Source of the DNA: Flavobacterium sp. NRK1
GTDB taxonomy: Bacteria > Bacteroidota > Bacteroidia > Flavobacteriales > Flavobacteriaceae
Direction of reading: 5' to 3'
Assembly: GCF_024054175.1 (NCBI RefSeq)
Contig: NZ_JAMXLA010000001.1
Coordinates: forward strand, 2,259,165 to 2,323,164
DNA: 64,000 nucleotides
Part shown: positions 1-64,000 of the stretch, in pieces
How the letters are laid out: every line of letters begins with the position of its first letter
Position numbering within the stretch: position 1 is the stretch's first letter
The notes under the pieces: generated by a model
What the model was told of the DNA's origin: nothing
What the model saw: only the letters and a program-made list of their open reading frames with translations
Database searches by the model: none
Program-made: the position numbers and the translations under genes

Positions 1-630
1 GGCCGCATTATAGCTAAGGCCATTATCTGTACCGCTTACTTTTGAGGCTATTACACGCTCTTTTATTTTATCTGGGTGTTGAAAAGTAATATGCGATACC
101 GTTTCGGAAAGATAAATAATACCACTTCGTGTGGAGTCCAGCACTTCTCCCTCGGTATCTACCTTAATGCCCATTATTTTTTTGGGTACATTTTTTACCC
201 TGTACATTCCTTTAGAGTAAAAATCGGCTTCAAAGCGTCCGCTTTTTTCACCATTTTCCTGTCTGTGCTTTATAGCCTGTCTAATAATAGCATAGGCAGG
301 GTCTTCACTGTTGGATATGGTAAGCTCTTTCAGTTCATAATTTTCGTCAGCCAGCATAATATCAAGCAGGTGAGGAAATTTATCTATCCTGGCAGTTACG
401 GTTTTTGTTTTAAAACCAATAGACTGAAATACTATGGTATAATTACCGGGTGCTTTTATTGGCAATTCATATTGTCCGTCTTCATTGGCAGTAGTACCAA
501 TATAAGTGTTTTGTATAGTGATGCTCACAAAAGGAATACCCTGACCGTTACCCGAAGTTACTTTTCCTCTTATTTGGCTGTGCATAACTATACCTGATAA
601 AAGAAAAAGGGCTGTAAATAATTTTTGCAT
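1..630 (-). CDS. DUF5686 outer-membrane protein, N-terminal part (cut by window edge)
   Basis: An open minus-strand frame of 210 codons runs from the ATG at 630 to the window edge without a stop. It begins with a secretion signal (MQKLFTALFLLSGIV). A carboxypeptidase-regulatory-like (CarboxypepD_reg) beta-sandwich follows at about residues 20-100, then the start of the DUF5686 region (FEADFYSKGMYRVKN). It is closely similar, nearly line by line, to the 823-residue protein encoded just upstream at 714-3185. DUF5686 proteins are predicted outer-membrane beta-barrels of unknown function in Bacteroidota. The C-terminal barrel lies outside the window. An 83-bp gap separates it from the upstream paralog, so the two may be co-transcribed. 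The antisense 173-codon frame over this gene is a shadow. Confidence 0.85.
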   Translation of the reverse strand, partial: MQKLFTALFLLSGIVMHSQIRGKVTSGNGQGIPFVSITIQNTYIGTTANEDGQYELPIKAPGNYTIVFQSIGFKTKTVTARIDKFPHLLDIMLADENYELKELTISNSEDPAYAIIRQAIKHRQENGEKSGRFEADFYSKGMYRVKNVPKKIMGIKVDTEGEVLDSTRSGIIYLSETVSHITFQHPDKIKERVIASKVSGTDNGLSYNAA

Positions 631-713
631 GGTTTATAAAGTAGGTATATGCATGTCCGTATTGCGGAGATGCATAGTATAAGTTTTATTTAATATTAAT
701 TAAAGGTATTGTA

Positions 714-3185
714 TTAATCAAGAATACCAAGGAATTTAAGACCGAATACAACACCGTCTGTCTGGAAACCACCCTGATAAGCACGAACATAATCTATACG
801 CAGCATTCTAAATTTGCCAAAGCCAATATTGTCAAATCCGGCTGTAAATTCCATATAAGGTTTATATTCGGGAGTTGCAATTTGGTGATAACCTACAACC
901 AGGTTCCATTGCAATAGGTTAAGTACAGGTATTTTATTCATTATATAGCCTTTAAAGTTATGCTCGGCATGGGCTTCAAAGTAAGAATCGTTGGTGCTGT
1001 GGCTGTAATAAGGCAATAGATTAAATACATTAAGATAGGATTCGCCTGTACCCACATGCGTTTGGTTTCCATTAAAATGTTTAAAATCAGGGAAAGCAAT
1101 ACCATCAGCATTAAAAAATTTACCTGCTTTAAGATTAACGCCAAAGTCGCCTTTATTACCAAAAGAGGTATTATACGTAGATCGTACGGCTACAAAATCA
1201 TACTCATATTTTTTATCGCTGCCAGCAAAAGCCTTGTCATATTTAAAGGACAGGGTAGGGTAGTTGGTTCCTCTAACAGGTATTTTGCCATCTGGGCGGG
1301 TAATGTATTTCATACCAAAACGAACAGCTCCGCCAATACTGGCTTTATATAGGGTATGAGTGTCAAAAGGTGTTGAGGTATAGTTGTTAGGATCAAGCGG
1401 ATTATTCGATGTATAATCATGATCGTTCTTTATTAAAACCCAGTCGGCGTTGTTAAACAAAGCTTTTCTTCTAAGGTATTCCACACTGGCGTAAGCATTA
1501 AAACCTGTGGTAATTTCTTTGTTGTATTGCAGTCTTGCAAAGGTTTTATCATACAATTTCATATAATTGTCTTTAAAAAACAATGTGCTTACTGCATTTA
1601 CAATATCGCCTATTGGTTTTTCAGGATTAAACTGTTCTATAGTATTACCTCCCCATAAATAAAATGAACCTGAATTTTTGCTAAAGCTTTTCATGATCCA
1701 GCCATTAACACGCAGTCTGTCTTCTGCTAAGCCATAATTAAAACGGGCGCCTGCTGAGAAATATGAGTTTTTCTCTTCATTATTTTTAAAGAAAGACAGG
1801 GAAGAAGTAAGATTCCATCCTTGTACAGTATTGTACCCCGGAAGTTTTAATATACCATCATAATTAATATTGTATTTCTTGTCGGAGTTTTTATAGTTAT
1901 AGCCGCTTACAATATCAAAAATCCTAAACTTATTATTCTTTTTATCTATAGAATCTAAATAGGTTTTAGACTTATGCAGCGTTTGTATGCTGTCTTTTTT
2001 AGTATAATCGGTAACTTCTTCTTCCGTAAGCGGAATCGGTCTCATTGCATTCCAGTACAGAGAGTCTTTTTTGTTAGCCTCTTCTTCTATAAACACCACC
2101 TCTTTCCCAAAGGTTTTCTTCTCAAAACTATCGTGAAATACATAGTTGGTATATACATGGGTAAACTTACCAGTAAACTTAATACCGAAAGCTCCGGCTT
2201 TAAAATCAAATGTCTGAGAGTTTTTAGCCCATATTCTGTTGGTGCTGTTATAGCTAAAGTTTTGCTGTAGCTTAAGCGTTTCCAAAAAAGGCTGCTGCAT
2301 TCTGTAGCCTTTAATGTCAAGATCTATGGCATATATCGCCCAACTGCCATCTACAATATAAATATAGCCTTCAAATACAGGCTCTTTATCACGGCGGGGT
2401 ATAACTTTTATTTTATTAATCTGGTTATTGTTCTCGTCAAAAAAAGTACCCTCCATTTTAAAACGATAGTAATTAAAAGCACTGTTTGCAAGGGGCGACA
2501 CCATTTGTATATCAAACTCTACATAATTATCATAAAAGTTATAATAAGTACTTAAAGCAGTATTATAACTAAAACCATTGTCGTTTCCGCTAATTTTAGA
2601 AGCAACAATACGTTCCTTTAATTTATCGGGCTGTTCAAATGTTATGTGTGATACAGTTTCTGAAAGGTAAATAATACCGCTTCCGGTAGAATCAACCATG
2701 CCATCAGGGGCATCAACCTTTACACCCATTATTTTTTTAGGAAGGTCTTTCACTCTAAAAATACCCTTAGAGTAAAAATCGGCTTCAAAGCGTCCGGTCT
2801 TGGCTGAATTTTCTTTTTTATGGGCAATAGCCTGACGGATTACCTCATAAGCAGGATCTTCCGTATTAGAAATAGTAAGCTCTTTAAGCTCATAATTCTC
2901 ATCTGCCATTACGATATTAAGTACATGCGGAAAAGATTTTGCATCTACAGGTACTTTTTTGGTTTTATATCCTATAGACTGAAAAATAACGGTATACGTA
3001 CCTGGCTTTTTAACGTTAAGCTCATACTGGCCTAATTCATTAGATGTTGTGCCGTTATAGGTGTTTTCTATAGTAATACTTACAAAGGGTATTCCTTCAC
3101 CATTGGCTGAGGTTATGTTTCCCTTAATTTGGGAATAGGATACTACTCCTGTTAAAAAGAGTATAGCGGTTAATAATTTGTGCAT
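714..3185 (-). CDS. DUF5686 / carboxypeptidase-regulatory-like domain outer-membrane protein
   Basis: This 823-residue protein has a signal peptide (residues 1-19, ending SYSQ), a CarboxypepD_reg-like domain at about 20-105 and a long DUF5686 region at about 130-823. The C-terminal half is rich in alternating aromatic residues typical of an outer-membrane beta-barrel. Family members are annotated only by domain; a role in envelope biogenesis or transport is inference. It is the middle of three paralogs (1-630, 714-3185, 5082-7577). The three share blocks such as NPEKPIGDIVNAVSTLFF here and NPENPINKIVNSISTLFF in the third copy, as well as HFNGNQTHVG and YYSHSTNDSYFEAH. The start is set by the signal peptide. 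I see no convincing TAnnTTTG element immediately upstream. Confidence 0.88.
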   Translation of the reverse strand: MHKLLTAILFLTGVVSYSQIKGNITSANGEGIPFVSITIENTYNGTTSNELGQYELNVKKPGTYTVIFQSIGYKTKKVPVDAKSFPHVLNIVMADENYELKELTISNTEDPAYEVIRQAIAHKKENSAKTGRFEADFYSKGIFRVKDLPKKIMGVKVDAPDGMVDSTGSGIIYLSETVSHITFEQPDKLKERIVASKISGNDNGFSYNTALSTYYNFYDNYVEFDIQMVSPLANSAFNYYRFKMEGTFFDENNNQINKIKVIPRRDKEPVFEGYIYIVDGSWAIYAIDLDIKGYRMQQPFLETLKLQQNFSYNSTNRIWAKNSQTFDFKAGAFGIKFTGKFTHVYTNYVFHDSFEKKTFGKEVVFIEEEANKKDSLYWNAMRPIPLTEEEVTDYTKKDSIQTLHKSKTYLDSIDKKNNKFRIFDIVSGYNYKNSDKKYNINYDGILKLPGYNTVQGWNLTSSLSFFKNNEEKNSYFSAGARFNYGLAEDRLRVNGWIMKSFSKNSGSFYLWGGNTIEQFNPEKPIGDIVNAVSTLFFKDNYMKLYDKTFARLQYNKEITTGFNAYASVEYLRRKALFNNADWVLIKNDHDYTSNNPLDPNNYTSTPFDTHTLYKASIGGAVRFGMKYITRPDGKIPVRGTNYPTLSFKYDKAFAGSDKKYEYDFVAVRSTYNTSFGNKGDFGVNLKAGKFFNADGIAFPDFKHFNGNQTHVGTGESYLNVFNLLPYYSHSTNDSYFEAHAEHNFKGYIMNKIPVLNLLQWNLVVGYHQIATPEYKPYMEFTAGFDNIGFGKFRMLRIDYVRAYQGGFQTDGVVFGLKFLGILD

Positions 3186-3373
3186 TGGTTGGTTATAGTT
3201 AAGGTTATTGAGTACTAAATATAAGACGTATCCCGTCTTAAAATGGTTGCATCATGTGTAAAAAATTATAGCTACAGCAATAAATAACGCAATTGCATTT
3301 GTTTTCTTACAAATACTTCTTTTAAATAACAATAAGTAAAAAACTTTAACAAGAGATTGAAAGCAAAACCTTT

Positions 3374-3381
3374 TAAATTTG
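3374..3381 (+). promoter_or_regulatory. Possible -7 element (TAAATTTG) for the cytochrome b561-like gene
   Basis: TAAATTTG matches the flavobacterial -7 consensus TAnnTTTG and ends only 4 bases before the ATG at 3386. A start of transcription about 7 bases downstream would give a leaderless or nearly leaderless mRNA. The nearest TTG (3357-3359) is 14 bases upstream, shorter than the usual 17-23 spacer, so confidence is limited. Confidence 0.4.
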
Positions 3382-3385
3382 CGGC

Positions 3386-3964
3386 ATGAGAGAAAAACGA
3401 TTTAACCTTGCCAGCAGGCTTCTTCACTGGGCTATTACATTTACCTTTTTATATATTCTGTTAACGGTATTCCTTAGAATGGGATGGATGAATAAAGGAA
3501 GTGTGGGAACTATAATTCATGATAATCTTGCCGAGCAGAATGTTGTTATTACTAATGATGCCGCTGCCACTATAGGTAAAAAGGTACGCAGGCCTATGTG
3601 GGAAACGCATATTATAGCCGGTTATATAATGGTTGGGTTGTTCGTGCTGCGCATTATATTAACCTGGGTACAGGGAATGGGTTTTGCTAATCCGTTAAAA
3701 AAAGGCATATCGCAATATGATAAATTTAAGTCGTGGGTATATATTGTTTTTTATCTGTTGCTTGGCGCAGCCCTCTTTACAGGTATGATGAAAGAACTTG
3801 GACCCCGAAGCATTGGGCATATTATGGAAGATATACACGTACAGTCACTCTATTTTGCCATTCCTTTTATTGTACTGCATACTTTTGGTGTACTTATTGC
3901 CGATGCTGGTAAAGAAAGAGGAATTATCTCTAAAATAATTAGTGGGGACAGACCTATAGAATAA
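3386..3964 (+). CDS. Cytochrome b/b6 (b561-like) membrane protein
   Basis: This 192-residue protein has four hydrophobic segments (about 12-32, 76-96, 116-134 and 152-172). Histidines H14, H75, H151 and H165 lie in or beside the helices and are candidates for binding two b-type haems. The N-terminal pattern RLLHW is typical of the cytochrome b561 / Ni-Fe hydrogenase cytochrome b superfamily (PF01292). Such proteins move electrons between membrane quinones and a partner. No dehydrogenase or hydrogenase subunit lies next to it, so the partner is unknown. It sits on the plus strand between two minus-strand DUF5686 genes. H45 and the 45-70 loop probably face one side of the membrane. The family call is fairly sure; the exact substrate is not. 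Confidence 0.82.
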   Translation: MREKRFNLASRLLHWAITFTFLYILLTVFLRMGWMNKGSVGTIIHDNLAEQNVVITNDAAATIGKKVRRPMWETHIIAGYIMVGLFVLRIILTWVQGMGFANPLKKGISQYDKFKSWVYIVFYLLLGAALFTGMMKELGPRSIGHIMEDIHVQSLYFAIPFIVLHTFGVLIADAGKERGIISKIISGDRPIE

Positions 3965-4024
3965 CATTCTTACTTTTATGTTCTATTGCGTATTTAGGTT
4001 ATCTTTGAATAAATATGAATTACC

Positions 4025-4783
4025 ATGACCACAATACAGGATCTTAGGCTTGCTGTTTTAATTGATGCCGATAATGTACCTTATGCTAATGTAAAGGAGA
4101 TGTTTGAGGAAATAGCCAAATATGGTACGCCTACTTTTAAGCGTATTTATGCCGACTGGACCAAACCAACCGTATCAGGATGGAAAAAAGTACTGCTTGA
4201 AAATGCTATTACTCCTATACAGCAGTACAGCTATTCTACAGGTAAAAACGCTACCGACAGCGCTATGATAATAGATGCTATGGATATACTATATACAGGT
4301 AAAGTAGATGGTTTTTGCATAGTTTCGTCTGATAGTGATTTTACAAGACTTGCCACCCGGCTTAGGGAAGCAGGTATGAAGGTAATAGGTATAGGCGAGA
4401 AAAAAACACTGGTTCCTTTCATTTCGGCTTGCGATAAGTTTATTTACATAGAAATTTTAGGTGGCGGAAAATCGGATACAGATCATGAAGATGATGCTAA
4501 AGAAGAGAAGGCAGCACCTGTACAAAAAGAGACTATAAGCAAGGTAGATCCGGGGTTTATAAAGTTACTAAGCCGAAGTATTAACGATGTTGCCGATGAA
4601 AACGGTTGGGCATTTTTGGGTGAACTGGGTAATTTAATACTTAAAAAACGACCTGATTTTGACCCCCGCAACTACGGATTTACCAAAATGCTGGCACTTA
4701 TAAAAAGTATAAACCGTTTTGAGGTTGATGAGAGAAGTACAGGAAAAAGCAAGATTAAACACGTATTTGTAAAAAATAAATAA
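4025..4783 (+). CDS. NYN (PIN-like) nuclease-domain protein with C-terminal OST-HTH/LOTUS domain
   Basis: This 252-residue protein has an N-terminal NYN domain at about residues 8-145, a PIN-like RNase fold. Acidic residues stand where the metal-binding site is expected: D14 and D16 in VLIDADNVP, D78, D84, and D103/D105 in SSDSDF. A charged linker (about 148-172) leads to an OST-HTH/LOTUS domain at about 175-245, a small winged-helix fold associated with RNA binding. NYN-LOTUS proteins occur widely in bacteria and are thought to cut or bind structured RNA, but few have defined targets. A TATCTTTG element at 4000-4007 is a plausible -7 box. Only 14 bases separate it from the next gene, which suggests an operon. 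Confidence 0.88.
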   Translation: MTTIQDLRLAVLIDADNVPYANVKEMFEEIAKYGTPTFKRIYADWTKPTVSGWKKVLLENAITPIQQYSYSTGKNATDSAMIIDAMDILYTGKVDGFCIVSSDSDFTRLATRLREAGMKVIGIGEKKTLVPFISACDKFIYIEILGGGKSDTDHEDDAKEEKAAPVQKETISKVDPGFIKLLSRSINDVADENGWAFLGELGNLILKKRPDFDPRNYGFTKMLALIKSINRFEVDERSTGKSKIKHVFVKNK

Positions 4784-4797
4784 TTACTGCATTACAA

Positions 4798-5061
4798 ATG
4801 AAAAAGCTCACCGAAGCAGTATTGCAAAAAGATACTACGGTAAACAAAATACAATTTGATAAAGAATGGTTCTATTCTGTAGAAGATCTTGAAGATTATC
4901 TTAAAGAAGACCTTACAGGTATAGAAGCCGTAACACTTCCGTTAGATTTTGACGGTGTAAAATATCCCATAAAATGTACTACATGGGAAGACCTGGGACG
5001 TTTTTTACAAAAAGATCCTGTAGAAGGTTTTAGAGGTAGTGTTTTAAGAAAGAAGAAATAG
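4798..5061 (+). CDS. Small conserved-looking protein downstream of the NYN-LOTUS gene
   Basis: This 87-residue protein is not firmly recognised. It is acidic in the middle and basic at the end (RKKK), with no signal peptide or membrane segment. The segment NKIQFDKEWFYSVEDLEDYL, followed by a tryptophan-containing WEDLGRFL, loosely resembles the N-terminal half of BRO/antirepressor-type domains, but the likeness is weak and no catalytic motif is visible. It follows the NYN-LOTUS gene by 14 bases on the same strand, so the two are probably translated from one mRNA. The stop codon lies inside a hairpin shared with the convergent DUF5686 gene. Function unknown. Confidence 0.75.
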   Translation: MKKLTEAVLQKDTTVNKIQFDKEWFYSVEDLEDYLKEDLTGIEAVTLPLDFDGVKYPIKCTTWEDLGRFLQKDPVEGFRGSVLRKKK

Positions 5062-5086
5062 CATCTCTTTAAGAGTAGATGCTATT
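5057..5086. terminator. Convergent hairpin overlapping both stop codons
   Basis: AATAGCATCT (5057-5066) pairs with AGATGCTATT (5077-5086) around a 10-base loop. The stem contains the stop codon of the plus-strand small protein (5059-5061) and that of the minus-strand DUF5686 gene (5082-5084). A strong U-run is missing on both strands, so it may act as an RNA 3'-end block rather than a classical terminator. Confidence 0.5.
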
Positions 5087-7577
5087 CAAGTATATCCAAA
5101 AACGTTAAGCCAAAAACTACTCCATCGGTTACAAAGCCGCTTTCATAGGCACGCACATAGTCTATCCTCAAAAAGCGTGCTTTGCCCCAGCCTACATTGT
5201 CCAGTCCTGCAGTAAACTCCATATATGGGCTGCGATTAGGTATTGCAAGTAAATGATAACCTGCAACAAAATAATAGTTAAGCTTATTTATCAGCGGAAT
5301 AGAATTGGCTAAAAATCCCTGAAAATTATGCTCCATATGGGCTTCAAAATAGCTGTCGTTGGTGCTGTGGGAATAATAAGGCAGCAAATTAAAAACATTT
5401 AAATAACGTTCTGATTTACCAACATGAGTTTGGTTTCCATTAAAATGTTTATAGTCAGTAAAAGCAATGTTGTCAGAATTAAAGAATTTCCCAACCCTGA
5501 AGCTCGTGCCTAACTCTCCTTTATTACCAAGTGTAATATCATAATTCACTTTTGCCGATACGTGATCAAAATTATAATCGCTTATACTTGATTCAAACCC
5601 TTTTTCATACTTAACATATAATAGAGGGTATTTTTCATTGCTTATAGTTTGTCTGCCGTCAGGTCGGGTTCTGTATTTTTGCCCAAAACTTATGCGCGCA
5701 GCTATAGAAGTTTTAAACATGTGGTGCTTTTCAAAAGCATGTAGATCGTTATTGTATTGTGTCGCGGGATCATACAATAACAACGGATTGTTTGATGTAT
5801 AAGGTTTGTACAAATTTTTAAGGGTAGAAAAAGTAGTGTTATTAACGAGGGGACGTTTTTCGGTATATTCTGCCGTACCATACAGGTATATACCGTTTAT
5901 TACTTCTTCCTCATAACTAAGGCGTAAAAAACTATTATTATACAGCTTCATATAATTATCCCTGAAAAATAACGTGCTTATACTGTTTACAATTTTATTA
6001 ATTGGGTTTTCAGGATTAAACTGTTCAATACTTGCACCTCCTTTTAGGGTTACTATCCTCTTAGAAAAATTATTGAATTTATGCGAAATAGTTCCTGTAG
6101 CCCTAAAGCGTTTTTCCGCAAATCCGTAGCTTAGATCTGTTCCAAAAGTTGTGTATTCTGTTTTGTTGGCGTTATACTGAGTAAAATAAAATCCGGGTGA
6201 AAGATGGTATGCCTGAACAGAGTTAAAGGCAAGCCTTCGTATTATTCCTGTGTAGCTTATCTCCCAGTTTTTATAAGAGTTATGATAGGTGTATCCAACA
6301 GGTATTGAAGTCCATTTGAATTTATTTCGAGCTTTATCAAAAGCTTTCATATATTCTTTAGTGTTTCTTATTTCCTGAAGACTGTCTTTCCGGCTGTAAT
6401 CTTTTATTTCTTCCTGTGTTAATGGTATTGGGCGGTTGTTTTTCCAGTAAGAATCAGTTTTTTTATTGGCATCGTTTTCAAAACGCTGTATCTCGGCAGT
6501 AAAAGTTTTGTCTTCAAATTCCGGATTAATTATGAAATTACTGTACACGTAAGAAAATTTTCCCTCTAAGCTTATACCAAAAAGGCTTGCATCAAAACTA
6601 AGTACCTGAGTGTTTTTTGTCCATAAATGCTCTTTGGCATTATAACCAAAATACTGTCTTATATTAAGGGTATTTAGCAATTCCTGTTCAATCTGGCTGC
6701 CTTTAATATTCAAATCTACAGAATAAAGCTGCCATGTACCATCAATGATATAGATATAACCATTAAAAGCGGGTTCCTTTTCCCTTTTTGATGTTACCTT
6801 TATTTTATTAATAAGTGTATTATCAGGGGTGTAAAAAGTACTTTCTAAATGGTAGATGTAATAGTTAAAACCATTATCAGCAATAGGGGAGACAGCATTT
6901 ACCTCAAAGGCAAGGTAATTATCATAAAAATCGAAATCGGCGGCTTCTGCATTATTAAAGCTAAAACCACTATTATTTCCACTTACTTTAGAAGCTATAA
7001 CCCGCTCATTTATTTTGTTAGGTTTCTCATGTTTGACTTTTGATACTGTTTCCGACAGATAAATTATTCCGTCACCGTTACTATTCAGTGATGCGCCCAA
7101 ATCACCTATTTTTTGCCCCAGTATTTTATCAGGTACATTTTTTAGTTTTATTACACCCCGTGAATAAAAATCGGCTTCAAACCCTGATATTTTATTACCA
7201 TTGAGATCTCTGTTTTTTATTGCATTACCTATAATTATATCGGCAGGATTTTCTGTATTTGATATAACCACTTCATTAAGCATAAACTGTTCTTCTTCAA
7301 GAGTAACATTAAGTATGTGCGGAAATGAGGTGATATCTACTGTTACTTCACGGGTTTTGTAACCAATAGACTGAAATATAAGTGTAAAAAGCCCTTTTTT
7401 ATTGATGTTTATAGTATAGCTTCCATCTTCATTAGAAGAGGTGCCGTTATACGTATTGGCAACAACTATGCTTGCAAATGGAATGGGTTCGCCACTCTTT
7501 GTTTTTACCCATCCTTTTACCTGCGCTAAAGCCGGTATTCCGATAAGGAGGAAAAATAATAAAATGGCTTTTTTCAT
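5082..7577 (-). CDS. DUF5686 / carboxypeptidase-regulatory-like domain outer-membrane protein (third paralog)
   Basis: This 831-residue protein has a signal peptide (1-18, ending PALAQ), a CarboxypepD_reg-like domain at about 19-105 and a DUF5686 beta-barrel region to the C-terminus. It ends with a pattern shared with the 714-3185 protein (LRIDYVRAY, TDGVVFGL). The similarity runs over the full length, so the two arose by duplication, but this copy has diverged more than the first two have from each other. It starts only 7 bases after the aroQ stop, so it is likely co-transcribed behind aroQ. That arrangement says little about function because aroQ is a housekeeping gene. Confidence 0.88.
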   Translation of the reverse strand: MKKAILLFFLLIGIPALAQVKGWVKTKSGEPIPFASIVVANTYNGTSSNEDGSYTININKKGLFTLIFQSIGYKTREVTVDITSFPHILNVTLEEEQFMLNEVVISNTENPADIIIGNAIKNRDLNGNKISGFEADFYSRGVIKLKNVPDKILGQKIGDLGASLNSNGDGIIYLSETVSKVKHEKPNKINERVIASKVSGNNSGFSFNNAEAADFDFYDNYLAFEVNAVSPIADNGFNYYIYHLESTFYTPDNTLINKIKVTSKREKEPAFNGYIYIIDGTWQLYSVDLNIKGSQIEQELLNTLNIRQYFGYNAKEHLWTKNTQVLSFDASLFGISLEGKFSYVYSNFIINPEFEDKTFTAEIQRFENDANKKTDSYWKNNRPIPLTQEEIKDYSRKDSLQEIRNTKEYMKAFDKARNKFKWTSIPVGYTYHNSYKNWEISYTGIIRRLAFNSVQAYHLSPGFYFTQYNANKTEYTTFGTDLSYGFAEKRFRATGTISHKFNNFSKRIVTLKGGASIEQFNPENPINKIVNSISTLFFRDNYMKLYNNSFLRLSYEEEVINGIYLYGTAEYTEKRPLVNNTTFSTLKNLYKPYTSNNPLLLYDPATQYNNDLHAFEKHHMFKTSIAARISFGQKYRTRPDGRQTISNEKYPLLYVKYEKGFESSISDYNFDHVSAKVNYDITLGNKGELGTSFRVGKFFNSDNIAFTDYKHFNGNQTHVGKSERYLNVFNLLPYYSHSTNDSYFEAHMEHNFQGFLANSIPLINKLNYYFVAGYHLLAIPNRSPYMEFTAGLDNVGWGKARFLRIDYVRAYESGFVTDGVVFGLTFLDILE

Positions 7578-7584
7578 ATATAAT

Positions 7585-8001
7585 TTATGGTAAAAATGAT
7601 TGTATAGCCAGTTCGTAACTCCTTAAGCCAAAGCCTATAATTACACCTGCAGCAACAGGAGAAAGATAGGACTTGTGCCTGAAACTTTCGCGTGAAAAAG
7701 TATTGGAAATATGTACTTCAATAACAGGAGTAGTTATTGCCTTTACGGCATCTGCAATGCCTATAGAAGTATGTGTATATGCACCTGCATTAAGTATAAT
7801 TCCATTATAAGTAAAACCAATATCCTGAATTTTGGTAATAATTTCACCCTCAATATTACTTTGATAATATTCCAGCTTTATACCTGTAAATTTCTGCTGT
7901 AATTCTATAAGATAGTCTTCAAAAGAACGACCGCCATATATTTCAGGTTCACGGGTTCCCAGTAAGTTAAGGTTGGGCCCATTTATTATCATGATCTTCA
8001 T
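7585..8001 (-). CDS. aroQ: 3-dehydroquinate dehydratase, type II
   Basis: This enzyme converts 3-dehydroquinate to 3-dehydroshikimate in the shikimate pathway to aromatic amino acids; type II enzymes are cytosolic dodecamers. The 138-residue product starts with the family signature MKIMIINGPNLNLLG. The catalytic tyrosine is Y22, and the histidine motifs GAYTHTS and EVHISN are present. I chose the ATG at 8001. A start 36 bases further up (8037) is possible but adds a non-homologous stretch (MLPYNYFYKKHL) before the conserved first strand. In many flavobacteria aroQ lies near xerD; here four beta-barrel genes separate them. It is followed after 7 bases by a DUF5686 gene. Confidence 0.95.
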   Translation of the reverse strand: MKIMIINGPNLNLLGTREPEIYGGRSFEDYLIELQQKFTGIKLEYYQSNIEGEIITKIQDIGFTYNGIILNAGAYTHTSIGIADAVKAITTPVIEVHISNTFSRESFRHKSYLSPVAAGVIIGFGLRSYELAIQSFLP

Positions 8002-8077
8002 AAGGTGTTTTTTGTAAAAGTAATTATAAGGCAACAAGTGTGTATATGGTTTAATATTATTTTTAACATTTAAGGAT

Positions 8078-8118
8078 ATAAAAAAACCGGCTTGACCATA
8101 AAAGACAAACCGGCTTTG
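8078..8118 (-). terminator. Rho-independent terminator of the 8135-8692 beta-barrel gene
   Basis: Read on the minus strand, AAGCCGGTTTG and CAAGCCGGTTT pair with two G-U wobbles around an 11-base loop and are followed at once by a run of T. On the plus strand the wobbles become mismatches and no T-run follows, so it is directional toward the minus strand. Confidence 0.7.
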
Positions 8119-8134
8119 TTATTATTAGCTCTTT

Positions 8135-8692
8135 TTAAAAAAAGTATCCTACAGATAATTGAAATACATTGTTTTTAACATCAAAATTTCCTTCGCCGTC
8201 GTTAACATTGCTTAAACCAACATTATAACGTGCCTGCGCAAAAAGGCCTGCAATAATTTTAAGTTCTACACCTCCTGAAGCAGCAAGGTCAAATTTCTTA
8301 GTTTCAAAAATGTCGTCGGCATCATTTACAAGAAAAGAGAATTGGGGACCTGCAGTTATACTAAGCCTGTCTGGTAATACATAAAATTTAGCAAGAACAG
8401 GTACTGCGATATAATCAAGATTGATGTCTTTTGTTACAGCTACAACGCCGCCATCATCATAAGTTGACTTACCGCCCTGAGAAGAGAATAACCCTTCTGC
8501 CTGAACAGAAAACATTGGAACAATGTTAAGTTCAAGAACTGCACCTGCATGGAAATTTGTTATTCCGTCAGAATCAATGTCTCCCGAAAAGTTAGCAAAG
8601 TTAGCTCCGGCTTTAACACCAAAATTTATGCCCTGTGCCTGCATTGCAAAGCTTCCCGCCAGCGCAGCAAATAAAAAAATGATCTTTTTCAT
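8135..8692 (-). CDS. Small outer-membrane beta-barrel protein (porin family)
   Basis: This 185-residue protein has a clear signal peptide (about 1-19, MKKIIFLFAALAGSFAMQAQ). About eight predicted amphipathic strands end in an aromatic residue (LSVGYFF). The mature start GINFGVKAGANFANFSGD is the signature of the Bacteroidota porin-family beta-barrel domain (PF13568-like). Such proteins are OmpA/OmpX-sized outer-membrane barrels of unclear function. It is one of four small barrels between aroQ and xerD. A TACTTTTG on the minus strand at 8756-8763 is a likely -7 element, giving a leader of roughly 55 bases. Confidence 0.88.
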   Translation of the reverse strand: MKKIIFLFAALAGSFAMQAQGINFGVKAGANFANFSGDIDSDGITNFHAGAVLELNIVPMFSVQAEGLFSSQGGKSTYDDGGVVAVTKDINLDYIAVPVLAKFYVLPDRLSITAGPQFSFLVNDADDIFETKKFDLAASGGVELKIIAGLFAQARYNVGLSNVNDGEGNFDVKNNVFQLSVGYFF

Positions 8693-9033
8693 GGTTATGA
8701 ATTTATTAAAGTTGGTTAAAATAAAAATTCAATAATAAGCTTTATTATGTTTAGGCAAAAGTAAGGAAAAGTAGTACTAATAAAAGTTTTTTAACCCTAT
8801 TTTGGCTTTTTTAACCCTTATATTTGTCAGATAAAAGTTTAATCAGAATGTAAAATAAGTATAGAATGAATATAGGGTTTTAGCGCAAGGAAGTTATATT
8901 AATACATAAGTGTTTTCTTAATATTAATTTACTGTAAATTTTGTTTTTTATTAAAAATACCTACTATTAGGTAGTCTTTTTGTTAAATATTTTGATATTT
9001 TTGCTTCACACAAATCTAAAAATTAAACACAAA
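8693..9033. other. Divergent intergenic promoter region between two beta-barrel genes
   Basis: These 341 bases lie between divergent small beta-barrel genes. They hold a minus-strand -7 box (TACTTTTG, 8756-8763) and a plus-strand promoter-like block at 8980-9003. The middle (about 8780-8970) is very AT-rich. I see no gene and no stable hairpin in it. Confidence 0.6.
8980..9003 (+). promoter_or_regulatory. Promoter-like block for the 9034 beta-barrel gene
   Basis: The block starts with TTGTTAAAT and ends with the -7 box TATTTTTG (8996-9003). It matches a 24-base block upstream of the next beta-barrel gene (9659-9682) at 20 positions. TTG and the -7 box are 13 bases apart, shorter than the consensus spacer, so the -33 contact may lie elsewhere. 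Confidence 0.5.
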
Positions 9034-9561
9034 ATGAAAAAAATCTTATTATCAGCTGCTGCTGTTATTGCTTTTAGTTTTGCAGCACAGGCACAAAGTG
9101 AAGAAATTAAATTTGGTGTTAAAGCCGGAGCTAACTTTACCAATTTTGGTGGAGATGCCGATACTGACGGGAAAACCGGATTTTATGTTGGTGCGTTAGC
9201 AGATCTTCCAATTTCTGGTAATTTTCATATTCAGCCAGAGGTTCAGTATTCTAATGAAGGTGCTGACGATGATAACAATATTGATTACATCAGAATTCCA
9301 ATCATGGCAAAATATTATGTAATGGAAGGGCTGAGTTTACAGGCTGGTCCGGAAGTAGCTTTTAAAATTGCTGCTGATGATTTTGTTGATGAAGCTACTA
9401 AATCTATCGACTTTGGTCTTGGCGGTGGCGTAGGTTATGAATTACCTATGGGATTATTTTTTGATGCCAGATATAATGTAGGTCTTTCAAACATAAGTGA
9501 TGTTGATGGATTTGACCTTAAAAACACAGGATTCCAGATTGGTGCAGGATACCGTTTCTAA
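9034..9561 (+). CDS. Small outer-membrane beta-barrel protein (porin family)
   Basis: This 175-residue protein starts MKKILLSAAAVIAFSFAAQAQ, a textbook signal peptide, followed by the porin-family core (KFGVKAGANFTNFGGDADTD) and a C-terminal strand ending GAGYRF. I chose the ATG at 9034; the upstream ATG at 8980 lies within the promoter region and would add 18 residues ahead of the signal peptide. Periplasmic turns and extracellular loops are rich in Asp (GADDDNN, AADDFVDE). It is a paralog of the genes at 8135 and 10378. A strong terminator follows. Confidence 0.88.
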   Translation: MKKILLSAAAVIAFSFAAQAQSEEIKFGVKAGANFTNFGGDADTDGKTGFYVGALADLPISGNFHIQPEVQYSNEGADDDNNIDYIRIPIMAKYYVMEGLSLQAGPEVAFKIAADDFVDEATKSIDFGLGGGVGYELPMGLFFDARYNVGLSNISDVDGFDLKNTGFQIGAGYRF

Positions 9562-9583
9562 GAATTCTAAAAATATATTTCTT

Positions 9584-9610
9584 AACCTCTGCTATAGCAG
9601 AGGTTTTTTA
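9584..9610 (+). terminator. Rho-independent terminator
   Basis: AACCTCTGC and GCAGAGGTT form a perfect 9-bp stem around TATA, followed by a T-rich tail. It lies 22 bases past the stop of the beta-barrel gene ending at 9561. Confidence 0.85.
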
Positions 9611-9658
9611 TTGAGTGAAATTAAGAAAAAGTGAAATCATTAATCTACAATATTTTAC

Positions 9659-9682
9659 TTGTTAAATTTTTTTATAGATTTG
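9659..9682 (+). promoter_or_regulatory. Promoter-like block for the 9715 beta-barrel gene
   Basis: The block opens with TTGTTAAAT and closes with the -7 box TAGATTTG (9675-9682), 32 bases before the ATG. It is a near copy of 8980-9003, suggesting that the promoter was duplicated with the gene or that both are under shared control. Confidence 0.5.
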
Positions 9683-9714
9683 TTTAAAATTTAAAAATAA
9701 CCAATATCAATCAA

Positions 9715-10305
9715 ATGAAAAAAATTTTATTATCAGCCATAGCTATTATGGCTTTCGGTTTTGCAAATGCTCAGGATTCGGAAACTGCAGGTTTTTCTAA
9801 AGGAGATTTTTTTGTTTCAGGTGGCTTAGGCTTCAATTCAACAAAGACAGGAGATTTTAAAACAAATAATTTTAATTTTTCACCAATGGCAGCCTATTTT
9901 ATAACCGAAAATATTGCTCTTGGCGGACAATTAAACGTAGGTATCGGTAAAAGTGAGGCAGGTGATTCAGAAACTAAAAATACTTCTTTAGGAATTAATG
10001 CTATAGGAAGATATTACTTTACACCTGGTAATGCGTTTTCAATTTTTGGCCAGGCCCAGGTGGGATATTTCAGTAACAAAATGAATCCTGAATTTGGTGA
10101 AGATGTAAAAACAGATGGTTTTAATATTGGTGTAGGTCCTGGAATGAATTATTTTGTATCAAGCCACTTCGCTTTAGAGGCCGGTTTGGGTATTTTAAGT
10201 TATTCAACTGCTAAACCTGACTTTGATGGTGCAGAGTCTACAGATACTTTTAATCTTAACCTCAACCTGAGTAATGTAACTTTTGGTGTAGTATATAAAT
10301 TCTAA
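9715..10305 (+). CDS. Outer-membrane beta-barrel protein
   Basis: This 196-residue protein has a signal peptide (MKKILLSAIAIMAFGFANAQ) almost identical to that of the 9034 gene, but the mature part differs. It starts FSKGDFFVSGGLGFNST and alternates strands with Gly-rich turns to a terminal TFGVVYKF, as in the PF13505-type outer-membrane beta-barrel group. No enzymatic motif is present. Its promoter block resembles that of the 9034 gene. It converges with the 10378 gene on a shared bidirectional terminator. The precise role is unknown. Confidence 0.85.
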   Translation: MKKILLSAIAIMAFGFANAQDSETAGFSKGDFFVSGGLGFNSTKTGDFKTNNFNFSPMAAYFITENIALGGQLNVGIGKSEAGDSETKNTSLGINAIGRYYFTPGNAFSIFGQAQVGYFSNKMNPEFGEDVKTDGFNIGVGPGMNYFVSSHFALEAGLGILSYSTAKPDFDGAESTDTFNLNLNLSNVTFGVVYKF

Positions 10306-10328
10306 TTTTTTAGTATTTAAAAATACAA

Positions 10329-10360
10329 AATCCCCTGCATTTGCAGGGGATTCTTATTTT
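10329..10360. terminator. Bidirectional terminator between convergent beta-barrel genes
   Basis: AATCCCCTGC (10329-10338) pairs with GCAGGGGATT (10343-10352) around a 4-base loop. T-rich sequence follows on the plus strand and an A-rich stretch precedes it, so it can serve both 9715-10305 and 10378-10989. Confidence 0.8.
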
Positions 10361-10377
10361 AAGGCAATGGCGCAACC

Positions 10378-10989
10378 TTAAAATTTATATCCTATTCCTA
10401 TCTGGAAAACAGAGTTTTTTGCATCGCTGTTTTCAAAAATATCAGTTACACCCATAGTGTATCGTCCTGAAGCAAATAGTCCCATTTGTGTTTGAAAAGT
10501 TACACCTGCCGCAACACCAAATTCAAAATCTTTAGCTTCGTCAAGATCAAGGTCTCCGTCGTCAGCATTAGCATCGGCATCAACTTCCTCATTTACTTTA
10601 AAACTTGCCTGCGGACCAACTTCAAGGCTAAATCCTTCCAGTAAATAGACTTTGGCTAATACCGGTACATTAATATAGTCAAGCTGATATTCTACTTTAC
10701 CATCTCCACCAAAAATACCGCCGTCCACATCACTTTTAAATCCTTGTCCGGAATATAATGCTTCTACCTGTAGTGAAAAGATTTCTGCTAAAGGAAATTC
10801 TGCCAATACACCTACATTAAAGCTGGTTCTTGAATCCGGGCTGTCAAAATCGTCACCTGTTATAGTTGCAAAGTTAACACCACCTTTTACTCCAAAACTT
10901 GGAGTCATCCCTTGTGGGTTTTGTGCATAACCAATTGTACCTGCAAATAATAATGCACTTACTGATAATAATTTAAATAGCTGTCTCAT
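10378..10989 (-). CDS. Small outer-membrane beta-barrel protein (porin family) with acidic loop
   Basis: This 203-residue protein has a signal peptide (about 1-22, ending GYAQ), the porin-family core (SFGVKGGVNFATITGDDFD) and a terminal strand ending GIGYKF. It carries a striking Asp-rich stretch (DADANADDGDLDLDEAKD, about residues 139-156) that lies between predicted strands and so probably in a surface loop. Binding of divalent cations is possible but not shown. It is the fourth barrel of the aroQ-xerD interval. Its promoter at 11015-11042 fits the flavobacterial consensus well. Confidence 0.87.
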   Translation of the reverse strand: MRQLFKLLSVSALLFAGTIGYAQNPQGMTPSFGVKGGVNFATITGDDFDSPDSRTSFNVGVLAEFPLAEIFSLQVEALYSGQGFKSDVDGGIFGGDGKVEYQLDYINVPVLAKVYLLEGFSLEVGPQASFKVNEEVDADANADDGDLDLDEAKDFEFGVAAGVTFQTQMGLFASGRYTMGVTDIFENSDAKNSVFQIGIGYKF

Positions 10990-11014
10990 TTTTATAAGTT
11001 TTAGTTTTGTATTT

Positions 11015-11042
11015 CAAAATTATAGCATTAAAATTGGCGCAA
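11015..11042 (-). promoter_or_regulatory. Flavobacterial promoter (TTG-N17-TAATTTTG)
   Basis: On the minus strand, TTG (11040-11042) is followed after 17 bases by TAATTTTG (11015-11022). Both elements and the spacing match the Flavobacterium consensus. It drives the beta-barrel gene starting at 10989 with a leader of about 20 bases. Confidence 0.7.
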
Positions 11043-11081
11043 TTCTGAAAAGATTCTTAATTCACATAACTTTAACCGTGT

Positions 11082-11999
11082 ATGAAAAGTTGGATTAAAT
11101 TTATAAATGACTATAAGACCTACCTTAAAATTGAACGGGGACTGTCTGTGAATTCAATTGAAAATTATTGTTTTGATGTGCAAAGACTGGTAGATTACCT
11201 TAATAGCAAGTCTATTGAAGTTAGCCCGGTGGCAATAACTGAAGAAACAATTCAAGAGTTTATATACCATATTGCGGCAGAATTAAACGCCCGAAGCAGG
11301 GCGAGAATAATATCGGGCCTTAAGAGTTTTTTTAACTATTTAATATTTGAAGATTATAGAAAAGACACTCCTATGGAGCTTATTGAAGTACCAAAAATAG
11401 GCAGAAAGCTGCCAGATACGCTTTCAACTTCAGAAATTGATGCATTAATAGGAGCGATAGAACTGAATAAAGTGGATAAGGAAGGTAAGTCGCAGGGAGA
11501 ACGTAACAGAGCTATGCTTGAAACTCTTTATAGCTGCGGGCTTCGTGTATCTGAGCTTGTGAATTTAAAATTATCAGACCTTTTTTTTGACGAGGGCTTT
11601 ATAAAAGTTACAGGAAAAGGCAATAAGCAGCGCTTTGTGCCAATAGGCATCTTTACACAGAAATATATTAATATGTATATAGAAACAGATCGCAATAAAC
11701 TGGCTATTCAGAAAGGTCATGAAGATACCCTTTTTCTTAATCGCAGGGGAAAAAGCTTAACCCGTGCTATGGTATTTACCATTATTAAAGATCTTGCTGT
11801 AAGAATAGGACTTAATAAAACAATAAGTCCGCATACTTTTAGGCATTCTTTTGCAACACATCTGCTTGAAAATGGAGCAGATCTGCGTTCTATCCAATTA
11901 ATGCTGGGCCATGAATCTATCACGACTACAGAGATTTATATGCACCTGGACAGAAAATTCCTTAATAATATTTTAAATACATACCATCCGAGACGATAA
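11082..11999 (+). CDS. xerD: Site-specific tyrosine recombinase XerD/XerC
   Basis: This recombinase resolves chromosome dimers at dif during cell division. The 305-residue protein has an N-terminal SAM-like core-binding domain (about 4-90) and a C-terminal catalytic domain (about 115-295). All catalytic residues are visible: R155 (CGLRVSEL), K179 (TGKGNKQR), H251 and R254 (HTFRHSFATH), H277 (LGHESI) and the nucleophile Y286 (TEIYMHL). Length and the C-terminal ending are normal for the chromosomal XerC/D type rather than a phage or transposon integrase. Flavobacteria usually carry one close XerD near aroQ. No dif site is seen in the window. Confidence 0.93.
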   Translation: MKSWIKFINDYKTYLKIERGLSVNSIENYCFDVQRLVDYLNSKSIEVSPVAITEETIQEFIYHIAAELNARSRARIISGLKSFFNYLIFEDYRKDTPMELIEVPKIGRKLPDTLSTSEIDALIGAIELNKVDKEGKSQGERNRAMLETLYSCGLRVSELVNLKLSDLFFDEGFIKVTGKGNKQRFVPIGIFTQKYINMYIETDRNKLAIQKGHEDTLFLNRRGKSLTRAMVFTIIKDLAVRIGLNKTISPHTFRHSFATHLLENGADLRSIQLMLGHESITTTEIYMHLDRKFLNNILNTYHPRR

Positions 12000-12075
12000 T
12001 TTTTAAGTAAAAATCCGTTTTTCTTAATAAAAGTTCTTAATTTTAAGACGTACACTAATTTTCAAAAAGGGGGGA

Positions 12076-13599
12076 ATGAAGATTTTTGATAACCCGGATT
12101 TACATGATGGCGAAAGCTTAAATGCTTTTTATAAAAAACTGCTGGACCAGGTGCCGGATCTTATTTTTAAGATACGCTGGGATAATAAAACCGAAAAATA
12201 TTCTATTGTTTTTATAAATGAGAGCATTAATGATCTTTACGAAGTGCCTCACGATTTATTCAGGGTAGACCCCCGCAGGGTTTTTTATGAAAGAATGGTG
12301 CAGGATGATATTGAGCCTTTTATTAAAAGCCTGCAGGCATCGAGAAAAAATCTTACTAAGTGGGATCATAGCTACAGGCTTCAACTACCAGAAAAGGGAT
12401 TGCGATGGATGCGGATTACGGCAAAACCGGAACTGACTCCAGACGGTTCTGTTAGTTTTTATGGCAGGGCTATAGATATAACAGACCATAAACAGCAGGA
12501 AGAAAAACTACATATTTCCGAAGAGCGATACCATTATGCTTTAAAGGCCGCATCTGAAGGGATATGGGATTGGGACTTAAAAACTAATATTGTTTATTTT
12601 TCTGCACAATTAATGAAAATACTGGGTAAAAGAGAAGTGCCGGGTTATTTTCCCAATACTTTCTGGTTAAGCAGGATACACCCTGATGACATAGAAGCTT
12701 ATAATAAAAGCAAATGGGATTATTTTAAAAGGAAACAGACTTCTTACGAAAGTATTTACAGAATACTTACCGACCAAGGTAAATACCGTTGGGTGCTTAG
12801 CAGGGGAAGTGCTGTTAGTTTTGATGAAAATAATAAACCTACAAGAGCCATAGGTACGCTTAAAGATATCAATCAGTTAAAAGAAAAAGAAGTTGAACTG
12901 GGAAACACTATAAATATTATAGTAAGCCAGAATAACAGGTTAAACAATTTTGCACATATAGTATCTCATAACCTTCGTTCGCATGCAAGCAATCTTAAAA
13001 TGCTGCTTGACCTTTTTAAAACAGCAAATGAAGAAGAAAGGCAGGAGATGATGGAACATCTTGAAGCAATATCGGACGGATTAAGTATTACTATAGGGCA
13101 CCTAAAAGAACTGGTAGAAATTCAGACTGAAATTAAAAATGTAAAAGAAGAACTTAATCTAAGGCATTATCTTAAGAATATTCTTAATATATTACATAAT
13201 GAGATTAAGAAGCATGGTGTAGATATTGAAATTAATATACCTCTTGATGTGACAGTAAGTTATAATCCTGCCTACCTTGAAAGTATATTGCTTAATTTTA
13301 CTACTAATGCTATTAAATATTCAAATCCTGAAAGAAAACCTATGATTTCTTATGATTTTGAGATCATTAATGGAAAAAAAGCGCTCTCAATAACAGATAA
13401 TGGATTAGGTATAGACCTTAAAAAGCATAAAAACTCTCTGTTTGGAATGTATAAAACCTTCCATAAAAACCAAAATGCCAGAGGTATTGGGCTATTTATT
13501 ACCAAAAATCAGGTTGAGGCTATGGGAGGAAAAATTGAAGTTAGCAGTGAATTAAATAAAGGAACTACATTTAAAATTTACTTTAATGAAGAGGATTAG
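12076..13599 (+). CDS. PAS-domain sensor histidine kinase
   Basis: This 507-residue protein has no signal peptide or membrane segment, so it is cytosolic. A PAS domain at about 15-140 and a PAS/PAC domain at about 155-275 precede the dimerisation/phosphoacceptor helix. The phosphoacceptor is H298 in IVSHNLRSHASN, followed by an ATPase domain (N-box NAIKYS, G-boxes DNGLGID and GIGLFI). A purine-rich stretch (AAGGGGGGAATG) just before the start supports the ATG at 12076. Its last 14 bases overlap the start of a single-domain response regulator, the likely phosphate receiver. The signal is unknown; PAS domains sense redox, light or small ligands. Confidence 0.92.
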   Translation: MKIFDNPDLHDGESLNAFYKKLLDQVPDLIFKIRWDNKTEKYSIVFINESINDLYEVPHDLFRVDPRRVFYERMVQDDIEPFIKSLQASRKNLTKWDHSYRLQLPEKGLRWMRITAKPELTPDGSVSFYGRAIDITDHKQQEEKLHISEERYHYALKAASEGIWDWDLKTNIVYFSAQLMKILGKREVPGYFPNTFWLSRIHPDDIEAYNKSKWDYFKRKQTSYESIYRILTDQGKYRWVLSRGSAVSFDENNKPTRAIGTLKDINQLKEKEVELGNTINIIVSQNNRLNNFAHIVSHNLRSHASNLKMLLDLFKTANEEERQEMMEHLEAISDGLSITIGHLKELVEIQTEIKNVKEELNLRHYLKNILNILHNEIKKHGVDIEINIPLDVTVSYNPAYLESILLNFTTNAIKYSNPERKPMISYDFEIINGKKALSITDNGLGIDLKKHKNSLFGMYKTFHKNQNARGIGLFITKNQVEAMGGKIEVSSELNKGTTFKIYFNEED

Positions 13600-13984
13600 C
13601 AACCTTTATGTAATTGATGATGATAAGATTTATCATTTTTTACTGAAAAATCTGTTTAAACAGAATGGAATAGATGTAGCTTCAACATTTTTTATAAATG
13701 GATATGATGCTATCGAACATATTAAAAGCAATAAAGATAAGGATTCAGATATTTTACCCGATCTTATACTTTTGGATGTTAATATGCCTATTATGAACGG
13801 ATGGCAGTTTTTGGAAGAATTTGGTAAACTGTCCCCGGGCTTGCAGAAAAAACCAACTATATATATGATAAGCTCATCTAACAATGAGGTTGATATTAAT
13901 AAATCGAAAGAATTTGAAGGCGCAGTTAAGGGCTACTTTTTAAAGCCAATATGCAAAGAAGACCTTGATAAAATCTTTGTTTAG
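13586..13984 (+). CDS. Single-domain response regulator (receiver only)
   Basis: This 132-residue CheY-like receiver has an acidic pocket (D11-D13 in VIDDDK), phosphoacceptor D64 (LLLDVNMP) and the conserved lysine K120 (FLKPI). There is no output domain, so it works by protein contact or as a phosphorelay intermediate. The start overlaps the kinase gene by 14 bases in another frame, which implies translational coupling. No target (for example a Hpt protein) lies nearby. Confidence 0.92.
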   Translation: MKRISNLYVIDDDKIYHFLLKNLFKQNGIDVASTFFINGYDAIEHIKSNKDKDSDILPDLILLDVNMPIMNGWQFLEEFGKLSPGLQKKPTIYMISSSNNEVDINKSKEFEGAVKGYFLKPICKEDLDKIFV

Positions 13985-14037
13985 CAAAACTATAAATTTT
14001 GGCTATACTTGCTATAAGAAAAAGTGATAAAGAAAAA

Positions 14038-14069
14038 TTGTAAACATAAAATATAAGGTATTACCTTTG
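14038..14069 (+). promoter_or_regulatory. Promoter of the TetR-family gene (TTG-N21-TACCTTTG)
   Basis: TTG at 14038-14040 and TACCTTTG at 14062-14069 are 21 bases apart and match the Flavobacterium consensus. The -7 box touches the palindromic operator at 14070-14084, which covers the transcription start. Confidence 0.72.
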
Positions 14070-14084
14070 CTTAACGCTGTTAAG
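14070..14084. promoter_or_regulatory. Predicted TetR operator at the tetR promoter
   Basis: CTTAACGCTGTTAAG is a perfect 6-3-6 inverted repeat abutting the -7 box of the tetR-family gene. The site continues into TAATTTAA, as do two of the three copies upstream of the efflux operon. This placement is typical of autorepression. That the encoded TetR protein binds it is inference. Confidence 0.7.
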
Positions 14085-14102
14085 TAATTTAAAAGCTATA
14101 AA

Positions 14103-14696
14103 ATGGGAAGTAAAGAGAGAATATTAAGACAGAAGGAAGAAACCCGTTCTAACATACTTAAAGCAGCCAGAAGCATTGTAAAAGAAGAAGGATGGCAGGG
14201 CTTGAGTATGCGTAAAATTGCAGATAAAATTGAATATACGGCTCCTATTATTTACGAATATTTTTCTAATAAGGAGGCTATATTACAAGAACTTACCTGT
14301 AAAGGGTTTAGTATTTTATCAAAAGACCTGGAAGCTGCAAAAATTGAATCGGTAGATCCTGCCGAACAGCTTGAAGCCATGTGGCTTGCTTACTGGAACT
14401 TTGCTTTAAAAAACAAAGAAATGTACCAGCTTATGTATGGCGTAGAAATGACGTGTTGTGCACAACGCAATACAGAATCGGATTATCCGTATGTATTAAT
14501 TAGCAATGTTATTGCAGAGCTAATGGGTGAACAAGATCCCAAGCCTGAAATAATTAAGCAAAAGTATTTTACTTTTTTTTCGGTTATACATGGCCTGATA
14601 TCTATAAATATTGTGGGTAACGGTTTATCTGATGAAATTAATAAGCAAATATTAAAAGATGCTATTACCGGCATAATTCGGTATATAAAAGAATAA
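14103..14696 (+). CDS. TetR/AcrR-family transcriptional regulator
   Basis: This 197-residue protein has an N-terminal helix-turn-helix at about 12-58. The segment GWQGLSMRKIADKIEYTAP, followed by IYEYFSNKEAIL, is the TetR signature. An all-helical ligand and dimerisation domain follows. The pair C119/C120 (MTCCAQR) in the ligand domain is unusual and could sense thiol-reactive compounds; this is speculative. It lies directly upstream of a co-oriented RND efflux operon, and the same palindrome occurs at its own promoter and three times before the pump genes. The simplest reading is a local repressor of the pump that also represses itself. Confidence 0.93.
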   Translation: MGSKERILRQKEETRSNILKAARSIVKEEGWQGLSMRKIADKIEYTAPIIYEYFSNKEAILQELTCKGFSILSKDLEAAKIESVDPAEQLEAMWLAYWNFALKNKEMYQLMYGVEMTCCAQRNTESDYPYVLISNVIAELMGEQDPKPEIIKQKYFTFFSVIHGLISINIVGNGLSDEINKQILKDAITGIIRYIKE

Positions 14697-14712
14697 AAAT
14701 TTTTTTTCATTT

Positions 14713-14894
14713 CACTTAACACCATTAAATAATTTAATACTATTATATAAATCATGAACACACTACTTTAGTTTTTTTTGCCTAATCACTTAACGTTGTT
14801 AAATGGTTTATGAGGCATAAATCAAATCACATCAATCACATTAAAATTTTTTTGGACTATCACTTAACATCATTAAATAATTTAATACTATTAT
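14713..14894. promoter_or_regulatory. Operator array before the RND efflux operon
   Basis: Three further copies of CTTAAC-N3-RTTAAA lie here: 14715-14729, 14789-14803 and 14863-14877. The first and third belong to a 34-base near-identical direct repeat (14713-14746 and 14861-14894, one difference) whose second copy runs into the ATG of the pump adaptor gene at 14893. Between them is a five-codon frame (ATG at 14754). No clean TAnnTTTG promoter is visible in this interval. Confidence 0.68.
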
Positions 14895-16038
14895 GAAACG
14901 TATAATTTTAATCATAGCTATTGTACTGGTTGCAGGTATTGCTTTTTACGGATTTTCCGGTAAGGGCGAACAACAGGCAGCTGCACCTCAAGCTGTTTCG
15001 GTTCCTGTACTTACTATAGGGTCTGCTAATGCAGTTACCTATCAGGAATATCCGGTAACTGTTGAAGGTAGGGTGAATGTAGAAATTCGCCCGCAGGTAG
15101 ATGGCTACTTGGATAAAGTATTTGTAGATGAAGGATCTTTTGTAAAAGCAGGACAGCCTTTATTTAAAATAAACGAAAACCGTTACCGTGAATTGCTTAA
15201 TAACGCTCAGGGATCATTAAACGGAGCCGAAGGAGCACTTATAAATGCTAAACTTGAGGTTGAAAAAATGACACCGCTTGTAGAAGGGAAGGTAATATCT
15301 GAGTATCAGCTTAAAAATGCTAAAGCATCTGTAAAAATAGCAGAGGCTAATAAAAAACAGGCAGAGGCTGCTGTTGCTTCGGCAAAAATAAATTTGGGCT
15401 ATACGCTTATTACAGCACCTGTTGACGGATATATTACAAGATTGCCTAAAAAACAAGGTAGCCTTGTATCGGCAGCAGATCCTACACCGCTTACATTATT
15501 ATCAGATATTAAAGAAGTTCATGCTTACTTCTCAATTGGAGAGTCGGAGTTTATTGCATTCAGAGAAAAATATGCAGGCAACAGCATAAGCGAAAAGCTT
15601 AAAAACCTGCCGCCTGTAACATTAGTACTTGCAGATAATAGTGAGTATGAGCAAAAAGGTAAAATTGATATGGTAGATGGCCAGTTTGACAGAACTACCG
15701 GAGCTATTACATTGCGCGCGAGTTTTCCTAATGCAAAAGGTTTTCTTCGTTCAGGTAATACAGGCAGGGTTCGCCTTGGTATAAGCCATGAAAATGCTAT
15801 TGTAATTCCACAATCTGTAACTGCAGAAGTTCAGGACAAAGTTTTTGTTTATATAGTAGATAAAGACAACAAGGTGACTAAAACACCGGTAATAATACTG
15901 GGTAAAAGCGGTACAGATTATCTTATAAAAGATGGCCTTAAAGCAGGCGACAGAATTGTATTTAAAGGCTTTGAAACCCTACAGGATGGCACTGTTATAA
16001 TTCCTGAGAAAATTCAGGAAGAAGTTGCTGTTAAATAA
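14893..16038 (+). CDS. RND efflux periplasmic adaptor (membrane fusion protein)
   Basis: This 381-residue HlyD/AcrA-type adaptor bridges the inner-membrane pump and the outer-membrane channel. An N-terminal membrane anchor (about 3-21) has no lipobox cysteine, so it is anchored by the helix rather than by lipid. A biotinyl-lipoyl half-motif (about 65-100), a coiled-coil hairpin (about 103-165), the second lipoyl half (GYTLITAPVDGYI) and beta-barrel and membrane-proximal domains follow. It is the first gene of a three-gene operon with 32 and 51 bases between genes. The operon is preceded by predicted TetR operators, one overlapping this start codon. Confidence 0.92.
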   Translation: MKRIILIIAIVLVAGIAFYGFSGKGEQQAAAPQAVSVPVLTIGSANAVTYQEYPVTVEGRVNVEIRPQVDGYLDKVFVDEGSFVKAGQPLFKINENRYRELLNNAQGSLNGAEGALINAKLEVEKMTPLVEGKVISEYQLKNAKASVKIAEANKKQAEAAVASAKINLGYTLITAPVDGYITRLPKKQGSLVSAADPTPLTLLSDIKEVHAYFSIGESEFIAFREKYAGNSISEKLKNLPPVTLVLADNSEYEQKGKIDMVDGQFDRTTGAITLRASFPNAKGFLRSGNTGRVRLGISHENAIVIPQSVTAEVQDKVFVYIVDKDNKVTKTPVIILGKSGTDYLIKDGLKAGDRIVFKGFETLQDGTVIIPEKIQEEVAVK

Positions 16039-16070
16039 TTACATACTAATCACTTAAGTAAAAACAAAAC

Positions 16071-19000
16071 ATGTTAAAAAGATTTATAGACCGGCCGGTT
16101 CTGGCTACGGTCATATCCATCCTATTGGTAATTTTGGGGGTTCTTGGCCTTGTAAATTTACCTTTACAGCAGTTCCCTGATATTGCTCCTCCGGCAGTTC
16201 AGGTAACGGCACTCTACCCGGGTGCAAATGCAGAAACCGTACTTAGGTCGGTAGCACCATCGCTGGAAGAATCTATAAATGGTGTAGAAAACATGACCTA
16301 TATGAGCTCTACTGCCAGTAATGACGGATCGCTTGTAATTACAGTTTATTTTAAACTGGGTACAGATCCTGATCAGGCGGCAGTAAACGTTCAGAACAGG
16401 GTATCTCAGGCAACGAGTCAGCTGCCTGCCGAGGTTATACAGGCAGGGGTAACAACTGCAAAACAGCAAAACAGCCTTATTATGGTGGTTTCTATGTATT
16501 CTGAAAATGAAACTGCTTACGATCAGACATTCCTGGCTAACTACTCTCAAATAAATATTATTCCTGATATTAAAAGGATTCCGGGTGTAGGGCAGTCAAT
16601 GATCTTTGGAGGAAATAAAGATTATTCTATGAGGGTATGGCTTAATCCTTCCCAAATGAGTTCTTACAATATTACTCCGCAGGAAATAACTGCTGCAATA
16701 CAAGACAAAAGCCTTGAGGCTGCTCCGGGTAAATTTGGAGAAAACAGCCAGGAATCCTTTGAATATGTAATCAAATATAAAGGAAAGCTTAACAAGCCGG
16801 CAGATTATGAAAATATAATTGTACGTACAAATCCTGACGGTTCACTTTTACACCTTAAAGATGTGGCGCGCGTTGAGTTTGGTTCTTATTCTTATGGCAA
16901 TTTTACCAGGGTAGATAGTAAACCGGGCGTAAATATTGCAGTTATACAGTTACCAGGGTCAAATGCTAATGATATTCAGGTATCTATAGCAAAGCTTATG
17001 GAAAAAGCATCTAAAAATTTCCCTAAAGATGTTAAGTATCTTATACTTTATAATACTAAGCGTAATCTTGACGCATCAATATCTCAGGTTGAACATACAT
17101 TATTAGAAGCTTTTATTCTTGTATTCATTGTGGTTTACCTTTTCCTTCAGGATTTCAGGTCAACATTAATTCCTGCCATTGCGGTTCCGGTAGCCATATT
17201 AGGTACATTCTTTTTCATGTCGCTATTTGGTTTTTCCATTAACCTGCTAACCCTGTTCGCGTTAGTACTGGCTATCGGTATCGTTGTGGATGATGCCATT
17301 GTGGTTGTAGAAGCAGTACACTCCAAGCTTGAAAGGGGTTATCAGCCAAAACAGGCAACCATTTCTGCAATGAGCGAAATCACCGGAGCCATTATCTCTA
17401 TTACGCTGGTAATGTCGGCGGTATTCCTTCCGGTAGGTTTTATGGAAGGTTCAACGGGGGTATTCTACAGGCAGTTTGCCCTTACCCTTGCTATTGCTAT
17501 TGTTATTTCGGCAGTAAATGCCTTAACGCTTAGTCCTGCTCTTGCAGCCTTATTCCTTAAAGCACATGACAATCACGGGCATGGACATGGTAAAGACCAC
17601 GTTTATAAAGCACCTAGCTTTAAAGAAAAATTCTTTAAAGGTTTTAATGTTGGTTTTGATAAAGTAACCAACCGCTACATAGGCAGCCTTAAGGTACTTG
17701 TAAAATACAGATGGTTAAGTCTGGGAGGTCTTGCTGTAGTTGTTTTGGCAACAGCATGGATGATAAAAACCACCCCATCAGGATTTATACCTTCTGAAGA
17801 TCAGGGCTTCATAGCCATATCGGCTTCCATGCCGGCAGGTACATCATTAGAGCGTACAACACAGGCTTTATCTGAAGTTGAAAAAGTACTGGGTGCTGCA
17901 GAATATCAGCGTACTATAAATGTACTTTCCGGATTTAATATGCTTACACAATCCTCAAGTCCATCATTTGGCGTAGCATTCGTGCTGCTTAAAGAAGATA
18001 AAGAAAGAGGTGCAATACGTAACATAGACGAAATTATGAATGATGTAAGACAAAGGCTTTCGGCTATAAAAGGCGCTAATTTCTTTGTATTTACATTCCC
18101 AACCGTACCGGGTTTTAGTAATATAGATGGTTTGGATTTTGTACTTCAGGATCGTACAGGCGGTAAACTGGATAAGTTTAGCGGTATAGGTAATAACTTT
18201 ATTATGGAACTGATGAAAAGGCCGGAAATTGCCGTAGCATTTACTCCATTTAGAGCCGATTACCCACAGTATGAGATGATGGTAGATGATGTTAAAGCCG
18301 AACAGCTTGGCGTTAGCGTTAAACAGCTTATGCAAACCATTCAGGCGTACTATGGTAGTGCCCAGGTGTCAGATTTTAACCGTTTTGGTAAATACTACCG
18401 TGTAATGGTTCAGGCAGATAAAGATACCCGTGCTACACCGGAATCTTTAGGAGGCGTGTTTGTGAAAAATAAAACAGGTGAAATGGTACCTGTAAGCACT
18501 TTGGTTAAACTTGAAAGAGTTTACGGTCCGGAGAATGCTTCAAGGTATAACCTGTTCAATTCTATGGGAGTTAATGCTATTCCCAAACCGGGCTATAGTT
18601 CGGGAGCTGCTATTAAAGCTGTTGAAGAGGTAGCTGCAAAACATTTACCACCTGGATATTCTTATGAGTTTTCGGGTATGACCAGGGAAGAGATCATATC
18701 AGGAGGTCAGTCTGCGGTAGTGTTTATGCTAAGTTTACTATTTGTTTACTTCCTGCTTGCAGCACAGTACGAAAGCTACATACTTCCAATGGCGGTAATT
18801 CTTTCTATCCCTACAGGAGTGTTTGGAGTATTTGCAGCTATAGGTTTAACGGGTATATCTAACAATATTTACGTACAGGTGGCACTTGTAATGCTTATAG
18901 GCCTGCTCGCCAAAAATGCCATTCTTATTGTAGAGTTTGCCGTACAGCGCCGAAGAGCAGGCAAAACATTGCTGTCTTCTGCTTTAGAAGCTGCCAAACT

Positions 19001-19274
19001 TAGGTTACGACCTATTATTATGACATCGCTGGCGTTTATCGTAGGGCTTATACCTATGATGGGTGCGGTAGGGCCATCTGCTCAGGGTAACCATTCTATT
19101 AGTATTGGCGCAGCAGGAGGTATGCTTACAGGTGTTGTGTTAGGATTGTTTATTATACCGGTGTTGTTTATAATATTCCAATATCTTCAGGAAATGGTAA
19201 CCGGTGTGCCTAAAAAAGCAGAAGGTGCCGAAGCATTAGAGCATCTGAAAGAGGAATTAGAATTAGTAAAATAA
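16071..19274 (+). CDS. RND efflux transporter, hydrophobe/amphiphile (HAE1) family
   Basis: This 1067-residue AcrB-type proton-driven inner-membrane pump has twelve predicted helices and two large periplasmic loops. It starts with the family hallmark FIDRPVLATVISI. The proton-relay pair Asp-Asp is present in TM4 (GIVVDDAIVVVEAV), and the matching lysine in TM10 (GLLAKNAILIVEF). The cytoplasmic loop between TM6 and TM7 has a His-rich patch (AHDNHGHGHGKDH), which is not typical of E. coli AcrB. Substrates cannot be told from sequence; the HAE1 group exports drugs, dyes, detergents and bile salts. Its context with a TetR repressor, adaptor and channel fits an inducible multidrug pump. Confidence 0.95.
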   Translation: MLKRFIDRPVLATVISILLVILGVLGLVNLPLQQFPDIAPPAVQVTALYPGANAETVLRSVAPSLEESINGVENMTYMSSTASNDGSLVITVYFKLGTDPDQAAVNVQNRVSQATSQLPAEVIQAGVTTAKQQNSLIMVVSMYSENETAYDQTFLANYSQINIIPDIKRIPGVGQSMIFGGNKDYSMRVWLNPSQMSSYNITPQEITAAIQDKSLEAAPGKFGENSQESFEYVIKYKGKLNKPADYENIIVRTNPDGSLLHLKDVARVEFGSYSYGNFTRVDSKPGVNIAVIQLPGSNANDIQVSIAKLMEKASKNFPKDVKYLILYNTKRNLDASISQVEHTLLEAFILVFIVVYLFLQDFRSTLIPAIAVPVAILGTFFFMSLFGFSINLLTLFALVLAIGIVVDDAIVVVEAVHSKLERGYQPKQATISAMSEITGAIISITLVMSAVFLPVGFMEGSTGVFYRQFALTLAIAIVISAVNALTLSPALAALFLKAHDNHGHGHGKDHVYKAPSFKEKFFKGFNVGFDKVTNRYIGSLKVLVKYRWLSLGGLAVVVLATAWMIKTTPSGFIPSEDQGFIAISASMPAGTSLERTTQALSEVEKVLGAAEYQRTINVLSGFNMLTQSSSPSFGVAFVLLKEDKERGAIRNIDEIMNDVRQRLSAIKGANFFVFTFPTVPGFSNIDGLDFVLQDRTGGKLDKFSGIGNNFIMELMKRPEIAVAFTPFRADYPQYEMMVDDVKAEQLGVSVKQLMQTIQAYYGSAQVSDFNRFGKYYRVMVQADKDTRATPESLGGVFVKNKTGEMVPVSTLVKLERVYGPENASRYNLFNSMGVNAIPKPGYSSGAAIKAVEEVAAKHLPPGYSYEFSGMTREEIISGGQSAVVFMLSLLFVYFLLAAQYESYILPMAVILSIPTGVFGVFAAIGLTGISNNIYVQVALVMLIGLLAKNAILIVEFAVQRRRAGKTLLSSALEAAKLRLRPIIMTSLAFIVGLIPMMGAVGPSAQGNHSISIGAAGGMLTGVVLGLFIIPVLFIIFQYLQEMVTGVPKKAEGAEALEHLKEELELVK

Positions 19275-19282
19275 GACAATAA

Positions 19283-19300
19283 TCCCCTCTGCGGAGGGGA
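19283..19300. other. Intercistronic hairpin in the RND operon
   Basis: TCCCCTC and GAGGGGA form a 7-bp stem with a 4-base loop between the pump and channel genes. No T-run follows, so it is more likely an mRNA-stability or translation-level element than a terminator. Its sequence resembles the CCCCTC..GAGGGG core of the palindromic element at 22261-22373. Confidence 0.45.
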
Positions 19301-19325
19301 AACTTAAAATATACCACCATTAAAA

Positions 19326-20738
19326 ATGAAAACATATAATATTTATCTTCTCTTTACAGTATTCCTGGTACTTACAGGCTGTAAAGTGTCTAAAGATATA
19401 GAAACTCCACAGCCGGAACTGCCGCAGGACTACAGGAATGCTGCCGTTACTGCCGATACTACAAGTATTGCAACCGTAGAGTGGAAAAAGTTTTTTCCTG
19501 ATGTAAGTCTTCAGGAGCTTATTGGTAAAGCAGTTACTAATAATTATGACATGCAGACTGCCCTTAAAAATATTGAGGCTGCACAAATGCAATTACGCCA
19601 GACAAAATGGAATAATGTACCACAAGCTAATTTTGGAGTTACTGCAAATACATCTATTCCGTCTAAAAACAGTTTGAACGGTATAAGCCTTAATAACTTT
19701 TTGAATACAAGCCATATTGAGGATTATAATGCTAATTTTTCGCTGTCATGGGAGGCCGATATATGGGGAAAACTAAGAGGACGCAAAAAAGAAGCTCTTG
19801 CCCAGTATCTTAAAACCGAAGAAGCGAGAAAACTGATTCAGACTAATCTTGTGGCAAGTGTGGCTCAGGGATATTACAACCTGCTTATGCTTGATGCCCA
19901 GTTGGCAATTGCCAAAAAAAACCTGGCACTTAATGAAAACACATTGCGTATAGTAAAAATGCAGTTCGATTCGGGGCAGATTACATCGCTGGCTGTACAA
20001 CAAACAGAAGCGCAAAGGCTTAGAGCTGCACAAATAGTTCCGCAGCTTGAAAAAGAAGTTACCATTCAGGAAAACGCATTAAGTATATTAACAGGTGCGC
20101 TTCCTAATGAAATAGTAAGAAACTCAACATTAGATCTTACACCGCTTCATGATGAATTATCATCAGGAGTTCCATCATCAATCTTAAGTCAAAGACCCGA
20201 TGTAAAAGCATCAGAATACGAGCTGGCAGCAGCCAATGCAAGGGTAGGGGTAACAAAAGCCTCTATGTATCCGGCATTGAATATTACAGCTCAGGGCGGA
20301 CTTAATTCTTTTAAATCGAATAACTGGTTTAACATGCCCGCGTCATTATTTGGTATAGTGGCTGGTAGCATTACACAGCCACTGTTGCAAAGAAGGCAGC
20401 TTAGAACACAGTATGAAGTTGCAAAAGTAGAGCGCGAAAAAGCAGTTATTGCCTTCAGGCAGTCTGTACTAAAAGCAGTAGGCGAAGTATCAGACGCGCT
20501 GGTGAGGGTAGAGAAACTTAAACAGGAGCAGGAGTTTGCGGCAGAAAGAGTGGCCAACCTGCAAAAAGCTACAACCAATGCAGATATGCTGTTTAAAAGC
20601 GGTATGGCCAATTATCTGGAAGTGATTACAGCACAAAGCAATGTACTGCAAAGCGAACTGGATCTGGCAGCATTAAAAAGAGACCAGCTTAACGCTGTGG
20701 CCCAATTATACAGGTCGCTAGGCGGAGGCTGGAGGTAA
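19326..20738 (+). CDS. RND efflux outer-membrane channel lipoprotein (NodT/OprM type)
   Basis: This 470-residue TolC-like outer-membrane factor has a lipoprotein signal with C19 in VLTGCKVSK. Two repeats of the OEP domain follow (about 55-240 and 265-465), each with long coiled helices and transmembrane strands. Signature patches include ADIWGKLRGRKKEA and LSQRPDVKASE. It is the exit duct for the adaptor and pump encoded just upstream and is the last gene of the operon; a terminator follows. Confidence 0.94.
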   Translation: MKTYNIYLLFTVFLVLTGCKVSKDIETPQPELPQDYRNAAVTADTTSIATVEWKKFFPDVSLQELIGKAVTNNYDMQTALKNIEAAQMQLRQTKWNNVPQANFGVTANTSIPSKNSLNGISLNNFLNTSHIEDYNANFSLSWEADIWGKLRGRKKEALAQYLKTEEARKLIQTNLVASVAQGYYNLLMLDAQLAIAKKNLALNENTLRIVKMQFDSGQITSLAVQQTEAQRLRAAQIVPQLEKEVTIQENALSILTGALPNEIVRNSTLDLTPLHDELSSGVPSSILSQRPDVKASEYELAAANARVGVTKASMYPALNITAQGGLNSFKSNNWFNMPASLFGIVAGSITQPLLQRRQLRTQYEVAKVEREKAVIAFRQSVLKAVGEVSDALVRVEKLKQEQEFAAERVANLQKATTNADMLFKSGMANYLEVITAQSNVLQSELDLAALKRDQLNAVAQLYRSLGGGWR

Positions 20739-20762
20739 TGGTGTTATTGTTTTAAGTGGAAG

Positions 20763-20800
20763 AAACCCTTCTCTGTTAGTTCAGGGGAGGGTTTTGTATT
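20763..20800 (+). terminator. Terminator of the RND operon
   Basis: AAACCCTTC (20763-20771) pairs with GGAGGGTTT (20786-20794), with one G-U wobble, and a T-rich tail follows. It lies about 25 bases after the channel gene. Confidence 0.7.
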
Positions 20801-20832
20801 TTGTATAGATTTATGATTGCAAAGCCCTGATC

Positions 20833-20890
20833 GCTGGCGCGAGCGTCTCGCTCGTGCCTATGTATGTACGAGCGAAACGCTCGCGCCAGC
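20833..20890. repeat. REP-like palindromic element, copy A
   Basis: This 58-base inverted repeat has outer arms GCTGGCGCGAGCG (20833-20845) and CGCTCGCGCCAGC (20878-20890), perfectly complementary. Each half also folds alone (CGAGCG-TCT-CGCTCG and CGAGCG-AAA-CGCTCG), so it can form either one long stem or two hairpins. It is GC-rich against an AT-rich background. Copies B and C lie at 21530 and 22170. Confidence 0.8.
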
Positions 20891-20905
20891 AGGGTAAACT
20901 TCCTA

Positions 20906-21496
20906 CTATTCTTTACTACTCTTGCTTTGTGCTTTAGATAATGCCTTTGTAATATTTTCTTTAATCTTACTATAATTAAGTTTATTAACTTTTTCCAGAA
21001 TAGTATTAATTAAATACTTATCATTTACCGGATTTTCCAGCTCTTTTAAAATAGTATCAATTTTAAGATTATTGGTATTACTGTTCAATAATTTAATGAA
21101 TTGCTTAGGATGCTTATATAAGCATTGAAACAGAAGCTCATTACTATATTCAGAATATTCAATATTATTAGTGCAGGATATGTCAAACGTATATAAAAAG
21201 TTTAAAATATCTTCATCTTCAGGATTATTAATTTTGTTCTCTAATTCAATTAAATATTTTAAGTTACACTTTATGGAATCATAAGATTTTGAACTTTTTC
21301 TTTCTTCATTTATGACGATGCTGCCTTGCTTGTTTTCTTTTTCATTTTTCCCATTGAAAAATGTGTCCGAATGTAATTTGTTTAATGTATTACTACTTTT
21401 AGTTTCTTGACACGACAAAAATAAAAAGCAGCTTGTTATTAAAATTAAAAAAGATCCTAACTTAATTTTTTTATAATGATTTAAGAAATCGTTCAT
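20906..21496 (-). CDS. Putative lipoprotein of unknown function
   Basis: This 196-residue protein has an N-terminal hydrophobic segment (about 13-28) ending at C29 (FLSCQE), a plausible if loose lipobox. The mature part is hydrophilic, Asn/Lys/Glu-rich and helical, with no recognised domain and a C-terminal Ser/Lys tail (KAQSKSSKE). It is very AT-rich and lies between REP-like elements A and B beside an Imm42-like gene, in the only accessory-looking patch of the window. I do not recognise a family. Confidence 0.7.
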   Translation of the reverse strand: MNDFLNHYKKIKLGSFLILITSCFLFLSCQETKSSNTLNKLHSDTFFNGKNEKENKQGSIVINEERKSSKSYDSIKCNLKYLIELENKINNPEDEDILNFLYTFDISCTNNIEYSEYSNELLFQCLYKHPKQFIKLLNSNTNNLKIDTILKELENPVNDKYLINTILEKVNKLNYSKIKENITKALSKAQSKSSKE

Positions 21497-21529
21497 GTCT
21501 ATCTGATTTTATATCATGTAATTTCACCT

Positions 21530-21616
21530 CTGGCGAGCGTCTCGCTCGTGTCCATGTAGTGCTTTTCAAATATAATAAATTTGGAATAAGCACGAGCGAG
21601 ACGCTAGCGCTAGCAG
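21530..21616. repeat. REP-like palindromic element, copy B
   Basis: The left arm CTGGCGAGCGTCTCGCTCG begins at 21530 and the right arm CACGAGCGAGACGCT spans 21591-21605; the innermost 15 bases of the arms pair perfectly. The AT-rich interior contains a 24-base block starting GCTTTTCAAATATAATAAAT (from 21561) that is identical in copy C but absent from copy A. Confidence 0.8.
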
Positions 21617-21641
21617 GGGGTCACGTTCGTGGTAGAAAGTA

Positions 21642-22118
21642 TTAAAATATTCTATTTATTAATTCATTTAAAACTTTAAAATATTCATTTTTACTTATCT
21701 TAAAATAATTGATTCTTAAACTTTGATTATTTAGATCAAGGAATGGAGTATTGTTTGAAAGCAGTTTCCATACAATATTAATTTCATCATCGTAAATAAA
21801 TGAAAATATAATAAAATCATCACAAAACGTACCAAAAGATCTAATACTATATTTTAGTTGTTCTGGGTTATGAGAGTTATTAATTTTTGCAATAAAGAAT
21901 TTGTATAAATCTTCTTTATTCATAAGTTTAATATTCAATTCACTTGAGTTAGCAATTTCTTGTAAGCCAGCTGCTAAATAACCCCTTAAATATATCAGAT
22001 CTTCGCTTGTGCCTAATGATTGGCTTCCTAACCAAATTTTAGAATAACCCATTGCTTTATCGGTATCGGTCATTTTATATTCAATCGCGAATAATTCTTT
22101 ATTACCTATTAATATCAT
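21642..22118 (-). CDS. Immunity 42 (Imm42)-like protein
   Basis: This 158-residue soluble protein starts MILIGNKELFAIEYKMTD, followed by WLGSQSLGTSEDLIYLRGYL. This pattern of opening strands (GN..FAIEY..., a Trp-rich strand, then a gap and LGT..DL) resembles Imm42 immunity proteins of polymorphic toxin systems, which neutralise a contact- or T6SS/T9SS-delivered toxin. The rest, ending KVLNELINRIF, shows no other family. No toxin gene is adjacent, only a lipoprotein gene and repeat elements, so it would be an orphan immunity gene. The match is by eye and moderate. Confidence 0.6.
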   Translation of the reverse strand: MILIGNKELFAIEYKMTDTDKAMGYSKIWLGSQSLGTSEDLIYLRGYLAAGLQEIANSSELNIKLMNKEDLYKFFIAKINNSHNPEQLKYSIRSFGTFCDDFIIFSFIYDDEINIVWKLLSNNTPFLDLNNQSLRINYFKISKNEYFKVLNELINRIF

Positions 22119-22169
22119 ATTAATATCTTAATTTTTGTATTTACCGCTGGCTGGCTTTAGTTTCTCCTC

Positions 22170-22249
22170 GCTGGCGTGAGCGTCTCGCTCGTGTCTATTT
22201 TAGGAAAATTGCTTTTCAAATATAATAAATTTGGGAGTAGCACGAGCGG
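22170..22249. repeat. REP-like palindromic element, copy C (3' truncated)
   Basis: The left arm GCTGGCGTGAGCGTCTCGC begins at 22170. The interior holds the same 24-base block as copy B (from 22211). The right arm is cut off after CACGAGCG (22241-22248), so this copy is incomplete. A second GCTGG motif just upstream (22146-22155) may be a remnant. Confidence 0.75.
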
Positions 22250-22260
22250 TCTATTCATTG

Positions 22261-22373
22261 TTAAACCACCCCGGCTTTCAGCCACCCCTCCAAAGGAGGT
22301 GAATGCCAAACTCTAATATAAAATAACAATTTCCCCTCATTTGGAGGGGTGCCCGTAGGGCGGGGTGGTTTAA
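22261..22373. repeat. 113-base palindromic intergenic element
   Basis: Outer arms TTAAACCACCCCG (22261-22273) and CGGGGTGGTTTAA (22361-22373) are exact inverted repeats. Inner arms ACCCCTCC (22284-22291) and GGAGGGGT (22343-22350) also pair. It contains no gene. Its structure fits a non-autonomous palindromic repeat, unrelated in sequence to the neighbouring REP-like copies. Together with copy C it fills the 349-base gap before rny. Confidence 0.75.
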
Positions 22374-22404
22374 TTATATAGTATTAGTTTCAGAAATCTT
22401 TATA

Positions 22405-22436
22405 CAAAAAAAACTCCGAAGTTACCTCCGGAGTTT
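22405..22436 (-). terminator. Terminator of rny
   Basis: On the minus strand AAACTCCG and CGGAGTTT pair (positions 22429-22436 and 22411-22418), followed by a run of eight T. It lies 32 bases past the rny stop. Confidence 0.8.
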
Positions 22437-22467
22437 ATATAATCAGAACGAACGTTCTTAATTAACC

Positions 22468-24030
22468 TTATTTCGCAATATTCACTGCTCTGGTTTCCCT
22501 GATAACGGTAATTTTTACCTGTCCCGGGTACGTCATTTCAGTTTGTATTTTATGTGATATTTCAAAAGAAAGATTTGCTGCCATATCATCGCTTACTTTT
22601 TCGCTTTCTACAATTACACGTAGTTCACGTCCTGCCTGTATAGCATAGGCGCTTTTAACACCCTGGAAACCGTAAGCAATATCTTCAAGGTCTTTAAGAC
22701 GCTGAATGTAAGAGTCAAGAACCTGTCTTCTGGCACCCGGTCTTGCACCCGAAATAGCATCACATACCTGAATGATAGGTGATAACAATGATTTCATTTC
22801 TATCTCGTCGTGGTGAGCACCAATGGCGTTGCAAACTTCTTCTTTCTCTCCATATTTCTCAGCCCACTGCATACCAAGTAATGCGTGCGGAAGATCGCTT
22901 TCTGCATCCGGCACTTTACCAATATCATGAAGTAAACCTGCTCTTTTGGCAAGCTTAACATTAAGGCCAAGCTCAGCAGCCATAATTCCACAAAGTTTAG
23001 CTACTTCACGCGAGTGTTGTAGTAAGTTTTGCCCGTAAGAAGAACGATATTTCATTCTGCCTACTATCTTAATAAGTTCAGGGTGTAGTCCGTGAATACC
23101 AAGATCGATCACGGTACGCTTACCTACTTCAATAATTTCGTCTTCAATTTGTTTTGCAGTTTTCGCAACCACCTCTTCAATACGTGCAGGGTGAATCCTT
23201 CCGTCAGTAACAAGTTTGTGTAATGCAAGACGGGCAATTTCTCTTCTCACAGGGTCAAAACAAGAAAGGATGATAGCCTCAGGGGTATCGTCAACAATAA
23301 TCTCAACACCTGTTGCAGCTTCAAGCGCACGTATATTACGGCCTTCACGACCAATAATACGGCCTTTTACATCGTCAGATTCGATGTTGAATACAGATAC
23401 ACAGTTTTCTACTGCTTCTTCTGTACCTACACGCTGAATAGTGCTGATGATAATTTTTTTAGCTTCCTGCTGTGCTGTAAGCTTAGCCTCTTCAATAGTG
23501 TCCTGAATATGAGACATAGCATTGGTTTTAGCCTCAGCTTTAAGGCTTTCAATAAGCTGGTTTTTAGCTTCATCTGCCGATAATCCCGAAATAACTTCAA
23601 GTTGTTCAACCTGGCTTTTGTGAAGCCTGTCTATTTCCTGTTGTTTTTTATCAAGATAGTCTATACGGTTATTATAGTCGGCGATTTTTGCTTCCGCCTC
23701 ATCATTAATTTTTTTAGTTTTAGCCAGTTCGTTAGATACCTGCGATTCTTTATCGCGGGTTCTTTTTTCAGCTTCGGCAATTTTTTTGTCTTTGCCTAAT
23801 ATTACCTGCTCATGTTCTGCTTTTAGCTCAAGAAATTTCTCTTTAGCTTGCAGTAATTTGTCTTTTTTTATCGCTTCTGCTTCAGTTTTGGCGTCTTTAA
23901 GTATAGAACCGGCCTCTTTTTTAGCATTTTTTATCAGATTTGATACATTTTTCTTCTCCAGGAATTTCGCGACCCCAAATCCGGCCGCTGCCCCTACAAT
24001 CCCGATAATTATTATTAAAGTAATGTCCAT
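22468..24030 (-). CDS. rny: Ribonuclease Y
   Basis: RNase Y is a membrane-anchored endoribonuclease that starts mRNA decay. The 520-residue protein has an N-terminal membrane helix (about 3-22), a long coiled coil (about 25-190), a KH RNA-binding domain ([19 protein letters not shown], about 220-245) and an HD hydrolase domain with the metal motif HD in [10 protein letters not shown]. All family parts are present at full length. It lies downstream of zapA and a predicted 6S RNA on the same strand. An intrinsic terminator follows. Confidence 0.96.
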
Positions 24031-24058
24031 AGATTATGTTTGGTTTTTATATAAAAAA

Positions 24059-24211
24059 GCCTACATCAGAAGAATTGTATAAACTCGTAAAGACAAGTTT
24101 TGGGCTAACCCGCTGTTCAAGGATCTGCTCAAGGCAGCATGCTATAGTAGCGACGATTCACCCATTTTAAAGTATTGGCGTTGAGTTTATCAAATTTGTA
24201 CTAATGTAGGC
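24059..24211 (-). ncRNA. ssrS: Probable 6S RNA
   Basis: The 214-base gap between zapA and rny holds a long rod-like RNA. The outer stem pairs GCCTACAT (24059-24066) with ATGTAGGC (24204-24211); an inner stem pairs ATAAACTC (24079-24086) with GAGTTTAT (24183-24190). On the minus strand the last helix is followed by six T, as at a terminator. The central part (CTTGAACAGCGGGTTAGCCC on the minus strand) recalls the 6S loop. 6S RNA mimics an open promoter and binds RNA polymerase; in gamma-proteobacteria it also lies next to zapA. The strand is chosen from the T-run and the resemblance. Identity is inferred, not searched. Confidence 0.62.
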
Positions 24212-24244
24212 AGTATTTTTGACGTATGTAAAGAACGTATTTTA

Positions 24245-24538
24245 TTATTTAGAGAGAAGGGCACTCACTTTTTCATCCATTTTTCTAAGCCTTTCAAAGG
24301 CTGTTTCCAGATCGGCAGACTTATCTATCTGCTTTTGTTCGGCTTGCGCTGCAAATTGTAGTGCACACATTGCCAGTACATCCTGTTTATCGCGAACTGC
24401 ATAATTTTCTTCGAACTGCCTTATCATGGCATCAATTTTTTTGGAAGCGCTTCTCAGCCCCTCTTCCTGTGCCGGATCTACATTTAACGGGTAAACCCTG
24501 TCGGCAATTGATATCTTAATTTTAAGCTTTTCGTCCAT
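24245..24538 (-). CDS. zapA: Cell division protein ZapA
   Basis: ZapA binds FtsZ and bundles its filaments at the division ring. The 97-residue protein starts with the ZapA beta-strand region (LKIKISIADRVYPLNV). A charged segment (EEGLRSASKKIDAMI) and a long C-terminal coiled coil follow. Length and pattern are typical. It follows a coiled-coil gene by 8 bases and precedes the predicted 6S RNA. Confidence 0.9.
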   Translation of the reverse strand: MDEKLKIKISIADRVYPLNVDPAQEEGLRSASKKIDAMIRQFEENYAVRDKQDVLAMCALQFAAQAEQKQIDKSADLETAFERLRKMDEKVSALLSK

Positions 24539-24546
24539 CTTCTGTG

Positions 24547-24846
24547 TTAATCAGAGAGTTGTGCTATACAGTAATCAATTTCGCGGATCAATGAATTTAT
24601 TTTGAGTTTTGTTTCTCTTTTATTGTCGTCACTGCCGAGTAATGAATTGGCCATCCTTAAAGATTCGTTTTGCTGTTTAAGCGCTACAATATCTTCACTT
24701 TGTCTTTTTAAAGCCAAAGCTGACCGGGAGACCTCGTTTTTCAGTTCCTGATTCTCACTTTGCAGCCTGTCCAGTTTTTGAGACAGCTTTTCAAGTTTAA
24801 TCTCAAGAGCATCAACTATTTCGGATAATCCGTTCATAACAGTCAA
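24547..24846 (-). CDS. Coiled-coil protein, probable division partner of ZapA
   Basis: This 99-residue protein is almost entirely heptad-patterned (about 5-75, IVDALEIKLEKLSQKLDRL). It has no signal peptide or membrane segment. It is translated first in an operon with zapA, 8 bases apart. Such small coiled-coil proteins upstream of zapA are common in Bacteroidota, and ZapB has a comparable form in other bacteria, so a division role is likely but inferred from context and shape. A near-consensus promoter lies upstream. Confidence 0.8.
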   Translation of the reverse strand: MTVMNGLSEIVDALEIKLEKLSQKLDRLQSENQELKNEVSRSALALKRQSEDIVALKQQNESLRMANSLLGSDDNKRETKLKINSLIREIDYCIAQLSD

Positions 24847-24865
24847 CTTTCATTACATGATTTTA

Positions 24866-24895
24866 CAAAGTTAGTATTACTTTAATTAGAAACAA
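24866..24895 (-). promoter_or_regulatory. Promoter of the coiled-coil/zapA operon (TTG-N19-TAACTTTG)
   Basis: On the minus strand TTG (24893-24895) is followed after 19 bases by TAACTTTG (24866-24873), both matching consensus. Transcription would start about 12 bases before the ATG at 24846. Confidence 0.72.
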
Positions 24896-25014
24896 TAGTT
24901 TGTGTAAAATTTATACGAAAAATTTCGCAGGCGTGTAATAAATTGAAGGGTAAACAGTTATAAGATTAAGCCAAAGCCAGTTGTTTTTAAGCTGCTTTTT
25001 TATATTTTAGCCCT

Positions 25015-26733
25015 ATGAGATCGTTTGTTTTATTCCTGTTTTTTACTACAGCTTTATGGGCACAGCAGCCTTATCCACAAAATTATTTCCGTTCACCTAT
25101 GGATATTCCTATACATCCGTCAGGAACCTTTGGTGAGCTTCGCACAAATCATTTTCACGCCGGACTCGATTTTCGTACACAACAGCGTGAGGGATTGCCA
25201 GTATATGCCGCCGCCGATGGTTATGTTTCACGTATCAGGGTATCAGCCTACGGTTATGGTACTGCTTTATATATAGATCACCCAAATGGGTATACTACGC
25301 TTTACGGTCATCTTCAGGCATATTCTGAAAAGATAGATGCTTATGTAAGGGCGAAACAATATGAAAAGAAATCTTTTGATATTGAAATTTTCCCTGCTAA
25401 AGATGAGATTAAAATAACCAAAGGAGAATTAATAGGACTTTCCGGTAACACAGGAGGTTCCGGAGGGCCCCATCTTCATTTTGAATTTAGGGATACCAAA
25501 ACCGAATGGGTTATTAATCCTCTGTTATTTGGATTAGATAAAATAATGGAAGATAAAAAAGCTCCATCTGTTTACGGGCTTATGGTGTATCCGTTAAGCG
25601 ATGATGCTGTGGCAAACGAATCTGCTAAGCCTATGCCCGTACATATACGTTTGCAAAAGGATGGAACTTATCTTGCCGATAAGATACTTGCAAGAGGCAA
25701 AGTAGGTTTGGGTATTAATGCGGCAGATAAATCTACAGGCAGCCTGGGTAATAATGGCGTTTATAATGTAGAGACTTTTGAAAATGGTAATCCATACTTT
25801 CATTATACCTTTAGTACTTTTGCGTTTAGCGAATCGCGTTACATTAATAATTTTATAGATTATTCACGTTTCTATCATACTGGGCAGCGTTTTCAAAAGC
25901 TGTTTATTAAAACGCCATATCCTTTTTCTGTAATAAAAAACAATATTACAAACGGTCAGTTTGAAGCTGTTGAAGGTGAGGTCAAAAATTACAGGATAGA
26001 GATAAGCGATTTTCATGGCAATAAAACCATTATCAACGGAAGTATTGAATATTCTTACAAACCCGCAAAAGTAACTGAGCCAAAACACGTGACGCCTTAT
26101 TTTGTTCAGGCAGAAAATGACCATAATTATACAAAAAACGGGGTCTCTGTATTTATTCCGGCCAATTCTTTTTACGAGGATTTTTATATGGATTTTGATG
26201 TGGAAGATTCAATACTACATCTTCATAATCCTACAGTGCCGGTACATACTCCATTAACAGTATCATTTGATGTTAAAGGCCTTTCAAATGAAGTGCTGCA
26301 AAAAACCTTTATTGCCACTTTTACCGATAAAAGAGTTTCTTATAACTCGAGTTATATGGAGGGCGGGAAATTAACTGCAAAAGTCAAAACACTGGGCGAC
26401 TTTAAGCTTATGCAGGATAACAATCCACCAAAAATTTACAGTCCGAGCTTTGCTGAAGGTAAATGGCTTACAAAGAGTAAACAATTTAGCATGAAAATAA
26501 GCGACGACCGCTCAGGCATAGCAACTATTGATGCATGGCTTAACGGTAAGTGGATTCTTATGCACTACGATTATAAGACCCGTATTATTTTCCATAATTT
26601 TAGTGATGGTATTGTGGACGAAGGGCGTAACGATTTAAAAGTTACTGTTACTGATAATGTGGGAAATTCTGCTACCTTTGAAACGCATTTTTTCAGAACA
26701 CAAAACACGACCTCTGTTGAAAACGATAAATAA
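25015..26733 (+). CDS. Secreted M23-family metallopeptidase
   Basis: This 572-residue protein has a signal peptide (1-16, ending LWAQ) and a LytM/M23 domain at about 35-175. The zinc ligands are intact: H48 and D52 in HFHAGLDF, and H153/H155 in GPHLHFEF. M23 enzymes cut peptidoglycan cross-bridges or act as regulators of amidases; here all ligands are kept, so activity is likely. The C-terminal 390 residues look beta-rich and may form Ig-like or binding modules. A TTG-N17-TATATTTT element (24981-25008) ends 6 bases before the ATG, so the mRNA may be nearly leaderless. Its 3' end overlaps the receptor gene. Confidence 0.9.
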   Translation: MRSFVLFLFFTTALWAQQPYPQNYFRSPMDIPIHPSGTFGELRTNHFHAGLDFRTQQREGLPVYAAADGYVSRIRVSAYGYGTALYIDHPNGYTTLYGHLQAYSEKIDAYVRAKQYEKKSFDIEIFPAKDEIKITKGELIGLSGNTGGSGGPHLHFEFRDTKTEWVINPLLFGLDKIMEDKKAPSVYGLMVYPLSDDAVANESAKPMPVHIRLQKDGTYLADKILARGKVGLGINAADKSTGSLGNNGVYNVETFENGNPYFHYTFSTFAFSESRYINNFIDYSRFYHTGQRFQKLFIKTPYPFSVIKNNITNGQFEAVEGEVKNYRIEISDFHGNKTIINGSIEYSYKPAKVTEPKHVTPYFVQAENDHNYTKNGVSVFIPANSFYEDFYMDFDVEDSILHLHNPTVPVHTPLTVSFDVKGLSNEVLQKTFIATFTDKRVSYNSSYMEGGKLTAKVKTLGDFKLMQDNNPPKIYSPSFAEGKWLTKSKQFSMKISDDRSGIATIDAWLNGKWILMHYDYKTRIIFHNFSDGIVDEGRNDLKVTVTDNVGNSATFETHFFRTQNTTSVENDK

Positions 26734-29197
26734 ACTATTTACTGTGCTGCTTATACTGGCAGGTACAGCCACTTTTGCACAAAATAAAGCCCTTATATAT
26801 GGTGTGCTATTAGATGAAAGCCGACAGCCCGCTGAAGGTGTTACCGTTAAGTATGATGACAATAAAGGTAACACAGGAGAAACGGTATCTGATAAAACAG
26901 GGTTTTATACGCTTGAAATTCCTGCAGGTAAAGAGGTAATATTATATTACCTTCATGTAAGTTATGTGCCTGCATCAGTACCGGTTACTCTTCCTGCTAA
27001 TAAGAAAGGTGAAATAAATGCAGTGCTTATAGCTGCAAGCAGGCAGCTTGAAGGCGTTACTATTACAGGAGAAACAAGCCGCCAGAGAGTACAGGGTCTT
27101 ACAAAGATTTCACGTGAAGTAATTAAAAATATTCCCGGAGCGAACCCCGGAGTTGAAAATATAATCAAACTATTAGGGGGTAATTCTAATAATGAGATGA
27201 GTACACAATATTCTGTACGTGGTGGTAATTATGATGAAAACCTTGTGTATGTTGAAGATATAGAAATATACCGTCCTTTTCTTATACGTTCAGGCCAACA
27301 GGAAGGATTAAGTTTTACCAACACGGCAATGGTTGAAAATGTAGAATTTTCTGCCGGTGGATTTCAGGCTAAGTATGGTGATAAAATGTCATCTGTGTTA
27401 GATGTTACTTATAGAAGGCCTGTAAGAAATGGTCTTAAAGCCGAAGCCAGTTTTCTTGGCGGAAGCATTACTGCCGATGGTATTTCTAAAAACCAAAAAT
27501 GGAGTGGTATTGTAGGAGCGCGTTACAGAGATAACAGCTTACTGGTTAACAGCCAGCAAACCAAAACTAATTATAAGCCTACGTTCACCGATGTTCAGGC
27601 TATGCTAAACTTTACGCCTAATGCGAAATGGGAACTTAGCTTTTTGGGTAATATTTCACAGAATAAATACAATTATCAGCCTTTAACAAGGCAGACTAAC
27701 TTTGGTACTATTGATGATCCTATAGCGTTGCAGATATTTTATGATGGTCAGGAAAAAGATCAATATACAACTTATTTCGGAGCATTTAAATCTACTTATA
27801 CCGTATCAGAAAATTTCCAGTTTAAGGTCATAGGTTCATTATACCATACACAGGAGCAGGAACATTTTGATATTCTTGCACAATATAATCTTGGTGAGGT
27901 AGATACAAATATAGGGTCTGACACTTTTGGGGATATTAAGTTTGCACGTGCAGTGGGTTCTCAGCTTAATCATGGGCGCAACGATCTTGATGCGTTAATT
28001 GCTAATGTTGAAGTAAAAGGATATCACATCATAAAAAGAGACAGGCTTGAATGGGGTGCAAAATATACCCGTGAAGATATTCGCGACCGTTTAATGGAGT
28101 GGGAAGTTATAGATTCCGCAGGATTTTCTTTAAGGCCACCGGTTGTAGATATTGTTAATGACCAGCCATACAATCCTTTTACAGGCGATCTTGTTCCGTA
28201 TAACAATATACGATCTACCAATTTTGTGCAGATAAACCGTTTTTCGGGTTTTGTGCAATGGAGCCACAGAACTAAAATTGGAGAGGCAGATTTGTTTATG
28301 AATGCAGGTGTTAGGGCACACAGCTGGAAAGTGACAGGAGATGTGGAAGGTAAGGCACAAACCATAGTTAGTCCCAGGGGACAGCTTACATTAAAGCCGG
28401 CATGGCAAATGGATATGCTTTTCCGTCTTTCGGGAGGATTGTACAGCCAGCCGCCTTTTTACCGCGAGCTCCGCGACTCATTAGGGCAGGTTAGGCCTAA
28501 TGTTAAAGCACAAAAGTCTATTCATGTGGTATTAGGTAATGATTATAGTTTCAGGATGTGGAGCAGGCCGTTTAAGCTTGTATCTGAAGCCTATTATAAA
28601 AAAATGGATGATGTAAATACATATACCATTGAGAACGTACGTATTCGTTATCGTGCTAATAATGATGCAGTAGCCTATGCATATGGTCTTGATTTAAGAA
28701 TGAACGGTGAGTTTGTACCGGGAACAGAATCATGGCTTAGTTTTGGGTACATGAAAACAGAGGAAAACATAAATGACAGGGGATATATTGCAAGGCCTAC
28801 TGACCAGAGACTGAAGTTTGGTATTCTTTTTCAGGATTATGTGCCTAATATTCCTAATCTTAAAGTGTATCTTAATATGGTATATAACACAGGTTTGCCG
28901 GGAGGTTCGCCTTCTTATGCCGATTCTTATAAATATCAGTCGCGCCTTAATGATTACCGCCGTGTAGATGCAGGTTTCGCCTATGTGTTTACCGATTCAA
29001 AAACAGTATACCCTAAAGGGCACTGGCTCTCTCCTTTTAGAGAATTATCCTTAGGGCTTGAGATATTTAACCTTTTCAATAATCAAAACTCTATTACTAA
29101 TACATGGGTGCGCGATGTATATACCAAAAGCCAATATGGTATACCTAATTACCTTACCAGCCGTGTATTTAGCCTTAAGTTGAATGTAAGTATTTAA
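26717..29197 (+). CDS. TonB-dependent receptor with carboxypeptidase-regulatory-like domain
   Basis: This outer-membrane receptor of about 826 residues imports a ligand with energy from TonB. A signal peptide (KTINKLFTVLLILAGTATFAQ) leads into a CarboxypepD_reg-like domain (about 25-105), a plug (STQYSVRGGNYDENLVYVED) and a 22-stranded barrel ending in FSLKLNVSI. The first in-frame ATG (26657) would put 20 unrelated residues before the signal peptide. I prefer TTG at 26717, which overlaps the M23 gene by 17 bases. No SusD-like gene follows, so it is not a SusCD glycan pair. The ligand is unknown. Confidence 0.88.
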   Translation: MKTINKLFTVLLILAGTATFAQNKALIYGVLLDESRQPAEGVTVKYDDNKGNTGETVSDKTGFYTLEIPAGKEVILYYLHVSYVPASVPVTLPANKKGEINAVLIAASRQLEGVTITGETSRQRVQGLTKISREVIKNIPGANPGVENIIKLLGGNSNNEMSTQYSVRGGNYDENLVYVEDIEIYRPFLIRSGQQEGLSFTNTAMVENVEFSAGGFQAKYGDKMSSVLDVTYRRPVRNGLKAEASFLGGSITADGISKNQKWSGIVGARYRDNSLLVNSQQTKTNYKPTFTDVQAMLNFTPNAKWELSFLGNISQNKYNYQPLTRQTNFGTIDDPIALQIFYDGQEKDQYTTYFGAFKSTYTVSENFQFKVIGSLYHTQEQEHFDILAQYNLGEVDTNIGSDTFGDIKFARAVGSQLNHGRNDLDALIANVEVKGYHIIKRDRLEWGAKYTREDIRDRLMEWEVIDSAGFSLRPPVVDIVNDQPYNPFTGDLVPYNNIRSTNFVQINRFSGFVQWSHRTKIGEADLFMNAGVRAHSWKVTGDVEGKAQTIVSPRGQLTLKPAWQMDMLFRLSGGLYSQPPFYRELRDSLGQVRPNVKAQKSIHVVLGNDYSFRMWSRPFKLVSEAYYKKMDDVNTYTIENVRIRYRANNDAVAYAYGLDLRMNGEFVPGTESWLSFGYMKTEENINDRGYIARPTDQRLKFGILFQDYVPNIPNLKVYLNMVYNTGLPGGSPSYADSYKYQSRLNDYRRVDAGFAYVFTDSKTVYPKGHWLSPFRELSLGLEIFNLFNNQNSITNTWVRDVYTKSQYGIPNYLTSRVFSLKLNVSI

Positions 29198-29245
29198 TTT
29201 ATTGAAACATTTTGCTTATTTTTGATACTATAACCTCTCTGAAAA

Positions 29246-29974
29246 ATGAAAAAAGCCTTAATAGTTATCATATCAGCGTTTTCTTTATCCTTTGTTGCCT
29301 GTAACGACGAAGAGCCTAAACCTAAGGTTATTTATGATGCAACGAGGTCTGTTAAGGCCCCGATAAAACGAATTGATTCTACACAAATAAAAATAGCCGA
29401 TCTTCCTGTTTATATGGAAGGGACCAAATATCTTATACACCCAATAGGGGATATAAGAATATATGACGACAGTAACAGAAGTTATGGGTCAAGCCGAACT
29501 AATGGCAATGTAAGCTATGCTATTTCAAACTATAATCGTTTTGAAATTACAGGTTATTTTGAGAATCTGAAGTTTCAGCATATAGACTCTACTGCTTTAA
29601 GGCCGCTTACCGATAAGAAGGTCCAGATACAAACGGCTACCTATCTAAATACCATTGCCGACAGATATAAAAAGCAAATATTACTTTATACTATTGTAGA
29701 TTCTGATACTAATCAGGACAGCAAAGTTGATGCTAATGATATCAGGTCTTTATATATAAGTGATGGTGCCGGCATGGGCTTCAGGAAATTATCTCAGGAT
29801 GTACAGGAGCTGATTGACTGGAATATTGTTGAAGTACAGGGCAGGGTTTACTTTAGGACTATAGAGGATATTAATAAAAATGGTGCTTTTGATAAAAATG
29901 ATAAAGTGCATTATCATTATATAAATCTTCTTGCTCCTGACTGGCCTGTTACCGATTATGAACCGGTAAATTAA
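29246..29974 (+). CDS. Lipoprotein with two EF-hand-like calcium loops
   Basis: This 242-residue protein has a lipoprotein signal (C19 in FVACNDEE). Two 12-residue EF-hand-like loops occur in the C-terminal half: DTNQDSKVDAND and DINKNGAFDKND. Both carry acidic or Asn ligands at positions 1, 3, 5, 9 and 12. The pattern recalls dockerin or calcium-binding surface proteins, but no cohesin partner is seen. A -7 box TATTTTTG (29217-29224) lies just upstream, so it may have its own promoter despite following the receptor gene by 48 bases. The role is unknown; it may be a surface partner of the receptor. Confidence 0.8.
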   Translation: MKKALIVIISAFSLSFVACNDEEPKPKVIYDATRSVKAPIKRIDSTQIKIADLPVYMEGTKYLIHPIGDIRIYDDSNRSYGSSRTNGNVSYAISNYNRFEITGYFENLKFQHIDSTALRPLTDKKVQIQTATYLNTIADRYKKQILLYTIVDSDTNQDSKVDANDIRSLYISDGAGMGFRKLSQDVQELIDWNIVEVQGRVYFRTIEDINKNGAFDKNDKVHYHYINLLAPDWPVTDYEPVN

Positions 29975-29981
29975 AGCATAC

Positions 29982-30338
29982 TTATTTTTTTGATGCTTTT
30001 GCAAACGGATTAAAATCCAGGCATAACTGTAGCCAGCGTTTTAAATCTTTTTGGGTTTTAAAGCCATCTTCAGAAACATAAACATATCCTTTCATTTCTT
30101 TTCCGGTAAACTGCATCGGGCTAACGTAATTGCTTTCAAGAGCTTCATCATAGGCATCTGTACCTATACGACACATTAGCATATCTTCGCCGTTGTTTTT
30201 GTCTATATGCGTCGCACAGCACATTTTGTTGTTTACCATAAAGCACACGCCGCTAAACATTTTCTTCTCGCTGAATTGTGCATTTTTTTCAAAGAAATAT
30301 TACCTTATTCTTTGTACGGTTTCTTCATTATATGGCAT
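29982..30338 (-). pseudogene. TfoX/Sxy N-terminal-domain protein interrupted by an in-frame stop
   Basis: The minus-strand frame from ATG 30338 reads MPYNEETVQRIR, then a TAA (30300-30302), then YFFEKNAQFSEKKMFSGVCF and onward to 29982 without a shift. The rejoined 118-residue product matches the usual length and layout of small TfoX-N proteins (PF04993), whose N-terminal helix reads VxxIRxxL. The stop falls where one expects a Glu or Lys codon. Either the gene is a recent nonsense pseudogene, the base is a sequencing error, or a shorter 92-residue protein starts at ATG 30260. No other damage is visible, so the event is recent. Function in flavobacteria is unknown. Confidence 0.72.
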
Positions 30339-30358
30339 AGTATTTTTAATTTAAGTTG

Positions 30359-31057
30359 TTAAATTAAAATATCGCTTTCAAGATCCGATTTTTCTATTTC
30401 AAAATCAAATCCAAGTTGCTGCATAAGCTGTATTACAAGGTTTTTATACCAGTTTTCAGATTTGGGATGAATGTATATCTTGTCTATAAGTTTATGTATA
30501 TCTACATTAGCTTTAACACCTTCGTTTATATGCATGTTGTGAGAGGAAAGGTCGGCAATTATCCTTACTTCACGTTCGTACTGAAAGCTTTTTCTTTTAA
30601 ACAGGAAAGGGAAAAAGATGTTCTCCAATGGAACATACTCCCTTTTATAATCAATATATTTTACAGCGCCTATATGCTGTTCATAGCGGTTTTCGGGTCC
30701 TAACGCTTCCTGCATTCTGCCTAAGGTAGATTGTATTGCCAGGCCTTCATTATTTTTTGTGAATATCTGCCACATGGCAAAAGATTCATATTCATTAATA
30801 TGCCAACTGTTTATAACCACATTTTTACGATGATACTTATGATGGTTCAGGAATTCAGGATTGTCTTCAGATAATTTTTTAAGCTCTTCGTAGGTAGGTT
30901 CGCTAAAAGTACCTTCATACTGATCTTCAAATTTATCGGAACGCGACATAAAAAGTTGCCTGCATAGCAGCATATCCAAAAATTTGGATAAGTCCATGTA
31001 TTTCCAAACGATTGTATCGTTATCAGGCAGGCTAATCTGGTCATTGGGTATGTACAT
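30359..31057 (-). CDS. DUF2971 domain-containing protein
   Basis: This 232-residue soluble protein shows the DUF2971 pattern: VWKYMDLSKFLDML near the start, then LFMSRSDKFEDQYEG and later a WHINEYESFAMWQIF block. DUF2971 has no settled function; genes of this family are often found in defence or accessory neighbourhoods, but here the neighbours are a HAD hydrolase (5 bases upstream) and a TfoX-like gene. The start is the first ATG. It may be co-transcribed with the HAD gene. Confidence 0.82.
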   Translation of the reverse strand: MYIPNDQISLPDNDTIVWKYMDLSKFLDMLLCRQLFMSRSDKFEDQYEGTFSEPTYEELKKLSEDNPEFLNHHKYHRKNVVINSWHINEYESFAMWQIFTKNNEGLAIQSTLGRMQEALGPENRYEQHIGAVKYIDYKREYVPLENIFFPFLFKRKSFQYEREVRIIADLSSHNMHINEGVKANVDIHKLIDKIYIHPKSENWYKNLVIQLMQQLGFDFEIEKSDLESDILI

Positions 31058-31062
31058 GGGGT

Positions 31063-31686
31063 TTAGGAATTAAGGTAAATGTCTTTTAATTCGGCAAAGT
31101 GTGTAATTTTATAAGTGGCTGCATTTGCATCCTGTTCATTATGTTTATCATAAAGCACTGTGGGTATATTAAGAGCTTTTGCAGCAGCTATTTCACTTTC
31201 AGGATCATCACCTATAACCAGTACTTCTTCAGGCTTATAGCCGTATCGTTTTAATATATCTGCAAAAACTTCTTTTTTAGATGTTTCTACAGGGTTTACC
31301 ACATGAATTTCTTTAAAGTCATCGGTTATACCCAGTTGCCTTATTTTGCTTCGCTGCATAGTGTTAAATCCGGTGGTAACAAGAAAACGCTCTCCCGGTA
31401 TGTTTTTTATTTCGGGGTAATCTTCAAAAGTGTTTATTTCATCCTTGTAGTCTATGATTTCCTGTATATCAATGCCTTTTTGTGTAAGCTCTTCGCTAAA
31501 GTTATGGCTTTGCGCCACCAGCCTGAAAGGGGTGCGCATAATTGCTTTACGAATAGCATCCATGCTGTCATTATGCTGTCCGTTTTTTTCTATAGCCTCA
31601 AACAGAGGTGCAAATAATTTATCGCCAATAGAACTTACAGGATAAATAGTATTGTCAAGATCGTAAATAATAGCTTTTTTGGACAT
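31063..31686 (-). CDS. HAD-superfamily hydrolase, 5'-nucleotidase-like
   Basis: This 207-residue protein starts MSKKAIIYDLDNTIYP, with the HAD nucleophile motif DLDNT. Motif II is LVTTGFN, a motif III lysine follows, and motif IV is VIGDDPESEI. The layout fits the pyrimidine 5'-nucleotidase / haloacid-dehalogenase group, soluble phosphatases of small metabolites. I chose the ATG at 31686; an upstream ATG at 31737 would place a hydrophobic stretch before the conserved first strand. The substrate is unknown. A terminator of the upstream gene lies just before it, so it has its own promoter, though none is obvious. Confidence 0.88.
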   Translation of the reverse strand: MSKKAIIYDLDNTIYPVSSIGDKLFAPLFEAIEKNGQHNDSMDAIRKAIMRTPFRLVAQSHNFSEELTQKGIDIQEIIDYKDEINTFEDYPEIKNIPGERFLVTTGFNTMQRSKIRQLGITDDFKEIHVVNPVETSKKEVFADILKRYGYKPEEVLVIGDDPESEIAAAKALNIPTVLYDKHNEQDANAATYKITHFAELKDIYLNS

Positions 31687-31721
31687 ATAGCAATTTAAAT
31701 TAATGCTTAAAGTTACGGTAT

Positions 31722-31751
31722 AAAAAAATAGCTGCAAAAAATGCAGCTATT
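31722..31751 (-). terminator. Terminator of the T9SS protein gene 31800-32774
   Basis: On the minus strand AATAGCTGC and GCAGCTATT pair (31743-31751 and 31727-31735) around a T-rich loop, followed by seven T. Confidence 0.85.
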
Positions 31752-31799
31752 AATCAAATGTTATTATTTATTGGTAAGTAATAACTGATAAACAGGGTT

Positions 31800-32774
31800 T
31801 TATTTTTTGATGAATTTCAAATAGTTATTATTGATTTTTAAGAAGTAAATACCTTTATCTAAGTTTTCAATATTTATTTGTGTATCATTTGCAGTGTCGG
31901 TTTTACCGTCAGCTACTAATTTTCCTAGGATGTTGTATATACTATATTCTGAAGCTGTAAAGTTTTCAGATTGAATGTTTATAACAGATGAAGCTGGGTT
32001 TGGATATAAACTGACAGTTGATGATGAAAAATCGTGTAAACCTGCAACTTGAGATATTTCCAGTCTGTAAACCGTTCCATTTGCAGGATAGGCGTCGGCA
32101 GAGAATGAATCAGGTAAATTCTGAAGTGTAAATTCTCCGTATGTTGGTTGCGTACTTTGACCATACATAACGTAAATTTTTTCATTACTGTATTCCATAC
32201 CAGCTAAAATACGCTCATCCGGCTCGGCTATATAAGCAATGTCTGTTATGTTATGATCTCCATATCTGAATTCAATAGCATTATCTGCCTCATAAATCCA
32301 TATTTGGTTGTTTAAATAAAAATGATCTTCTGCAAAGTCAAGTTCTGTAGCATTTTCTAACCCGGCATTTTTTATTTCCAGTTTTAGAATGCGACTACCA
32401 GTTTCTCCTTCAATTTTATAGCTTATAGGTGAACTGGAAACATTACTGCTATACGTTCTATCTTGTATTAATGCAGCAGAAGGATAGATATAAAAAACAC
32501 CAGTATCAGTATCATAATCGCCATTTGGAGTTATAAAAGCAAAGTAATCATCTGCAAAAAGAAATTTATTTACAGTTTGTCCGCCTATTGAAAGGTTGAA
32601 AGGAAGATTGATAACTTGAAATTCATCGTAATCCCAAACTGCATTATTGTTGATAGATGTGCTGTTTTCAAGATCAGAATAATCTTCCTGAAATGTTGTG
32701 AAATTGTAGAAATTTTGTGCTTGCATGCCACTGGTAGCCACCAATAATAATAAAAGCAACGTAGTTTTTTTCAT
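31800..32774 (-). CDS. Secreted protein with T9SS type A sorting domain
   Basis: This 324-residue protein has a signal peptide (MKKTTLLLLLLVATSGMQAQ). An all-beta body of about 220 residues lacks a recognised domain, and a C-terminal T9SS sorting domain covers about 245-324 (VSLYPNPASSVINI ... LDKGIYFLKI, ending KFIKK). The sorting domain directs export through the PorSS machinery and cell-surface attachment or release. I start at 32774, where the signal peptide begins, rather than 32801. It is flanked by terminators on both sides, so it is a single-gene unit. The cargo function is unknown. Confidence 0.88.
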   Translation of the reverse strand: MKKTTLLLLLLVATSGMQAQNFYNFTTFQEDYSDLENSTSINNNAVWDYDEFQVINLPFNLSIGGQTVNKFLFADDYFAFITPNGDYDTDTGVFYIYPSAALIQDRTYSSNVSSSPISYKIEGETGSRILKLEIKNAGLENATELDFAEDHFYLNNQIWIYEADNAIEFRYGDHNITDIAYIAEPDERILAGMEYSNEKIYVMYGQSTQPTYGEFTLQNLPDSFSADAYPANGTVYRLEISQVAGLHDFSSSTVSLYPNPASSVINIQSENFTASEYSIYNILGKLVADGKTDTANDTQINIENLDKGIYFLKINNNYLKFIKK

Positions 32775-32865
32775 GACTAATTTTTGATTGGTTATAGGCA
32801 CGAATGTAGTGAACTAAATTCAATTACAGATATGTGAAAACTAAAATTATTAAAGTGCTTTGATG

Positions 32866-32901
32866 TAAAAAAATAGCTCCGATATACGGAGCTATTTTTT
32901 T
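32866..32901 (-). terminator. Terminator after the ABC exporter gene
   Basis: AATAGCTCCG pairs with CGGAGCTATT around a short loop (32872-32896), with A-runs before and T-runs after, so it works on either strand. It ends the phosphohexomutase/exporter transcript coming from the right. Confidence 0.82.
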
Positions 32902-32926
32902 ATTTAAATGTAAATCAAAGTTTATA

Positions 32927-34753
32927 TTACTCAAAAGACTGCATCATAACCAGTTTTTTGTAAGTGCCTTCACGTGCTATAAGTTCGTCATGTGTACCCT
33001 CCTCAACAATACCGCCTTTTTGCATTACAATAATCTTATCTGCTTTTTGAATGGTAGATAATCGGTGTGCAATTACAATAGATGTTCTGTTCTGCATCAT
33101 GTTCTCAAGAGCCTGCTGAACCAGCCTTTCACTTTCGGTGTCAAGGGCAGAGGTAGCTTCATCCAGAATCATGATTGGAGGATTTTTAAGTACAGCGCGC
33201 GCTATGCTAAGGCGTTGCTTTTGTCCTCCTGAAAGTTTATTGCCGCTATCGCCTATATTAGTATCAATACCATCAGGCAGATCTTTAACAAACTCATAGG
33301 CATTGGCAATTTTTAGTGCTGCAATAATTTCTTCTTCTGTAGCATTCTGTTTACCTAAGGCTACATTGTTGCGGATAGTGTCATTAAATAATATACTGTC
33401 CTGCGTTACCAGTCCCATTAGGTTGCGAAGCGATTTAAGTTTGATATCACGCACGTCAGTCCCGTCTATTTTTATACTGCCATTCTGCACGTCATAAAAG
33501 CGGGTAAGTAGGTTAGCTATAGTACTTTTACCACTTCCTGACTGTCCGACAAGGGCAACAGTTTGTCCTTTTGGTACAGTAAGGGAGAAGTCTTTCAGTA
33601 CATTTTCCTGCTCATAACGGAAGTTGATGTTTTCAATAATAATATTGCTTTCAAACGTATTTTTATCACTCGCTTCTGGTTTGTCCAAAATCATTAGCTC
33701 TGTTTCAAGCAGGCCAACTATTCTCTCTGCAGACGCAGTACCTCTTTTAAGGCTATAGCTTGCTTTTGAGATGTCTTTTGCAGGGGTAAGAATGTTATAT
33801 GCAAGCAGTATGTATCCTAAAAAGAAACCTGCTTCCATACTACCATCTTCAAAAACCAGATAGCCACCATAGACTAACAGAATCCCGATTACTATTATAC
33901 CAAGCAACTCGCTTAATGGTGAAGCAAGGTTTTGCCTGTTAGATACTGTGTTGGAGTAATCAAATAAGCTTTTGTTGGTGTGTTTGAATTTTGATTCAAA
34001 AATATTTTCTGCAGTAAAGGATTTTATAACCTTAAGTCCGCCTATTGTTTCTTCAAGCGTAGAAAGTATTTTTCCTTGCTCTAATTGTACCCTCATTGAT
34101 TTTTTCTTCAGGGATTTACCTACTTTAGAGATAATGAATCCTGCAATAGGTATGAAAACAAGTACAAACAAACTAAGCTGAATGCTAAGCCAGAACATTG
34201 CTATCATAGTAAACAATATAGTAAGTGGCTCTTTTACTATCATCTCAAGAATGTTAAGGAATGAGTTACTTATCTCGTTTACATCCGTAGTAACTTTTGC
34301 TATTACATCACCTTTGGTTGTAGCAGAATAATATGAGGCAGGAAGCCTTACGATTTTGCCATATAATTCTGTTCTCATGTCTTTTATAACACCGTTTCTC
34401 ATATGAGTTATAAAATAAAGAGCAAGATAATTACAAAGATTTTTTAGCAGGAAAATAGCAATTATAAAACCTATGATAAACATAAGTACTGTAAACTCTC
34501 CATGCTCACTTATCTCTGTTGTCAGTACATAATTCAGGTAATTTTCTGAAAATTCTTTTAATTCACTTATTCCCTGATATACTGGCTTGGTTACTATTGT
34601 TTTTTTATCATCAAAAATAACCTTAAGTACAGGTATTACTGCAATTAATGATAATGTACTGAATAGCGCATAAAGGATATTAAAGAAGATATTGGAATAT
34701 ATCTGCTTTTTATAAGGTATCGCAAAGCGATAAATTTTTTTATAATAACTCAT
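32927..34753 (-). CDS. MsbA-like ABC exporter (fused permease and ATPase)
   Basis: This 608-residue half-transporter acts as a homodimer. Six transmembrane helices cover about 15-330. The ATPase domain (about 360-600) has Walker A (GQSGSGKST), the signature LSGGQKQR, Walker B (IMILDEATSALD) and the H-loop (IVIAHRLS). The type I exporter fold and length match MsbA-like lipid or drug flippases of Bacteroidota. Its ATG shares one base with the end of the upstream phosphohexomutase gene, so the two are translationally coupled. The substrate is not known from sequence; lipid A core or another lipid is plausible. Confidence 0.92.
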   Translation of the reverse strand: MSYYKKIYRFAIPYKKQIYSNIFFNILYALFSTLSLIAVIPVLKVIFDDKKTIVTKPVYQGISELKEFSENYLNYVLTTEISEHGEFTVLMFIIGFIIAIFLLKNLCNYLALYFITHMRNGVIKDMRTELYGKIVRLPASYYSATTKGDVIAKVTTDVNEISNSFLNILEMIVKEPLTILFTMIAMFWLSIQLSLFVLVFIPIAGFIISKVGKSLKKKSMRVQLEQGKILSTLEETIGGLKVIKSFTAENIFESKFKHTNKSLFDYSNTVSNRQNLASPLSELLGIIVIGILLVYGGYLVFEDGSMEAGFFLGYILLAYNILTPAKDISKASYSLKRGTASAERIVGLLETELMILDKPEASDKNTFESNIIIENINFRYEQENVLKDFSLTVPKGQTVALVGQSGSGKSTIANLLTRFYDVQNGSIKIDGTDVRDIKLKSLRNLMGLVTQDSILFNDTIRNNVALGKQNATEEEIIAALKIANAYEFVKDLPDGIDTNIGDSGNKLSGGQKQRLSIARAVLKNPPIMILDEATSALDTESERLVQQALENMMQNRTSIVIAHRLSTIQKADKIIVMQKGGIVEEGTHDELIAREGTYKKLVMMQSFE

Positions 34754-36480
34754 TAAATAAGGTTCATCTCTTCGATGATGTTTTTAATCTTAGCGTCTAA
34801 TGATGCTTCAACAGCCTTAAAGTTGGCAACATCATCAAGTGGTTCATTTACGCTAAAGTAAAATTTAATTTTAGGTTCGGTGCCGCTTGGGCGGGCACAT
34901 ATTTTTGTTCCGTCCTCAAGGTAATATATAAGTACATCAGATTTTGGAAGTTTAAGCTCTTCAATTTCATCTGTAAACAGGTTACGTGCTGTAGATGCCT
35001 TGTAGTCTTCTACCATTACTACACGCTGGCCGTTTATTTCTTTAAGCGGATTGTTACGTAGGTCAAGCATCATCTGTTTGATCTCTGCGGCGCCATCAAT
35101 ACCTTTTTTTGTTAAAGAAATAAGATATTCTTTATAAAAACCATATTCAGCATATAGTTTAAGTAATTCCTGGTAAAGCGAACTTGCATTGGCTTTCGCC
35201 TGTGCGGCAAACTCACAAAGCAGCAGGGTAGAGGTAACGGCATCTTTATCACGTACAGCATCGCCTACCATATAGCCGAAGCTCTCTTCGCCGCCACCTA
35301 TAAATTTCTGGTCAGGGAAATCTACTATCATTTTCGCGATCCACTTAAATCCGGTAAGGCCTACTTTAAAGTCCACATTGTAGGCAGAAGCAAGCTCCAT
35401 AAGCATTGGAGTAGATACTATAGTAGAAGCTATGAATTCATTGCCTTTGAACATATCTTTTTTCTTCCATTGCTCTAAAAGGAAATGCGTCATAAGCACC
35501 ATTGTCTGGTTGCCGTTAAGAAGTGTCATTATGCCGTTACCATTGCGTACAGCCACACCAAGGCGGTCGCTGTCAGGATCAGTACCTACAACAATATCTG
35601 CATTTACCTGGTCTGCAAGTGCAATAGCCATTGATAGTGCTTCGGGTTCTTCAGGGTTTGGTGATTTTACAGTAGGGAAGTTTCCGTCAGGAACAGCCTG
35701 TTCTGCAACTATATCTACATTGCTGTAGCCTGCATCTTCAAGTAGATCAGGAATAAGCTTTATAGATGTGCCATGAAGCGGTGTAAAAACTACTTTTAAT
35801 GCATCTTTAGCTTCTTGTGGAGTATTAAAAGTAGCATTTAGTAATGATGACTGAATAAATGCTTTATCCAGCTTGTCATCTATATATTCTATCAGGCTTT
35901 CATTGGCTTCAAACTTTATCTGATCATAGTTTAAGGCTTCAATAACTTCAATTAATTCACCATCCTGTGGTGGAACCAATTGGCCTCCATCCTGCCAGTA
36001 TACCTTATATCCGTTATATTCCGGTGGATTATGAGATGCTGTAAGCACTATACCTGCATGGCAGTTAAGTTGTTTTACTGCAAAAGACAGTTCAGGAGTG
36101 GGGCGCAGCTCAGAAAAAAGAAATACCTTAATTCCGTTAGCCGAAAATACATCGGCAACTACTTTAGCCAGTGTGTCGCTATTATGCCTGCAATCGTAAG
36201 CTATAGCAACTTTAAGTTCTTCTCCCGGAAATGAAGTTTTTAAATAGTCAGATAATCCCTGTGTTGCCTTACCAAGCGTATATTTGTTTATACGGTTGGT
36301 ACCGGGACCCATAATACCTCTCATACCTCCGGTTCCAAACTCAAGATTCTTATAAAAAGATTCTTCCAGTTCTTTAGGGGAGGAAGTCATCATTGCGGTT
36401 ATTGCCTCGTGTGTAGCAGTATCAAAAAACGGTGTTAACCAAACGTTTACTTTGTCTAATATAGATTGTTCAATGTTCAT
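34753..36480 (-). CDS. Phosphoglucomutase/phosphomannomutase-family phospho-sugar mutase
   Basis: This enzyme interconverts sugar 1- and 6-phosphates through a phosphoserine. The 575-residue protein keeps all four active-site loops: phosphoserine TASHNPPEYNG, the metal loop GTDPDSDRLG, the sugar-binding loop GGEESFG and the phosphate-binding loop ARPSGTEPK. Length is normal for the Bacteroidota/Firmicutes PGM type rather than the shorter ManB type. It overlaps the ABC exporter gene by one base and follows a glycosyltransferase gene, a run that supplies and handles envelope sugars. The exact sugar is unassigned. Confidence 0.94.
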   Translation of the reverse strand: MNIEQSILDKVNVWLTPFFDTATHEAITAMMTSSPKELEESFYKNLEFGTGGMRGIMGPGTNRINKYTLGKATQGLSDYLKTSFPGEELKVAIAYDCRHNSDTLAKVVADVFSANGIKVFLFSELRPTPELSFAVKQLNCHAGIVLTASHNPPEYNGYKVYWQDGGQLVPPQDGELIEVIEALNYDQIKFEANESLIEYIDDKLDKAFIQSSLLNATFNTPQEAKDALKVVFTPLHGTSIKLIPDLLEDAGYSNVDIVAEQAVPDGNFPTVKSPNPEEPEALSMAIALADQVNADIVVGTDPDSDRLGVAVRNGNGIMTLLNGNQTMVLMTHFLLEQWKKKDMFKGNEFIASTIVSTPMLMELASAYNVDFKVGLTGFKWIAKMIVDFPDQKFIGGGEESFGYMVGDAVRDKDAVTSTLLLCEFAAQAKANASSLYQELLKLYAEYGFYKEYLISLTKKGIDGAAEIKQMMLDLRNNPLKEINGQRVVMVEDYKASTARNLFTDEIEELKLPKSDVLIYYLEDGTKICARPSGTEPKIKFYFSVNEPLDDVANFKAVEASLDAKIKNIIEEMNLI

Positions 36481-36534
36481 TTTTCTTTTAAAATTTAGAG
36501 GATGTTATTTGTAAGTCAAGTTACAAAATACGAA

Positions 36535-37485
36535 TTATAAAATATTGCTAATTTTATATCGTTCCTCATTGTTTTTTGTGCGAAGTATAATTTCGCCAAG
36601 AAAGCCTGCCAAAAATAGCTGAGTGCCTATAATCATTACAGCCAAAGCAATATAAAACCAAGGGTTGTCGGTAACTAATATGGCTTTTTTATGCTGCGCA
36701 AGGTGTATTAATTTTACAGCACCAATATATATAGAGGCTAAAAAACCAATAAAAAACATTAATGCACCCAAAGCCCCAAAAAGGTGCATAGGCCTTTTGC
36801 CAAACCGTGATAAAAACCATATAGTAAGAAGGTCAAGAAAACCGTTTATAAAGCGTTCCATTCCAAATTTTGTAGATCCATATTTGCGTGCCTGGTGTAT
36901 AACCACTTTTTCACCAATTTTGGCAAATCCGGCATTTTTAGCCAGTACAGGTATATAACGGTGCATTTCACCCGAAACTTCAATGTTTTTAACTACTACA
37001 TTTTTGTAGGCTTTAAGTCCGCAGTTAAAATCATTCAGCTTAACGCCTGACGTTCTTCTGGCAGCCCAGTTAAAAAGTTTAGAAGGAAGGTTTTTTGCTA
37101 CAACAGAATCGTAACGCTTTTTCTTCCATCCTGATACAAGATCAAATCCCTGACCCGTAATCATATTGTAAAGTTCAGGGATTTCATCGGGGCTATCCTG
37201 CAGGTCGGCATCCATCGTAATAATAACGTCTCCCTGAGCTTTGGCAAAACCGGCATGCAATGCCTGTGATTTGCCATAGTTCCTCTGGAAACGTATGCCT
37301 TTTATATTAGGGTTTTGGGCAGCAAGCTGCTCAATAATATTCCAGGAACCGTCGGTACTGCCATCATCAATAAAAATAACTTCATAACTGAAATTATTTT
37401 CATTCATAACCTTCACGATCCACTGGTGTAATTCTTTTAAAGATTCCTCTTCATTAAGAAGCGGTATTACGATAGATATATTCAT
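36535..37485 (-). CDS. Glycosyltransferase family 2, membrane-bound (DPM1/ArnC-like)
   Basis: This 316-residue enzyme has an N-terminal GT-A domain (about 1-220) with the nucleotide-sugar motif DDGSTDGSW, DxD in MDADLQDSP and the region FQRNYGKSQA. Two C-terminal membrane helices (about 233-258 and 276-300) follow. This layout fits transfer of a sugar to a polyprenyl phosphate at the inner membrane. It starts exactly one base after the stop of the upstream DUF4199 gene, so the two are tightly coupled, and it is followed by the phosphohexomutase. The donor and acceptor are not determined. Confidence 0.92.
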   Translation of the reverse strand: MNISIVIPLLNEEESLKELHQWIVKVMNENNFSYEVIFIDDGSTDGSWNIIEQLAAQNPNIKGIRFQRNYGKSQALHAGFAKAQGDVIITMDADLQDSPDEIPELYNMITGQGFDLVSGWKKKRYDSVVAKNLPSKLFNWAARRTSGVKLNDFNCGLKAYKNVVVKNIEVSGEMHRYIPVLAKNAGFAKIGEKVVIHQARKYGSTKFGMERFINGFLDLLTIWFLSRFGKRPMHLFGALGALMFFIGFLASIYIGAVKLIHLAQHKKAILVTDNPWFYIALAVMIIGTQLFLAGFLGEIILRTKNNEERYKISNIL

Positions 37486-38052
37486 TTAGTTAAAGGCTCC
37501 CGGGTTGTCTTTTTTAACAATAGCTCCTACTATTAATGAAATGATAAGACCTATAAAGGCATAAATTAGAATTGAGAAAGGTATCATTACATAAGGTTTT
37601 GTAAATATCTCTGTCATTTTTAGTGCCATTTTCATGCCTTCAGCAGTCATGCCTGGCTGGGCGGCTAAAGAAACTTTAGTTTGCTCCAGTATTTGTGTTT
37701 TAGCTTCCGGTATAATAATGTAGAATAATGAAGTGGTAATTGATGAAACAGCTGCAGCTATTACAGATACTGAAACGCCAGCTTTTAAAGATTCACCAAA
37801 AGATATATAACCTCCGTTAATTTTGTTTTTGTAATTGTTGCACGCAAGCAAAATAAAAAGAAAAGGGAATAAAATGTTATTAAACAAAAACATAATTACA
37901 CCAATCATTTTATTTTCAGCTGAATTAAGTCCGAAAGCATAAGATATAATAAATTCGACAAATAAAATTAGACCAAATGTGATACCATAGGGTAGTGTTG
38001 ACTTTGCTAATGAAGGCTTTTTTACAATTTCTGTATTTTCCATGTTTTCCAT
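37486..38052 (-). CDS. DUF4199 membrane protein
   Basis: This 188-residue protein has four predicted membrane helices (about 20-38, 48-66, 85-110 and 150-178), with the DUF4199 pattern (YISFGESLKAGVSVSVIAA) in the middle. The function is unknown. The frame extends upstream to 38190, but that part overlaps the rpmE promoter region and is not conserved-looking, so I choose ATG 38052; ATG 38043 is also possible. Its stop abuts the glycosyltransferase ATG. DUF4199 genes are often found just upstream of such glycosyltransferases in flavobacteria, suggesting a linked membrane role. Confidence 0.85.
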   Translation of the reverse strand: MENMENTEIVKKPSLAKSTLPYGITFGLILFVEFIISYAFGLNSAENKMIGVIMFLFNNILFPFLFILLACNNYKNKINGGYISFGESLKAGVSVSVIAAAVSSITTSLFYIIIPEAKTQILEQTKVSLAAQPGMTAEGMKMALKMTEIFTKPYVMIPFSILIYAFIGLIISLIVGAIVKKDNPGAFN

Positions 38053-38155
38053 TTTTTGATTTGGTTGGTTAAAATAATTCACAAATATACTAATTACACT
38101 TTTATCAGTCGCTAAAAATACAGATGTGTTACACTGAAAAAAAATAAAGTAAGTG

Positions 38156-38185
38156 TTTGATATTAAAAAAATAATTGTAATTTTG
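38156..38185 (+). promoter_or_regulatory. rpmE promoter (TTTG-N18-TAATTTTG)
   Basis: TTTG (38156-38159) and TAATTTTG (38178-38185) are 18 bases apart, a close match to consensus. Transcription would begin near 38192, leaving a leader of about 100 bases before rpmE, with a small hairpin (CTTTC-GTAAT-GAAAG, 38236-38250). Confidence 0.75.
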
Positions 38186-38292
38186 CACACTCAAATAAAA
38201 AGTTTAAAAAACAAAAAGCTGCACATTGTTTACACCTTTCGTAATGAAAGCTTCAAAATGAGGTATAGCCAAAACAATAAAAATTTATCAAA

Positions 38293-38544
38293 ATGAAAAA
38301 AGGTATTCACCCGGAAAATTACAGATTAGTTGCATTTAAAGACATGTCTAACGACGAAGTTTTTATTACTAAATCTACTGCTGACACAAAAGAAACAATT
38401 GTACACGAAGGTGTTGAATACCCTGTAGTGAAAATGGAGATATCAAGAACTTCTCACCCTTTCTATACTGGTAAATCTAAACTTATCGATACTGCAGGAC
38501 GTATTGACAAGTTCAAAACTAAATATGCTAAATTCAGCAAATAA
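38293..38544 (+). CDS. rpmE: 50S ribosomal protein L31, type B
   Basis: L31 sits on the 50S subunit and contacts the 30S head, bridging the subunits. The 83-residue protein starts [19 protein letters not shown] and has the [10 protein letters not shown] block of the family. The zinc-binding CxxC of type A is missing, so this is the zinc-independent type B form (also called rpmE2), normal for Bacteroidota. It has its own strong promoter, a roughly 100-base leader and a terminator, so it is a single-gene unit. The leader could carry L31 autoregulation, but I recognise no known leader family. Confidence 0.96.
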
Positions 38545-38568
38545 TTGCAGGATTTTAATCATACAGAA

Positions 38569-38596
38569 AAGCCTTCCTTTCGGAGGGCTTTTTTAT
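38569..38596 (+). terminator. rpmE terminator
   Basis: AAGCCTTCC pairs with GGAGGGCTT (one G-U wobble) around a 4-base loop, followed by six T. Confidence 0.88.
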
Positions 38597-38665
38597 TTTA
38601 ATACAGTTTAATTTTTTAGTTTTAAACTTTGTAACTTTGAGACTTTATAACATACAAACTATAAA

Positions 38666-39844
38666 ATGAATTACATTCTCTTTGACGGAACAGTGCGCAA
38701 TGCCCTGCTTCCTTTTACCTATACAAGGCCTGTAGCCGATATTCGTGTGGGTATACTTACTATTCGTGAAAAATGGGAAAAATACCTTGGCTATACTACC
38801 ACAACTTTAACTGAGGAATATCTTATGGAAAAATTCCCAATGGTAGAAATGGAAGAGAATGTAATGATAAATGCTTCTTTTCTGCCTAATGAGGTTTTAG
38901 CTGAAATGGTAATGGCTCTTGAAGCTAACCAGGCTATTTTTCAGGGAGAAGATGTTATTGCATTTTACACACAGGATACGCAGGAAGAAGTAGATTTTGA
39001 TACTTACGAAATTATAGAATTTACAGAGGAATGCCTTAGGATTGAAAACCCGTGGGATATTTTCCAGAAAAATGATGCTGCTATTCGTGAAGATTTTGAA
39101 CTTTTAACTGAAGGACGTTCTTCCGAGCCTATTCCTTCAAGCGTAAATGTAATTAATCCCGAAAATGTATTTATAGAAGAAGGAGCTAAGCTTGAGTTTG
39201 TTACCCTTAATGCTTCTACAGGGCCTATTTATATTGGTAAAAATTCCGAGATAATGGAAAACTCGGTTATTCGCGGCCCGTTTGCTTTGTGTGAAGAAGC
39301 CCAGGTTAAACTGGCTGCAAAAGTGTATGGGGCAACAACAGTTGGTCCGCATAGCAGGATTGGTGGGGAGGTAAGCAATTCGGTATTATTTGGTTACTCT
39401 AATAAGGGGCACGATGGCTTTTTAGGTAATTCGGTATTGGGTGAATGGTGCAACCTTGGTGCTGACACCAATAATTCTAACCTTAAAAATAATTACGAAG
39501 AGGTTAAATTATGGAGCTTTGAAAAAGAAGGTTTCGTAAAAACAGGTCTTCAGTTTTGCGGCCTTATGATGGGCGACCATAGTAAATCGGGTATTAATAC
39601 CATGTTTAATACAGGTACGGTAGTAGGGGTAAGTGCTAACATTTTTGGGAGTGGCTTCCCCCGCAATTTTGTACCAAGTTTTTCATGGGGCGGGGCTTCA
39701 GGCTTTACTACCTATGTTACTAAAAAAGCTTTTGAAACTGCTAAAATTGTAATGGCCCGACGTAATGTTGAGTTTACTCCGGAAGATGCTGCTATTATGG
39801 AGCACATATTTGAAGAAAGCAAAAAATGGAGAAAAGACGATTAA
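38666..39844 (+). CDS. GlmU-family protein (putative sugar nucleotidyltransferase with left-handed beta-helix)
   Basis: This 392-residue protein belongs to the flavobacterial GlmU-like group. A degenerate N-terminal nucleotidyltransferase-like part (about 1-160, MNYILFDGTVRNALLPFTYT) is followed by a left-handed beta-helix of hexapeptide repeats (about 165-330), as in sugar acyltransferases. The classic GlmU loop LAAGxGTRM is absent, so uridylyltransferase activity in the usual form is doubtful. It may act in cell-wall or surface sugar metabolism. It starts about 70 bases after the rpmE terminator and is followed after 17 bases by a thermonuclease gene. Confidence 0.85.
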   Translation: MNYILFDGTVRNALLPFTYTRPVADIRVGILTIREKWEKYLGYTTTTLTEEYLMEKFPMVEMEENVMINASFLPNEVLAEMVMALEANQAIFQGEDVIAFYTQDTQEEVDFDTYEIIEFTEECLRIENPWDIFQKNDAAIREDFELLTEGRSSEPIPSSVNVINPENVFIEEGAKLEFVTLNASTGPIYIGKNSEIMENSVIRGPFALCEEAQVKLAAKVYGATTVGPHSRIGGEVSNSVLFGYSNKGHDGFLGNSVLGEWCNLGADTNNSNLKNNYEEVKLWSFEKEGFVKTGLQFCGLMMGDHSKSGINTMFNTGTVVGVSANIFGSGFPRNFVPSFSWGGASGFTTYVTKKAFETAKIVMARRNVEFTPEDAAIMEHIFEESKKWRKDD

Positions 39845-39861
39845 TGTAACGATTTAAGAAG

Positions 39862-40452
39862 TTGACAAAACGTAAAAAACAATCAAAATATACTATAGGA
39901 AGCCTGCTTTTTTTGCTGGCTTTCTGTTTTTATATGGTCTATGGCCCGGGAAGGCATAGGCAAGGTAAACCTGATAATCCTAAAACTGAAAATAATGCTG
40001 TAAAAGTAGATACTGCTATAGTAGAACAATTTGTGGGAAAAGTTACTGGCATTAAAGATGGTGATACTTTTGAGGTGCTTTATAACGGGGAACCGGAAAG
40101 AATACGACTTTCAGATATCGATGCGCCCGAAAGTGCCCAGCCATTTGGACAGGCAGCAAAAAAGTATGCTTCAAAATTGTGTTTTGGTAAAACCGTAACG
40201 GTTATGCCTCAAAAAAAGAGAGATCAGTACGGACGCATATTGGGTACTGTTTTTGTTGACGAGACTATTAATGTTAATGCCGAGCTTGTAAAAGCAGGCT
40301 ATGCATGGCGTTATAAATATTCGCCGAATAAAGATCTTAAAGCTTTAGAAGATAAGGCGCGTTATACACATGCAGGATTATGGCAGGATGAAAAGCCTGT
40401 TGATCCGTGGCAATGGAGAAAACAGCACAAAAGCACTTACTCCCGCAAATAG
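39862..40452 (+). CDS. Thermonuclease-family (SNase-like) protein
   Basis: This 196-residue protein has an N-terminal membrane anchor or signal (about 12-29, SLLFLLAFCFYMVYG). A staphylococcal nuclease-like domain covers about 55-180. Active-site patches are present: KDGDTFEV, IRLSDIDAPESAQPFG and DQYGRILG, which hold the Asp, Arg and Glu/Arg residues of the family. It probably cuts DNA or RNA outside the cytoplasm. The start is TTG at 39862; no ATG lies before the hydrophobic segment. It may be co-transcribed with the GlmU-like gene. Confidence 0.87.
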   Translation: MTKRKKQSKYTIGSLLFLLAFCFYMVYGPGRHRQGKPDNPKTENNAVKVDTAIVEQFVGKVTGIKDGDTFEVLYNGEPERIRLSDIDAPESAQPFGQAAKKYASKLCFGKTVTVMPQKKRDQYGRILGTVFVDETINVNAELVKAGYAWRYKYSPNKDLKALEDKARYTHAGLWQDEKPVDPWQWRKQHKSTYSRK

Positions 40453-40462
40453 TATAAATAAA

Positions 40463-40492
40463 ACGAGGTGCAAATCAGCACCTCATTTTATA
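40463..40492. terminator. Terminator between convergent thermonuclease and PepSY-like genes
   Basis: GAGGTGC (40465-40471) and GCACCTC (40478-40484) pair around AAATCA, followed by ATTTTAT. It lies 12 bases after the thermonuclease stop and 14 before the PepSY-like stop. Confidence 0.75.
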
Positions 40493-40498
40493 TTTAGT

Positions 40499-40945
40499 TT
40501 AATCGTCTATCCTCAAAAATTTGCCATTGGTATCAAATTCCAGTTCTGTACCGTTAGATAATTCAATATCATATCCGGCGTGTTTCTTGTCTATCTGTAC
40601 CACACCTTGTCCTTTATAATTTGATGATATATAGTTGTTTATTGCTGTAGGTATTACAGATACAGGTAATGCATTGTGGTTACCGTCTATTTCTTTCCAG
40701 TTGCCTTTTTCATCAAACTCTATTTCTGTGCCGTTAGAAAGTACTGTTTCATAATCTATATCAAACATTTCTTTATCCATTTTGGCAGCCGTTACGGTTT
40801 GATCTTTAAAATGCTGTTTGATAAAATTTTGTGCTGCTGCAGGCAGTTCTGCCGCAGATATTTTCTTATCCTGTGCACTTACCGATAATCCGGTAAATAA
40901 AGCTGTTATAGCTAAAAGTGTTGCAAAACGATTTTTAATTTTCAT
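40499..40945 (-). CDS. PepSY-like periplasmic protein
   Basis: This 148-residue protein has a signal peptide (about 1-25, ending SVSAQ) and two copies of a PepSY-like unit (PF11396 type, BLIP-like fold): ETVLSNGTEIEFDEKGNW and later DIELSNGTELEFDTNGKF. It is predicted to be periplasmic and to bind peptides or protein partners. It lies downstream of the histidine kinase gene (81 bases apart), and the 17-base direct repeat shared with the two-component promoter sits 45 bases upstream of its start. This makes it a likely target of that system. The biochemical role is unknown. Confidence 0.87.
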   Translation of the reverse strand: MKIKNRFATLLAITALFTGLSVSAQDKKISAAELPAAAQNFIKQHFKDQTVTAAKMDKEMFDIDYETVLSNGTEIEFDEKGNWKEIDGNHNALPVSVIPTAINNYISSNYKGQGVVQIDKKHAGYDIELSNGTELEFDTNGKFLRIDD

Positions 40946-40970
40946 TACAATATTTTTAAAGTTTCTTATA

Positions 40971-41006
40971 CAAACCTATAACCTGAATCTGGAAACATTT
41001 AGGAAT
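40971..41006 (-). promoter_or_regulatory. Promoter and predicted response-regulator site for the 40499 PepSY-like gene
   Basis: On the minus strand a -7 box TAGGTTTG (40971-40978) is preceded by ATTCCTAAATGTTTCCA (40990-41006), present again exactly before the two-component operon (43027-43043). The half-sites ATTCC and TTTCC are 11 bases apart, as in OmpR-type tandem sites. Confidence 0.65.
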
Positions 41007-41026
41007 GTACGCTGGCTTTTAAGTTT

Positions 41027-42292
41027 TTAAGGAAAAATTATCTTAAAGATGTGATTTCCGTTATATGAATAAGTAACAGATAATTTATAATTAGTGACTA
41101 TAGAGTTAACAATGGAAAGTCCTAACCCTGTTGAATGCTCATTATTACCATCTCTGTAAAAACGTTTAAAAACATACTCAGGATTTAGTGCTTTATTATG
41201 TCCGGTATTTATTATGCTGATACTTTTATTTTCTATCTTAATAGACACTGTACCGCCTGAATGGTTATGAACTATAGCGTTTTTGAGTAAATTGCTAATT
41301 AGGGTTATGGCAAGCCCTCTGTTCATAGTAAAATTTAACCCTGCAGAGTTATCTATAGTTATGTTTATGTCTTTATAATTTGCAAGATCTGTATAATCTT
41401 CTGTAAGCTGTAGCAGTAACTCATTAAAATTAATACTTTCTTCTTCGGCATATTGCCTGTTTTCAATTTTAGAAAGCATAAGTAATGATTTGTTTAGCCT
41501 TACAAGTCTGTTTAGGGTATCGCTTATTTTTCCTAATTCCATCATTTGCTCTTCAGGCAGGCTATTGTTTTCTGCAAAAAGCTCAAGCTTATTAAGGCTT
41601 ACCGCTAAAGGTGTTTGCAGCTCGTGCGATGCGTTTTCAATAAATTGTTTCTGACTGCTGTAAATTTCTTCGTTTCGTTTAAGCATGCTTTCAAGTTCGT
41701 GGCCCAGAACTTTAAATTCTTCCACAGGTGAGGCAGGTGCTTTAAAAGCGGCTCCGGCTCCAATCCGGAAATGTTTTAGCCTGTCAAGCATCTGGTAAAA
41801 CGATTTCCATACTTTACGTAATATGATATGGTTTAATAAGGCTATGCTTATTACCAGCATTATATAAAGGGCTATAAGTGCAGTAAGAAGGTCTTCGAGT
41901 AATTCATCTTCCTCTACCATAGAGGCACGTATTGTAAGCAGATGCGGATTTCCATGAGCATCATTAAATACAGTCTTAAGAAGCCTTACAGGTTCATCGT
42001 CATCATCATATTCCATAAATTCAAAAGTGTTTATGAATTTATCTTTATAATCATAATCACCTTTGGGTAATGGTTTTATAGTAAATTGATTAATGCCGTA
42101 TTCCGGGGTATTCAGTATTTTTTCGTTGGCAAATGCTTCCCGGGTAATAAGAATCTTAGAGTTTTTAAGTCCGTCATCTATATTATCATATACTTCTTCC
42201 AGCATTACGGCGTAAAATAATCCTGCCCATACCGCTATAACCCCCAAAAGGGCAATAACAAGATAGCGGAGTGTATAGTTGCGCAGTTTCAT
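41027..42292 (-). CDS. Membrane sensor histidine kinase
   Basis: This 421-residue kinase has two membrane helices (about 10-30 and 134-157) around a periplasmic sensor of about 100 residues with an acidic patch (MEYDDDDEP). A HAMP-like linker leads to the phosphoacceptor H223 (ENASHELQTP) and the ATPase domain (N-box NLLKNAIVHN, G-box GLGLSIV). It is the partner of the OmpR-type regulator encoded just upstream; start and stop share one base (TAATG). The acidic sensor may respond to cations, as PhoQ does, but this is inference. Confidence 0.93.
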   Translation of the reverse strand: MKLRNYTLRYLVIALLGVIAVWAGLFYAVMLEEVYDNIDDGLKNSKILITREAFANEKILNTPEYGINQFTIKPLPKGDYDYKDKFINTFEFMEYDDDDEPVRLLKTVFNDAHGNPHLLTIRASMVEEDELLEDLLTALIALYIMLVISIALLNHIILRKVWKSFYQMLDRLKHFRIGAGAAFKAPASPVEEFKVLGHELESMLKRNEEIYSSQKQFIENASHELQTPLAVSLNKLELFAENNSLPEEQMMELGKISDTLNRLVRLNKSLLMLSKIENRQYAEEESINFNELLLQLTEDYTDLANYKDINITIDNSAGLNFTMNRGLAITLISNLLKNAIVHNHSGGTVSIKIENKSISIINTGHNKALNPEYVFKRFYRDGNNEHSTGLGLSIVNSIVTNYKLSVTYSYNGNHIFKIIFP

Positions 42293-42963
42293 TAACTCAT
42301 TTTGTATCCCATGCCATATACAGCCTGTATATCAACTTCGGCATTGGCCTCTTTTAATTTTTTACGTAGATTTTTTATCTGAGAATATACAAAGTCAAGA
42401 TTATCAGCCTGATCTATATAGTCGCCCCATACCGACTCTGCAAGAGCAGTTTTATTGATCAGTCGGTTTGGATTTATTATGAAATAATATAGAAGGTCAA
42501 ACTCTTTACGGTTTAATACCATATCTATACCGTTTACTACTACAGTTCGTTGTTCGGGAGAAAGTTTAAGATTGTTCCACGTAATGGTAGTGTCACCGTC
42601 ATGGTTTTTTCTTCGTATTGCCGATTTAATACGGGCATGCAGTTCGGCAAGGTGAAAAGGTTTGGCAAGATAATCATCAGCACCAAGATCGAGTCCGTTT
42701 ACTTTATCATCAACGGCATCTTTTGCAGAAATAATAATAACAGCTTCTTTTTTGCCAAGGCTTTTTAACTCGCGCAGTAAATCAAGTCCGCTGCCGTTGG
42801 GCAGCATAATATCTATAAGTACGCAATCATAATCATAAGACCCTATTTTGTCTATACCGGAAATATAATCATTAGCCGTTTCTACAATATACTTTTCTTT
42901 TTCGAGAGATTCACGGATAACCTCTCTAAGGCCTTGCTCATCTTCTATGATCAGGATTTTCAT
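42292..42963 (-). CDS. OmpR/PhoB-family response regulator
   Basis: This 223-residue protein has a receiver domain (about 1-115) with an acidic pocket (IEDEQG), phosphoacceptor D51 (LIDIMLPNG) and lysine K101 (AKPF). A C-terminal winged-helix DNA-binding domain covers about 125-222. I start at ATG 42963, the normal first residue of the receiver (MKILIIEDEQ), rather than 42990. It shares one base with the kinase gene. OmpR-type proteins bind tandem direct repeats about 11 bases apart, which is what is found upstream of this gene and of the 40499 PepSY-like gene. Confidence 0.95.
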   Translation of the reverse strand: MKILIIEDEQGLREVIRESLEKEKYIVETANDYISGIDKIGSYDYDCVLIDIMLPNGSGLDLLRELKSLGKKEAVIIISAKDAVDDKVNGLDLGADDYLAKPFHLAELHARIKSAIRRKNHDGDTTITWNNLKLSPEQRTVVVNGIDMVLNRKEFDLLYYFIINPNRLINKTALAESVWGDYIDQADNLDFVYSQIKNLRKKLKEANAEVDIQAVYGMGYKMS

Positions 42964-42987
42964 AGTTTTGCTTTGCTTTTTGTATAT

Positions 42988-43043
42988 CAAATATACCGAT
43001 TAAGCCAGCAAGGTAATATTGAATTTTGGAAACATTTAGGAAT
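42988..43043 (-). promoter_or_regulatory. Promoter and predicted response-regulator site of the two-component operon
   Basis: A -7 box TATATTTG (42988-42995, minus strand) lies about 25 bases before the ATG. The 17-base repeat ATTCCTAAATGTTTCCA sits at 43027-43043, identical to 40990-41006. Its distance from the -7 box is 20 bases greater than in the other copy, about two helical turns, so both sites face the same side of the DNA. Confidence 0.65.
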
Positions 43044-43046
43044 AAT

Positions 43047-43481
43047 CTAATAATTGCCAACTACCAAAGTGCCCTGCGCGTCAAATTTTAGTTTAACGGC
43101 ATTGCCGTTGCTTAATGCCAGCCTACATTCAGAATTGCATCTTTCAATTCGGGTAACAGCTTCATTGGCGTGGTTAGCTTTTATATATTCTACAATTGGC
43201 TTGTCAAGAAATTTATAAGGAACGGGCTTACCCTTTCCATCTACAAGGGTCCAGATACCTTTTTCAGAAAACTGAATAAGTGTTTTATCATTAAGCACTA
43301 TTTCATAAATAGTACTAATATCATCTGTTGCGCGTACCGCATGGTTAAACGGACTTCTGAAGTAAGAAGCAAGAAATGAACGGGCTTTAGATGGAATTTC
43401 AGATCTGTAAACGGTTTCCTGTTGTGCCTGCATAGTTAGTGTGCAGGCAAATAATGCAATGGCAGATAGTAATGTTTTCAT
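43047..43481 (-). CDS. PepSY-like periplasmic protein (second copy)
   Basis: This 144-residue protein has a signal peptide (about 1-19, ending TMQAQ) and PepSY-like units (YEIVLNDKTLIQFSEKGIW; CRLALSNGNAVKLKFDAQG), the same family as the 40499 protein but diverged. It lies 56 bases upstream of the response-regulator operator and reads in the same direction, so read-through into the two-component genes is possible. Its own upstream region has only a weak resemblance to the 17-base site (around 43498-43512, opposite orientation). Two Cys (C117 and C121 in IERCNSECRL) may form a disulphide. Confidence 0.84.
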   Translation of the reverse strand: MKTLLSAIALFACTLTMQAQQETVYRSEIPSKARSFLASYFRSPFNHAVRATDDISTIYEIVLNDKTLIQFSEKGIWTLVDGKGKPVPYKFLDKPIVEYIKANHANEAVTRIERCNSECRLALSNGNAVKLKFDAQGTLVVGNY

Positions 43482-43590
43482 ATTTCAGCAATTTTGGTTT
43501 TCCTAAGTTACCAAAAAAAAGTATTGCCTTATATGTTTTATGATTTATTTAGATGGATATAAGAAACTTTAACTTTTAATTGAATCAGGA

Positions 43591-45195
43591 TCAGGATTTT
43601 TTTACACGTTTTAAAACCAGTAAATTTAAAGGGTTTATGCCCAGTCCCGATATATTTTTATGTGTAAAGCGCGATGCCTTATCATAAAAAAGTGGTACTA
43701 CAGGAGCTTCTTCTATCATAAGCGCATCCATTTCTTTATAAAGTGCATGCCTTTTTTTATCGTCGGTTTCTAAAAAGGCAGCTTCATAAAGCCTGTCAAA
43801 CTTCTCATTTTTAAAATGGGTATAGTTAGGGCCTCCCGGCGAAAAGTTTTTACTGTAAAATAGCGAAAGATAATTTTCTGCATCAGGGTAATCTGCTATC
43901 CAGCTGGCTTTAAAAAATGATACTTTTCCGGTAGATATAGATTGCGTAAGTGTTGACGGCGGATTAACATCTATCTCTACAGTAAGCCCGATTTTTTGCC
44001 ATTCACGCTGTAGGTATTCTGCAATATCCAGATAAGAAGCACTTGTACTCATTTGTATTTTAGGAGAGCTGTCTCCGGTTTGTGTTTTGTATTCAGTTAC
44101 CAGCTCGCGTGCTTTTTTAATATTATAATCATATCCTTTAGCTCCAAAACCACCAAGCCCGTTAGGTATCATGCCGCTTGTGGCAGGTGTTCCCATACAG
44201 TTGCGCAAAAAGAGTATCATTTTTGAGCGGTTAAAACCATAATTAAGTGCCTGGCGTATGCGCTTGTCTTTAACGGCTTTATCTGCACCATCAAGCCTGA
44301 AACCCATATATTCGGTATTCAGGTAAGGCCCGGTAATCATTTTAACATCATCACTGTATTTTGGCTGTAGTTCGCCTTTTGGTGTAAGTATCTCATCTTT
44401 ATAAGAAGGGTCTAGTCCGGATACGAAATCCAGCTTACCCTGTACGAATTGAAGAAATCCACTTTGTTTATCAGGTAAAAAAGTAATAGCAACGGCCTCC
44501 ATATAAGGAAGCTGAATTCCTTTTTCATCTTTTTCAAAATACAAAGGATTTTTTCGCAGTACGAGTTTTACGTTTTCTTCCCATATTTTAAACTGAAAAG
44601 GGCCTGTTCCGATTGGATTAGCCCTAAAGTCATAATCTTTTTTATCAAAAGCTTCATGGGGTACCACCGATGCATATTCCATAGTTAGCAGTCCCAAAAA
44701 TGCTGGAAAGGTTTTAGTAAGTTTTATTTCTAAAACCGAATCGTTTACGGCTTTAAAATCATCTACATTTTGCAGGATCCATCCTCCGGGGGCGGCTACA
44801 TTTTCGTCGCGCAGTCGGTTTAGGCTGTATTCAAAATCACTTGCTTTCACTGTTCGTGTACTATCGATTCCAAACAGAATGTTTTTATGAAAATACACAT
44901 CATTACGCAGTGTAAACGTATAGGTTTTGCCATCTGGCGAAATTGTCCATGCTTTAGCAATATCGGGTTGTATGTTCAGGCTGTCGTCTAATTGTACAAG
45001 GCCATTATATAACTGATTGCAAACCCAGATAGAAGGACGTATTTTAGCAAATGCAGGATCTAAAGAGTTAACAGCAGCATTTTCGTTATAGCGAAAAACA
45101 AGGTTGTCACGGTTTTCTGAATTGGTTTTAGCACAGGAGAAAAAAAATAATATTAAGCAACAAATTGATATATAGTATATTATTGATTTCATCAA
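43591..45195 (-). CDS. ABC-type peptide-binding lipoprotein (SBP family 5)
   Basis: This 534-residue protein has a lipoprotein signal (C21 in FFFSCAKT) and a full-length DppA/OppA-type bilobal substrate-binding domain. Family signatures include YNGLVQLDDSLNIQPDIAKA near the start and the C-terminal YKEMDALMIEEAPVVPLFY. It should bind oligopeptides, or a related ligand, at the cell envelope. No permease or ATPase genes of an Opp/Dpp system are adjacent, so its transport partner is elsewhere or it has another role. It is divergent from mtaB, with only 84 bases between starts. Confidence 0.9.
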   Translation of the reverse strand: MMKSIIYYISICCLILFFFSCAKTNSENRDNLVFRYNENAAVNSLDPAFAKIRPSIWVCNQLYNGLVQLDDSLNIQPDIAKAWTISPDGKTYTFTLRNDVYFHKNILFGIDSTRTVKASDFEYSLNRLRDENVAAPGGWILQNVDDFKAVNDSVLEIKLTKTFPAFLGLLTMEYASVVPHEAFDKKDYDFRANPIGTGPFQFKIWEENVKLVLRKNPLYFEKDEKGIQLPYMEAVAITFLPDKQSGFLQFVQGKLDFVSGLDPSYKDEILTPKGELQPKYSDDVKMITGPYLNTEYMGFRLDGADKAVKDKRIRQALNYGFNRSKMILFLRNCMGTPATSGMIPNGLGGFGAKGYDYNIKKARELVTEYKTQTGDSSPKIQMSTSASYLDIAEYLQREWQKIGLTVEIDVNPPSTLTQSISTGKVSFFKASWIADYPDAENYLSLFYSKNFSPGGPNYTHFKNEKFDRLYEAAFLETDDKKRHALYKEMDALMIEEAPVVPLFYDKASRFTHKNISGLGINPLNLLVLKRVKKS

Positions 45196-45279
45196 GTCGA
45201 TTTTTGTGTGTAAATTTGCAACCTCTTTTTAAAAGGGGTAAATATAATTAAAGTTACTACTTTAAAAGTAGCTTATACA

Positions 45280-46647
45280 ATGGAAAACAGGAAAAAAGTA
45301 GCTTTTTATACATTAGGATGTAAACTGAACTTTTCAGAAACATCTACTATTGCCCGTAATTTTCAGGATGAAGGTTTTGACCGCGTTGATTTTGAAGAAC
45401 AGGCAGATATCTATGTTATAAACACCTGCTCGGTAACAGAAAATGCCGATAAGCAGTTTAAACAGATAGTAAAAAAAGCACTTAAAAATAATGATAAGGC
45501 ATTTGTTGCCGCTGTAGGATGCTATGCACAGCTTAAACCCGAAGAGCTTGCTGCTGTAGATGGTGTTGACCTTGTACTGGGGGCAACTGAAAAGTTTAAG
45601 ATTACCGATTACATAAACGATCTTTCTAAAAATGATATGGGAGAGGTACATTCCTGCGAAATATCAGAGGCAGATTTTTATGTAGGTAGTTATTCTATTG
45701 GCGATCGTACACGTGCATTCCTGAAAGTACAGGATGGCTGCGATTATAAATGTACATACTGTACTATTCCTTTAGCACGTGGTATTTCCCGAAGTGACAC
45801 TTTAGAAAATGTGCTTAAAAACGCTAAAGAGATCTCTCAGCAAAATATAAAAGAAATTGTGCTTACCGGCGTAAACATCGGTGATTACGGTAAAGGCGAA
45901 TTTGGTAATAAAAGACATGAACATACATTTTATGAGCTGGTTCAGGAGCTTGATAAAGTAGAAGGGATTGAGCGCTTGCGTATTTCTTCTATAGAGCCTA
46001 ACCTGCTTAAAAATGAGACTATACAGTTTGTGTCACAAAGCCGTACTTTTGTGCCGCACTTTCATATTCCGTTACAATCGGGCAGTAATGATATACTGAA
46101 ACTAATGCGTCGCCGTTACCTTCGTGAGGTATATACTGAGCGTGTAAATAAAATACGCGAAGTTATGCCGCATGCATGTATTGGGGTAGATGTTATAGTA
46201 GGTTTTCCGGGGGAGAGCGATGAGCATTTCCTTGAAACGTACAACTACCTTAATGAAATGGATATTTCTTACCTGCATGTATTTACCTATTCTGAAAGGG
46301 ATAATACACCTGCTGCCGAAATGGAAGGTGTTGTACCGACTAATGTTAGGGCAAAAAGGAGCAAAATGTTAAGAGGATTGTCGGTTAAAAAACGTCGTGC
46401 TTTTTACGAAAGCCAGTTAGGTACTACCCGTACCGTATTATTTGAAAGTGAAAATAAAGAAGGATATATTCACGGATTTACAGAGAATTACGTTAAAGTA
46501 AAAACGCCGTGGAACCCGGAACTTGTAAATACTTTACACGAAATTAAACTTACCACTATTGATGACGACGGTATGGTAAGAATGGAATTTGTTAACGCTC
46601 AGCCGGAAGCAATTACTACAAGTGTATTTAAAGATATTTCTGCGTAA
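45280..46647 (+). CDS. mtaB: tRNA (N6-L-threonylcarbamoyladenosine-37-C2)-methylthiotransferase MtaB
   Basis: This radical-SAM enzyme converts t6A37 to ms2t6A37 in tRNAs reading ANN codons. The 455-residue protein has the N-terminal UPF0004 domain with three cysteines (LGCKLN, NTCSVT, VGCYAQ), the radical-SAM cluster motif CDYKCTYC and the C-terminal TRAM domain. The block PLARGISRS after the cluster is typical of MtaB rather than MiaB or RimO. A -7 box TAAATTTG (45211-45218) lies upstream. It is the only gene of its transcript, ending at a strong terminator. Confidence 0.95.
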   Translation: MENRKKVAFYTLGCKLNFSETSTIARNFQDEGFDRVDFEEQADIYVINTCSVTENADKQFKQIVKKALKNNDKAFVAAVGCYAQLKPEELAAVDGVDLVLGATEKFKITDYINDLSKNDMGEVHSCEISEADFYVGSYSIGDRTRAFLKVQDGCDYKCTYCTIPLARGISRSDTLENVLKNAKEISQQNIKEIVLTGVNIGDYGKGEFGNKRHEHTFYELVQELDKVEGIERLRISSIEPNLLKNETIQFVSQSRTFVPHFHIPLQSGSNDILKLMRRRYLREVYTERVNKIREVMPHACIGVDVIVGFPGESDEHFLETYNYLNEMDISYLHVFTYSERDNTPAAEMEGVVPTNVRAKRSKMLRGLSVKKRRAFYESQLGTTRTVLFESENKEGYIHGFTENYVKVKTPWNPELVNTLHEIKLTTIDDDGMVRMEFVNAQPEAITTSVFKDISA

Positions 46648-46665
46648 AATATAGACTCAAAAAAT

Positions 46666-46699
46666 AAGCCCGAAAGTTATTAATAACTTTCGGGCTTTT
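46666..46699. terminator. Bidirectional terminator between mtaB and a T9SS gene
   Basis: AAGCCCGAAAGTTAT (46666-46680) pairs perfectly with ATAACTTTCGGGCTT (46683-46697), flanked by A-runs and T-runs. Confidence 0.88.
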
Positions 46700-46732
46700 G
46701 GCTTTAATACTTATTTTTATAAAAAATAAGTA

Positions 46733-48427
46733 TTAATTTTTAATAATTTTCTGAGTAAGAACTTCACCGTTATTAGTAGTGACAGTTAATATGTAAATAC
46801 CTTTTTCAAAATTAGATGTATTAAGATCATAAGAGGTTTCATTTACCGTAGTATTAAATATAAGCCTTCCTTCTTTTGTATAAACATTAATATCTATAAT
46901 ATTTGATCCAGTTAAAGCTATTTTAGCAACATCAGAAGCTGGATTAGGATATACTGTTATTTTAGTAAGAAAGTCTTCTGCACTTTTATATATAACTATA
47001 GGTTCCTGTTTTTGTACTTTTAAAGATTTTGCAGCAGCAGGTGTACAGCCATCAATTTCAGCTGTAAATACTGAATTTTCTAAAATGGTTGTTTCAGGTA
47101 GCATTAACACATAATTACCAGCTTTTAAACTAACCGTTTGACCTGTATTTACAGTATATTGATTGTTTGTAGTAATAGTTGCTGAAACCTGATGTGTTAC
47201 GTTATTAGTTTCCGGCACACTAAGTATCAAATTTTCCCAACATCCAGTTTCTGATCCATCTATAGCATCAATAAGTGGCGGTAATCCAGCTTTTACTGAT
47301 GAGCCAACATTTATTGCTTGTGGAACAAAATCAGAAAGATATAAGTCATTTTGGTTTGTGATCACGCCTAAAAAATTATTATTATTTGAGGTAGAATTCT
47401 TAGCTATATAAATTTTCCCATCGGTAGCTTTTTGAATATAAGAATTTGAAAAATTATTCGTTCCAGCATAAACTAATTGATCGTAGTTTGGCATACCAGG
47501 TACCCATGTAAGATCAAAGTTATTTATACTTCCATTTGGACTTATTCCGTATAGTATATCTCCATTTTCTGAAAATTCTGTAGAAGTGAAACCAAATGGA
47601 ATTGTACTCCAAAAGTAATCGTTAGTAATAGCACCTGTACTATTATCAAATGAAAATACTCTTGGGATATTGTGATTGGTTACAGTGCCTGAAGACCTTG
47701 AAATTGAAATAAGGTTAGTGTAAGGTCTGTTATCAAAGGTTTTAGATACTCTAATATGAGCGCGGGCATTTGCAAGATATGGACCTGGATTTGCTGTAGG
47801 TGTTGGTAGGCTACTCATTACGGGTAGTATGTTAAGGCCATTTGAATCTATTCTGTAACTATATATTTTTTCATCGTTATAGAACAGTAACCAATAGCTT
47901 TTTTTGTCCGAATGTGCTATGAGTGCTGCATTCTCTGATGAATAAGTAAAGGGTAGGCCAGCTTGATTTAATAATGAAACATTTTTTATTGTTGTCACAT
48001 CACCTAGAGGTAACCCGTTTGAACCTATTGTACCTATGCTCATGTCTACGATGCTATAAGTGCTTGGAACACTAGAGCCATATACTCCCATTGCAAAAAT
48101 ATAATATAAACTGGTACTACCGGGATAAGGAGAGATAACAACTTGTTGAGTGTTTCCAGTACCTGAAAGACCAGTACCATTGGGCATTAACTGGTGTTCT
48201 CTATTCCATACACTCATTCCATTAGTGTAAAATAAAAGATTACCGTTTTGATCACTTACGGTTGCAGTAGCTGCCGGAGTTGTAATTTGACCACCGTATA
48301 ACGCTGTAGGGGATGATGATGAAAAATTCACACCTCTGCCACTACCAAAATACCAGTTGTCATTTTCTCCTTGAGCGAAACCTATAAAACCTATTAATAG
48401 GACAATATATACATATATATATTTCAT
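46733..48427 (-). CDS. Secreted beta-propeller-like protein with T9SS type A sorting domain
   Basis: This 564-residue protein has a signal peptide (1-18, ending GFAQ). The large N-terminal body starts ENDNWYFGSGRGVNFSSSSP, a pattern seen in many flavobacterial secreted proteins of propeller type with repeated sheets. A linker and a T9SS sorting domain follow (ITVYPNPASDVAKI ... FEKGIYILTV, ending KIIKN). It is exported across the outer membrane through T9SS. Function unknown. It lies 5 bases after the 48433 gene on the same strand, so the two are likely co-transcribed and the products may meet at the surface. Confidence 0.86.
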   Translation of the reverse strand: MKYIYVYIVLLIGFIGFAQGENDNWYFGSGRGVNFSSSSPTALYGGQITTPAATATVSDQNGNLLFYTNGMSVWNREHQLMPNGTGLSGTGNTQQVVISPYPGSTSLYYIFAMGVYGSSVPSTYSIVDMSIGTIGSNGLPLGDVTTIKNVSLLNQAGLPFTYSSENAALIAHSDKKSYWLLFYNDEKIYSYRIDSNGLNILPVMSSLPTPTANPGPYLANARAHIRVSKTFDNRPYTNLISISRSSGTVTNHNIPRVFSFDNSTGAITNDYFWSTIPFGFTSTEFSENGDILYGISPNGSINNFDLTWVPGMPNYDQLVYAGTNNFSNSYIQKATDGKIYIAKNSTSNNNNFLGVITNQNDLYLSDFVPQAINVGSSVKAGLPPLIDAIDGSETGCWENLILSVPETNNVTHQVSATITTNNQYTVNTGQTVSLKAGNYVLMLPETTILENSVFTAEIDGCTPAAAKSLKVQKQEPIVIYKSAEDFLTKITVYPNPASDVAKIALTGSNIIDINVYTKEGRLIFNTTVNETSYDLNTSNFEKGIYILTVTTNNGEVLTQKIIKN

Positions 48428-48432
48428 AAGTA

Positions 48433-49242
48433 TTATTTTTTATCGATTAAAAGCTTAACCATAACTTTAAGCTCTTCAATTTCTTTTGCCTGCTTTTGGT
48501 TTACTTTATTTTGTTCTATAATGTAAAGCGTAAGTTCTTCCACTTTTTCCATAAGCTTGGCATCCATTTGTGCTACATCAAGACCGTTATTAACCATTTC
48601 TTCAGCAGAAGGCACATTAGGTAAATGGTTGTTTTCTTTAGTAAATTGCTCTACTTCGTTAAGTGGCATAAGTTTATAATCCGGTGCAAAAACATAATCA
48701 GCCCAGTTTGTAGTAGTTTTTACAGCAACTTTAACTTTTTCGGTTAAAATACCATCTTCAACAAAAAGTTTATAACCATCAGGAGTTTTAATATCATTAG
48801 CTCCATTTCCAATTCTTACTTTTCCATCCTGGTTCACACGAAAAAATTCGACATTATTATATCCAATAGAAACCGCACTTCTTGTAGTATTTGAAGTTAT
48901 TGGGGCATTGAATTCCAAATATGAGGATGTTGGATTGTCTGAAGAGATCATTTGCAGTCTTGTGCCAGAGGCAGAGTTTGGAGATGGATAAGTAAGTTCC
49001 TGAATCAGAAGTCCGCTTTTTGCACCAAAAGATCCAACAAGCGTACTTCTAAAACCAAAAAAGGCATAATTGTTATAAACAATATTTGGAAATGCAACAC
49101 TTAGTCCTCTCGTTACTTCAAATTTGTAAGTTGGTGCGGTATTACCTACAGCTGCATTACCGGTTGTAGGAAAGGTGTTAGATTGTGAATACCCAAAAGC
49201 TGCACAAAGTGCAAATGACAATGTTAAAATTTGTTTTTTCAT
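48433..49242 (-). CDS. Secreted protein with C-terminal coiled coil (tail-fibre-like)
   Basis: This 269-residue protein has a signal peptide (1-19, ending GYSQ) and a beta-rich body. The C-terminal part reads VFAPDYKLMPLNEVEQF, then a PNVPSAEEM stretch and a coiled coil of about 45 residues (ELTLYIIEQNKVNQKQAKEI). This end is common in Bacteroidota proteins with phage tail-fibre or S74-like architecture, where the coil makes a trimer; here the autoproteolytic catalytic residues of S74 are not evident. It is co-oriented with the T9SS gene 5 bases downstream. A surface role is likely. Confidence 0.82.
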   Translation of the reverse strand: MKKQILTLSFALCAAFGYSQSNTFPTTGNAAVGNTAPTYKFEVTRGLSVAFPNIVYNNYAFFGFRSTLVGSFGAKSGLLIQELTYPSPNSASGTRLQMISSDNPTSSYLEFNAPITSNTTRSAVSIGYNNVEFFRVNQDGKVRIGNGANDIKTPDGYKLFVEDGILTEKVKVAVKTTTNWADYVFAPDYKLMPLNEVEQFTKENNHLPNVPSAEEMVNNGLDVAQMDAKLMEKVEELTLYIIEQNKVNQKQAKEIEELKVMVKLLIDKK

Positions 49243-49492
49243 GATAATAATAAGGTTGATTAATTTTATATCGTGAAAATAAGTAAATAAATTATCGGTT
49301 TCATTTTAAAGTTTTTTCTTACTATTTATCGTTTAGATAATTGTGTATTTAAAATGTGAATTAAAATTGGTTAATCTTTTTATTGTAGGATTTAGCTTTA
49401 GTTAATAAATGATTATCACAAAAAACATAATTTTTGTGATTTAATAAAAATGTAGCTTTATTACATAGCAATGCTCTAACATCTACTAAACA

Positions 49493-49520
49493 AAAACACC
49501 GCTAATTAGCGGCGTTTTTG
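49493..49520 (-). terminator. Terminator of the DMP19-like gene
   Basis: On the minus strand AAACGCCGCTAA pairs with TTAGCGGTGTTT (one G-U), followed by TTG-rich sequence. It lies about 20 bases past the stop at 49542. The rest of the 299-base gap to the gene at 49242 is AT-rich and shows no gene. Confidence 0.72.
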
Positions 49521-49541
49521 TAGATATTAAAAGGATTGTAT

Positions 49542-50075
49542 TTATCTCTTGATATCTTTGCCAATAAATTTTTCAAGTTCAATATACATGTCTTCTATAG
49601 ATAACACTTTAAGGTCGGGATGGTTTTTAAGCCATTTAGCATTTAGTTGTACCAATGCTTCCGGTATTTCAAAATAGGTATCATCATCTATTTTAGCTTT
49701 AACGGGGCTTTTGCCAAACTCCTGTTCCATAAAACCATCAAATTCCTTGCGGGTAAGCGCATCAATTTTTTCGGTTTGTGCCTTAAAGTAATCAAGATGT
49801 TCCTGCGAACCAACCTTTACAAATGCTTGTTCCAGCATATTGTTAAGGTCTTCTGTCCATTGAGAACTATGTACAAACTTGGCAAAGCCATCACTATTTA
49901 CATGAGTGGTATAATAGTCAAGGTAATAGCTTAGTAGTGCATCTTCGTGAATGTCTTCATCTTTAACGCCTTCTTCGCGCATAAGATTGATCACAGCAAT
50001 ATTAGAATTTATTATGTCGTTAACTTCAGTGCTGTTAAAAGCATTTTCAGATACAATTATCTTATCAAATTTCAT
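49542..50075 (-). CDS. DMP19-like (DUF4375) protein
   Basis: This 177-residue soluble protein has the pattern YYLDYYTTHVNSDGFAKFV at about 50-68 and a following helical LNNMLEQAFVKVGSQEHL region. These resemble the DMP19/DUF4375 family (GG-F..F..N motif, here weak), first known as a DNA-mimic protein in Neisseria. The likeness is limited to the core; the ends are different. It is the last gene of a minus-strand run with a methyltransferase gene 33 bases upstream. The role is unknown. Confidence 0.6.
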   Translation of the reverse strand: MKFDKIIVSENAFNSTEVNDIINSNIAVINLMREEGVKDEDIHEDALLSYYLDYYTTHVNSDGFAKFVHSSQWTEDLNNMLEQAFVKVGSQEHLDYFKAQTEKIDALTRKEFDGFMEQEFGKSPVKAKIDDDTYFEIPEALVQLNAKWLKNHPDLKVLSIEDMYIELEKFIGKDIKR

Positions 50076-50108
50076 GGTGTAAGTGCTTTATATATGAATT
50101 CTTTACAT

Positions 50109-50744
50109 TTATAGTTCTAGGATAATGAGCCTGTTATCAATAGTTACTCTTTTAAAATCAAAGGTAGTTTTTATCCATTCAAAAGCTTTAGCGTGGTATA
50201 AAAAAACGTGGGTATGGTCATTTTTATAATACCAGGTAGCAAAATCTATTTTTTCATTAAAAAGGTCGGTCATTACATATAGTTTTCCGTTAGGGAGCAA
50301 AAGTTTTTTAAGGAGTTCAAATTCTCTGTAAGGCGCTTTAAAATGCTCTGCTACTTCGGTACAGGTAACATAATTATACTGTTTTTTCAGTACATCAGGA
50401 TTATTATGAAAATAAAGGTCATATTGATCGATATCGTAATTATTGTCCTGTAAAACTTTTACAACAGGGGAGCCTGTACCTGAACCAAAATCGAGACCTT
50501 TATGAGTGCTTTCAAAATTTTGTAACACGACTGAAGTTACCGGACTCACAAACTTTTGGTAGCCTGAATCTTCGGGATTATTATTATGAAGTTCATAATG
50601 TGTTTTTTCTTTTTCTGCAGACATATAATTTGCAGGGTTTAAAAAAACCGAAAGGCAAAAGGAGCATTGAAAAAACTCCCTCTGCCCTGTAGTGTAATAG
50701 TGGCTCGATTTTCCTCTGCATAGCGGGCAGTCAGTACTATTCAT
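50109..50744 (-). CDS. SAM-dependent methyltransferase with N-terminal zinc ribbon
   Basis: This 211-residue class I methyltransferase has an N-terminal zinc-ribbon-like motif (CPLCRGK ... CSFC), four cysteines at about residues 6-32. The SAM-binding core follows at about 75-190 (motif I LDFGSGTGSP, later CTEVAEHF). The ribbon suggests a nucleic-acid or protein substrate. I start at ATG 50744, 8 bases after the SDR stop, rather than TTG 50771, which would overlap it. It is the fourth gene of a pirin-GNAT-SDR-methyltransferase run. Confidence 0.85.
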   Translation of the reverse strand: MNSTDCPLCRGKSSHYYTTGQREFFQCSFCLSVFLNPANYMSAEKEKTHYELHNNNPEDSGYQKFVSPVTSVVLQNFESTHKGLDFGSGTGSPVVKVLQDNNYDIDQYDLYFHNNPDVLKKQYNYVTCTEVAEHFKAPYREFELLKKLLLPNGKLYVMTDLFNEKIDFATWYYKNDHTHVFLYHAKAFEWIKTTFDFKRVTIDNRLIILEL

Positions 50745-50752
50745 ATTGGTAA

Positions 50753-51469
50753 TTACGGATTGGTTGACCAAATACCGCTGTCTTTTATAAATACCCTTTT
50801 GTTTAGTTTAAGCTGGGCTACTATAAGCTCTGCTATATCTTCAGCCTGCATTACTTTTTCAGGGTTACCATCGGTAAGGTTAAGGTCTATAGCCATATCT
50901 GTAGCTACTGTGCTTGGTGTAAGTGCTGTAACACGTATATTGTGTTTGCGTACTTCCTGCATTAATGACTCTGTAAGACCCATTACAGCAAATTTAGAAG
51001 CACTGTAAGCACTGGTAAGGGGCGAGCCTTTTAACCCTGCAGTAGATGATATATTTATAATATCTCCGCTTTGCTGCTCAATCATAACGGGTAAAACTGC
51101 ACGTGTAGCGTAGTAAATACCAAACAGGTTAACTTTTATTATATTTTCAAATTCGGCAGGAGCAAGGTCAAGGAATTTGCCAAACTTACCTATACCGGCA
51201 TTATTAATAAGAATATCTATAGTTTTAAATTCGGTAATGGCATTGTTTACAGCATCATTAACCGAGTCGATATTAGCAATATCGGCAGTAAGTATAAGTG
51301 TTTTTACGCCAAAGTTTTGGGCTTCGGCAGCCACCTGTTCCAAATCTGTTTTGGTTCTTGCTAACAGAATTACATTAACACCTTCGGCAGCAAGTGCAAG
51401 TGCTACGGCTTTACCGATACCTTTACCTGCACCTGTAATAAGCGCATTTTTGTTTTTTAAACTTTGCAT
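50753..51469 (-). CDS. Short-chain dehydrogenase/reductase (3-ketoacyl-ACP reductase type)
   Basis: This 238-residue Rossmann-fold oxidoreductase has the cofactor motif TGAGKGIG near the N-terminus (prefers NADP(H) in this pattern), NNAGIGKFG and the catalytic Ser-Tyr-Lys ([10 protein letters not shown]...YSASKFAV). The C-terminal part follows the FabG-like SDR type. The substrate is not determined; a FabG role in the housekeeping fatty-acid pathway is unlikely since no fab genes are near. It lies in the minus-strand run with GNAT, pirin and methyltransferase genes. Confidence 0.9.
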
Positions 51470-51492
51470 TATTTTATTTAGAATAGAATTAA

Positions 51493-51777
51493 TTAAAGGC
51501 GTATTCCGGGAGGAAGCATCTCTTTATATTTTGGATTTTTTTTAAAAAAAGCGGCTACTTTCGGATGCGTAGGAACAACTCTCAGCCTTTTTTCTTCGGC
51601 AATATCGAGTATGTTTTTTATAAATTCAGATAAAAGCTCTTCATTATCAAAGTCATCCGGTAAGTTTACCCTGGTAAGAAATAATTTTCTTTCCTGGGCA
51701 GAATATTCTATTGAGAGCATTTTGTCATCTACGATGGTTTCAAATTGTCTTGAGAATTCGTTGTCTTTTATTTCCAT
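51493..51777 (-). CDS. Small GNAT-related acetyltransferase (YidJ/Gtn-like)
   Basis: This 94-residue protein is of the short GNAT-like type (PF14542): [20 protein letters not shown], then a helical stretch and [20 protein letters not shown], the conserved C-terminal block with a V-P-x-H/C-P-x-V-x-x-F signature. Members bind acetyl-CoA; the natural substrate is unknown. It starts 2 bases after the pirin stop and ends 23 before the SDR start, so it belongs to their operon. Confidence 0.85.
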
Positions 51778-51779
51778 AG

Positions 51780-52505
51780 CTAATCTTTAAACTTCATTGG
51801 TATTTCTATAATCAATATTTTGGCAGTCGATTTTGTTACTATTTCAACACTGTTAAATTCTATAATGCCATAGGCATCGCGTTCATTTACCGTTTGTCCA
51901 TTAATTTCGATCTGTCCTTCGATAAGAAAAAGGTAAAGGCCATTTTCAGGTATTTTAACCTCATAATGTATAATCTGTCCGGCATCAAAAACACCAAGGG
52001 AAAGAAATGCCTGCTGGTGAATCCATAAAGCATTACCATCATTTTTGTCTTCAGGTGATACAATATTTACAAGGCTGTTGCGATTGTTTTCAAGATCAAA
52101 AGCCTTTTGGTCATATCTTGGCTGTACATCTTCTTTTTCAGGAAAAATCCATAGTTGTAATGTCTTGGCCTGTTCAGTTTGGCTGGCATTCATTTCACTG
52201 TGCTGAATACCCGTTCCGGCACTCATAACCTGTACTTCGCCAAAGCGCACAGTTGCCTGGTTGCCCATGCTGTCACGATGGGTAAGGCCCCCTTCAAGCG
52301 GAATGGTAATAATTTCCATATTGTCATGCGGATGGGTGCCAAACCCCATTCCGGCAGCTATTGTATCGTCATTTAATACCCTCAGCATGCCGAACTGCAC
52401 TAAGTCAGGATTGTAATATGGACCAAAGGAAAATGAGAAATTAGCCTGTAGCCAACCATGATTTGCAGTGCCTCTTTGGTTTTTAGGAAAAAGTCGTGTC
52501 TTCAT
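51780..52505 (-). CDS. Pirin-family protein (YhaK-like)
   Basis: This 241-residue cupin-fold protein has the pirin N-terminal domain. The metal-site motif is in GFGTHPHDNMEIITIPLEGG, with another His-containing patch at GTGIQHSEMN. The HxH...H...E metal ligands are present. Bacterial pirins act as redox sensors or quercetinases. I start at ATG 52505; an ATG at 52529 is possible but the residues between are not conserved-looking. It is the first gene of the run pirin-GNAT-SDR-methyltransferase. The 117 bases to the divergent hydrolase gene must hold both promoters; none matches consensus well. Confidence 0.9.
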   Translation of the reverse strand: MKTRLFPKNQRGTANHGWLQANFSFSFGPYYNPDLVQFGMLRVLNDDTIAAGMGFGTHPHDNMEIITIPLEGGLTHRDSMGNQATVRFGEVQVMSAGTGIQHSEMNASQTEQAKTLQLWIFPEKEDVQPRYDQKAFDLENNRNSLVNIVSPEDKNDGNALWIHQQAFLSLGVFDAGQIIHYEVKIPENGLYLFLIEGQIEINGQTVNERDAYGIIEFNSVEIVTKSTAKILIIEIPMKFKD

Positions 52506-52622
52506 AACATATTGATAAATTAAAATCATTACGCCTATGATTTTGAGCGAAAAACTTTAATTTTATACAAATTTCGGAATAAAAATTGATTATACAGCTC
52601 TTAAAGCGTTAAAACACAGCAA

Positions 52623-53285
52623 ATGGACAAAATACCTGTTTATTTTATGCCCGGCCTGGCGGCAAGTCCTAAAATATTTGAAAATATAAAATTGCCGGAA
52701 GACAGGTTTGAAATGTTTTATTTAGAATGGTGTTTGCCTTTGGATGATGAGTCTATTGGAGGTTATGCTAAACGGATTGCTGCAAACATTAAACATGATA
52801 ATCCTGTATTGATTGGTGTTTCTTTTGGAGGGATATTGGTACAGGAAATAGCGGCTATTATAAAAGCCAGAAAAGTAATTATAATATCTAGCGTAAAGTG
52901 CAATACGGAATTTCCTAGAAGAATGCGCTTTGCAAAAATGACAAGGGCTTACCGCATCTTTCCTACCGGAATGATGCAGAATGTTGACTGGCTTGCAAAA
53001 ATAGCTGTGGGTAATAATATGATAACAAGGCGACTTAACCTTTATGAAAAATTTCTTTCAATAAGGGATAAGAAATACCTTGACTGGGCGTTAAAAACTA
53101 TTATATTGTGGGATAGAACCCTACCCGATGAAACGGTAGTACATATACATGGAGATGCCGATGAGGTTTTTCCTGTAAAGTATATAAAGAATTACATACC
53201 TGTAAAAGGAGGTACTCATATCATGATAATCAATAAAGCTAAATGGCTTAATGAAAATCTGCCGAGTATTATTTTAAAAGAATAA
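52623..53285 (+). CDS. Alpha/beta hydrolase
   Basis: This 220-residue protein shows the nucleophile elbow GVSFGG (Ser at about residue 74), strands before it and the later HGDADEVFP and GGTHIM regions that supply acid and His of the triad. No signal peptide is present. The fold matches small esterase-like hydrolases, and its substrate is unknown. It ends 22 bases before a lytic transglycosylase gene and is probably co-transcribed with it. Confidence 0.87.
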   Translation: MDKIPVYFMPGLAASPKIFENIKLPEDRFEMFYLEWCLPLDDESIGGYAKRIAANIKHDNPVLIGVSFGGILVQEIAAIIKARKVIIISSVKCNTEFPRRMRFAKMTRAYRIFPTGMMQNVDWLAKIAVGNNMITRRLNLYEKFLSIRDKKYLDWALKTIILWDRTLPDETVVHIHGDADEVFPVKYIKNYIPVKGGTHIMIINKAKWLNENLPSIILKE

Positions 53286-53307
53286 AGGAAAATTAAAAAT
53301 AGAAACA

Positions 53308-54198
53308 ATGGAACTGATTAAAAAAACAGGAATTATCGCTTCGGTGATACTAATGAGCGGGATGCTTGTGCGTACTGCGTACAATAAAACAGAGGAGAAG
53401 GAAACTGTAAAGAAAGAAAACCATTTTCCTGCCAATATAGATTTTGCGGGTGAAAAAACCCCTTTAACCATATCAGACGTACGTGAGCGTTTTGACAGGG
53501 AGCTGCTTGTAAATGCTAATCTGGATGCTACGACAAGAATTATAATTAAACGTGCTAATCGTGCCTTTCCGGTAATTGAACCTATTTTAAAGCGTTATGG
53601 TGTGCCCGACGATTTTAAATACCTTGCGGTAATAGAAAGCGGACTTGTAAATGCAGTGTCTCCTGCAGGAGCAAGGGGTGTATGGCAATTTATGCCTGAT
53701 ACGGGTAAAGAACGCGGACTGGAAATAAATGATGTGGTAGATGAACGTTATCATCTTGAAAAATCTACTGAGGCTGCCTGCCGCTATCTTCTTGATGCTT
53801 ATAAAAAATTTGGATCATGGACGCTTGCTGCTGCTTCTTATAATGGTGGTGTAACCGGTGTTAACAGGCAGATTACTTTTCAGGGAGTTGATAATTATTA
53901 TGACCTGCTTTTAACCGACGAAACTTCGCGCTATGTTTTCAGGATACTGGCACTTAAAGAAATCATGCAGCACCCGGTACAATATGATTTCGCAATGATG
54001 CCTCAGGATCTGTATCAGATATTGCCGGTTAAAAAGGTAATAGTTAATTCTTCTATACCTGATCTTGCAGTATTTGCTAAAGAACAGGGTATTAATTATA
54101 AAATACTGAAAATTCATAACCCATGGCTAAGGGATAGAAAGCTGGATGTAGCTGAAGGAAAAACCTATACAATAGATATTCCAACTCAGGGCTATTAG
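53308..54198 (+). CDS. Lytic transglycosylase (MltD-like SLT domain)
   Basis: This 296-residue protein has an N-terminal signal or anchor (about 7-24). A GH23/SLT domain covers about 85-230: catalytic Glu E110 in YLAVIESGL, then SPAGARGVWQFMPDTG and AAASYNGG. It cuts peptidoglycan glycan strands to 1,6-anhydro products. The C-terminal about 60 residues (about 235-296) may be a LysM-like or binding region but no clear LysM is seen. It is the last gene of a two-gene transcript with a strong terminator. Confidence 0.92.
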   Translation: MELIKKTGIIASVILMSGMLVRTAYNKTEEKETVKKENHFPANIDFAGEKTPLTISDVRERFDRELLVNANLDATTRIIIKRANRAFPVIEPILKRYGVPDDFKYLAVIESGLVNAVSPAGARGVWQFMPDTGKERGLEINDVVDERYHLEKSTEAACRYLLDAYKKFGSWTLAAASYNGGVTGVNRQITFQGVDNYYDLLLTDETSRYVFRILALKEIMQHPVQYDFAMMPQDLYQILPVKKVIVNSSIPDLAVFAKEQGINYKILKIHNPWLRDRKLDVAEGKTYTIDIPTQGY

Positions 54199-54215
54199 TT
54201 TAAAATAAAACCATT

Positions 54216-54245
54216 AAAAAATCCGCTTCTAAAAGCGGATTTTTC
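54216..54245 (+). terminator. Terminator of the lytic transglycosylase gene
   Basis: AAAAATCCGCTT and AAGCGGATTTTT pair around a short loop (54216-54244), 18 bases past the stop. Confidence 0.85.
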
Positions 54246-54273
54246 GTTGTATAAAATGATGTAAAAAGGGGTA

Positions 54274-54978
54274 TTAGTCTGTATTAGCATGCTCTTTTTT
54301 GGCATCGTGGCTTGCTATTATTGTAGATAATCCATCTAAAAAAGAATTGTAGTTTAAAGCTAATGATTTTTGACTTTGCTCTTTAGCTACAGGTTTTGTA
54401 AATACACCGCATCTGCGTATATCTACAATTTTTCGATCGGCATCAAGAAAATAGGAGGTAGGGAAGCCTAAAGTGTGTTTAAGGGCAGCTACTGTCCGTG
54501 CATCGGTTTTATAATATTCATGGGCATAGCACACTGTTATTTTATGGCTAAACCTGCGTTTTAGCTTTTTCATCTTGTCTTTACGGTCCCAAAACAGTAC
54601 CACAATTTTAACGTCTTTTCCGTATTTACGGGCCAGTTTATTCAGTGCCGGTATTTCGCCCTGATTGGGCACACACCATGAAGCGTAAGTAATAAGAAAG
54701 AGTGGTTTTTGTATTGAGCTTAGTTTTAATCTTGAACCAGATGATTTTTTTAAAGTCAGGTTATCAAAAGTAGTACCTATAAGCCTGTGTTGTACCAGTG
54801 AATCAAAAAGGAATTGTCCTCTTTCCACATCTCCTGTCGCAAAAGCCAGGGTGCTTTCTTTTTTGTATTTATAAAAATTAATTTTTATGGCATTAGAAAA
54901 GTAGAGGCTATCTGCAATCTGGCAGTTAGCTATAAAAGGAAAGAGAATAATTATTGTAAGGCGAAATAAATAACTCAT
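54274..54978 (-). CDS. TlpA-like thioredoxin-fold protein with a single active-site cysteine
   Basis: This 234-residue envelope protein has an N-terminal signal (about 1-19; C19 in IANCQ may be lipidated). A TlpA/AhpC-like thioredoxin fold covers about 75-225. The usual WCxxC is WCVPN: the first cysteine C102 is kept and the second is replaced by Asn105. Classic disulphide reduction needs both, so this protein probably cannot do the standard two-cysteine cycle; single-Cys forms may act on mixed disulphides or as peroxidase or binding proteins. It stands alone on the minus strand. Confidence 0.83.
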   Translation of the reverse strand: MSYLFRLTIIILFPFIANCQIADSLYFSNAIKINFYKYKKESTLAFATGDVERGQFLFDSLVQHRLIGTTFDNLTLKKSSGSRLKLSSIQKPLFLITYASWCVPNQGEIPALNKLARKYGKDVKIVVLFWDRKDKMKKLKRRFSHKITVCYAHEYYKTDARTVAALKHTLGFPTSYFLDADRKIVDIRRCGVFTKPVAKEQSQKSLALNYNSFLDGLSTIIASHDAKKEHANTD

Positions 54979-55075
54979 CTTTTTAGTTAAATTGATGAGT
55001 AAATTTAGTTAAATTTTTTAAAAATATTAAAGTAAATTAATTAAATATACTTTAAGAAAAGGTTGTGCCTTAAAA

Positions 55076-55393
55076 TTATATTCCGTCTATGAATTTTTTA
55101 GCTTTACGACCAACAAATCTACGTCCGGGATTATCACCAGCTATCCACTCGTCAATACTAAAAAGATCAAAAAGTCCTACTTTAATTAAAGTGGGTATTG
55201 ATGCTTCAAGTTCAAGTTCCACATTTCCGCGTTCTCCTGCATTGTAAAGTTTTATATTATACAGCATAGTAGCTATTGTTCCTGTTTGTACAGATGAACC
55301 ATCTTTTAATTTCACTAAAGGAAGCTGTTGACCTTCAGCAAGTATTTTTTTATTAATAATTGACAGTTCTTTGTTATTGTTTTCTGTTTCCAT
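55076..55393 (-). CDS. Small conserved-looking protein of unknown function
   Basis: This 105-residue soluble protein has no signal. It carries the pattern LPLVKLKDGSSVQTGTIATM, followed by LYNAGERGNVELELE and a C-terminal RRFVGRKAKKFI. I do not recognise a named family. I start at ATG 55393, 2 bases after the quinone oxidoreductase stop; the frame opens further to 55444 but overlaps that gene. It is coupled to the oxidoreductase, so it may assist it, but this rests on position only. Confidence 0.75.
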   Translation of the reverse strand: METENNNKELSIINKKILAEGQQLPLVKLKDGSSVQTGTIATMLYNIKLYNAGERGNVELELEASIPTLIKVGLFDLFSIDEWIAGDNPGRRFVGRKAKKFIDGI

Positions 55394-55395
55394 AA

Positions 55396-56355
55396 CTATA
55401 TTTTTATTACAATGCGGCTGCCTGGATTCTCTTTTTGAGACCATACATTTTCCACATTTTTAAGTTGCTCAATTTCAATATCTATTTTTATTTTTCCTTG
55501 TGCTGCAAGTTGGAATACCTGAGGTAATTCTTCAGACATGTATTTATGAATGTCAGAATATGGAATACTGCCAATGCCGGAACCCAGAAGTTCTATCTGA
55601 GTGCTTCTTAATATGGCAGAAGATAAAGTAATGTTTGCGCCAGCCATGTTGCCGATAGTAACAATTTTTAGCTTACGGGGTTGTAATGTGTTAAATGCCT
55701 TAAGGATGATTTCAATAGTAGTTCCCCATAAGTAATCAAGTACAATATCAATAGGCGTGTTTTTATGTGATTCCTGTATTTGGTTGATAATAGCACTTTC
55801 TTTTTGGCTAAGTGAAATAATCTCATCGGCACCTAAGCTTTTTAGCTCTTCCAGTATTTTTGGATTTCTTCCGGTAACAATTACTTTGGCAGCACCTCTA
55901 AGCTTTGCCATTTGTACGGCAACTTTTCCTGTAAAGCCTGTTGCTCCGTTTATAAGTACGGTCTGCCCCGGCTGAAACCCGGCTCTGTATAATAATGCGG
56001 TATCAGAACCTATAAGTGCATTGGGTAATGCTGAGGCTGTTTCAAAAACGAGATCATCAGGAATTATAGTCCATTTACCTTTTTCTACCAATGCTTTTTC
56101 GGCAAGCATTCCTGTTTTGCCCCATGCGTATATTTTAGTGCCATCATCTAAAATACCGGCACCATCAATACCTATTGTTGTGGGAAATGAGGGGTAAGAG
56201 GTATAGTGTTTCCCCGCCGCTTTCATACGGTCAACATTTTTAAGGGAAAAGGCTTTTACGTTTACTATAACTTCATTTTCGTTATTAGGAATAGGAATAT
56301 CAAAATCTTCAAATTTAGGATTGGTTCCTGCCTGATATAAAACTGCTGCTTTCAT
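55396..56355 (-). CDS. Quinone oxidoreductase / zinc-type alcohol dehydrogenase family protein
   Basis: This 319-residue MDR-family protein has an N-terminal GroES-like domain and a Rossmann domain with the NADPH motif INGATGFTGKVAVQMAKL at about 135-152. The catalytic zinc ligands (Cys/His at the usual places) are missing, so it belongs to the zinc-independent quinone/enone reductase type. It lies upstream of a small gene (2 bases) and downstream of a Crp-like regulator gene; a palindrome lies between. Substrate unknown, possibly reactive quinones or enones. Confidence 0.9.
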   Translation of the reverse strand: MKAAVLYQAGTNPKFEDFDIPIPNNENEVIVNVKAFSLKNVDRMKAAGKHYTSYPSFPTTIGIDGAGILDDGTKIYAWGKTGMLAEKALVEKGKWTIIPDDLVFETASALPNALIGSDTALLYRAGFQPGQTVLINGATGFTGKVAVQMAKLRGAAKVIVTGRNPKILEELKSLGADEIISLSQKESAIINQIQESHKNTPIDIVLDYLWGTTIEIILKAFNTLQPRKLKIVTIGNMAGANITLSSAILRSTQIELLGSGIGSIPYSDIHKYMSEELPQVFQLAAQGKIKIDIEIEQLKNVENVWSQKENPGSRIVIKI

Positions 56356-56404
56356 AATTGTTTAATTTTAAAGCAAAGTTAGATAGCCAATAACTGGTAG
56401 GCGA

Positions 56405-56416
56405 TAACAATTGTTA
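56405..56416. promoter_or_regulatory. 12-base palindrome before the quinone oxidoreductase gene
   Basis: TAACAATTGTTA is a perfect palindrome, 50 bases before the oxidoreductase ATG and 10 bases past the stop of the Crp-like gene. It is a possible operator; the binding protein is unknown but the adjacent regulator is the first candidate. Confidence 0.45.
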
Positions 56417-56426
56417 AGAAATGAAG

Positions 56427-56969
56427 CTACGGTTTTCTGTTTCTTATCCGGCTTAGCGATACAGGGGTAATACCTAAGTAAGACGCTATATAATGCTGAG
56501 GAACACGCTGCAATATTTGCGGATGTTTCTTTAAGAGTTCGTTGTAGCGTTCCTGTGGCTTATTCTTTAAAAAAGAAAGCAGGTGTTTTGAGTAGTAAAA
56601 GAAACGCTCTTTAAACAATTCATCGAAGTATTTTTTAAAATCAGAATCATTTTCAATCAGATCATTGAATTGTTCTTTGCTCATTAACTGCAGCGTGCAG
56701 GGTTCGAGACTTTCCATTGTAAATTCACTGGGTCTGCCTGTTAAGAGGCTTTCCATTGATGCAACACTTTTTCCTTCAAAAAAGAACTGGGTGGTAATCT
56801 CATTACCATTGTGATTAGTCCACATTCTTAAACACCCTGATTTTACAAAGTATATAAACTGCGATTTCTCTCCTTCCTTTAGTAAAATCGTTTTTGCAGG
56901 AATTGTTATCTCTTCCGGATCGTATTTTTGGATCAGGGATAATATATCTATAGATTGAAATGCGGTCAA
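56427..56969 (-). CDS. Crp/Fnr-family transcriptional regulator
   Basis: This 180-residue protein has an N-terminal cyclic-nucleotide-binding-like jelly roll (about 10-120, LLKEGEKSQFIYFVKSGCLR). A short C-terminal helix-turn-helix follows (RVPQHYIASYLGITPVSLSR, about 152-172). It lacks the Fe-S cysteines of Fnr and the full length of Crp, as is common in Bacteroidota; a true ligand is unknown. It lies immediately upstream of the quinone oxidoreductase gene. A -7 box TATATTTG at 56986-56993 (minus) lies near the start. Confidence 0.9.
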   Translation of the reverse strand: MTAFQSIDILSLIQKYDPEEITIPAKTILLKEGEKSQFIYFVKSGCLRMWTNHNGNEITTQFFFEGKSVASMESLLTGRPSEFTMESLEPCTLQLMSKEQFNDLIENDSDFKKYFDELFKERFFYYSKHLLSFLKNKPQERYNELLKKHPQILQRVPQHYIASYLGITPVSLSRIRNRKP

Positions 56970-57000
56970 GTCTTTGTATTTAATTCAAATATACTAAAAA

Positions 57001-57026
57001 CAAGAAACCGCCCTTATGAGGCGGTT
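57001..57026 (-). terminator. Terminator of the GyrI-like gene
   Basis: On the minus strand AACCGCC and GGCGGTT pair around a 7-base loop, followed by a T-rich stretch. It ends about 6 bases past the stop at 57032. Its strength is moderate because the T-run is short. Confidence 0.65.
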
Positions 57027-57031
57027 CAATA

Positions 57032-57493
57032 TTATTTCATGGAAATATAAATATCTACTTCTGCATTGTTAAGATCCTGGCTTTTTTCAGAATAGATCTC
57101 GAAATCATAGCCGTAAGCACGGTTTGCATCATTTTTTTTCCAGATATCACGCCAGGCGTTGGCGATACAATCGGGCATTTGACCTTTTGCTGTAACTATC
57201 TCATATTGCTGTTCGGGGATTGTTATGCTTTCCAACCCTGTAGGTACTGCGGTATTTTCGGTTACCGGGCAGCCAATAAAGTAGGCGTAGGGTTGTGTAT
57301 AATCGCCATCATAATCATAATAAACGGCATAAATGTTATTGTTTAATTTACCTGAGATCTTAGAAGCTACAAAGCTGCCTCCAAACTGCTGCCATAAAGC
57401 ACCGCAGTCTTCCATTGCTTTTTCGTTTTCATTTGTAGTTTTATAGCCTAATGAAATACCTATAAGTTTAATTGCCGGTTTTATGATTGTCAT
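57032..57493 (-). CDS. GyrI-like small-molecule-binding domain protein
   Basis: This 153-residue protein starts MTIIKPAIKLIGISLGYKTT. It has the GyrI-like / effector-binding domain of AraC/BmrR regulators without a DNA-binding part: a two-fold beta-alpha-beta-beta unit ending in DFEIYSEKSQDLNNAEVDIY. Stand-alone GyrI-like proteins bind or break down hydrophobic small molecules; some hydrolyse cyclopropanoid compounds. I start at ATG 57493, the start of the domain. It lies between two terminators. Confidence 0.85.
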   Translation of the reverse strand: MTIIKPAIKLIGISLGYKTTNENEKAMEDCGALWQQFGGSFVASKISGKLNNNIYAVYYDYDGDYTQPYAYFIGCPVTENTAVPTGLESITIPEQQYEIVTAKGQMPDCIANAWRDIWKKNDANRAYGYDFEIYSEKSQDLNNAEVDIYISMK

Positions 57494-57544
57494 TTTTTGA
57501 TTGATTTTATATTTACTTAGTAGCTGTAAAAGTAATAAATAGCA

Positions 57545-57572
57545 TAAAAAAACCGCCCTCATGGGGCGGCTC
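57545..57572 (-). terminator. Terminator of the TPR-protein gene
   Basis: On the minus strand CCGCCC and GGGCGG (57564-57569 and 57553-57558) pair around a 5-base loop and are followed by seven T. Confidence 0.8.
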
Positions 57573-57578
57573 TCGTAA

Positions 57579-58118
57579 TTAATATCTTCTCTGTTGTACC
57601 TGAGGGCCTTTTTTTAGTTGGGCCTTCATCATAGTGATCTGTTCTTTCAACATTCCCTGTTTGTCAAGCTTCTTTGCTTCAATAAGCAGCCTTTCTGCTT
57701 CAATCTTACGGTTCTTACTCATTGCTATACCTGCAAGATTAAGTTTTGCCATTGCAAGATCCTGATCCATATTAAGGCCAAGCTCTACCGCTTTTTTAAG
57801 GTATTTCTCGGCAGCGTTAAGATTGGTTTGCGATAACATTAGTCCGTTAAGGTAATTATAGTAACCCTGTTGTTTGCGCACAAGTGCAGTTTCAGGATTC
57901 TTTATTTTATTAAGAATTTTGGTAGCTCCGTCAAAATCCTGTTTTCTTAGTTTAAGAAAAGCAAGAAGTATATATTCATTTTTAAAATACAATAGTATAA
58001 CCAGTGCGGTAATAAGGAGTAAAAAAATGCCGTTTCCTATGTTGCCTTCTGTAAATTGCCATACGGCTGTGATAACTAATAAAGCTGCAATTGCAAGCTT
58101 GATATTTTTATTAAACAT
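57579..58118 (-). CDS. Membrane-anchored TPR-like protein
   Basis: This 179-residue protein has two N-terminal membrane helices (about 7-22 and 28-45), then helical repeats at about 55-170 with TPR spacing (GYYNYLNGLMLSQTNLNAAE, KAVELGL, LNLAGIAMSKNRKIEAERLL). TPRs hold protein complexes together; the partner is unknown. It shares the roughly 180-base divergent promoter region with rpmH. A promoter with TTG-N23-TACCTTTG lies upstream. Confidence 0.85.
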   Translation of the reverse strand: MFNKNIKLAIAALLVITAVWQFTEGNIGNGIFLLLITALVILLYFKNEYILLAFLKLRKQDFDGATKILNKIKNPETALVRKQQGYYNYLNGLMLSQTNLNAAEKYLKKAVELGLNMDQDLAMAKLNLAGIAMSKNRKIEAERLLIEAKKLDKQGMLKEQITMMKAQLKKGPQVQQRRY

Positions 58119-58142
58119 AATTTTGTTTTATTTTTGCGACTG

Positions 58143-58176
58143 CAAAGGTAAGAAAACCGAATAAAAGGAATTGCAA
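58143..58176 (-). promoter_or_regulatory. Promoter of the TPR-protein gene (TTG-N23-TACCTTTG)
   Basis: On the minus strand TTG (58174-58176) precedes TACCTTTG (58143-58150) by 23 bases, at the edge of the accepted spacing. It lies back to back with the rpmH promoter. Confidence 0.6.
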
Positions 58177-58195
58177 AATATTTTTCAAAAACTAC

Positions 58196-58225
58196 TTGCA
58201 GACAAAAAAAACCTTTGTATATTTG
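58196..58225 (+). promoter_or_regulatory. rpmH promoter (TTG-N19-TATATTTG)
   Basis: TTG (58196-58198) and TATATTTG (58218-58225) are 19 bases apart, an excellent match to the flavobacterial consensus. Transcription would start near 58232, leaving a leader of about 65 bases before rpmH. Confidence 0.78.
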
Positions 58226-58298
58226 CACGCGGTTTTGGAAAGATGGTCTTCCTGATGCCCGAGAAAAGATATTCACTAAGATTTAAAGATACAAAGCA

Positions 58299-58460
58299 AT
58301 GAGCAAGAGAACATTTCAACCATCGAAAAGAAAAAGAAGAAACAAACACGGCTTTATGGAAAGAATGGCTTCTGCCAACGGAAGAAAAGTACTTGCCCGC
58401 AGGAGAGCTAAAGGAAGACATAGATTAACTGTTTCCAGCGAACCAAGACATAAAAAATAA
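58299..58460 (+). CDS. rpmH: 50S ribosomal protein L34
   Basis: This is a short gene of 53 codons. The product starts [19 protein letters not shown] and ends SEPRHKK, with the L34 pattern of closely packed Arg and Lys ([19 protein letters not shown]). L34 is a small basic protein of the large ribosomal subunit. It has a consensus promoter upstream and a strong terminator downstream. The minus-strand frame over it (58185-58421) is a shadow. In many bacteria rpmH lies near dnaA and the origin; here it precedes carB, and no DnaA-box cluster is evident. Confidence 0.96.
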
Positions 58461-58480
58461 TGTTTATATTAAACATACAT

Positions 58481-58516
58481 AAAGGTGTTACTTATTTTTA
58501 GTAACGCCTTTTTTTA
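58481..58516 (+). terminator. rpmH terminator
   Basis: AAAGGTGTTACT (58481-58492) pairs with AGTAACGCCTTT (58500-58511, one G-U wobble), followed by a run of T. Confidence 0.88.
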
Positions 58517-58534
58517 TACCTAATCAAAAATTAG

Positions 58535-58559
58535 CCCCCATTATAAGGGGGATTTTTTT
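58535..58559 (+). terminator. Second hairpin with T-run before carB
   Basis: CCCCC and GGGGG pair around ATTATAA, followed by A and seven T. It backs up the rpmH terminator or could act as an attenuator-like element in the carB leader if transcription starts upstream. A -7-like TAAATTTG (58573-58580) follows. Confidence 0.6.
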
Positions 58560-58629
58560 GAAAATAAAACACTAAATTTGCAAACGCTTCCGCAGGGGAG
58601 TAAATTTTAATACAACTTCAAAGAATACG

Positions 58630-61482
58630 ATGCCTAAAGACACTTCAATTAAATCAATTTTAATTATCGGTTCAGGACCTATCATCATTGGTCAGGCCTG
58701 CGAATTTGACTATGCCGGCTCTCAGGCCGCACGATCTATTAATGAAGAAGGTATAGAGGTTATACTTATAAACTCTAATCCGGCTACCATAATGACAGAC
58801 CCTTCGATGGCTGACCACGTGTATCTGAAACCGCTTACCACAAAATCTATTGTGGAGATATTGAAGGCACATCCGAACATTGATGCAGTTCTTCCTACTA
58901 TGGGAGGGCAAACAGCACTTAACCTTTGCCTTGAAGCCGAAGAAAAAGGAATTTGGGCCGATTTTAACGTAAGGCTTATAGGTGTTGATATTAATGCAAT
59001 TAACATTACAGAAGACAGGGAGCAGTTTAAACAGCTTCTTGAAAAAATAGGCATTCCTGCCGCACCTGCCAAAACAGCCAATTCTTTCCTTAAAGGAAAA
59101 GAGATTGCTCAGGAGTTTGGTTTTCCTTTAGTTATTCGCCCATCATTTACACTGGGTGGTACAGGCGCAGCTTTTGTGCACCAAAAAGAAGATTTTGACG
59201 AATTACTTACACGCGGACTTGAAGCTTCGCCTATACATGAAGTCCTTATAGATAAAGCTCTTTTAGGATGGAAAGAATATGAGTTAGAGCTCCTTCGCGA
59301 TAAAAACGATAATGTAGTTATTATCTGTTCTATCGAAAATATGGACCCTATGGGTATTCATACGGGAGATAGTATAACGGTAGCACCAGCAATGACATTA
59401 TCTGATACAACTTATCAGAAAATGAGGGATATGGCTATCAAGATGATGAGAAGCATAGGAAACTTTGCCGGAGGATGTAATGTACAGTTTGCGGTTAGCC
59501 CGGATGAAAAAGAAGATATCGTAGCTATTGAGATTAACCCAAGGGTGTCAAGATCTTCGGCTCTTGCTTCTAAAGCTACAGGTTACCCGATTGCTAAAAT
59601 AGCTTCTAAGCTGGCTCTTGGATACAGCCTGGACGAACTTCAAAACCAGATTACAAAATCAACTTCAGCTTTATTTGAGCCTACACTTGACTATGTTATT
59701 GTAAAAATACCACGCTGGAACTTTGATAAATTTGAAGGCGCAGACAGAACACTTGGACTGCAGATGAAATCTGTAGGAGAGGTAATGGGTATAGGACGCT
59801 CTTTCCAGGAAGCACTTCATAAAGCTACCCAGTCTCTTGAAATTAAACGTAACGGGCTTGGTGCCGACGGTAAAGGATATACTAACTACGAACAGATTAT
59901 AGATAAGCTTACTCATGCCAGCTGGGACAGGGTGTTTGTAATTTATGATGCAATTGCAATGGGTATTCCGTTGAGCCGTATTCATGAAATTACTAAGATA
60001 GACATGTGGTTCCTTAAGCAGTATGAAGAGCTTTATCTTCTTGAAAAAGAAATCTCTACCTTCAAGATAGATGACCTTCCTAAAGACCTGCTTCTTGAAG
60101 CAAAACAAAAAGGTTTCGCCGACAGGCAGATAGCACACATGATGGGCTGCCTTGAAAGTCAGGTGTATAATAAGCGTGAAGAAATGGGCGTTAAGCGTGT
60201 TTATAAGCTGGTAGATACCTGCGCAGCAGAATTTGAAGCTAAAACACCTTACTACTACTCAACTTTTGAAGCTGAGATTGAAAAGGCAGACGGTACAAAA
60301 TATGTAAGCAACGAAAGTGTTGTTTCAGACAGGAAAAAAGTTGTGGTTCTTGGTTCCGGCCCTAACAGGATAGGACAGGGGATAGAGTTTGACTACTCTT
60401 GTGTACACGGTGTACTTGCCGCTGCAGAATGTGGTTATGAAACTATAATGATAAACTGTAACCCTGAAACCGTATCTACTGATTTTGATACAGCCGACAA
60501 GTTATACTTTGAACCTGTATTCTGGGAACACATTTACGACATTATCAGACATGAAAAACCGGAAGGTGTTATAGTACAGCTTGGAGGGCAGACAGCTCTT
60601 AAGCTTGCTGAAAAACTTGACAGATACGGTATAAAAATACTGGGTACAAGCTTTGATGCGCTTGACCTTGCTGAAGACAGAGGACGTTTCTCTGACCTGC
60701 TTACTGAACTTGGAATTCCTTTCCCTAAATTTGGTATAGCTGAAAGTGCAGATGAAGCTTCTAAACTTGCAGATTCATTAGACTTCCCGTTACTTGTAAG
60801 GCCATCTTATGTACTTGGCGGACAGGGAATGAAAATTGTGATTAACAAGCAGGAGCTTGAAGAGCACGTTATAGACCTTCTTAAGAGTATTCCGGGTAAC
60901 AAACTGCTGCTTGATCATTACCTTGACGGAGCAATTGAAGCTGAGGCTGATGCAATATGTGATGGTGAAAATGTTTACATTATCGGTATCATGGAGCATA
61001 TAGAGCCTTGTGGTGTACACTCTGGCGATAGTAATGCTACATTGCCTCCGTTCAATCTTGGAGAGTTTGTAATGCAGCAAATAAAAGACCACACTAAAAA
61101 AATCGCAATAGCGCTTAAAACGTTAGGCCTTATAAACATACAGTTTGCAATTAAAGATGATACGGTTTATATTATCGAAGCTAACCCGAGAGCGTCACGT
61201 ACAGTGCCGTTTATCGCGAAAGCTTACGGAGAGCCTTATGTAAACTATGCAACTAAAGTAATGTTAGGACACAATAAAGTAACTGACTTTAACTTTAACC
61301 CGCAGCTTAAAGGATTTGCCATTAAACAACCGGTATTCTCTTTCAATAAATTTCCGGGTGTTAATAAGCAATTAGGTCCTGAAATGAAATCTACAGGTGA
61401 AAGCATCCTGTTTATTGAAGATCTTAAAGATGACCAGTTCTACGAACTGTACTCAAGAAGAAAAATGTATCTGAGCAGATAA
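58630..61482 (+). CDS. carB: Carbamoyl-phosphate synthase, large subunit (no MGS allosteric domain)
   Basis: CarB makes carbamoyl phosphate for pyrimidine and arginine synthesis from ammonia, bicarbonate and two ATP. The 950-residue protein has two ATP-grasp halves (about 1-550 and 555-935), each opening with a Gly-rich loop (LIIGSGPIIIGQACEFDY and VVLGSGPNRIGQGIEFDY). E. coli CarB is 1073 residues; this one ends at RKMYLSR, right after the second ATP-grasp half, so the C-terminal MGS-like domain that binds UMP, IMP and ornithine is absent. This appears to be the usual form in flavobacteria. carA is not adjacent. Confidence 0.95.
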   Translation: MPKDTSIKSILIIGSGPIIIGQACEFDYAGSQAARSINEEGIEVILINSNPATIMTDPSMADHVYLKPLTTKSIVEILKAHPNIDAVLPTMGGQTALNLCLEAEEKGIWADFNVRLIGVDINAINITEDREQFKQLLEKIGIPAAPAKTANSFLKGKEIAQEFGFPLVIRPSFTLGGTGAAFVHQKEDFDELLTRGLEASPIHEVLIDKALLGWKEYELELLRDKNDNVVIICSIENMDPMGIHTGDSITVAPAMTLSDTTYQKMRDMAIKMMRSIGNFAGGCNVQFAVSPDEKEDIVAIEINPRVSRSSALASKATGYPIAKIASKLALGYSLDELQNQITKSTSALFEPTLDYVIVKIPRWNFDKFEGADRTLGLQMKSVGEVMGIGRSFQEALHKATQSLEIKRNGLGADGKGYTNYEQIIDKLTHASWDRVFVIYDAIAMGIPLSRIHEITKIDMWFLKQYEELYLLEKEISTFKIDDLPKDLLLEAKQKGFADRQIAHMMGCLESQVYNKREEMGVKRVYKLVDTCAAEFEAKTPYYYSTFEAEIEKADGTKYVSNESVVSDRKKVVVLGSGPNRIGQGIEFDYSCVHGVLAAAECGYETIMINCNPETVSTDFDTADKLYFEPVFWEHIYDIIRHEKPEGVIVQLGGQTALKLAEKLDRYGIKILGTSFDALDLAEDRGRFSDLLTELGIPFPKFGIAESADEASKLADSLDFPLLVRPSYVLGGQGMKIVINKQELEEHVIDLLKSIPGNKLLLDHYLDGAIEAEADAICDGENVYIIGIMEHIEPCGVHSGDSNATLPPFNLGEFVMQQIKDHTKKIAIALKTLGLINIQFAIKDDTVYIIEANPRASRTVPFIAKAYGEPYVNYATKVMLGHNKVTDFNFNPQLKGFAIKQPVFSFNKFPGVNKQLGPEMKSTGESILFIEDLKDDQFYELYSRRKMYLSR

Positions 61483-61501
61483 TCACTGCCTGCATAATAC
61501 T

Positions 61502-61539
61502 AAAAAGCGCTCTACAGTTAGTTGTAGGGCGCTTTTTTT
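61502..61539. terminator. Terminator of carB, shared with the convergent membrane-protein gene
   Basis: AAAAAGCGC-T-CTACA (61502-61516) pairs with TGTAG-G-GCGCTTTTT around a short loop, followed by seven T. It overlaps the stop of the minus-strand gene at 61538 by two bases. Confidence 0.85.
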
Positions 61540-62020
61540 ATGGTTTCATTCTAACGATAATTTTATCCAGTCTTCGTTTATTGTATTGCTGCAATAGCGG
61601 TGGGTACAAGTGAAAGATAATGTTACAGATAAAAAGGGGAATAATTAAACCTGTACGATAGTTTGAGATATATAAGATTGGCAATAATAGTAATATTAAT
61701 ATAAAGCAGATAAGGTGGCTGATTTCTGCATAGGTCATTTCTTTTCTTACTTGAATAAGTGTTTCCCTGTTCCTTTCTTTAACTGTTAGAAGAGGATTAA
61801 ATTTACCCCAAAAAGAATGCAGTATAATATATTTAAGCACAAATATTCCCAAAATCCGGTTTGCTTTTTCCTGTCTTACAAAATTGAAATTCGTAAGTGT
61901 ATTATAAAATCGCTTGTGTTTAATGGCATTGTTAATGAGTAGGCCGAAAACTGAAAATCCGAATGCTACAAATACCGCTGTAAATATATTGTATAAAATC
62001 ATATGTAAGATAAACCCCAA
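61538..62020 (-). CDS. Membrane protein of unknown function
   Basis: This 160-residue protein has about three to four hydrophobic segments (about 6-28, 53-68, 100-125 and 128-145) and basic loops. There is no recognised domain. Two starts are possible, ATG 62020 and ATG 62002; I report the longer. It is convergent with carB and divergent from the CotH gene. I do not assign a function. Confidence 0.72.
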   Translation of the reverse strand: MGFILHMILYNIFTAVFVAFGFSVFGLLINNAIKHKRFYNTLTNFNFVRQEKANRILGIFVLKYIILHSFWGKFNPLLTVKERNRETLIQVRKEMTYAEISHLICFILILLLLPILYISNYRTGLIIPLFICNIIFHLYPPLLQQYNKRRLDKIIVRMKP

Positions 62021-62099
62021 ATTTATATATAAATTTAGAAATTTCTTATTTATTATTTTATGTTTATTTAATTATAAGTTATTGTAAACAAATTACTTC

Positions 62100-62107
62100 T
62101 ATATTTG
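62100..62107 (+). promoter_or_regulatory. Possible -7 element (TATATTTG) of the CotH-domain gene
   Basis: TATATTTG matches consensus and lies 22 bases before the ATG at 62130. The nearest TTG (62082-62084) is only 15 bases away, so the -33 element is uncertain. Confidence 0.45.
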
Positions 62108-62129
62108 TTAAAAATATCTTAAAAACACT

Positions 62130-64000
62130 ATGAATAAAATTTTACTTCTTTTCCGAAAGAACGCTCTTTTAGTAGTATTACTATTAGGAGCCGTTTCGTA
62201 TGGTCAGGTAAACTTTACTGACAGTAACCTGCCTATTTTTATTATTACTACAGATATTGATCCTGATACAGGAGAGCCTATAGAAATTCCAGATGATCCT
62301 AAAGTATGGGCCAGCCTTAAAGTTATTTATCATTCTGACGGCAGCCGTAATTATATGACAGATGCAGATATAGAAGAATTTCTTAATTACAATGCACGTA
62401 TTAAAATTGAACTTCGCGGCTCAAGTTCGCAGATACTTGAAAAAAAACAGTATGGATGGACGACTTATGATAATGAAGGCACAAAACAAAAAGTAAGCCT
62501 TTTAGGGATGCCAAAAGAAAACGACTGGATATTAAACGGACTGGCTTTTGACGGATCATTAATGCGCGATTATATTAATTATAATCTTGCCAGAAGTATT
62601 GGACAGTATGCTACACGAACACAATATTGTGAAGTGGTAATTAATGGTGATTACAGAGGGCTTTATATTCTTCAGGAAAAAATTAAGGATGACTCTAACC
62701 GCGTTAACATTGATAAAATCAGTGATGACGATATTACAGGCGGTTATATAACAAAAGCTGATAAAGATACCGGAGGTGACCCTATTGCCTGGACAATGGA
62801 TTCATATGCCGGCTTTACAGATTTTATTCATGAGCTGCCTAAACCTGAAGATGTTACTGAAGCACAGGCTAATTATATACATTCTCAATTTACAAATCTT
62901 GAAACTACAGCGGGAGAGCATAACCACGATGCTGCAACCGGCTATCCTTCAATAATTGATATACCTACATTTGTCGATTTTATGATCGTTAATGAATTTT
63001 CATCTAATGTAGATGCTTATCAGATAAGTACATTTTTTCATAAAGACAGGGGCGGTAAATTGAGGGCAGGGCCTGTATGGGATTTTAATCTTAGTCTTGG
63101 CTTGGATGTATTTGAAGACAGAAGTAAAACGGATGTATGGCAGTTTAGCAATGGCGATAATGAGGGAGCAAAATTCTGGACAGATCTTTTTAATGATGAT
63201 ACTTACAAATGTTATTTTGCCAAACGCTGGAATCAGCTTACTATGGAAGGAGAGCCTTTAAATTATAATAGTCTTTCTGATTTTATTGATGCAACTATAG
63301 TATTAATTGAAGAGGCTTCTGAAAGAGAACAGCTGCGTTGGGGTACAGTACCAGACCTTGAAGGTGAAACAAATGCAATTAAAGATTTTATACAGGCGAG
63401 ACTGCTTTGGATAACAGAACACGCAGGCAGTTTTACGGGATGCAGTGATGTTGAGGTTCCTTCTTTAGTTATAAGTAAAATTAATTATAATCCAGGAGAG
63501 ACAGATGAGTTTCCTGAATCGGATGATCAGGAATTTATTGAAATTACCAATACGGAATCTGCTGCGGTTGATCTTACAGGTATATATTTAAGTGAACTTG
63601 GAGTTTCTTATCAGTTTCCTGCAAATACAAGTATTGAAGCAGGAGAAAAAATATATATAGTGAGTAATGCTGATATATTTGAAGCTAAATATGGTATAAC
63701 TGCTTTTGGAGAGTTTGTTAGAAATATGTCTAACAGTAATCAGAATCTGGTACTTTCTGATGCATTTGGTAATAAGATAGATGAGGTACATTATTTTGAC
63801 AGCGAACCATGGCCGGATGCTGATGGGAATGGTAAATTTCTTACACTAACAGATGTTACATCTGATAATACCCTTGCATCAAGCTGGATGGCAGTTGACG
63901 AAACTTTACTTTCTATCAACTCATTTACAGATCCGGCTGCTATAATTGTATATCCTAACCCTGTAAACGAAAGACTTACAATTTCTTCTGATAAAATGCT
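62130..64000 (+). CDS. CotH-kinase and lamin-tail-domain T9SS protein (3' end outside window)
   Basis: An open frame of more than 620 codons runs from ATG 62130 to the window edge. It has a signal peptide (about 1-25, ending SYGQ) and a CotH-like kinase domain at about 50-420. CotH landmarks are the EVVINGDYRGLYILQEKI block and GPVWDFNLSLG with an Asp-Asn where D-D is usual. A lamin-tail domain (about 450-570) reads FIEITNTESAAVDLTGIYLS. The T9SS sorting domain begins (IIVYPNPVNERLTI) as the window ends. CotH kinases phosphorylate secreted proteins; their bacterial surface role is little known. It is exported through T9SS. Confidence 0.88.
   Translation, partial: MNKILLLFRKNALLVVLLLGAVSYGQVNFTDSNLPIFIITTDIDPDTGEPIEIPDDPKVWASLKVIYHSDGSRNYMTDADIEEFLNYNARIKIELRGSSSQILEKKQYGWTTYDNEGTKQKVSLLGMPKENDWILNGLAFDGSLMRDYINYNLARSIGQYATRTQYCEVVINGDYRGLYILQEKIKDDSNRVNIDKISDDDITGGYITKADKDTGGDPIAWTMDSYAGFTDFIHELPKPEDVTEAQANYIHSQFTNLETTAGEHNHDAATGYPSIIDIPTFVDFMIVNEFSSNVDAYQISTFFHKDRGGKLRAGPVWDFNLSLGLDVFEDRSKTDVWQFSNGDNEGAKFWTDLFNDDTYKCYFAKRWNQLTMEGEPLNYNSLSDFIDATIVLIEEASEREQLRWGTVPDLEGETNAIKDFIQARLLWITEHAGSFTGCSDVEVPSLVISKINYNPGETDEFPESDDQEFIEITNTESAAVDLTGIYLSELGVSYQFPANTSIEAGEKIYIVSNADIFEAKYGITAFGEFVRNMSNSNQNLVLSDAFGNKIDEVHYFDSEPWPDADGNGKFLTLTDVTSDNTLASSWMAVDETLLSINSFTDPAAIIVYPNPVNERLTISSDKM

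Follow-up and report, generated by a model that had tools for sequence, protein, structure and literature searches.

In a 64,000-nucleotide stretch of Flavobacterium sp. NRK1 DNA (the window), a self-regulating two-component system appears to drive the production of small secreted PepSY-like proteins, and these probably exert feedback on the kinase, like DbfQ in Vibrio; we give this reading a probability of about 0.8. At its centre is an exact 17-base repeat, TGGAAACATTTAGGAAT, to which, very probably, a regulator docks that controls both the operon encoding it and the gene of a small secreted protein. This predicted site is found again, with the same set of genes, in many Bacteroidota.

The repeat and the genes around it

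The 17-mer occurs at 40990-41006 and at 43027-43043. The first-pass annotation had described both copies as exact and similarly oriented, and had placed the starts of the half-sites ATTCC and TTTCC, read on the minus strand, 11 bases apart; all of this was borne out. Copy 1, with its adjoining bases, forms an 11-bp tandem repeat, TTCCTAAATGT-TTCCAGATTCA. The locus, with all four genes on the minus strand, is composed as follows:

40499..40945, minus strand: PepSY_like1 (PF11396, E 1.9e-29), 148 aa with an N-terminal signal peptide recognized by inspection; predicted BLIP-like fold
40990..41006, minus strand: predicted operator, copy 1, reading ATTCCTAAATGTTTCCA; precedes PepSY_like1
41027..42292, minus strand: sensor histidine kinase (HK), 421 aa, HisKA and HATPase_c (Pfam)
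42292..42963, minus strand: OmpR/PhoB-type response regulator (RR), 223 aa, Response_reg and Trans_reg_C (Pfam)
43027..43043, minus strand: predicted operator, copy 2, reading ATTCCTAAATGTTTCCA; precedes the RR-HK operon
43047..43481, minus strand: PepSY_like2, 144 aa, PF11396; its 3' end lies 3 bases before operator copy 2

The kinase gene overlaps that of the OmpR-type RR (Pfam scores: PF00072 3.9e-29, PF00486 1.4e-16), whose ATG start was picked from the conserved N-terminus. The kinase itself scores 495.8 bits with the NCBIfam family NF052314, 'PorY family' (cut-off 350), and kinases 61-70% identical to it are present in five Flavobacterium loci. The product of the gene downstream of copy 1, which had been proposed as a PepSY-like target, does match PF11396: the two window proteins reach 102.2 and 61.7 bits against a gathering threshold of 28.3, and they are the only matches to this family in the whole genome. 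The PepSY_like2 gene was overlooked in the earlier note, and its upstream region carries no TTCC-N7-TTCC of its own. Small secreted PF11396 proteins are encoded on both sides of RR-HK, an arrangement that resembles DbfQRS.

Conservation of the predicted operator

The kinase was sought in a genus sample of 150 genomes, our own included, and 62 gave a match at E <= 1e-30. Because a score gap separates them from the rest (at least 39% identity versus 28-37%), the matches of 14 genomes at E <= 5e-86 were taken, together with our own kinase, as orthologues. The 14 loci, the window and 80 further named loci constitute a working set of 95 kinase loci, the last group being the best 80 of at least 585 kinase matches. 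In this set, so composed, an RR gene adjoins the kinase in 94 of the 95 loci, and 54 have a same-strand match in blastp with the two window PepSY-like proteins; divergent PepSY-like genes were additionally detected by profile search.

For the site search, the RR window was defined as the 250 bases before the RR gene and the PepSY window as the region from 150 bases before to 60 after the start. TTCC-N7-TTCC was found on the coding strand of 45/94 RR windows (reverse strand, 3), being absent in its exact form from the 49 others, and in 46 of the 54 loci with a PepSY-like match (reverse strand, 1), all these counts including the best 80 of at least 585 matches. Between TTCC half-sites, spacers of 3-6 and 8-15 bases occur in 0-5 loci, so that among spacers of 3-15 only that of 7 stands out. 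Alignment of the sites revealed a longer unit, TTCCYAAWTST-TTCCHRAWT, i.e. an 11-bp direct repeat with TTCCnRAWT in each 11-bp half, the half-sites lying head to tail. A matrix built from the 46 PepSY sites gave at least 10 bits in 49/94 RR windows, 3/94 on the reverse strand and 0/1880 shuffles; since it was trained on PepSY sites, its counts of these are not independent, while those for RR, HAEPLYID and DUF2490 genes are. In several Chryseobacterium loci (L066, L069, L071, L073, L074, L085, L087, L089 and L091), the RR gene has no site, but the PepSY-like gene upstream of it has one.

An OmpR-type operator common to the RR promoter and the PepSY-like gene had been proposed, and sequence comparison documents that site, spacer, strand and targets are indeed conserved across Bacteroidota. 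The 17-mer would be the core of a predicted operator for the OmpR-type RR encoded beside it, and a phosphorylated RR dimer would bind the 11-bp direct repeat head to tail. It is from the biology of OmpR/PhoB regulators that we infer head-to-tail dimer binding, class II activation at PepSY-like promoters, and autoregulation.

PepSY-like proteins: feedback elements or effectors

The best PDB match of the PepSY_like1 model (pLDDT 90.2) is BT0923 (3db7; rmsd 1.2 Å, 43% identity), and the model also superposes on BVU2987 (3due) with an rmsd of 1.6 Å at 40% identity. Both are PF11396/DUF2874 proteins like PepSY_like1, which by prediction shares their fold; in the accessible part of the sources they are solved structures of proteins labelled putative or of unknown function, and a regulator is not mentioned. 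By its likeness to DbfQ, it is plausible that the PepSY-like protein feeds back on the sensor. From the periplasm it would most likely act on the sensor domain of the kinase, in the way that DbfQ acts on DbfS, and it is the DbfQRS analogy that makes us infer a negative sign for this feedback.

It is quite conceivable, though not what we would expect, that the operator is real while the PepSY-like proteins are output effectors, such as inhibitors or metal buffers, and not feedback elements. In the available text of PMC2954215, the PF11396 family is likened to the beta-lactamase inhibitor fold, and an inhibitory role is suggested on the basis of this BLIP-like fold. There are several PepSY-like genes per locus, one of them unlinked to the kinase (L225). 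In iron-depleted Bacteroides thetaiotaomicron, moreover, BT0922 and BT0923 are up 3.7-fold and 5.0-fold (locus P 8E-05 to 0.074) along with the CusA/CzcA efflux operon BT2038-BT2040, up 2.5-3.3-fold, according to the part of PMC10434189 that is accessible. Two points argue rather for feedback, namely the presence of a PepSY-like gene near the kinase in the 54/95 loci (best 80 of at least 585 matches included) and the DbfQ-DbfS precedent, as given in the available portion of PMC12714742. The feedback reading suggests a role for PF11396 proteins, several of which have solved structures with no function assigned in the accessible text of the sources cited.

As to what feeds the system, the joint rise of BT0922/BT0923 and CusA/CzcA under iron depletion would fit a metal- or envelope-related signal. 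Four acidic residues of the kinase (E33, D36, D40 and E127), which flank its predicted periplasmic part, are invariant in 26 sequences, and one may speculate that they would suit a cation signal. All 50 PDB matches listed for the kinase model (pTM 0.50) are histidine kinases or multi-domain sensors and do not inform on the sensor domain.

Promoter geometry and direction of control

Three -7 elements have to be considered:

40971..40978, minus strand: putative -7 box of the PepSY_like1 promoter, TAGGTTTG, of the form TAnnTTTG and at 11 bases from the 17-mer
42988..42995, minus strand: candidate -7 box TATATTTG of the RR promoter, 31 bases from copy 2
43008..43015, minus strand: -7-like TACCTTGC of the RR promoter, a match to TAnnTTGY (SM5) at 11 bases from copy 2

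In F. psychrophilum, according to the available text of PMC9723704, TAnnTTTG serves as the sigma-A box, and a motif one base shorter, SM5 (TAnnTTGY), stands at promoters whose associations include T9SS and gliding. At PepSY sites TTTG starts exactly 15 bases past the 17-mer in 37 of 47 cases, and RR sites are looser, with TTTG at offset 14-16 in 16/45 and at 35 in 9/45 (best 80 of at least 585 matches included throughout). The two distances of 11 and 31 bases, described earlier as differing by about two helical turns, are both exact, but the difference is not general: among the loci listed, the 12 closest RR sites of Flavobacterium type (window, L035-L040 and L049-L053) include 9 with TAnnTTTG at 31 bases, and the other RR sites 0/33, so that the two distances may hold within this lineage. 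More widespread at RR sites is a box that contains TTG or TTTG and lies about 11 bases away. The presence of TACCTTGC at this place of the RR promoter was overlooked in the first-pass annotation. TAnnTTGY occupies the 11-base place in 4/45 RR sites and 0/47 PepSY sites (best 80 of at least 585 matches included), too few for claiming a second sigma factor. The RR promoter of the window may use either TACCTTGC or the 31-base box TATATTTG. A sigma-70 scan gave 15 promoter-like sites versus 13.0 in shuffles, with a model that does not cover Bacteroidota promoters.

In view of the fixed place of the predicted operator upstream of the -7 box, about where one would expect a -33 element, the RR is most likely a class II activator at PepSY-like promoters; at its own promoter it may act either from this position or from further away. 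It would be surprising if, with the same operator and regulator, the RR were a repressor, or repressed one of the promoters and activated the other. The direction of control is admittedly not readable from sequence, and the -7 elements differ between the promoters (TAGGTTTG versus TACCTTGC or TATATTTG), but at PepSY-like promoters the fixed site leaves the -7 box uncovered, a usual position for an activator.

Association of the site with one clade of response regulators

In a phylum sample of 296 Bacteroidota genomes, 71 kinases in 60 genomes exceeded the NF052314 cut-off, and the loci of all 71 were read along with those of 19 weaker kinases. Each of the 71 over-cut-off kinases has an RR gene within 400 nt; the lone kinase without RR, L373, is below the cut-off. 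When 183 loci were ranked by identity of their RR to that of the window, a site of at least 8 bits at the RR gene or a target was found in 0/45 loci below 50%, in 3/34 at 50-55% and in 94/104 above, the upstream region of the RR gene alone accounting for 61/104 in this last class. The same tie to one clade emerges from a tree of 180 RRs (quick method, no bootstrap), with a site in 94 of 104 members of one clade (SH-aLRT 97) and in 2 of the 76 others, those at 8-11 bits; among the 104 rows one locus is counted twice, as W and as L285. The Fisher value for this comparison, 1.2e-36, is a guide only, because the rows are related. Ten of the 104 lack an 8-bit site in the scanned regions; these include two stretches without a PepSY-like upstream region (L291 and L293), as well as L072, whose exact site, at position 4630, falls beyond the scanned regions.

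In the genus sample, the site together with the -7 box, at <=1 mismatch, was present in 14 of the 15 kinase-orthologue genomes (own included) versus 21/135 others (Fisher 1.7e-9), the backwards control giving 8 in all. A loose pattern without the -7 box was rejected as a regulon marker, being too common (82/150 genus genomes). The pattern used for the phylum sample was stricter, RAWT and TTTG being demanded; at <=1 mismatch it was found in 8/11 RR-clade genomes (own included) and 2/285 others, and a wrong-spacing control, with the -7 box one base further, in 1/296 genomes.

These data bear on whether another regulator, be it some other RR of the OmpR family or a factor encoded elsewhere, binds the repeat and controls the gene set, this RR included. 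Operators of the OmpR family do resemble one another, and the 21 kinase-free genus genomes with at least one site might be read in the same sense, but of the 23 sites in these, 18 were examined and 0 precede a PepSY-like, RR, HAEPLYID or DUF2490 gene. The site also tracks the RR clade (94/104 versus 2/76) and is never seen beside RRs of less than 50% identity (0/45), which makes control by another regulator very improbable.

The 17-mer itself lies in gaps of 81 and 83 bases, and two exact copies in gaps of this size are unusual: among 5000 dinucleotide-preserving shuffles of the gap pair, 1 shared a run of at least 17 (an 18), 1 a run of 13, and 4998 runs of at most 12, which agrees with the low chance claimed in the first-pass annotation. 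Searched genome-wide at <=2 mismatches, it gave two matches, both being the window copies, a number not above chance since the backwards-pattern control gives 4. No Rfam RNA element reaches the gathering threshold in 39500-45500. A chance repeat, a dispersed repeat or an RNA leader element is hardly credible as the explanation of the 17-mer: the one shuffle pair in 5000 leaves chance a small opening, but chance and dispersal are ruled out by the match count together with the shuffles, the fixed spacer is conserved in related loci, and the Rfam result stands against a leader.

Predicted regulon

Through its operator, the RR encoded in the window would drive its own RR-HK operon (autoregulation) and the genes of a secreted PepSY-like protein and of one protein each of the HAEPLYID and DUF2490 families. 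The kinase-orthologue genomes have 30 sites, 29 of which were examined (G144:C27 was left out): 27 precede genes of the PepSY-like, RR, HAEPLYID or DUF2490 type, and the other 2 lie before the gene of a small protein, with a CusA/CzcA-family efflux gene behind it. Four candidate sites are convincing in the genome of the window:

PepSY_like1 (window, copy 1)
RR (window, copy 2)
HAEPLYID gene, G000:C1:1434423
DUF2490 gene, G000:C1:2876409 (1 mismatch)

None of the four precedes a T9SS gene. A further site, at G000:C1:541121, lies just within coding sequence and was judged to be due to chance. The regulon had been described as the RR and the PepSY-like gene; both targets are conserved, but the limitation to two genes does not hold, as the genome scan that had been advised added the HAEPLYID and DUF2490 genes. 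The site of the HAEPLYID gene (NF041634, 347 bits) is conserved in G118 and in G033, the latter of which also conserves that of the DUF2490 gene. Across the genus sample, HAEPLYID genes carry the site in 5/5 kinase genomes (own included) and in 0/15 without the kinase, and all five further HAEPLYID genes found beside the kinase in named loci (from the best 80 of at least 585 matches) have a site of at least 18 bits. Sites before DUF2490 relatives were found in two other genomes of the phylum sample, and none right upstream of the DUF2490 relatives in 5 named loci. Proteins of both families are probably located in the outer membrane; for HAEPLYID we found nothing in the open-access literature.

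At a threshold of 12 bits, 106 loci gave 148 sites in 92 loci, a set that contains the sites used for training and those of stretches selected for bearing one: 81 sites precede PepSY-like genes, 41 RR, 9 HAEPLYID and 2 DUF2490 genes, and 15 other genes or none. Seven of these 15 are located before similar-looking proteins of 286-302 aa, and the two that were scanned match the Pfam family SdiA-regulated (PF06977). The predicted targets, including the uncharacterized HAEPLYID and DUF2490 families, are testable gene by gene.

Comparison with known systems

Autoregulated two-component systems and adjoining PepSY modules are known. One such system is BqsRS of Pseudomonas aeruginosa, the operator of which we take to be the tandem TTAAG-N6-TTAAG, with a half-site different from that of the window; it belongs to a different phylum, and its PepSY is not PF11396. 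Two PepSY proteins, PA2658-PA2659, adjoin it, according to the available text of PMC12714742.

Closer in phylogeny is HaeSR (PG0719-PG0720) of Porphyromonas gingivalis, like our pair a Bacteroidota RR-HK, near which a DUF2874 (i.e. PF11396) lipoprotein, PG0717, is encoded, and whose RR, HaeR, binds its own promoter (PMC3764172). PG0717 has four DUF2874 domains, unlike the window proteins, and HaeR was found by ChIP-seq to bind before 57 genes, an operator consensus not being given in the accessible part of that report.

The name 'PorY family' may mislead, since all 71 over-cut-off kinases adjoin an RR gene. In P. gingivalis, porY is an orphan, whereas the window kinase gene overlaps that of an OmpR-type RR, and PorX, the reported partner of PorY, has a PglZ domain and lacks a DNA-binding domain of the classical kind (PMC5005315, PMC11320123, in their available text), although it was reported to bind promoters (PMC8265659). 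We may tentatively propose a more general picture, which as a whole is rather unlikely to hold in every part. There would be an operator-defined two-component system in many Bacteroidota lineages, with its own operon and at least one secreted BLIP-fold PF11396 protein as recurrent outputs and HAEPLYID, DUF2490, SdiA-regulated-like and CusA/CzcA proteins as lineage-specific ones; PF11396 proteins would be periplasmic regulators of the kinase like DbfQ, and 'PorY family' kinases would, judging by their gene neighbourhood, ancestrally belong to a metal/envelope circuit in which the partner is an OmpR-type RR instead of PorX. Against such an ancestral partner speak the PorY-PorX interaction and phosphotransfer reported in P. 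gingivalis (PMC5005315, PMC8265659), and in its favour the loss of T9SS function upon deletion of porX and not of porY (PMC11320123), as far as the accessible portions of these reports go.

In the open-access literature we found no Bacteroidota module built on PF11396 for which operator and regulon had been defined, and the present analysis provides a concrete predicted operator and promoter geometry for a two-component system of this phylum. The nearest parallel is DbfQRS of Vibrio cholerae, where the gene of a small secreted PepSY protein is located beside RR and HK genes, as here (PMC12714742). DbfQ has the Pfam 'PepSY' domain, while the window proteins are PF11396 PepSY_like, and, unlike in DbfQRS, the PepSY-like gene of the window has besides a predicted operator-bearing promoter of its own. 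In the available text of PMC12714742, modules of this type are named for Proteobacteria, Terrabacteria and Fusobacteria, Bacteroidota not being mentioned, and our reading would thus extend the DbfQ idea to a further phylum.

A near-palindrome in the response-regulator promoter

The far -7-like box of the response-regulator (RR) promoter, 31 bases from the second operator copy, is embedded in the following feature:

42982-42996, minus strand: near-palindrome GTATATTTGATATAC, surrounding the far -7-like box

The near-palindrome is identical in four loci of close relatives (L035, L036, L037 and L049), and it may constitute a second control element.

Other genes preceded by the operator

At seven comparison loci (L092, L093, L094, L095, L105, L109 and L122), the operator precedes genes for proteins of 286-302 amino acids that are alike in appearance; a family scan of those from L093 and L095 matched both to SdiA-regulated (PF06977). 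In Salegentibacter (L124), a 19.8-bit site at 3895 lies upstream of the gene for a 411-amino-acid protein, which matches Porin_O_P (PF07396).

In both L224 and L229 (genomes G118 and G033), the operator stands before an operon encoding a protein of ∼125 amino acids and a heavy-metal RND pump of the CusA/CzcA family; none of the four operator sites of the window's own genome is followed by an operon of this type. In the phylum sample, a site with one mismatch occurs outside the RR clade (L375, genome G424), 71 nt upstream of the gene for a 481-amino-acid protein (site start to ORF start) which, judged by eye, resembles outer-membrane efflux proteins of the TolC type.

The kinase and its family name

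NCBIfam labels the window kinase (41027-42292) 'PorY family', a name associated with the type IX secretion system (T9SS). This name contrasts with the gene neighbourhood: among the 296 Bacteroidota genomes sampled, an RR gene adjoins every kinase scoring over the family cut-off (71/71; loci L284-L354). PorY of P. gingivalis is, according to PMC11320123, an orphan, and the same paper reports that T9SS function in that species is abolished by deletion of porX but not of porY.
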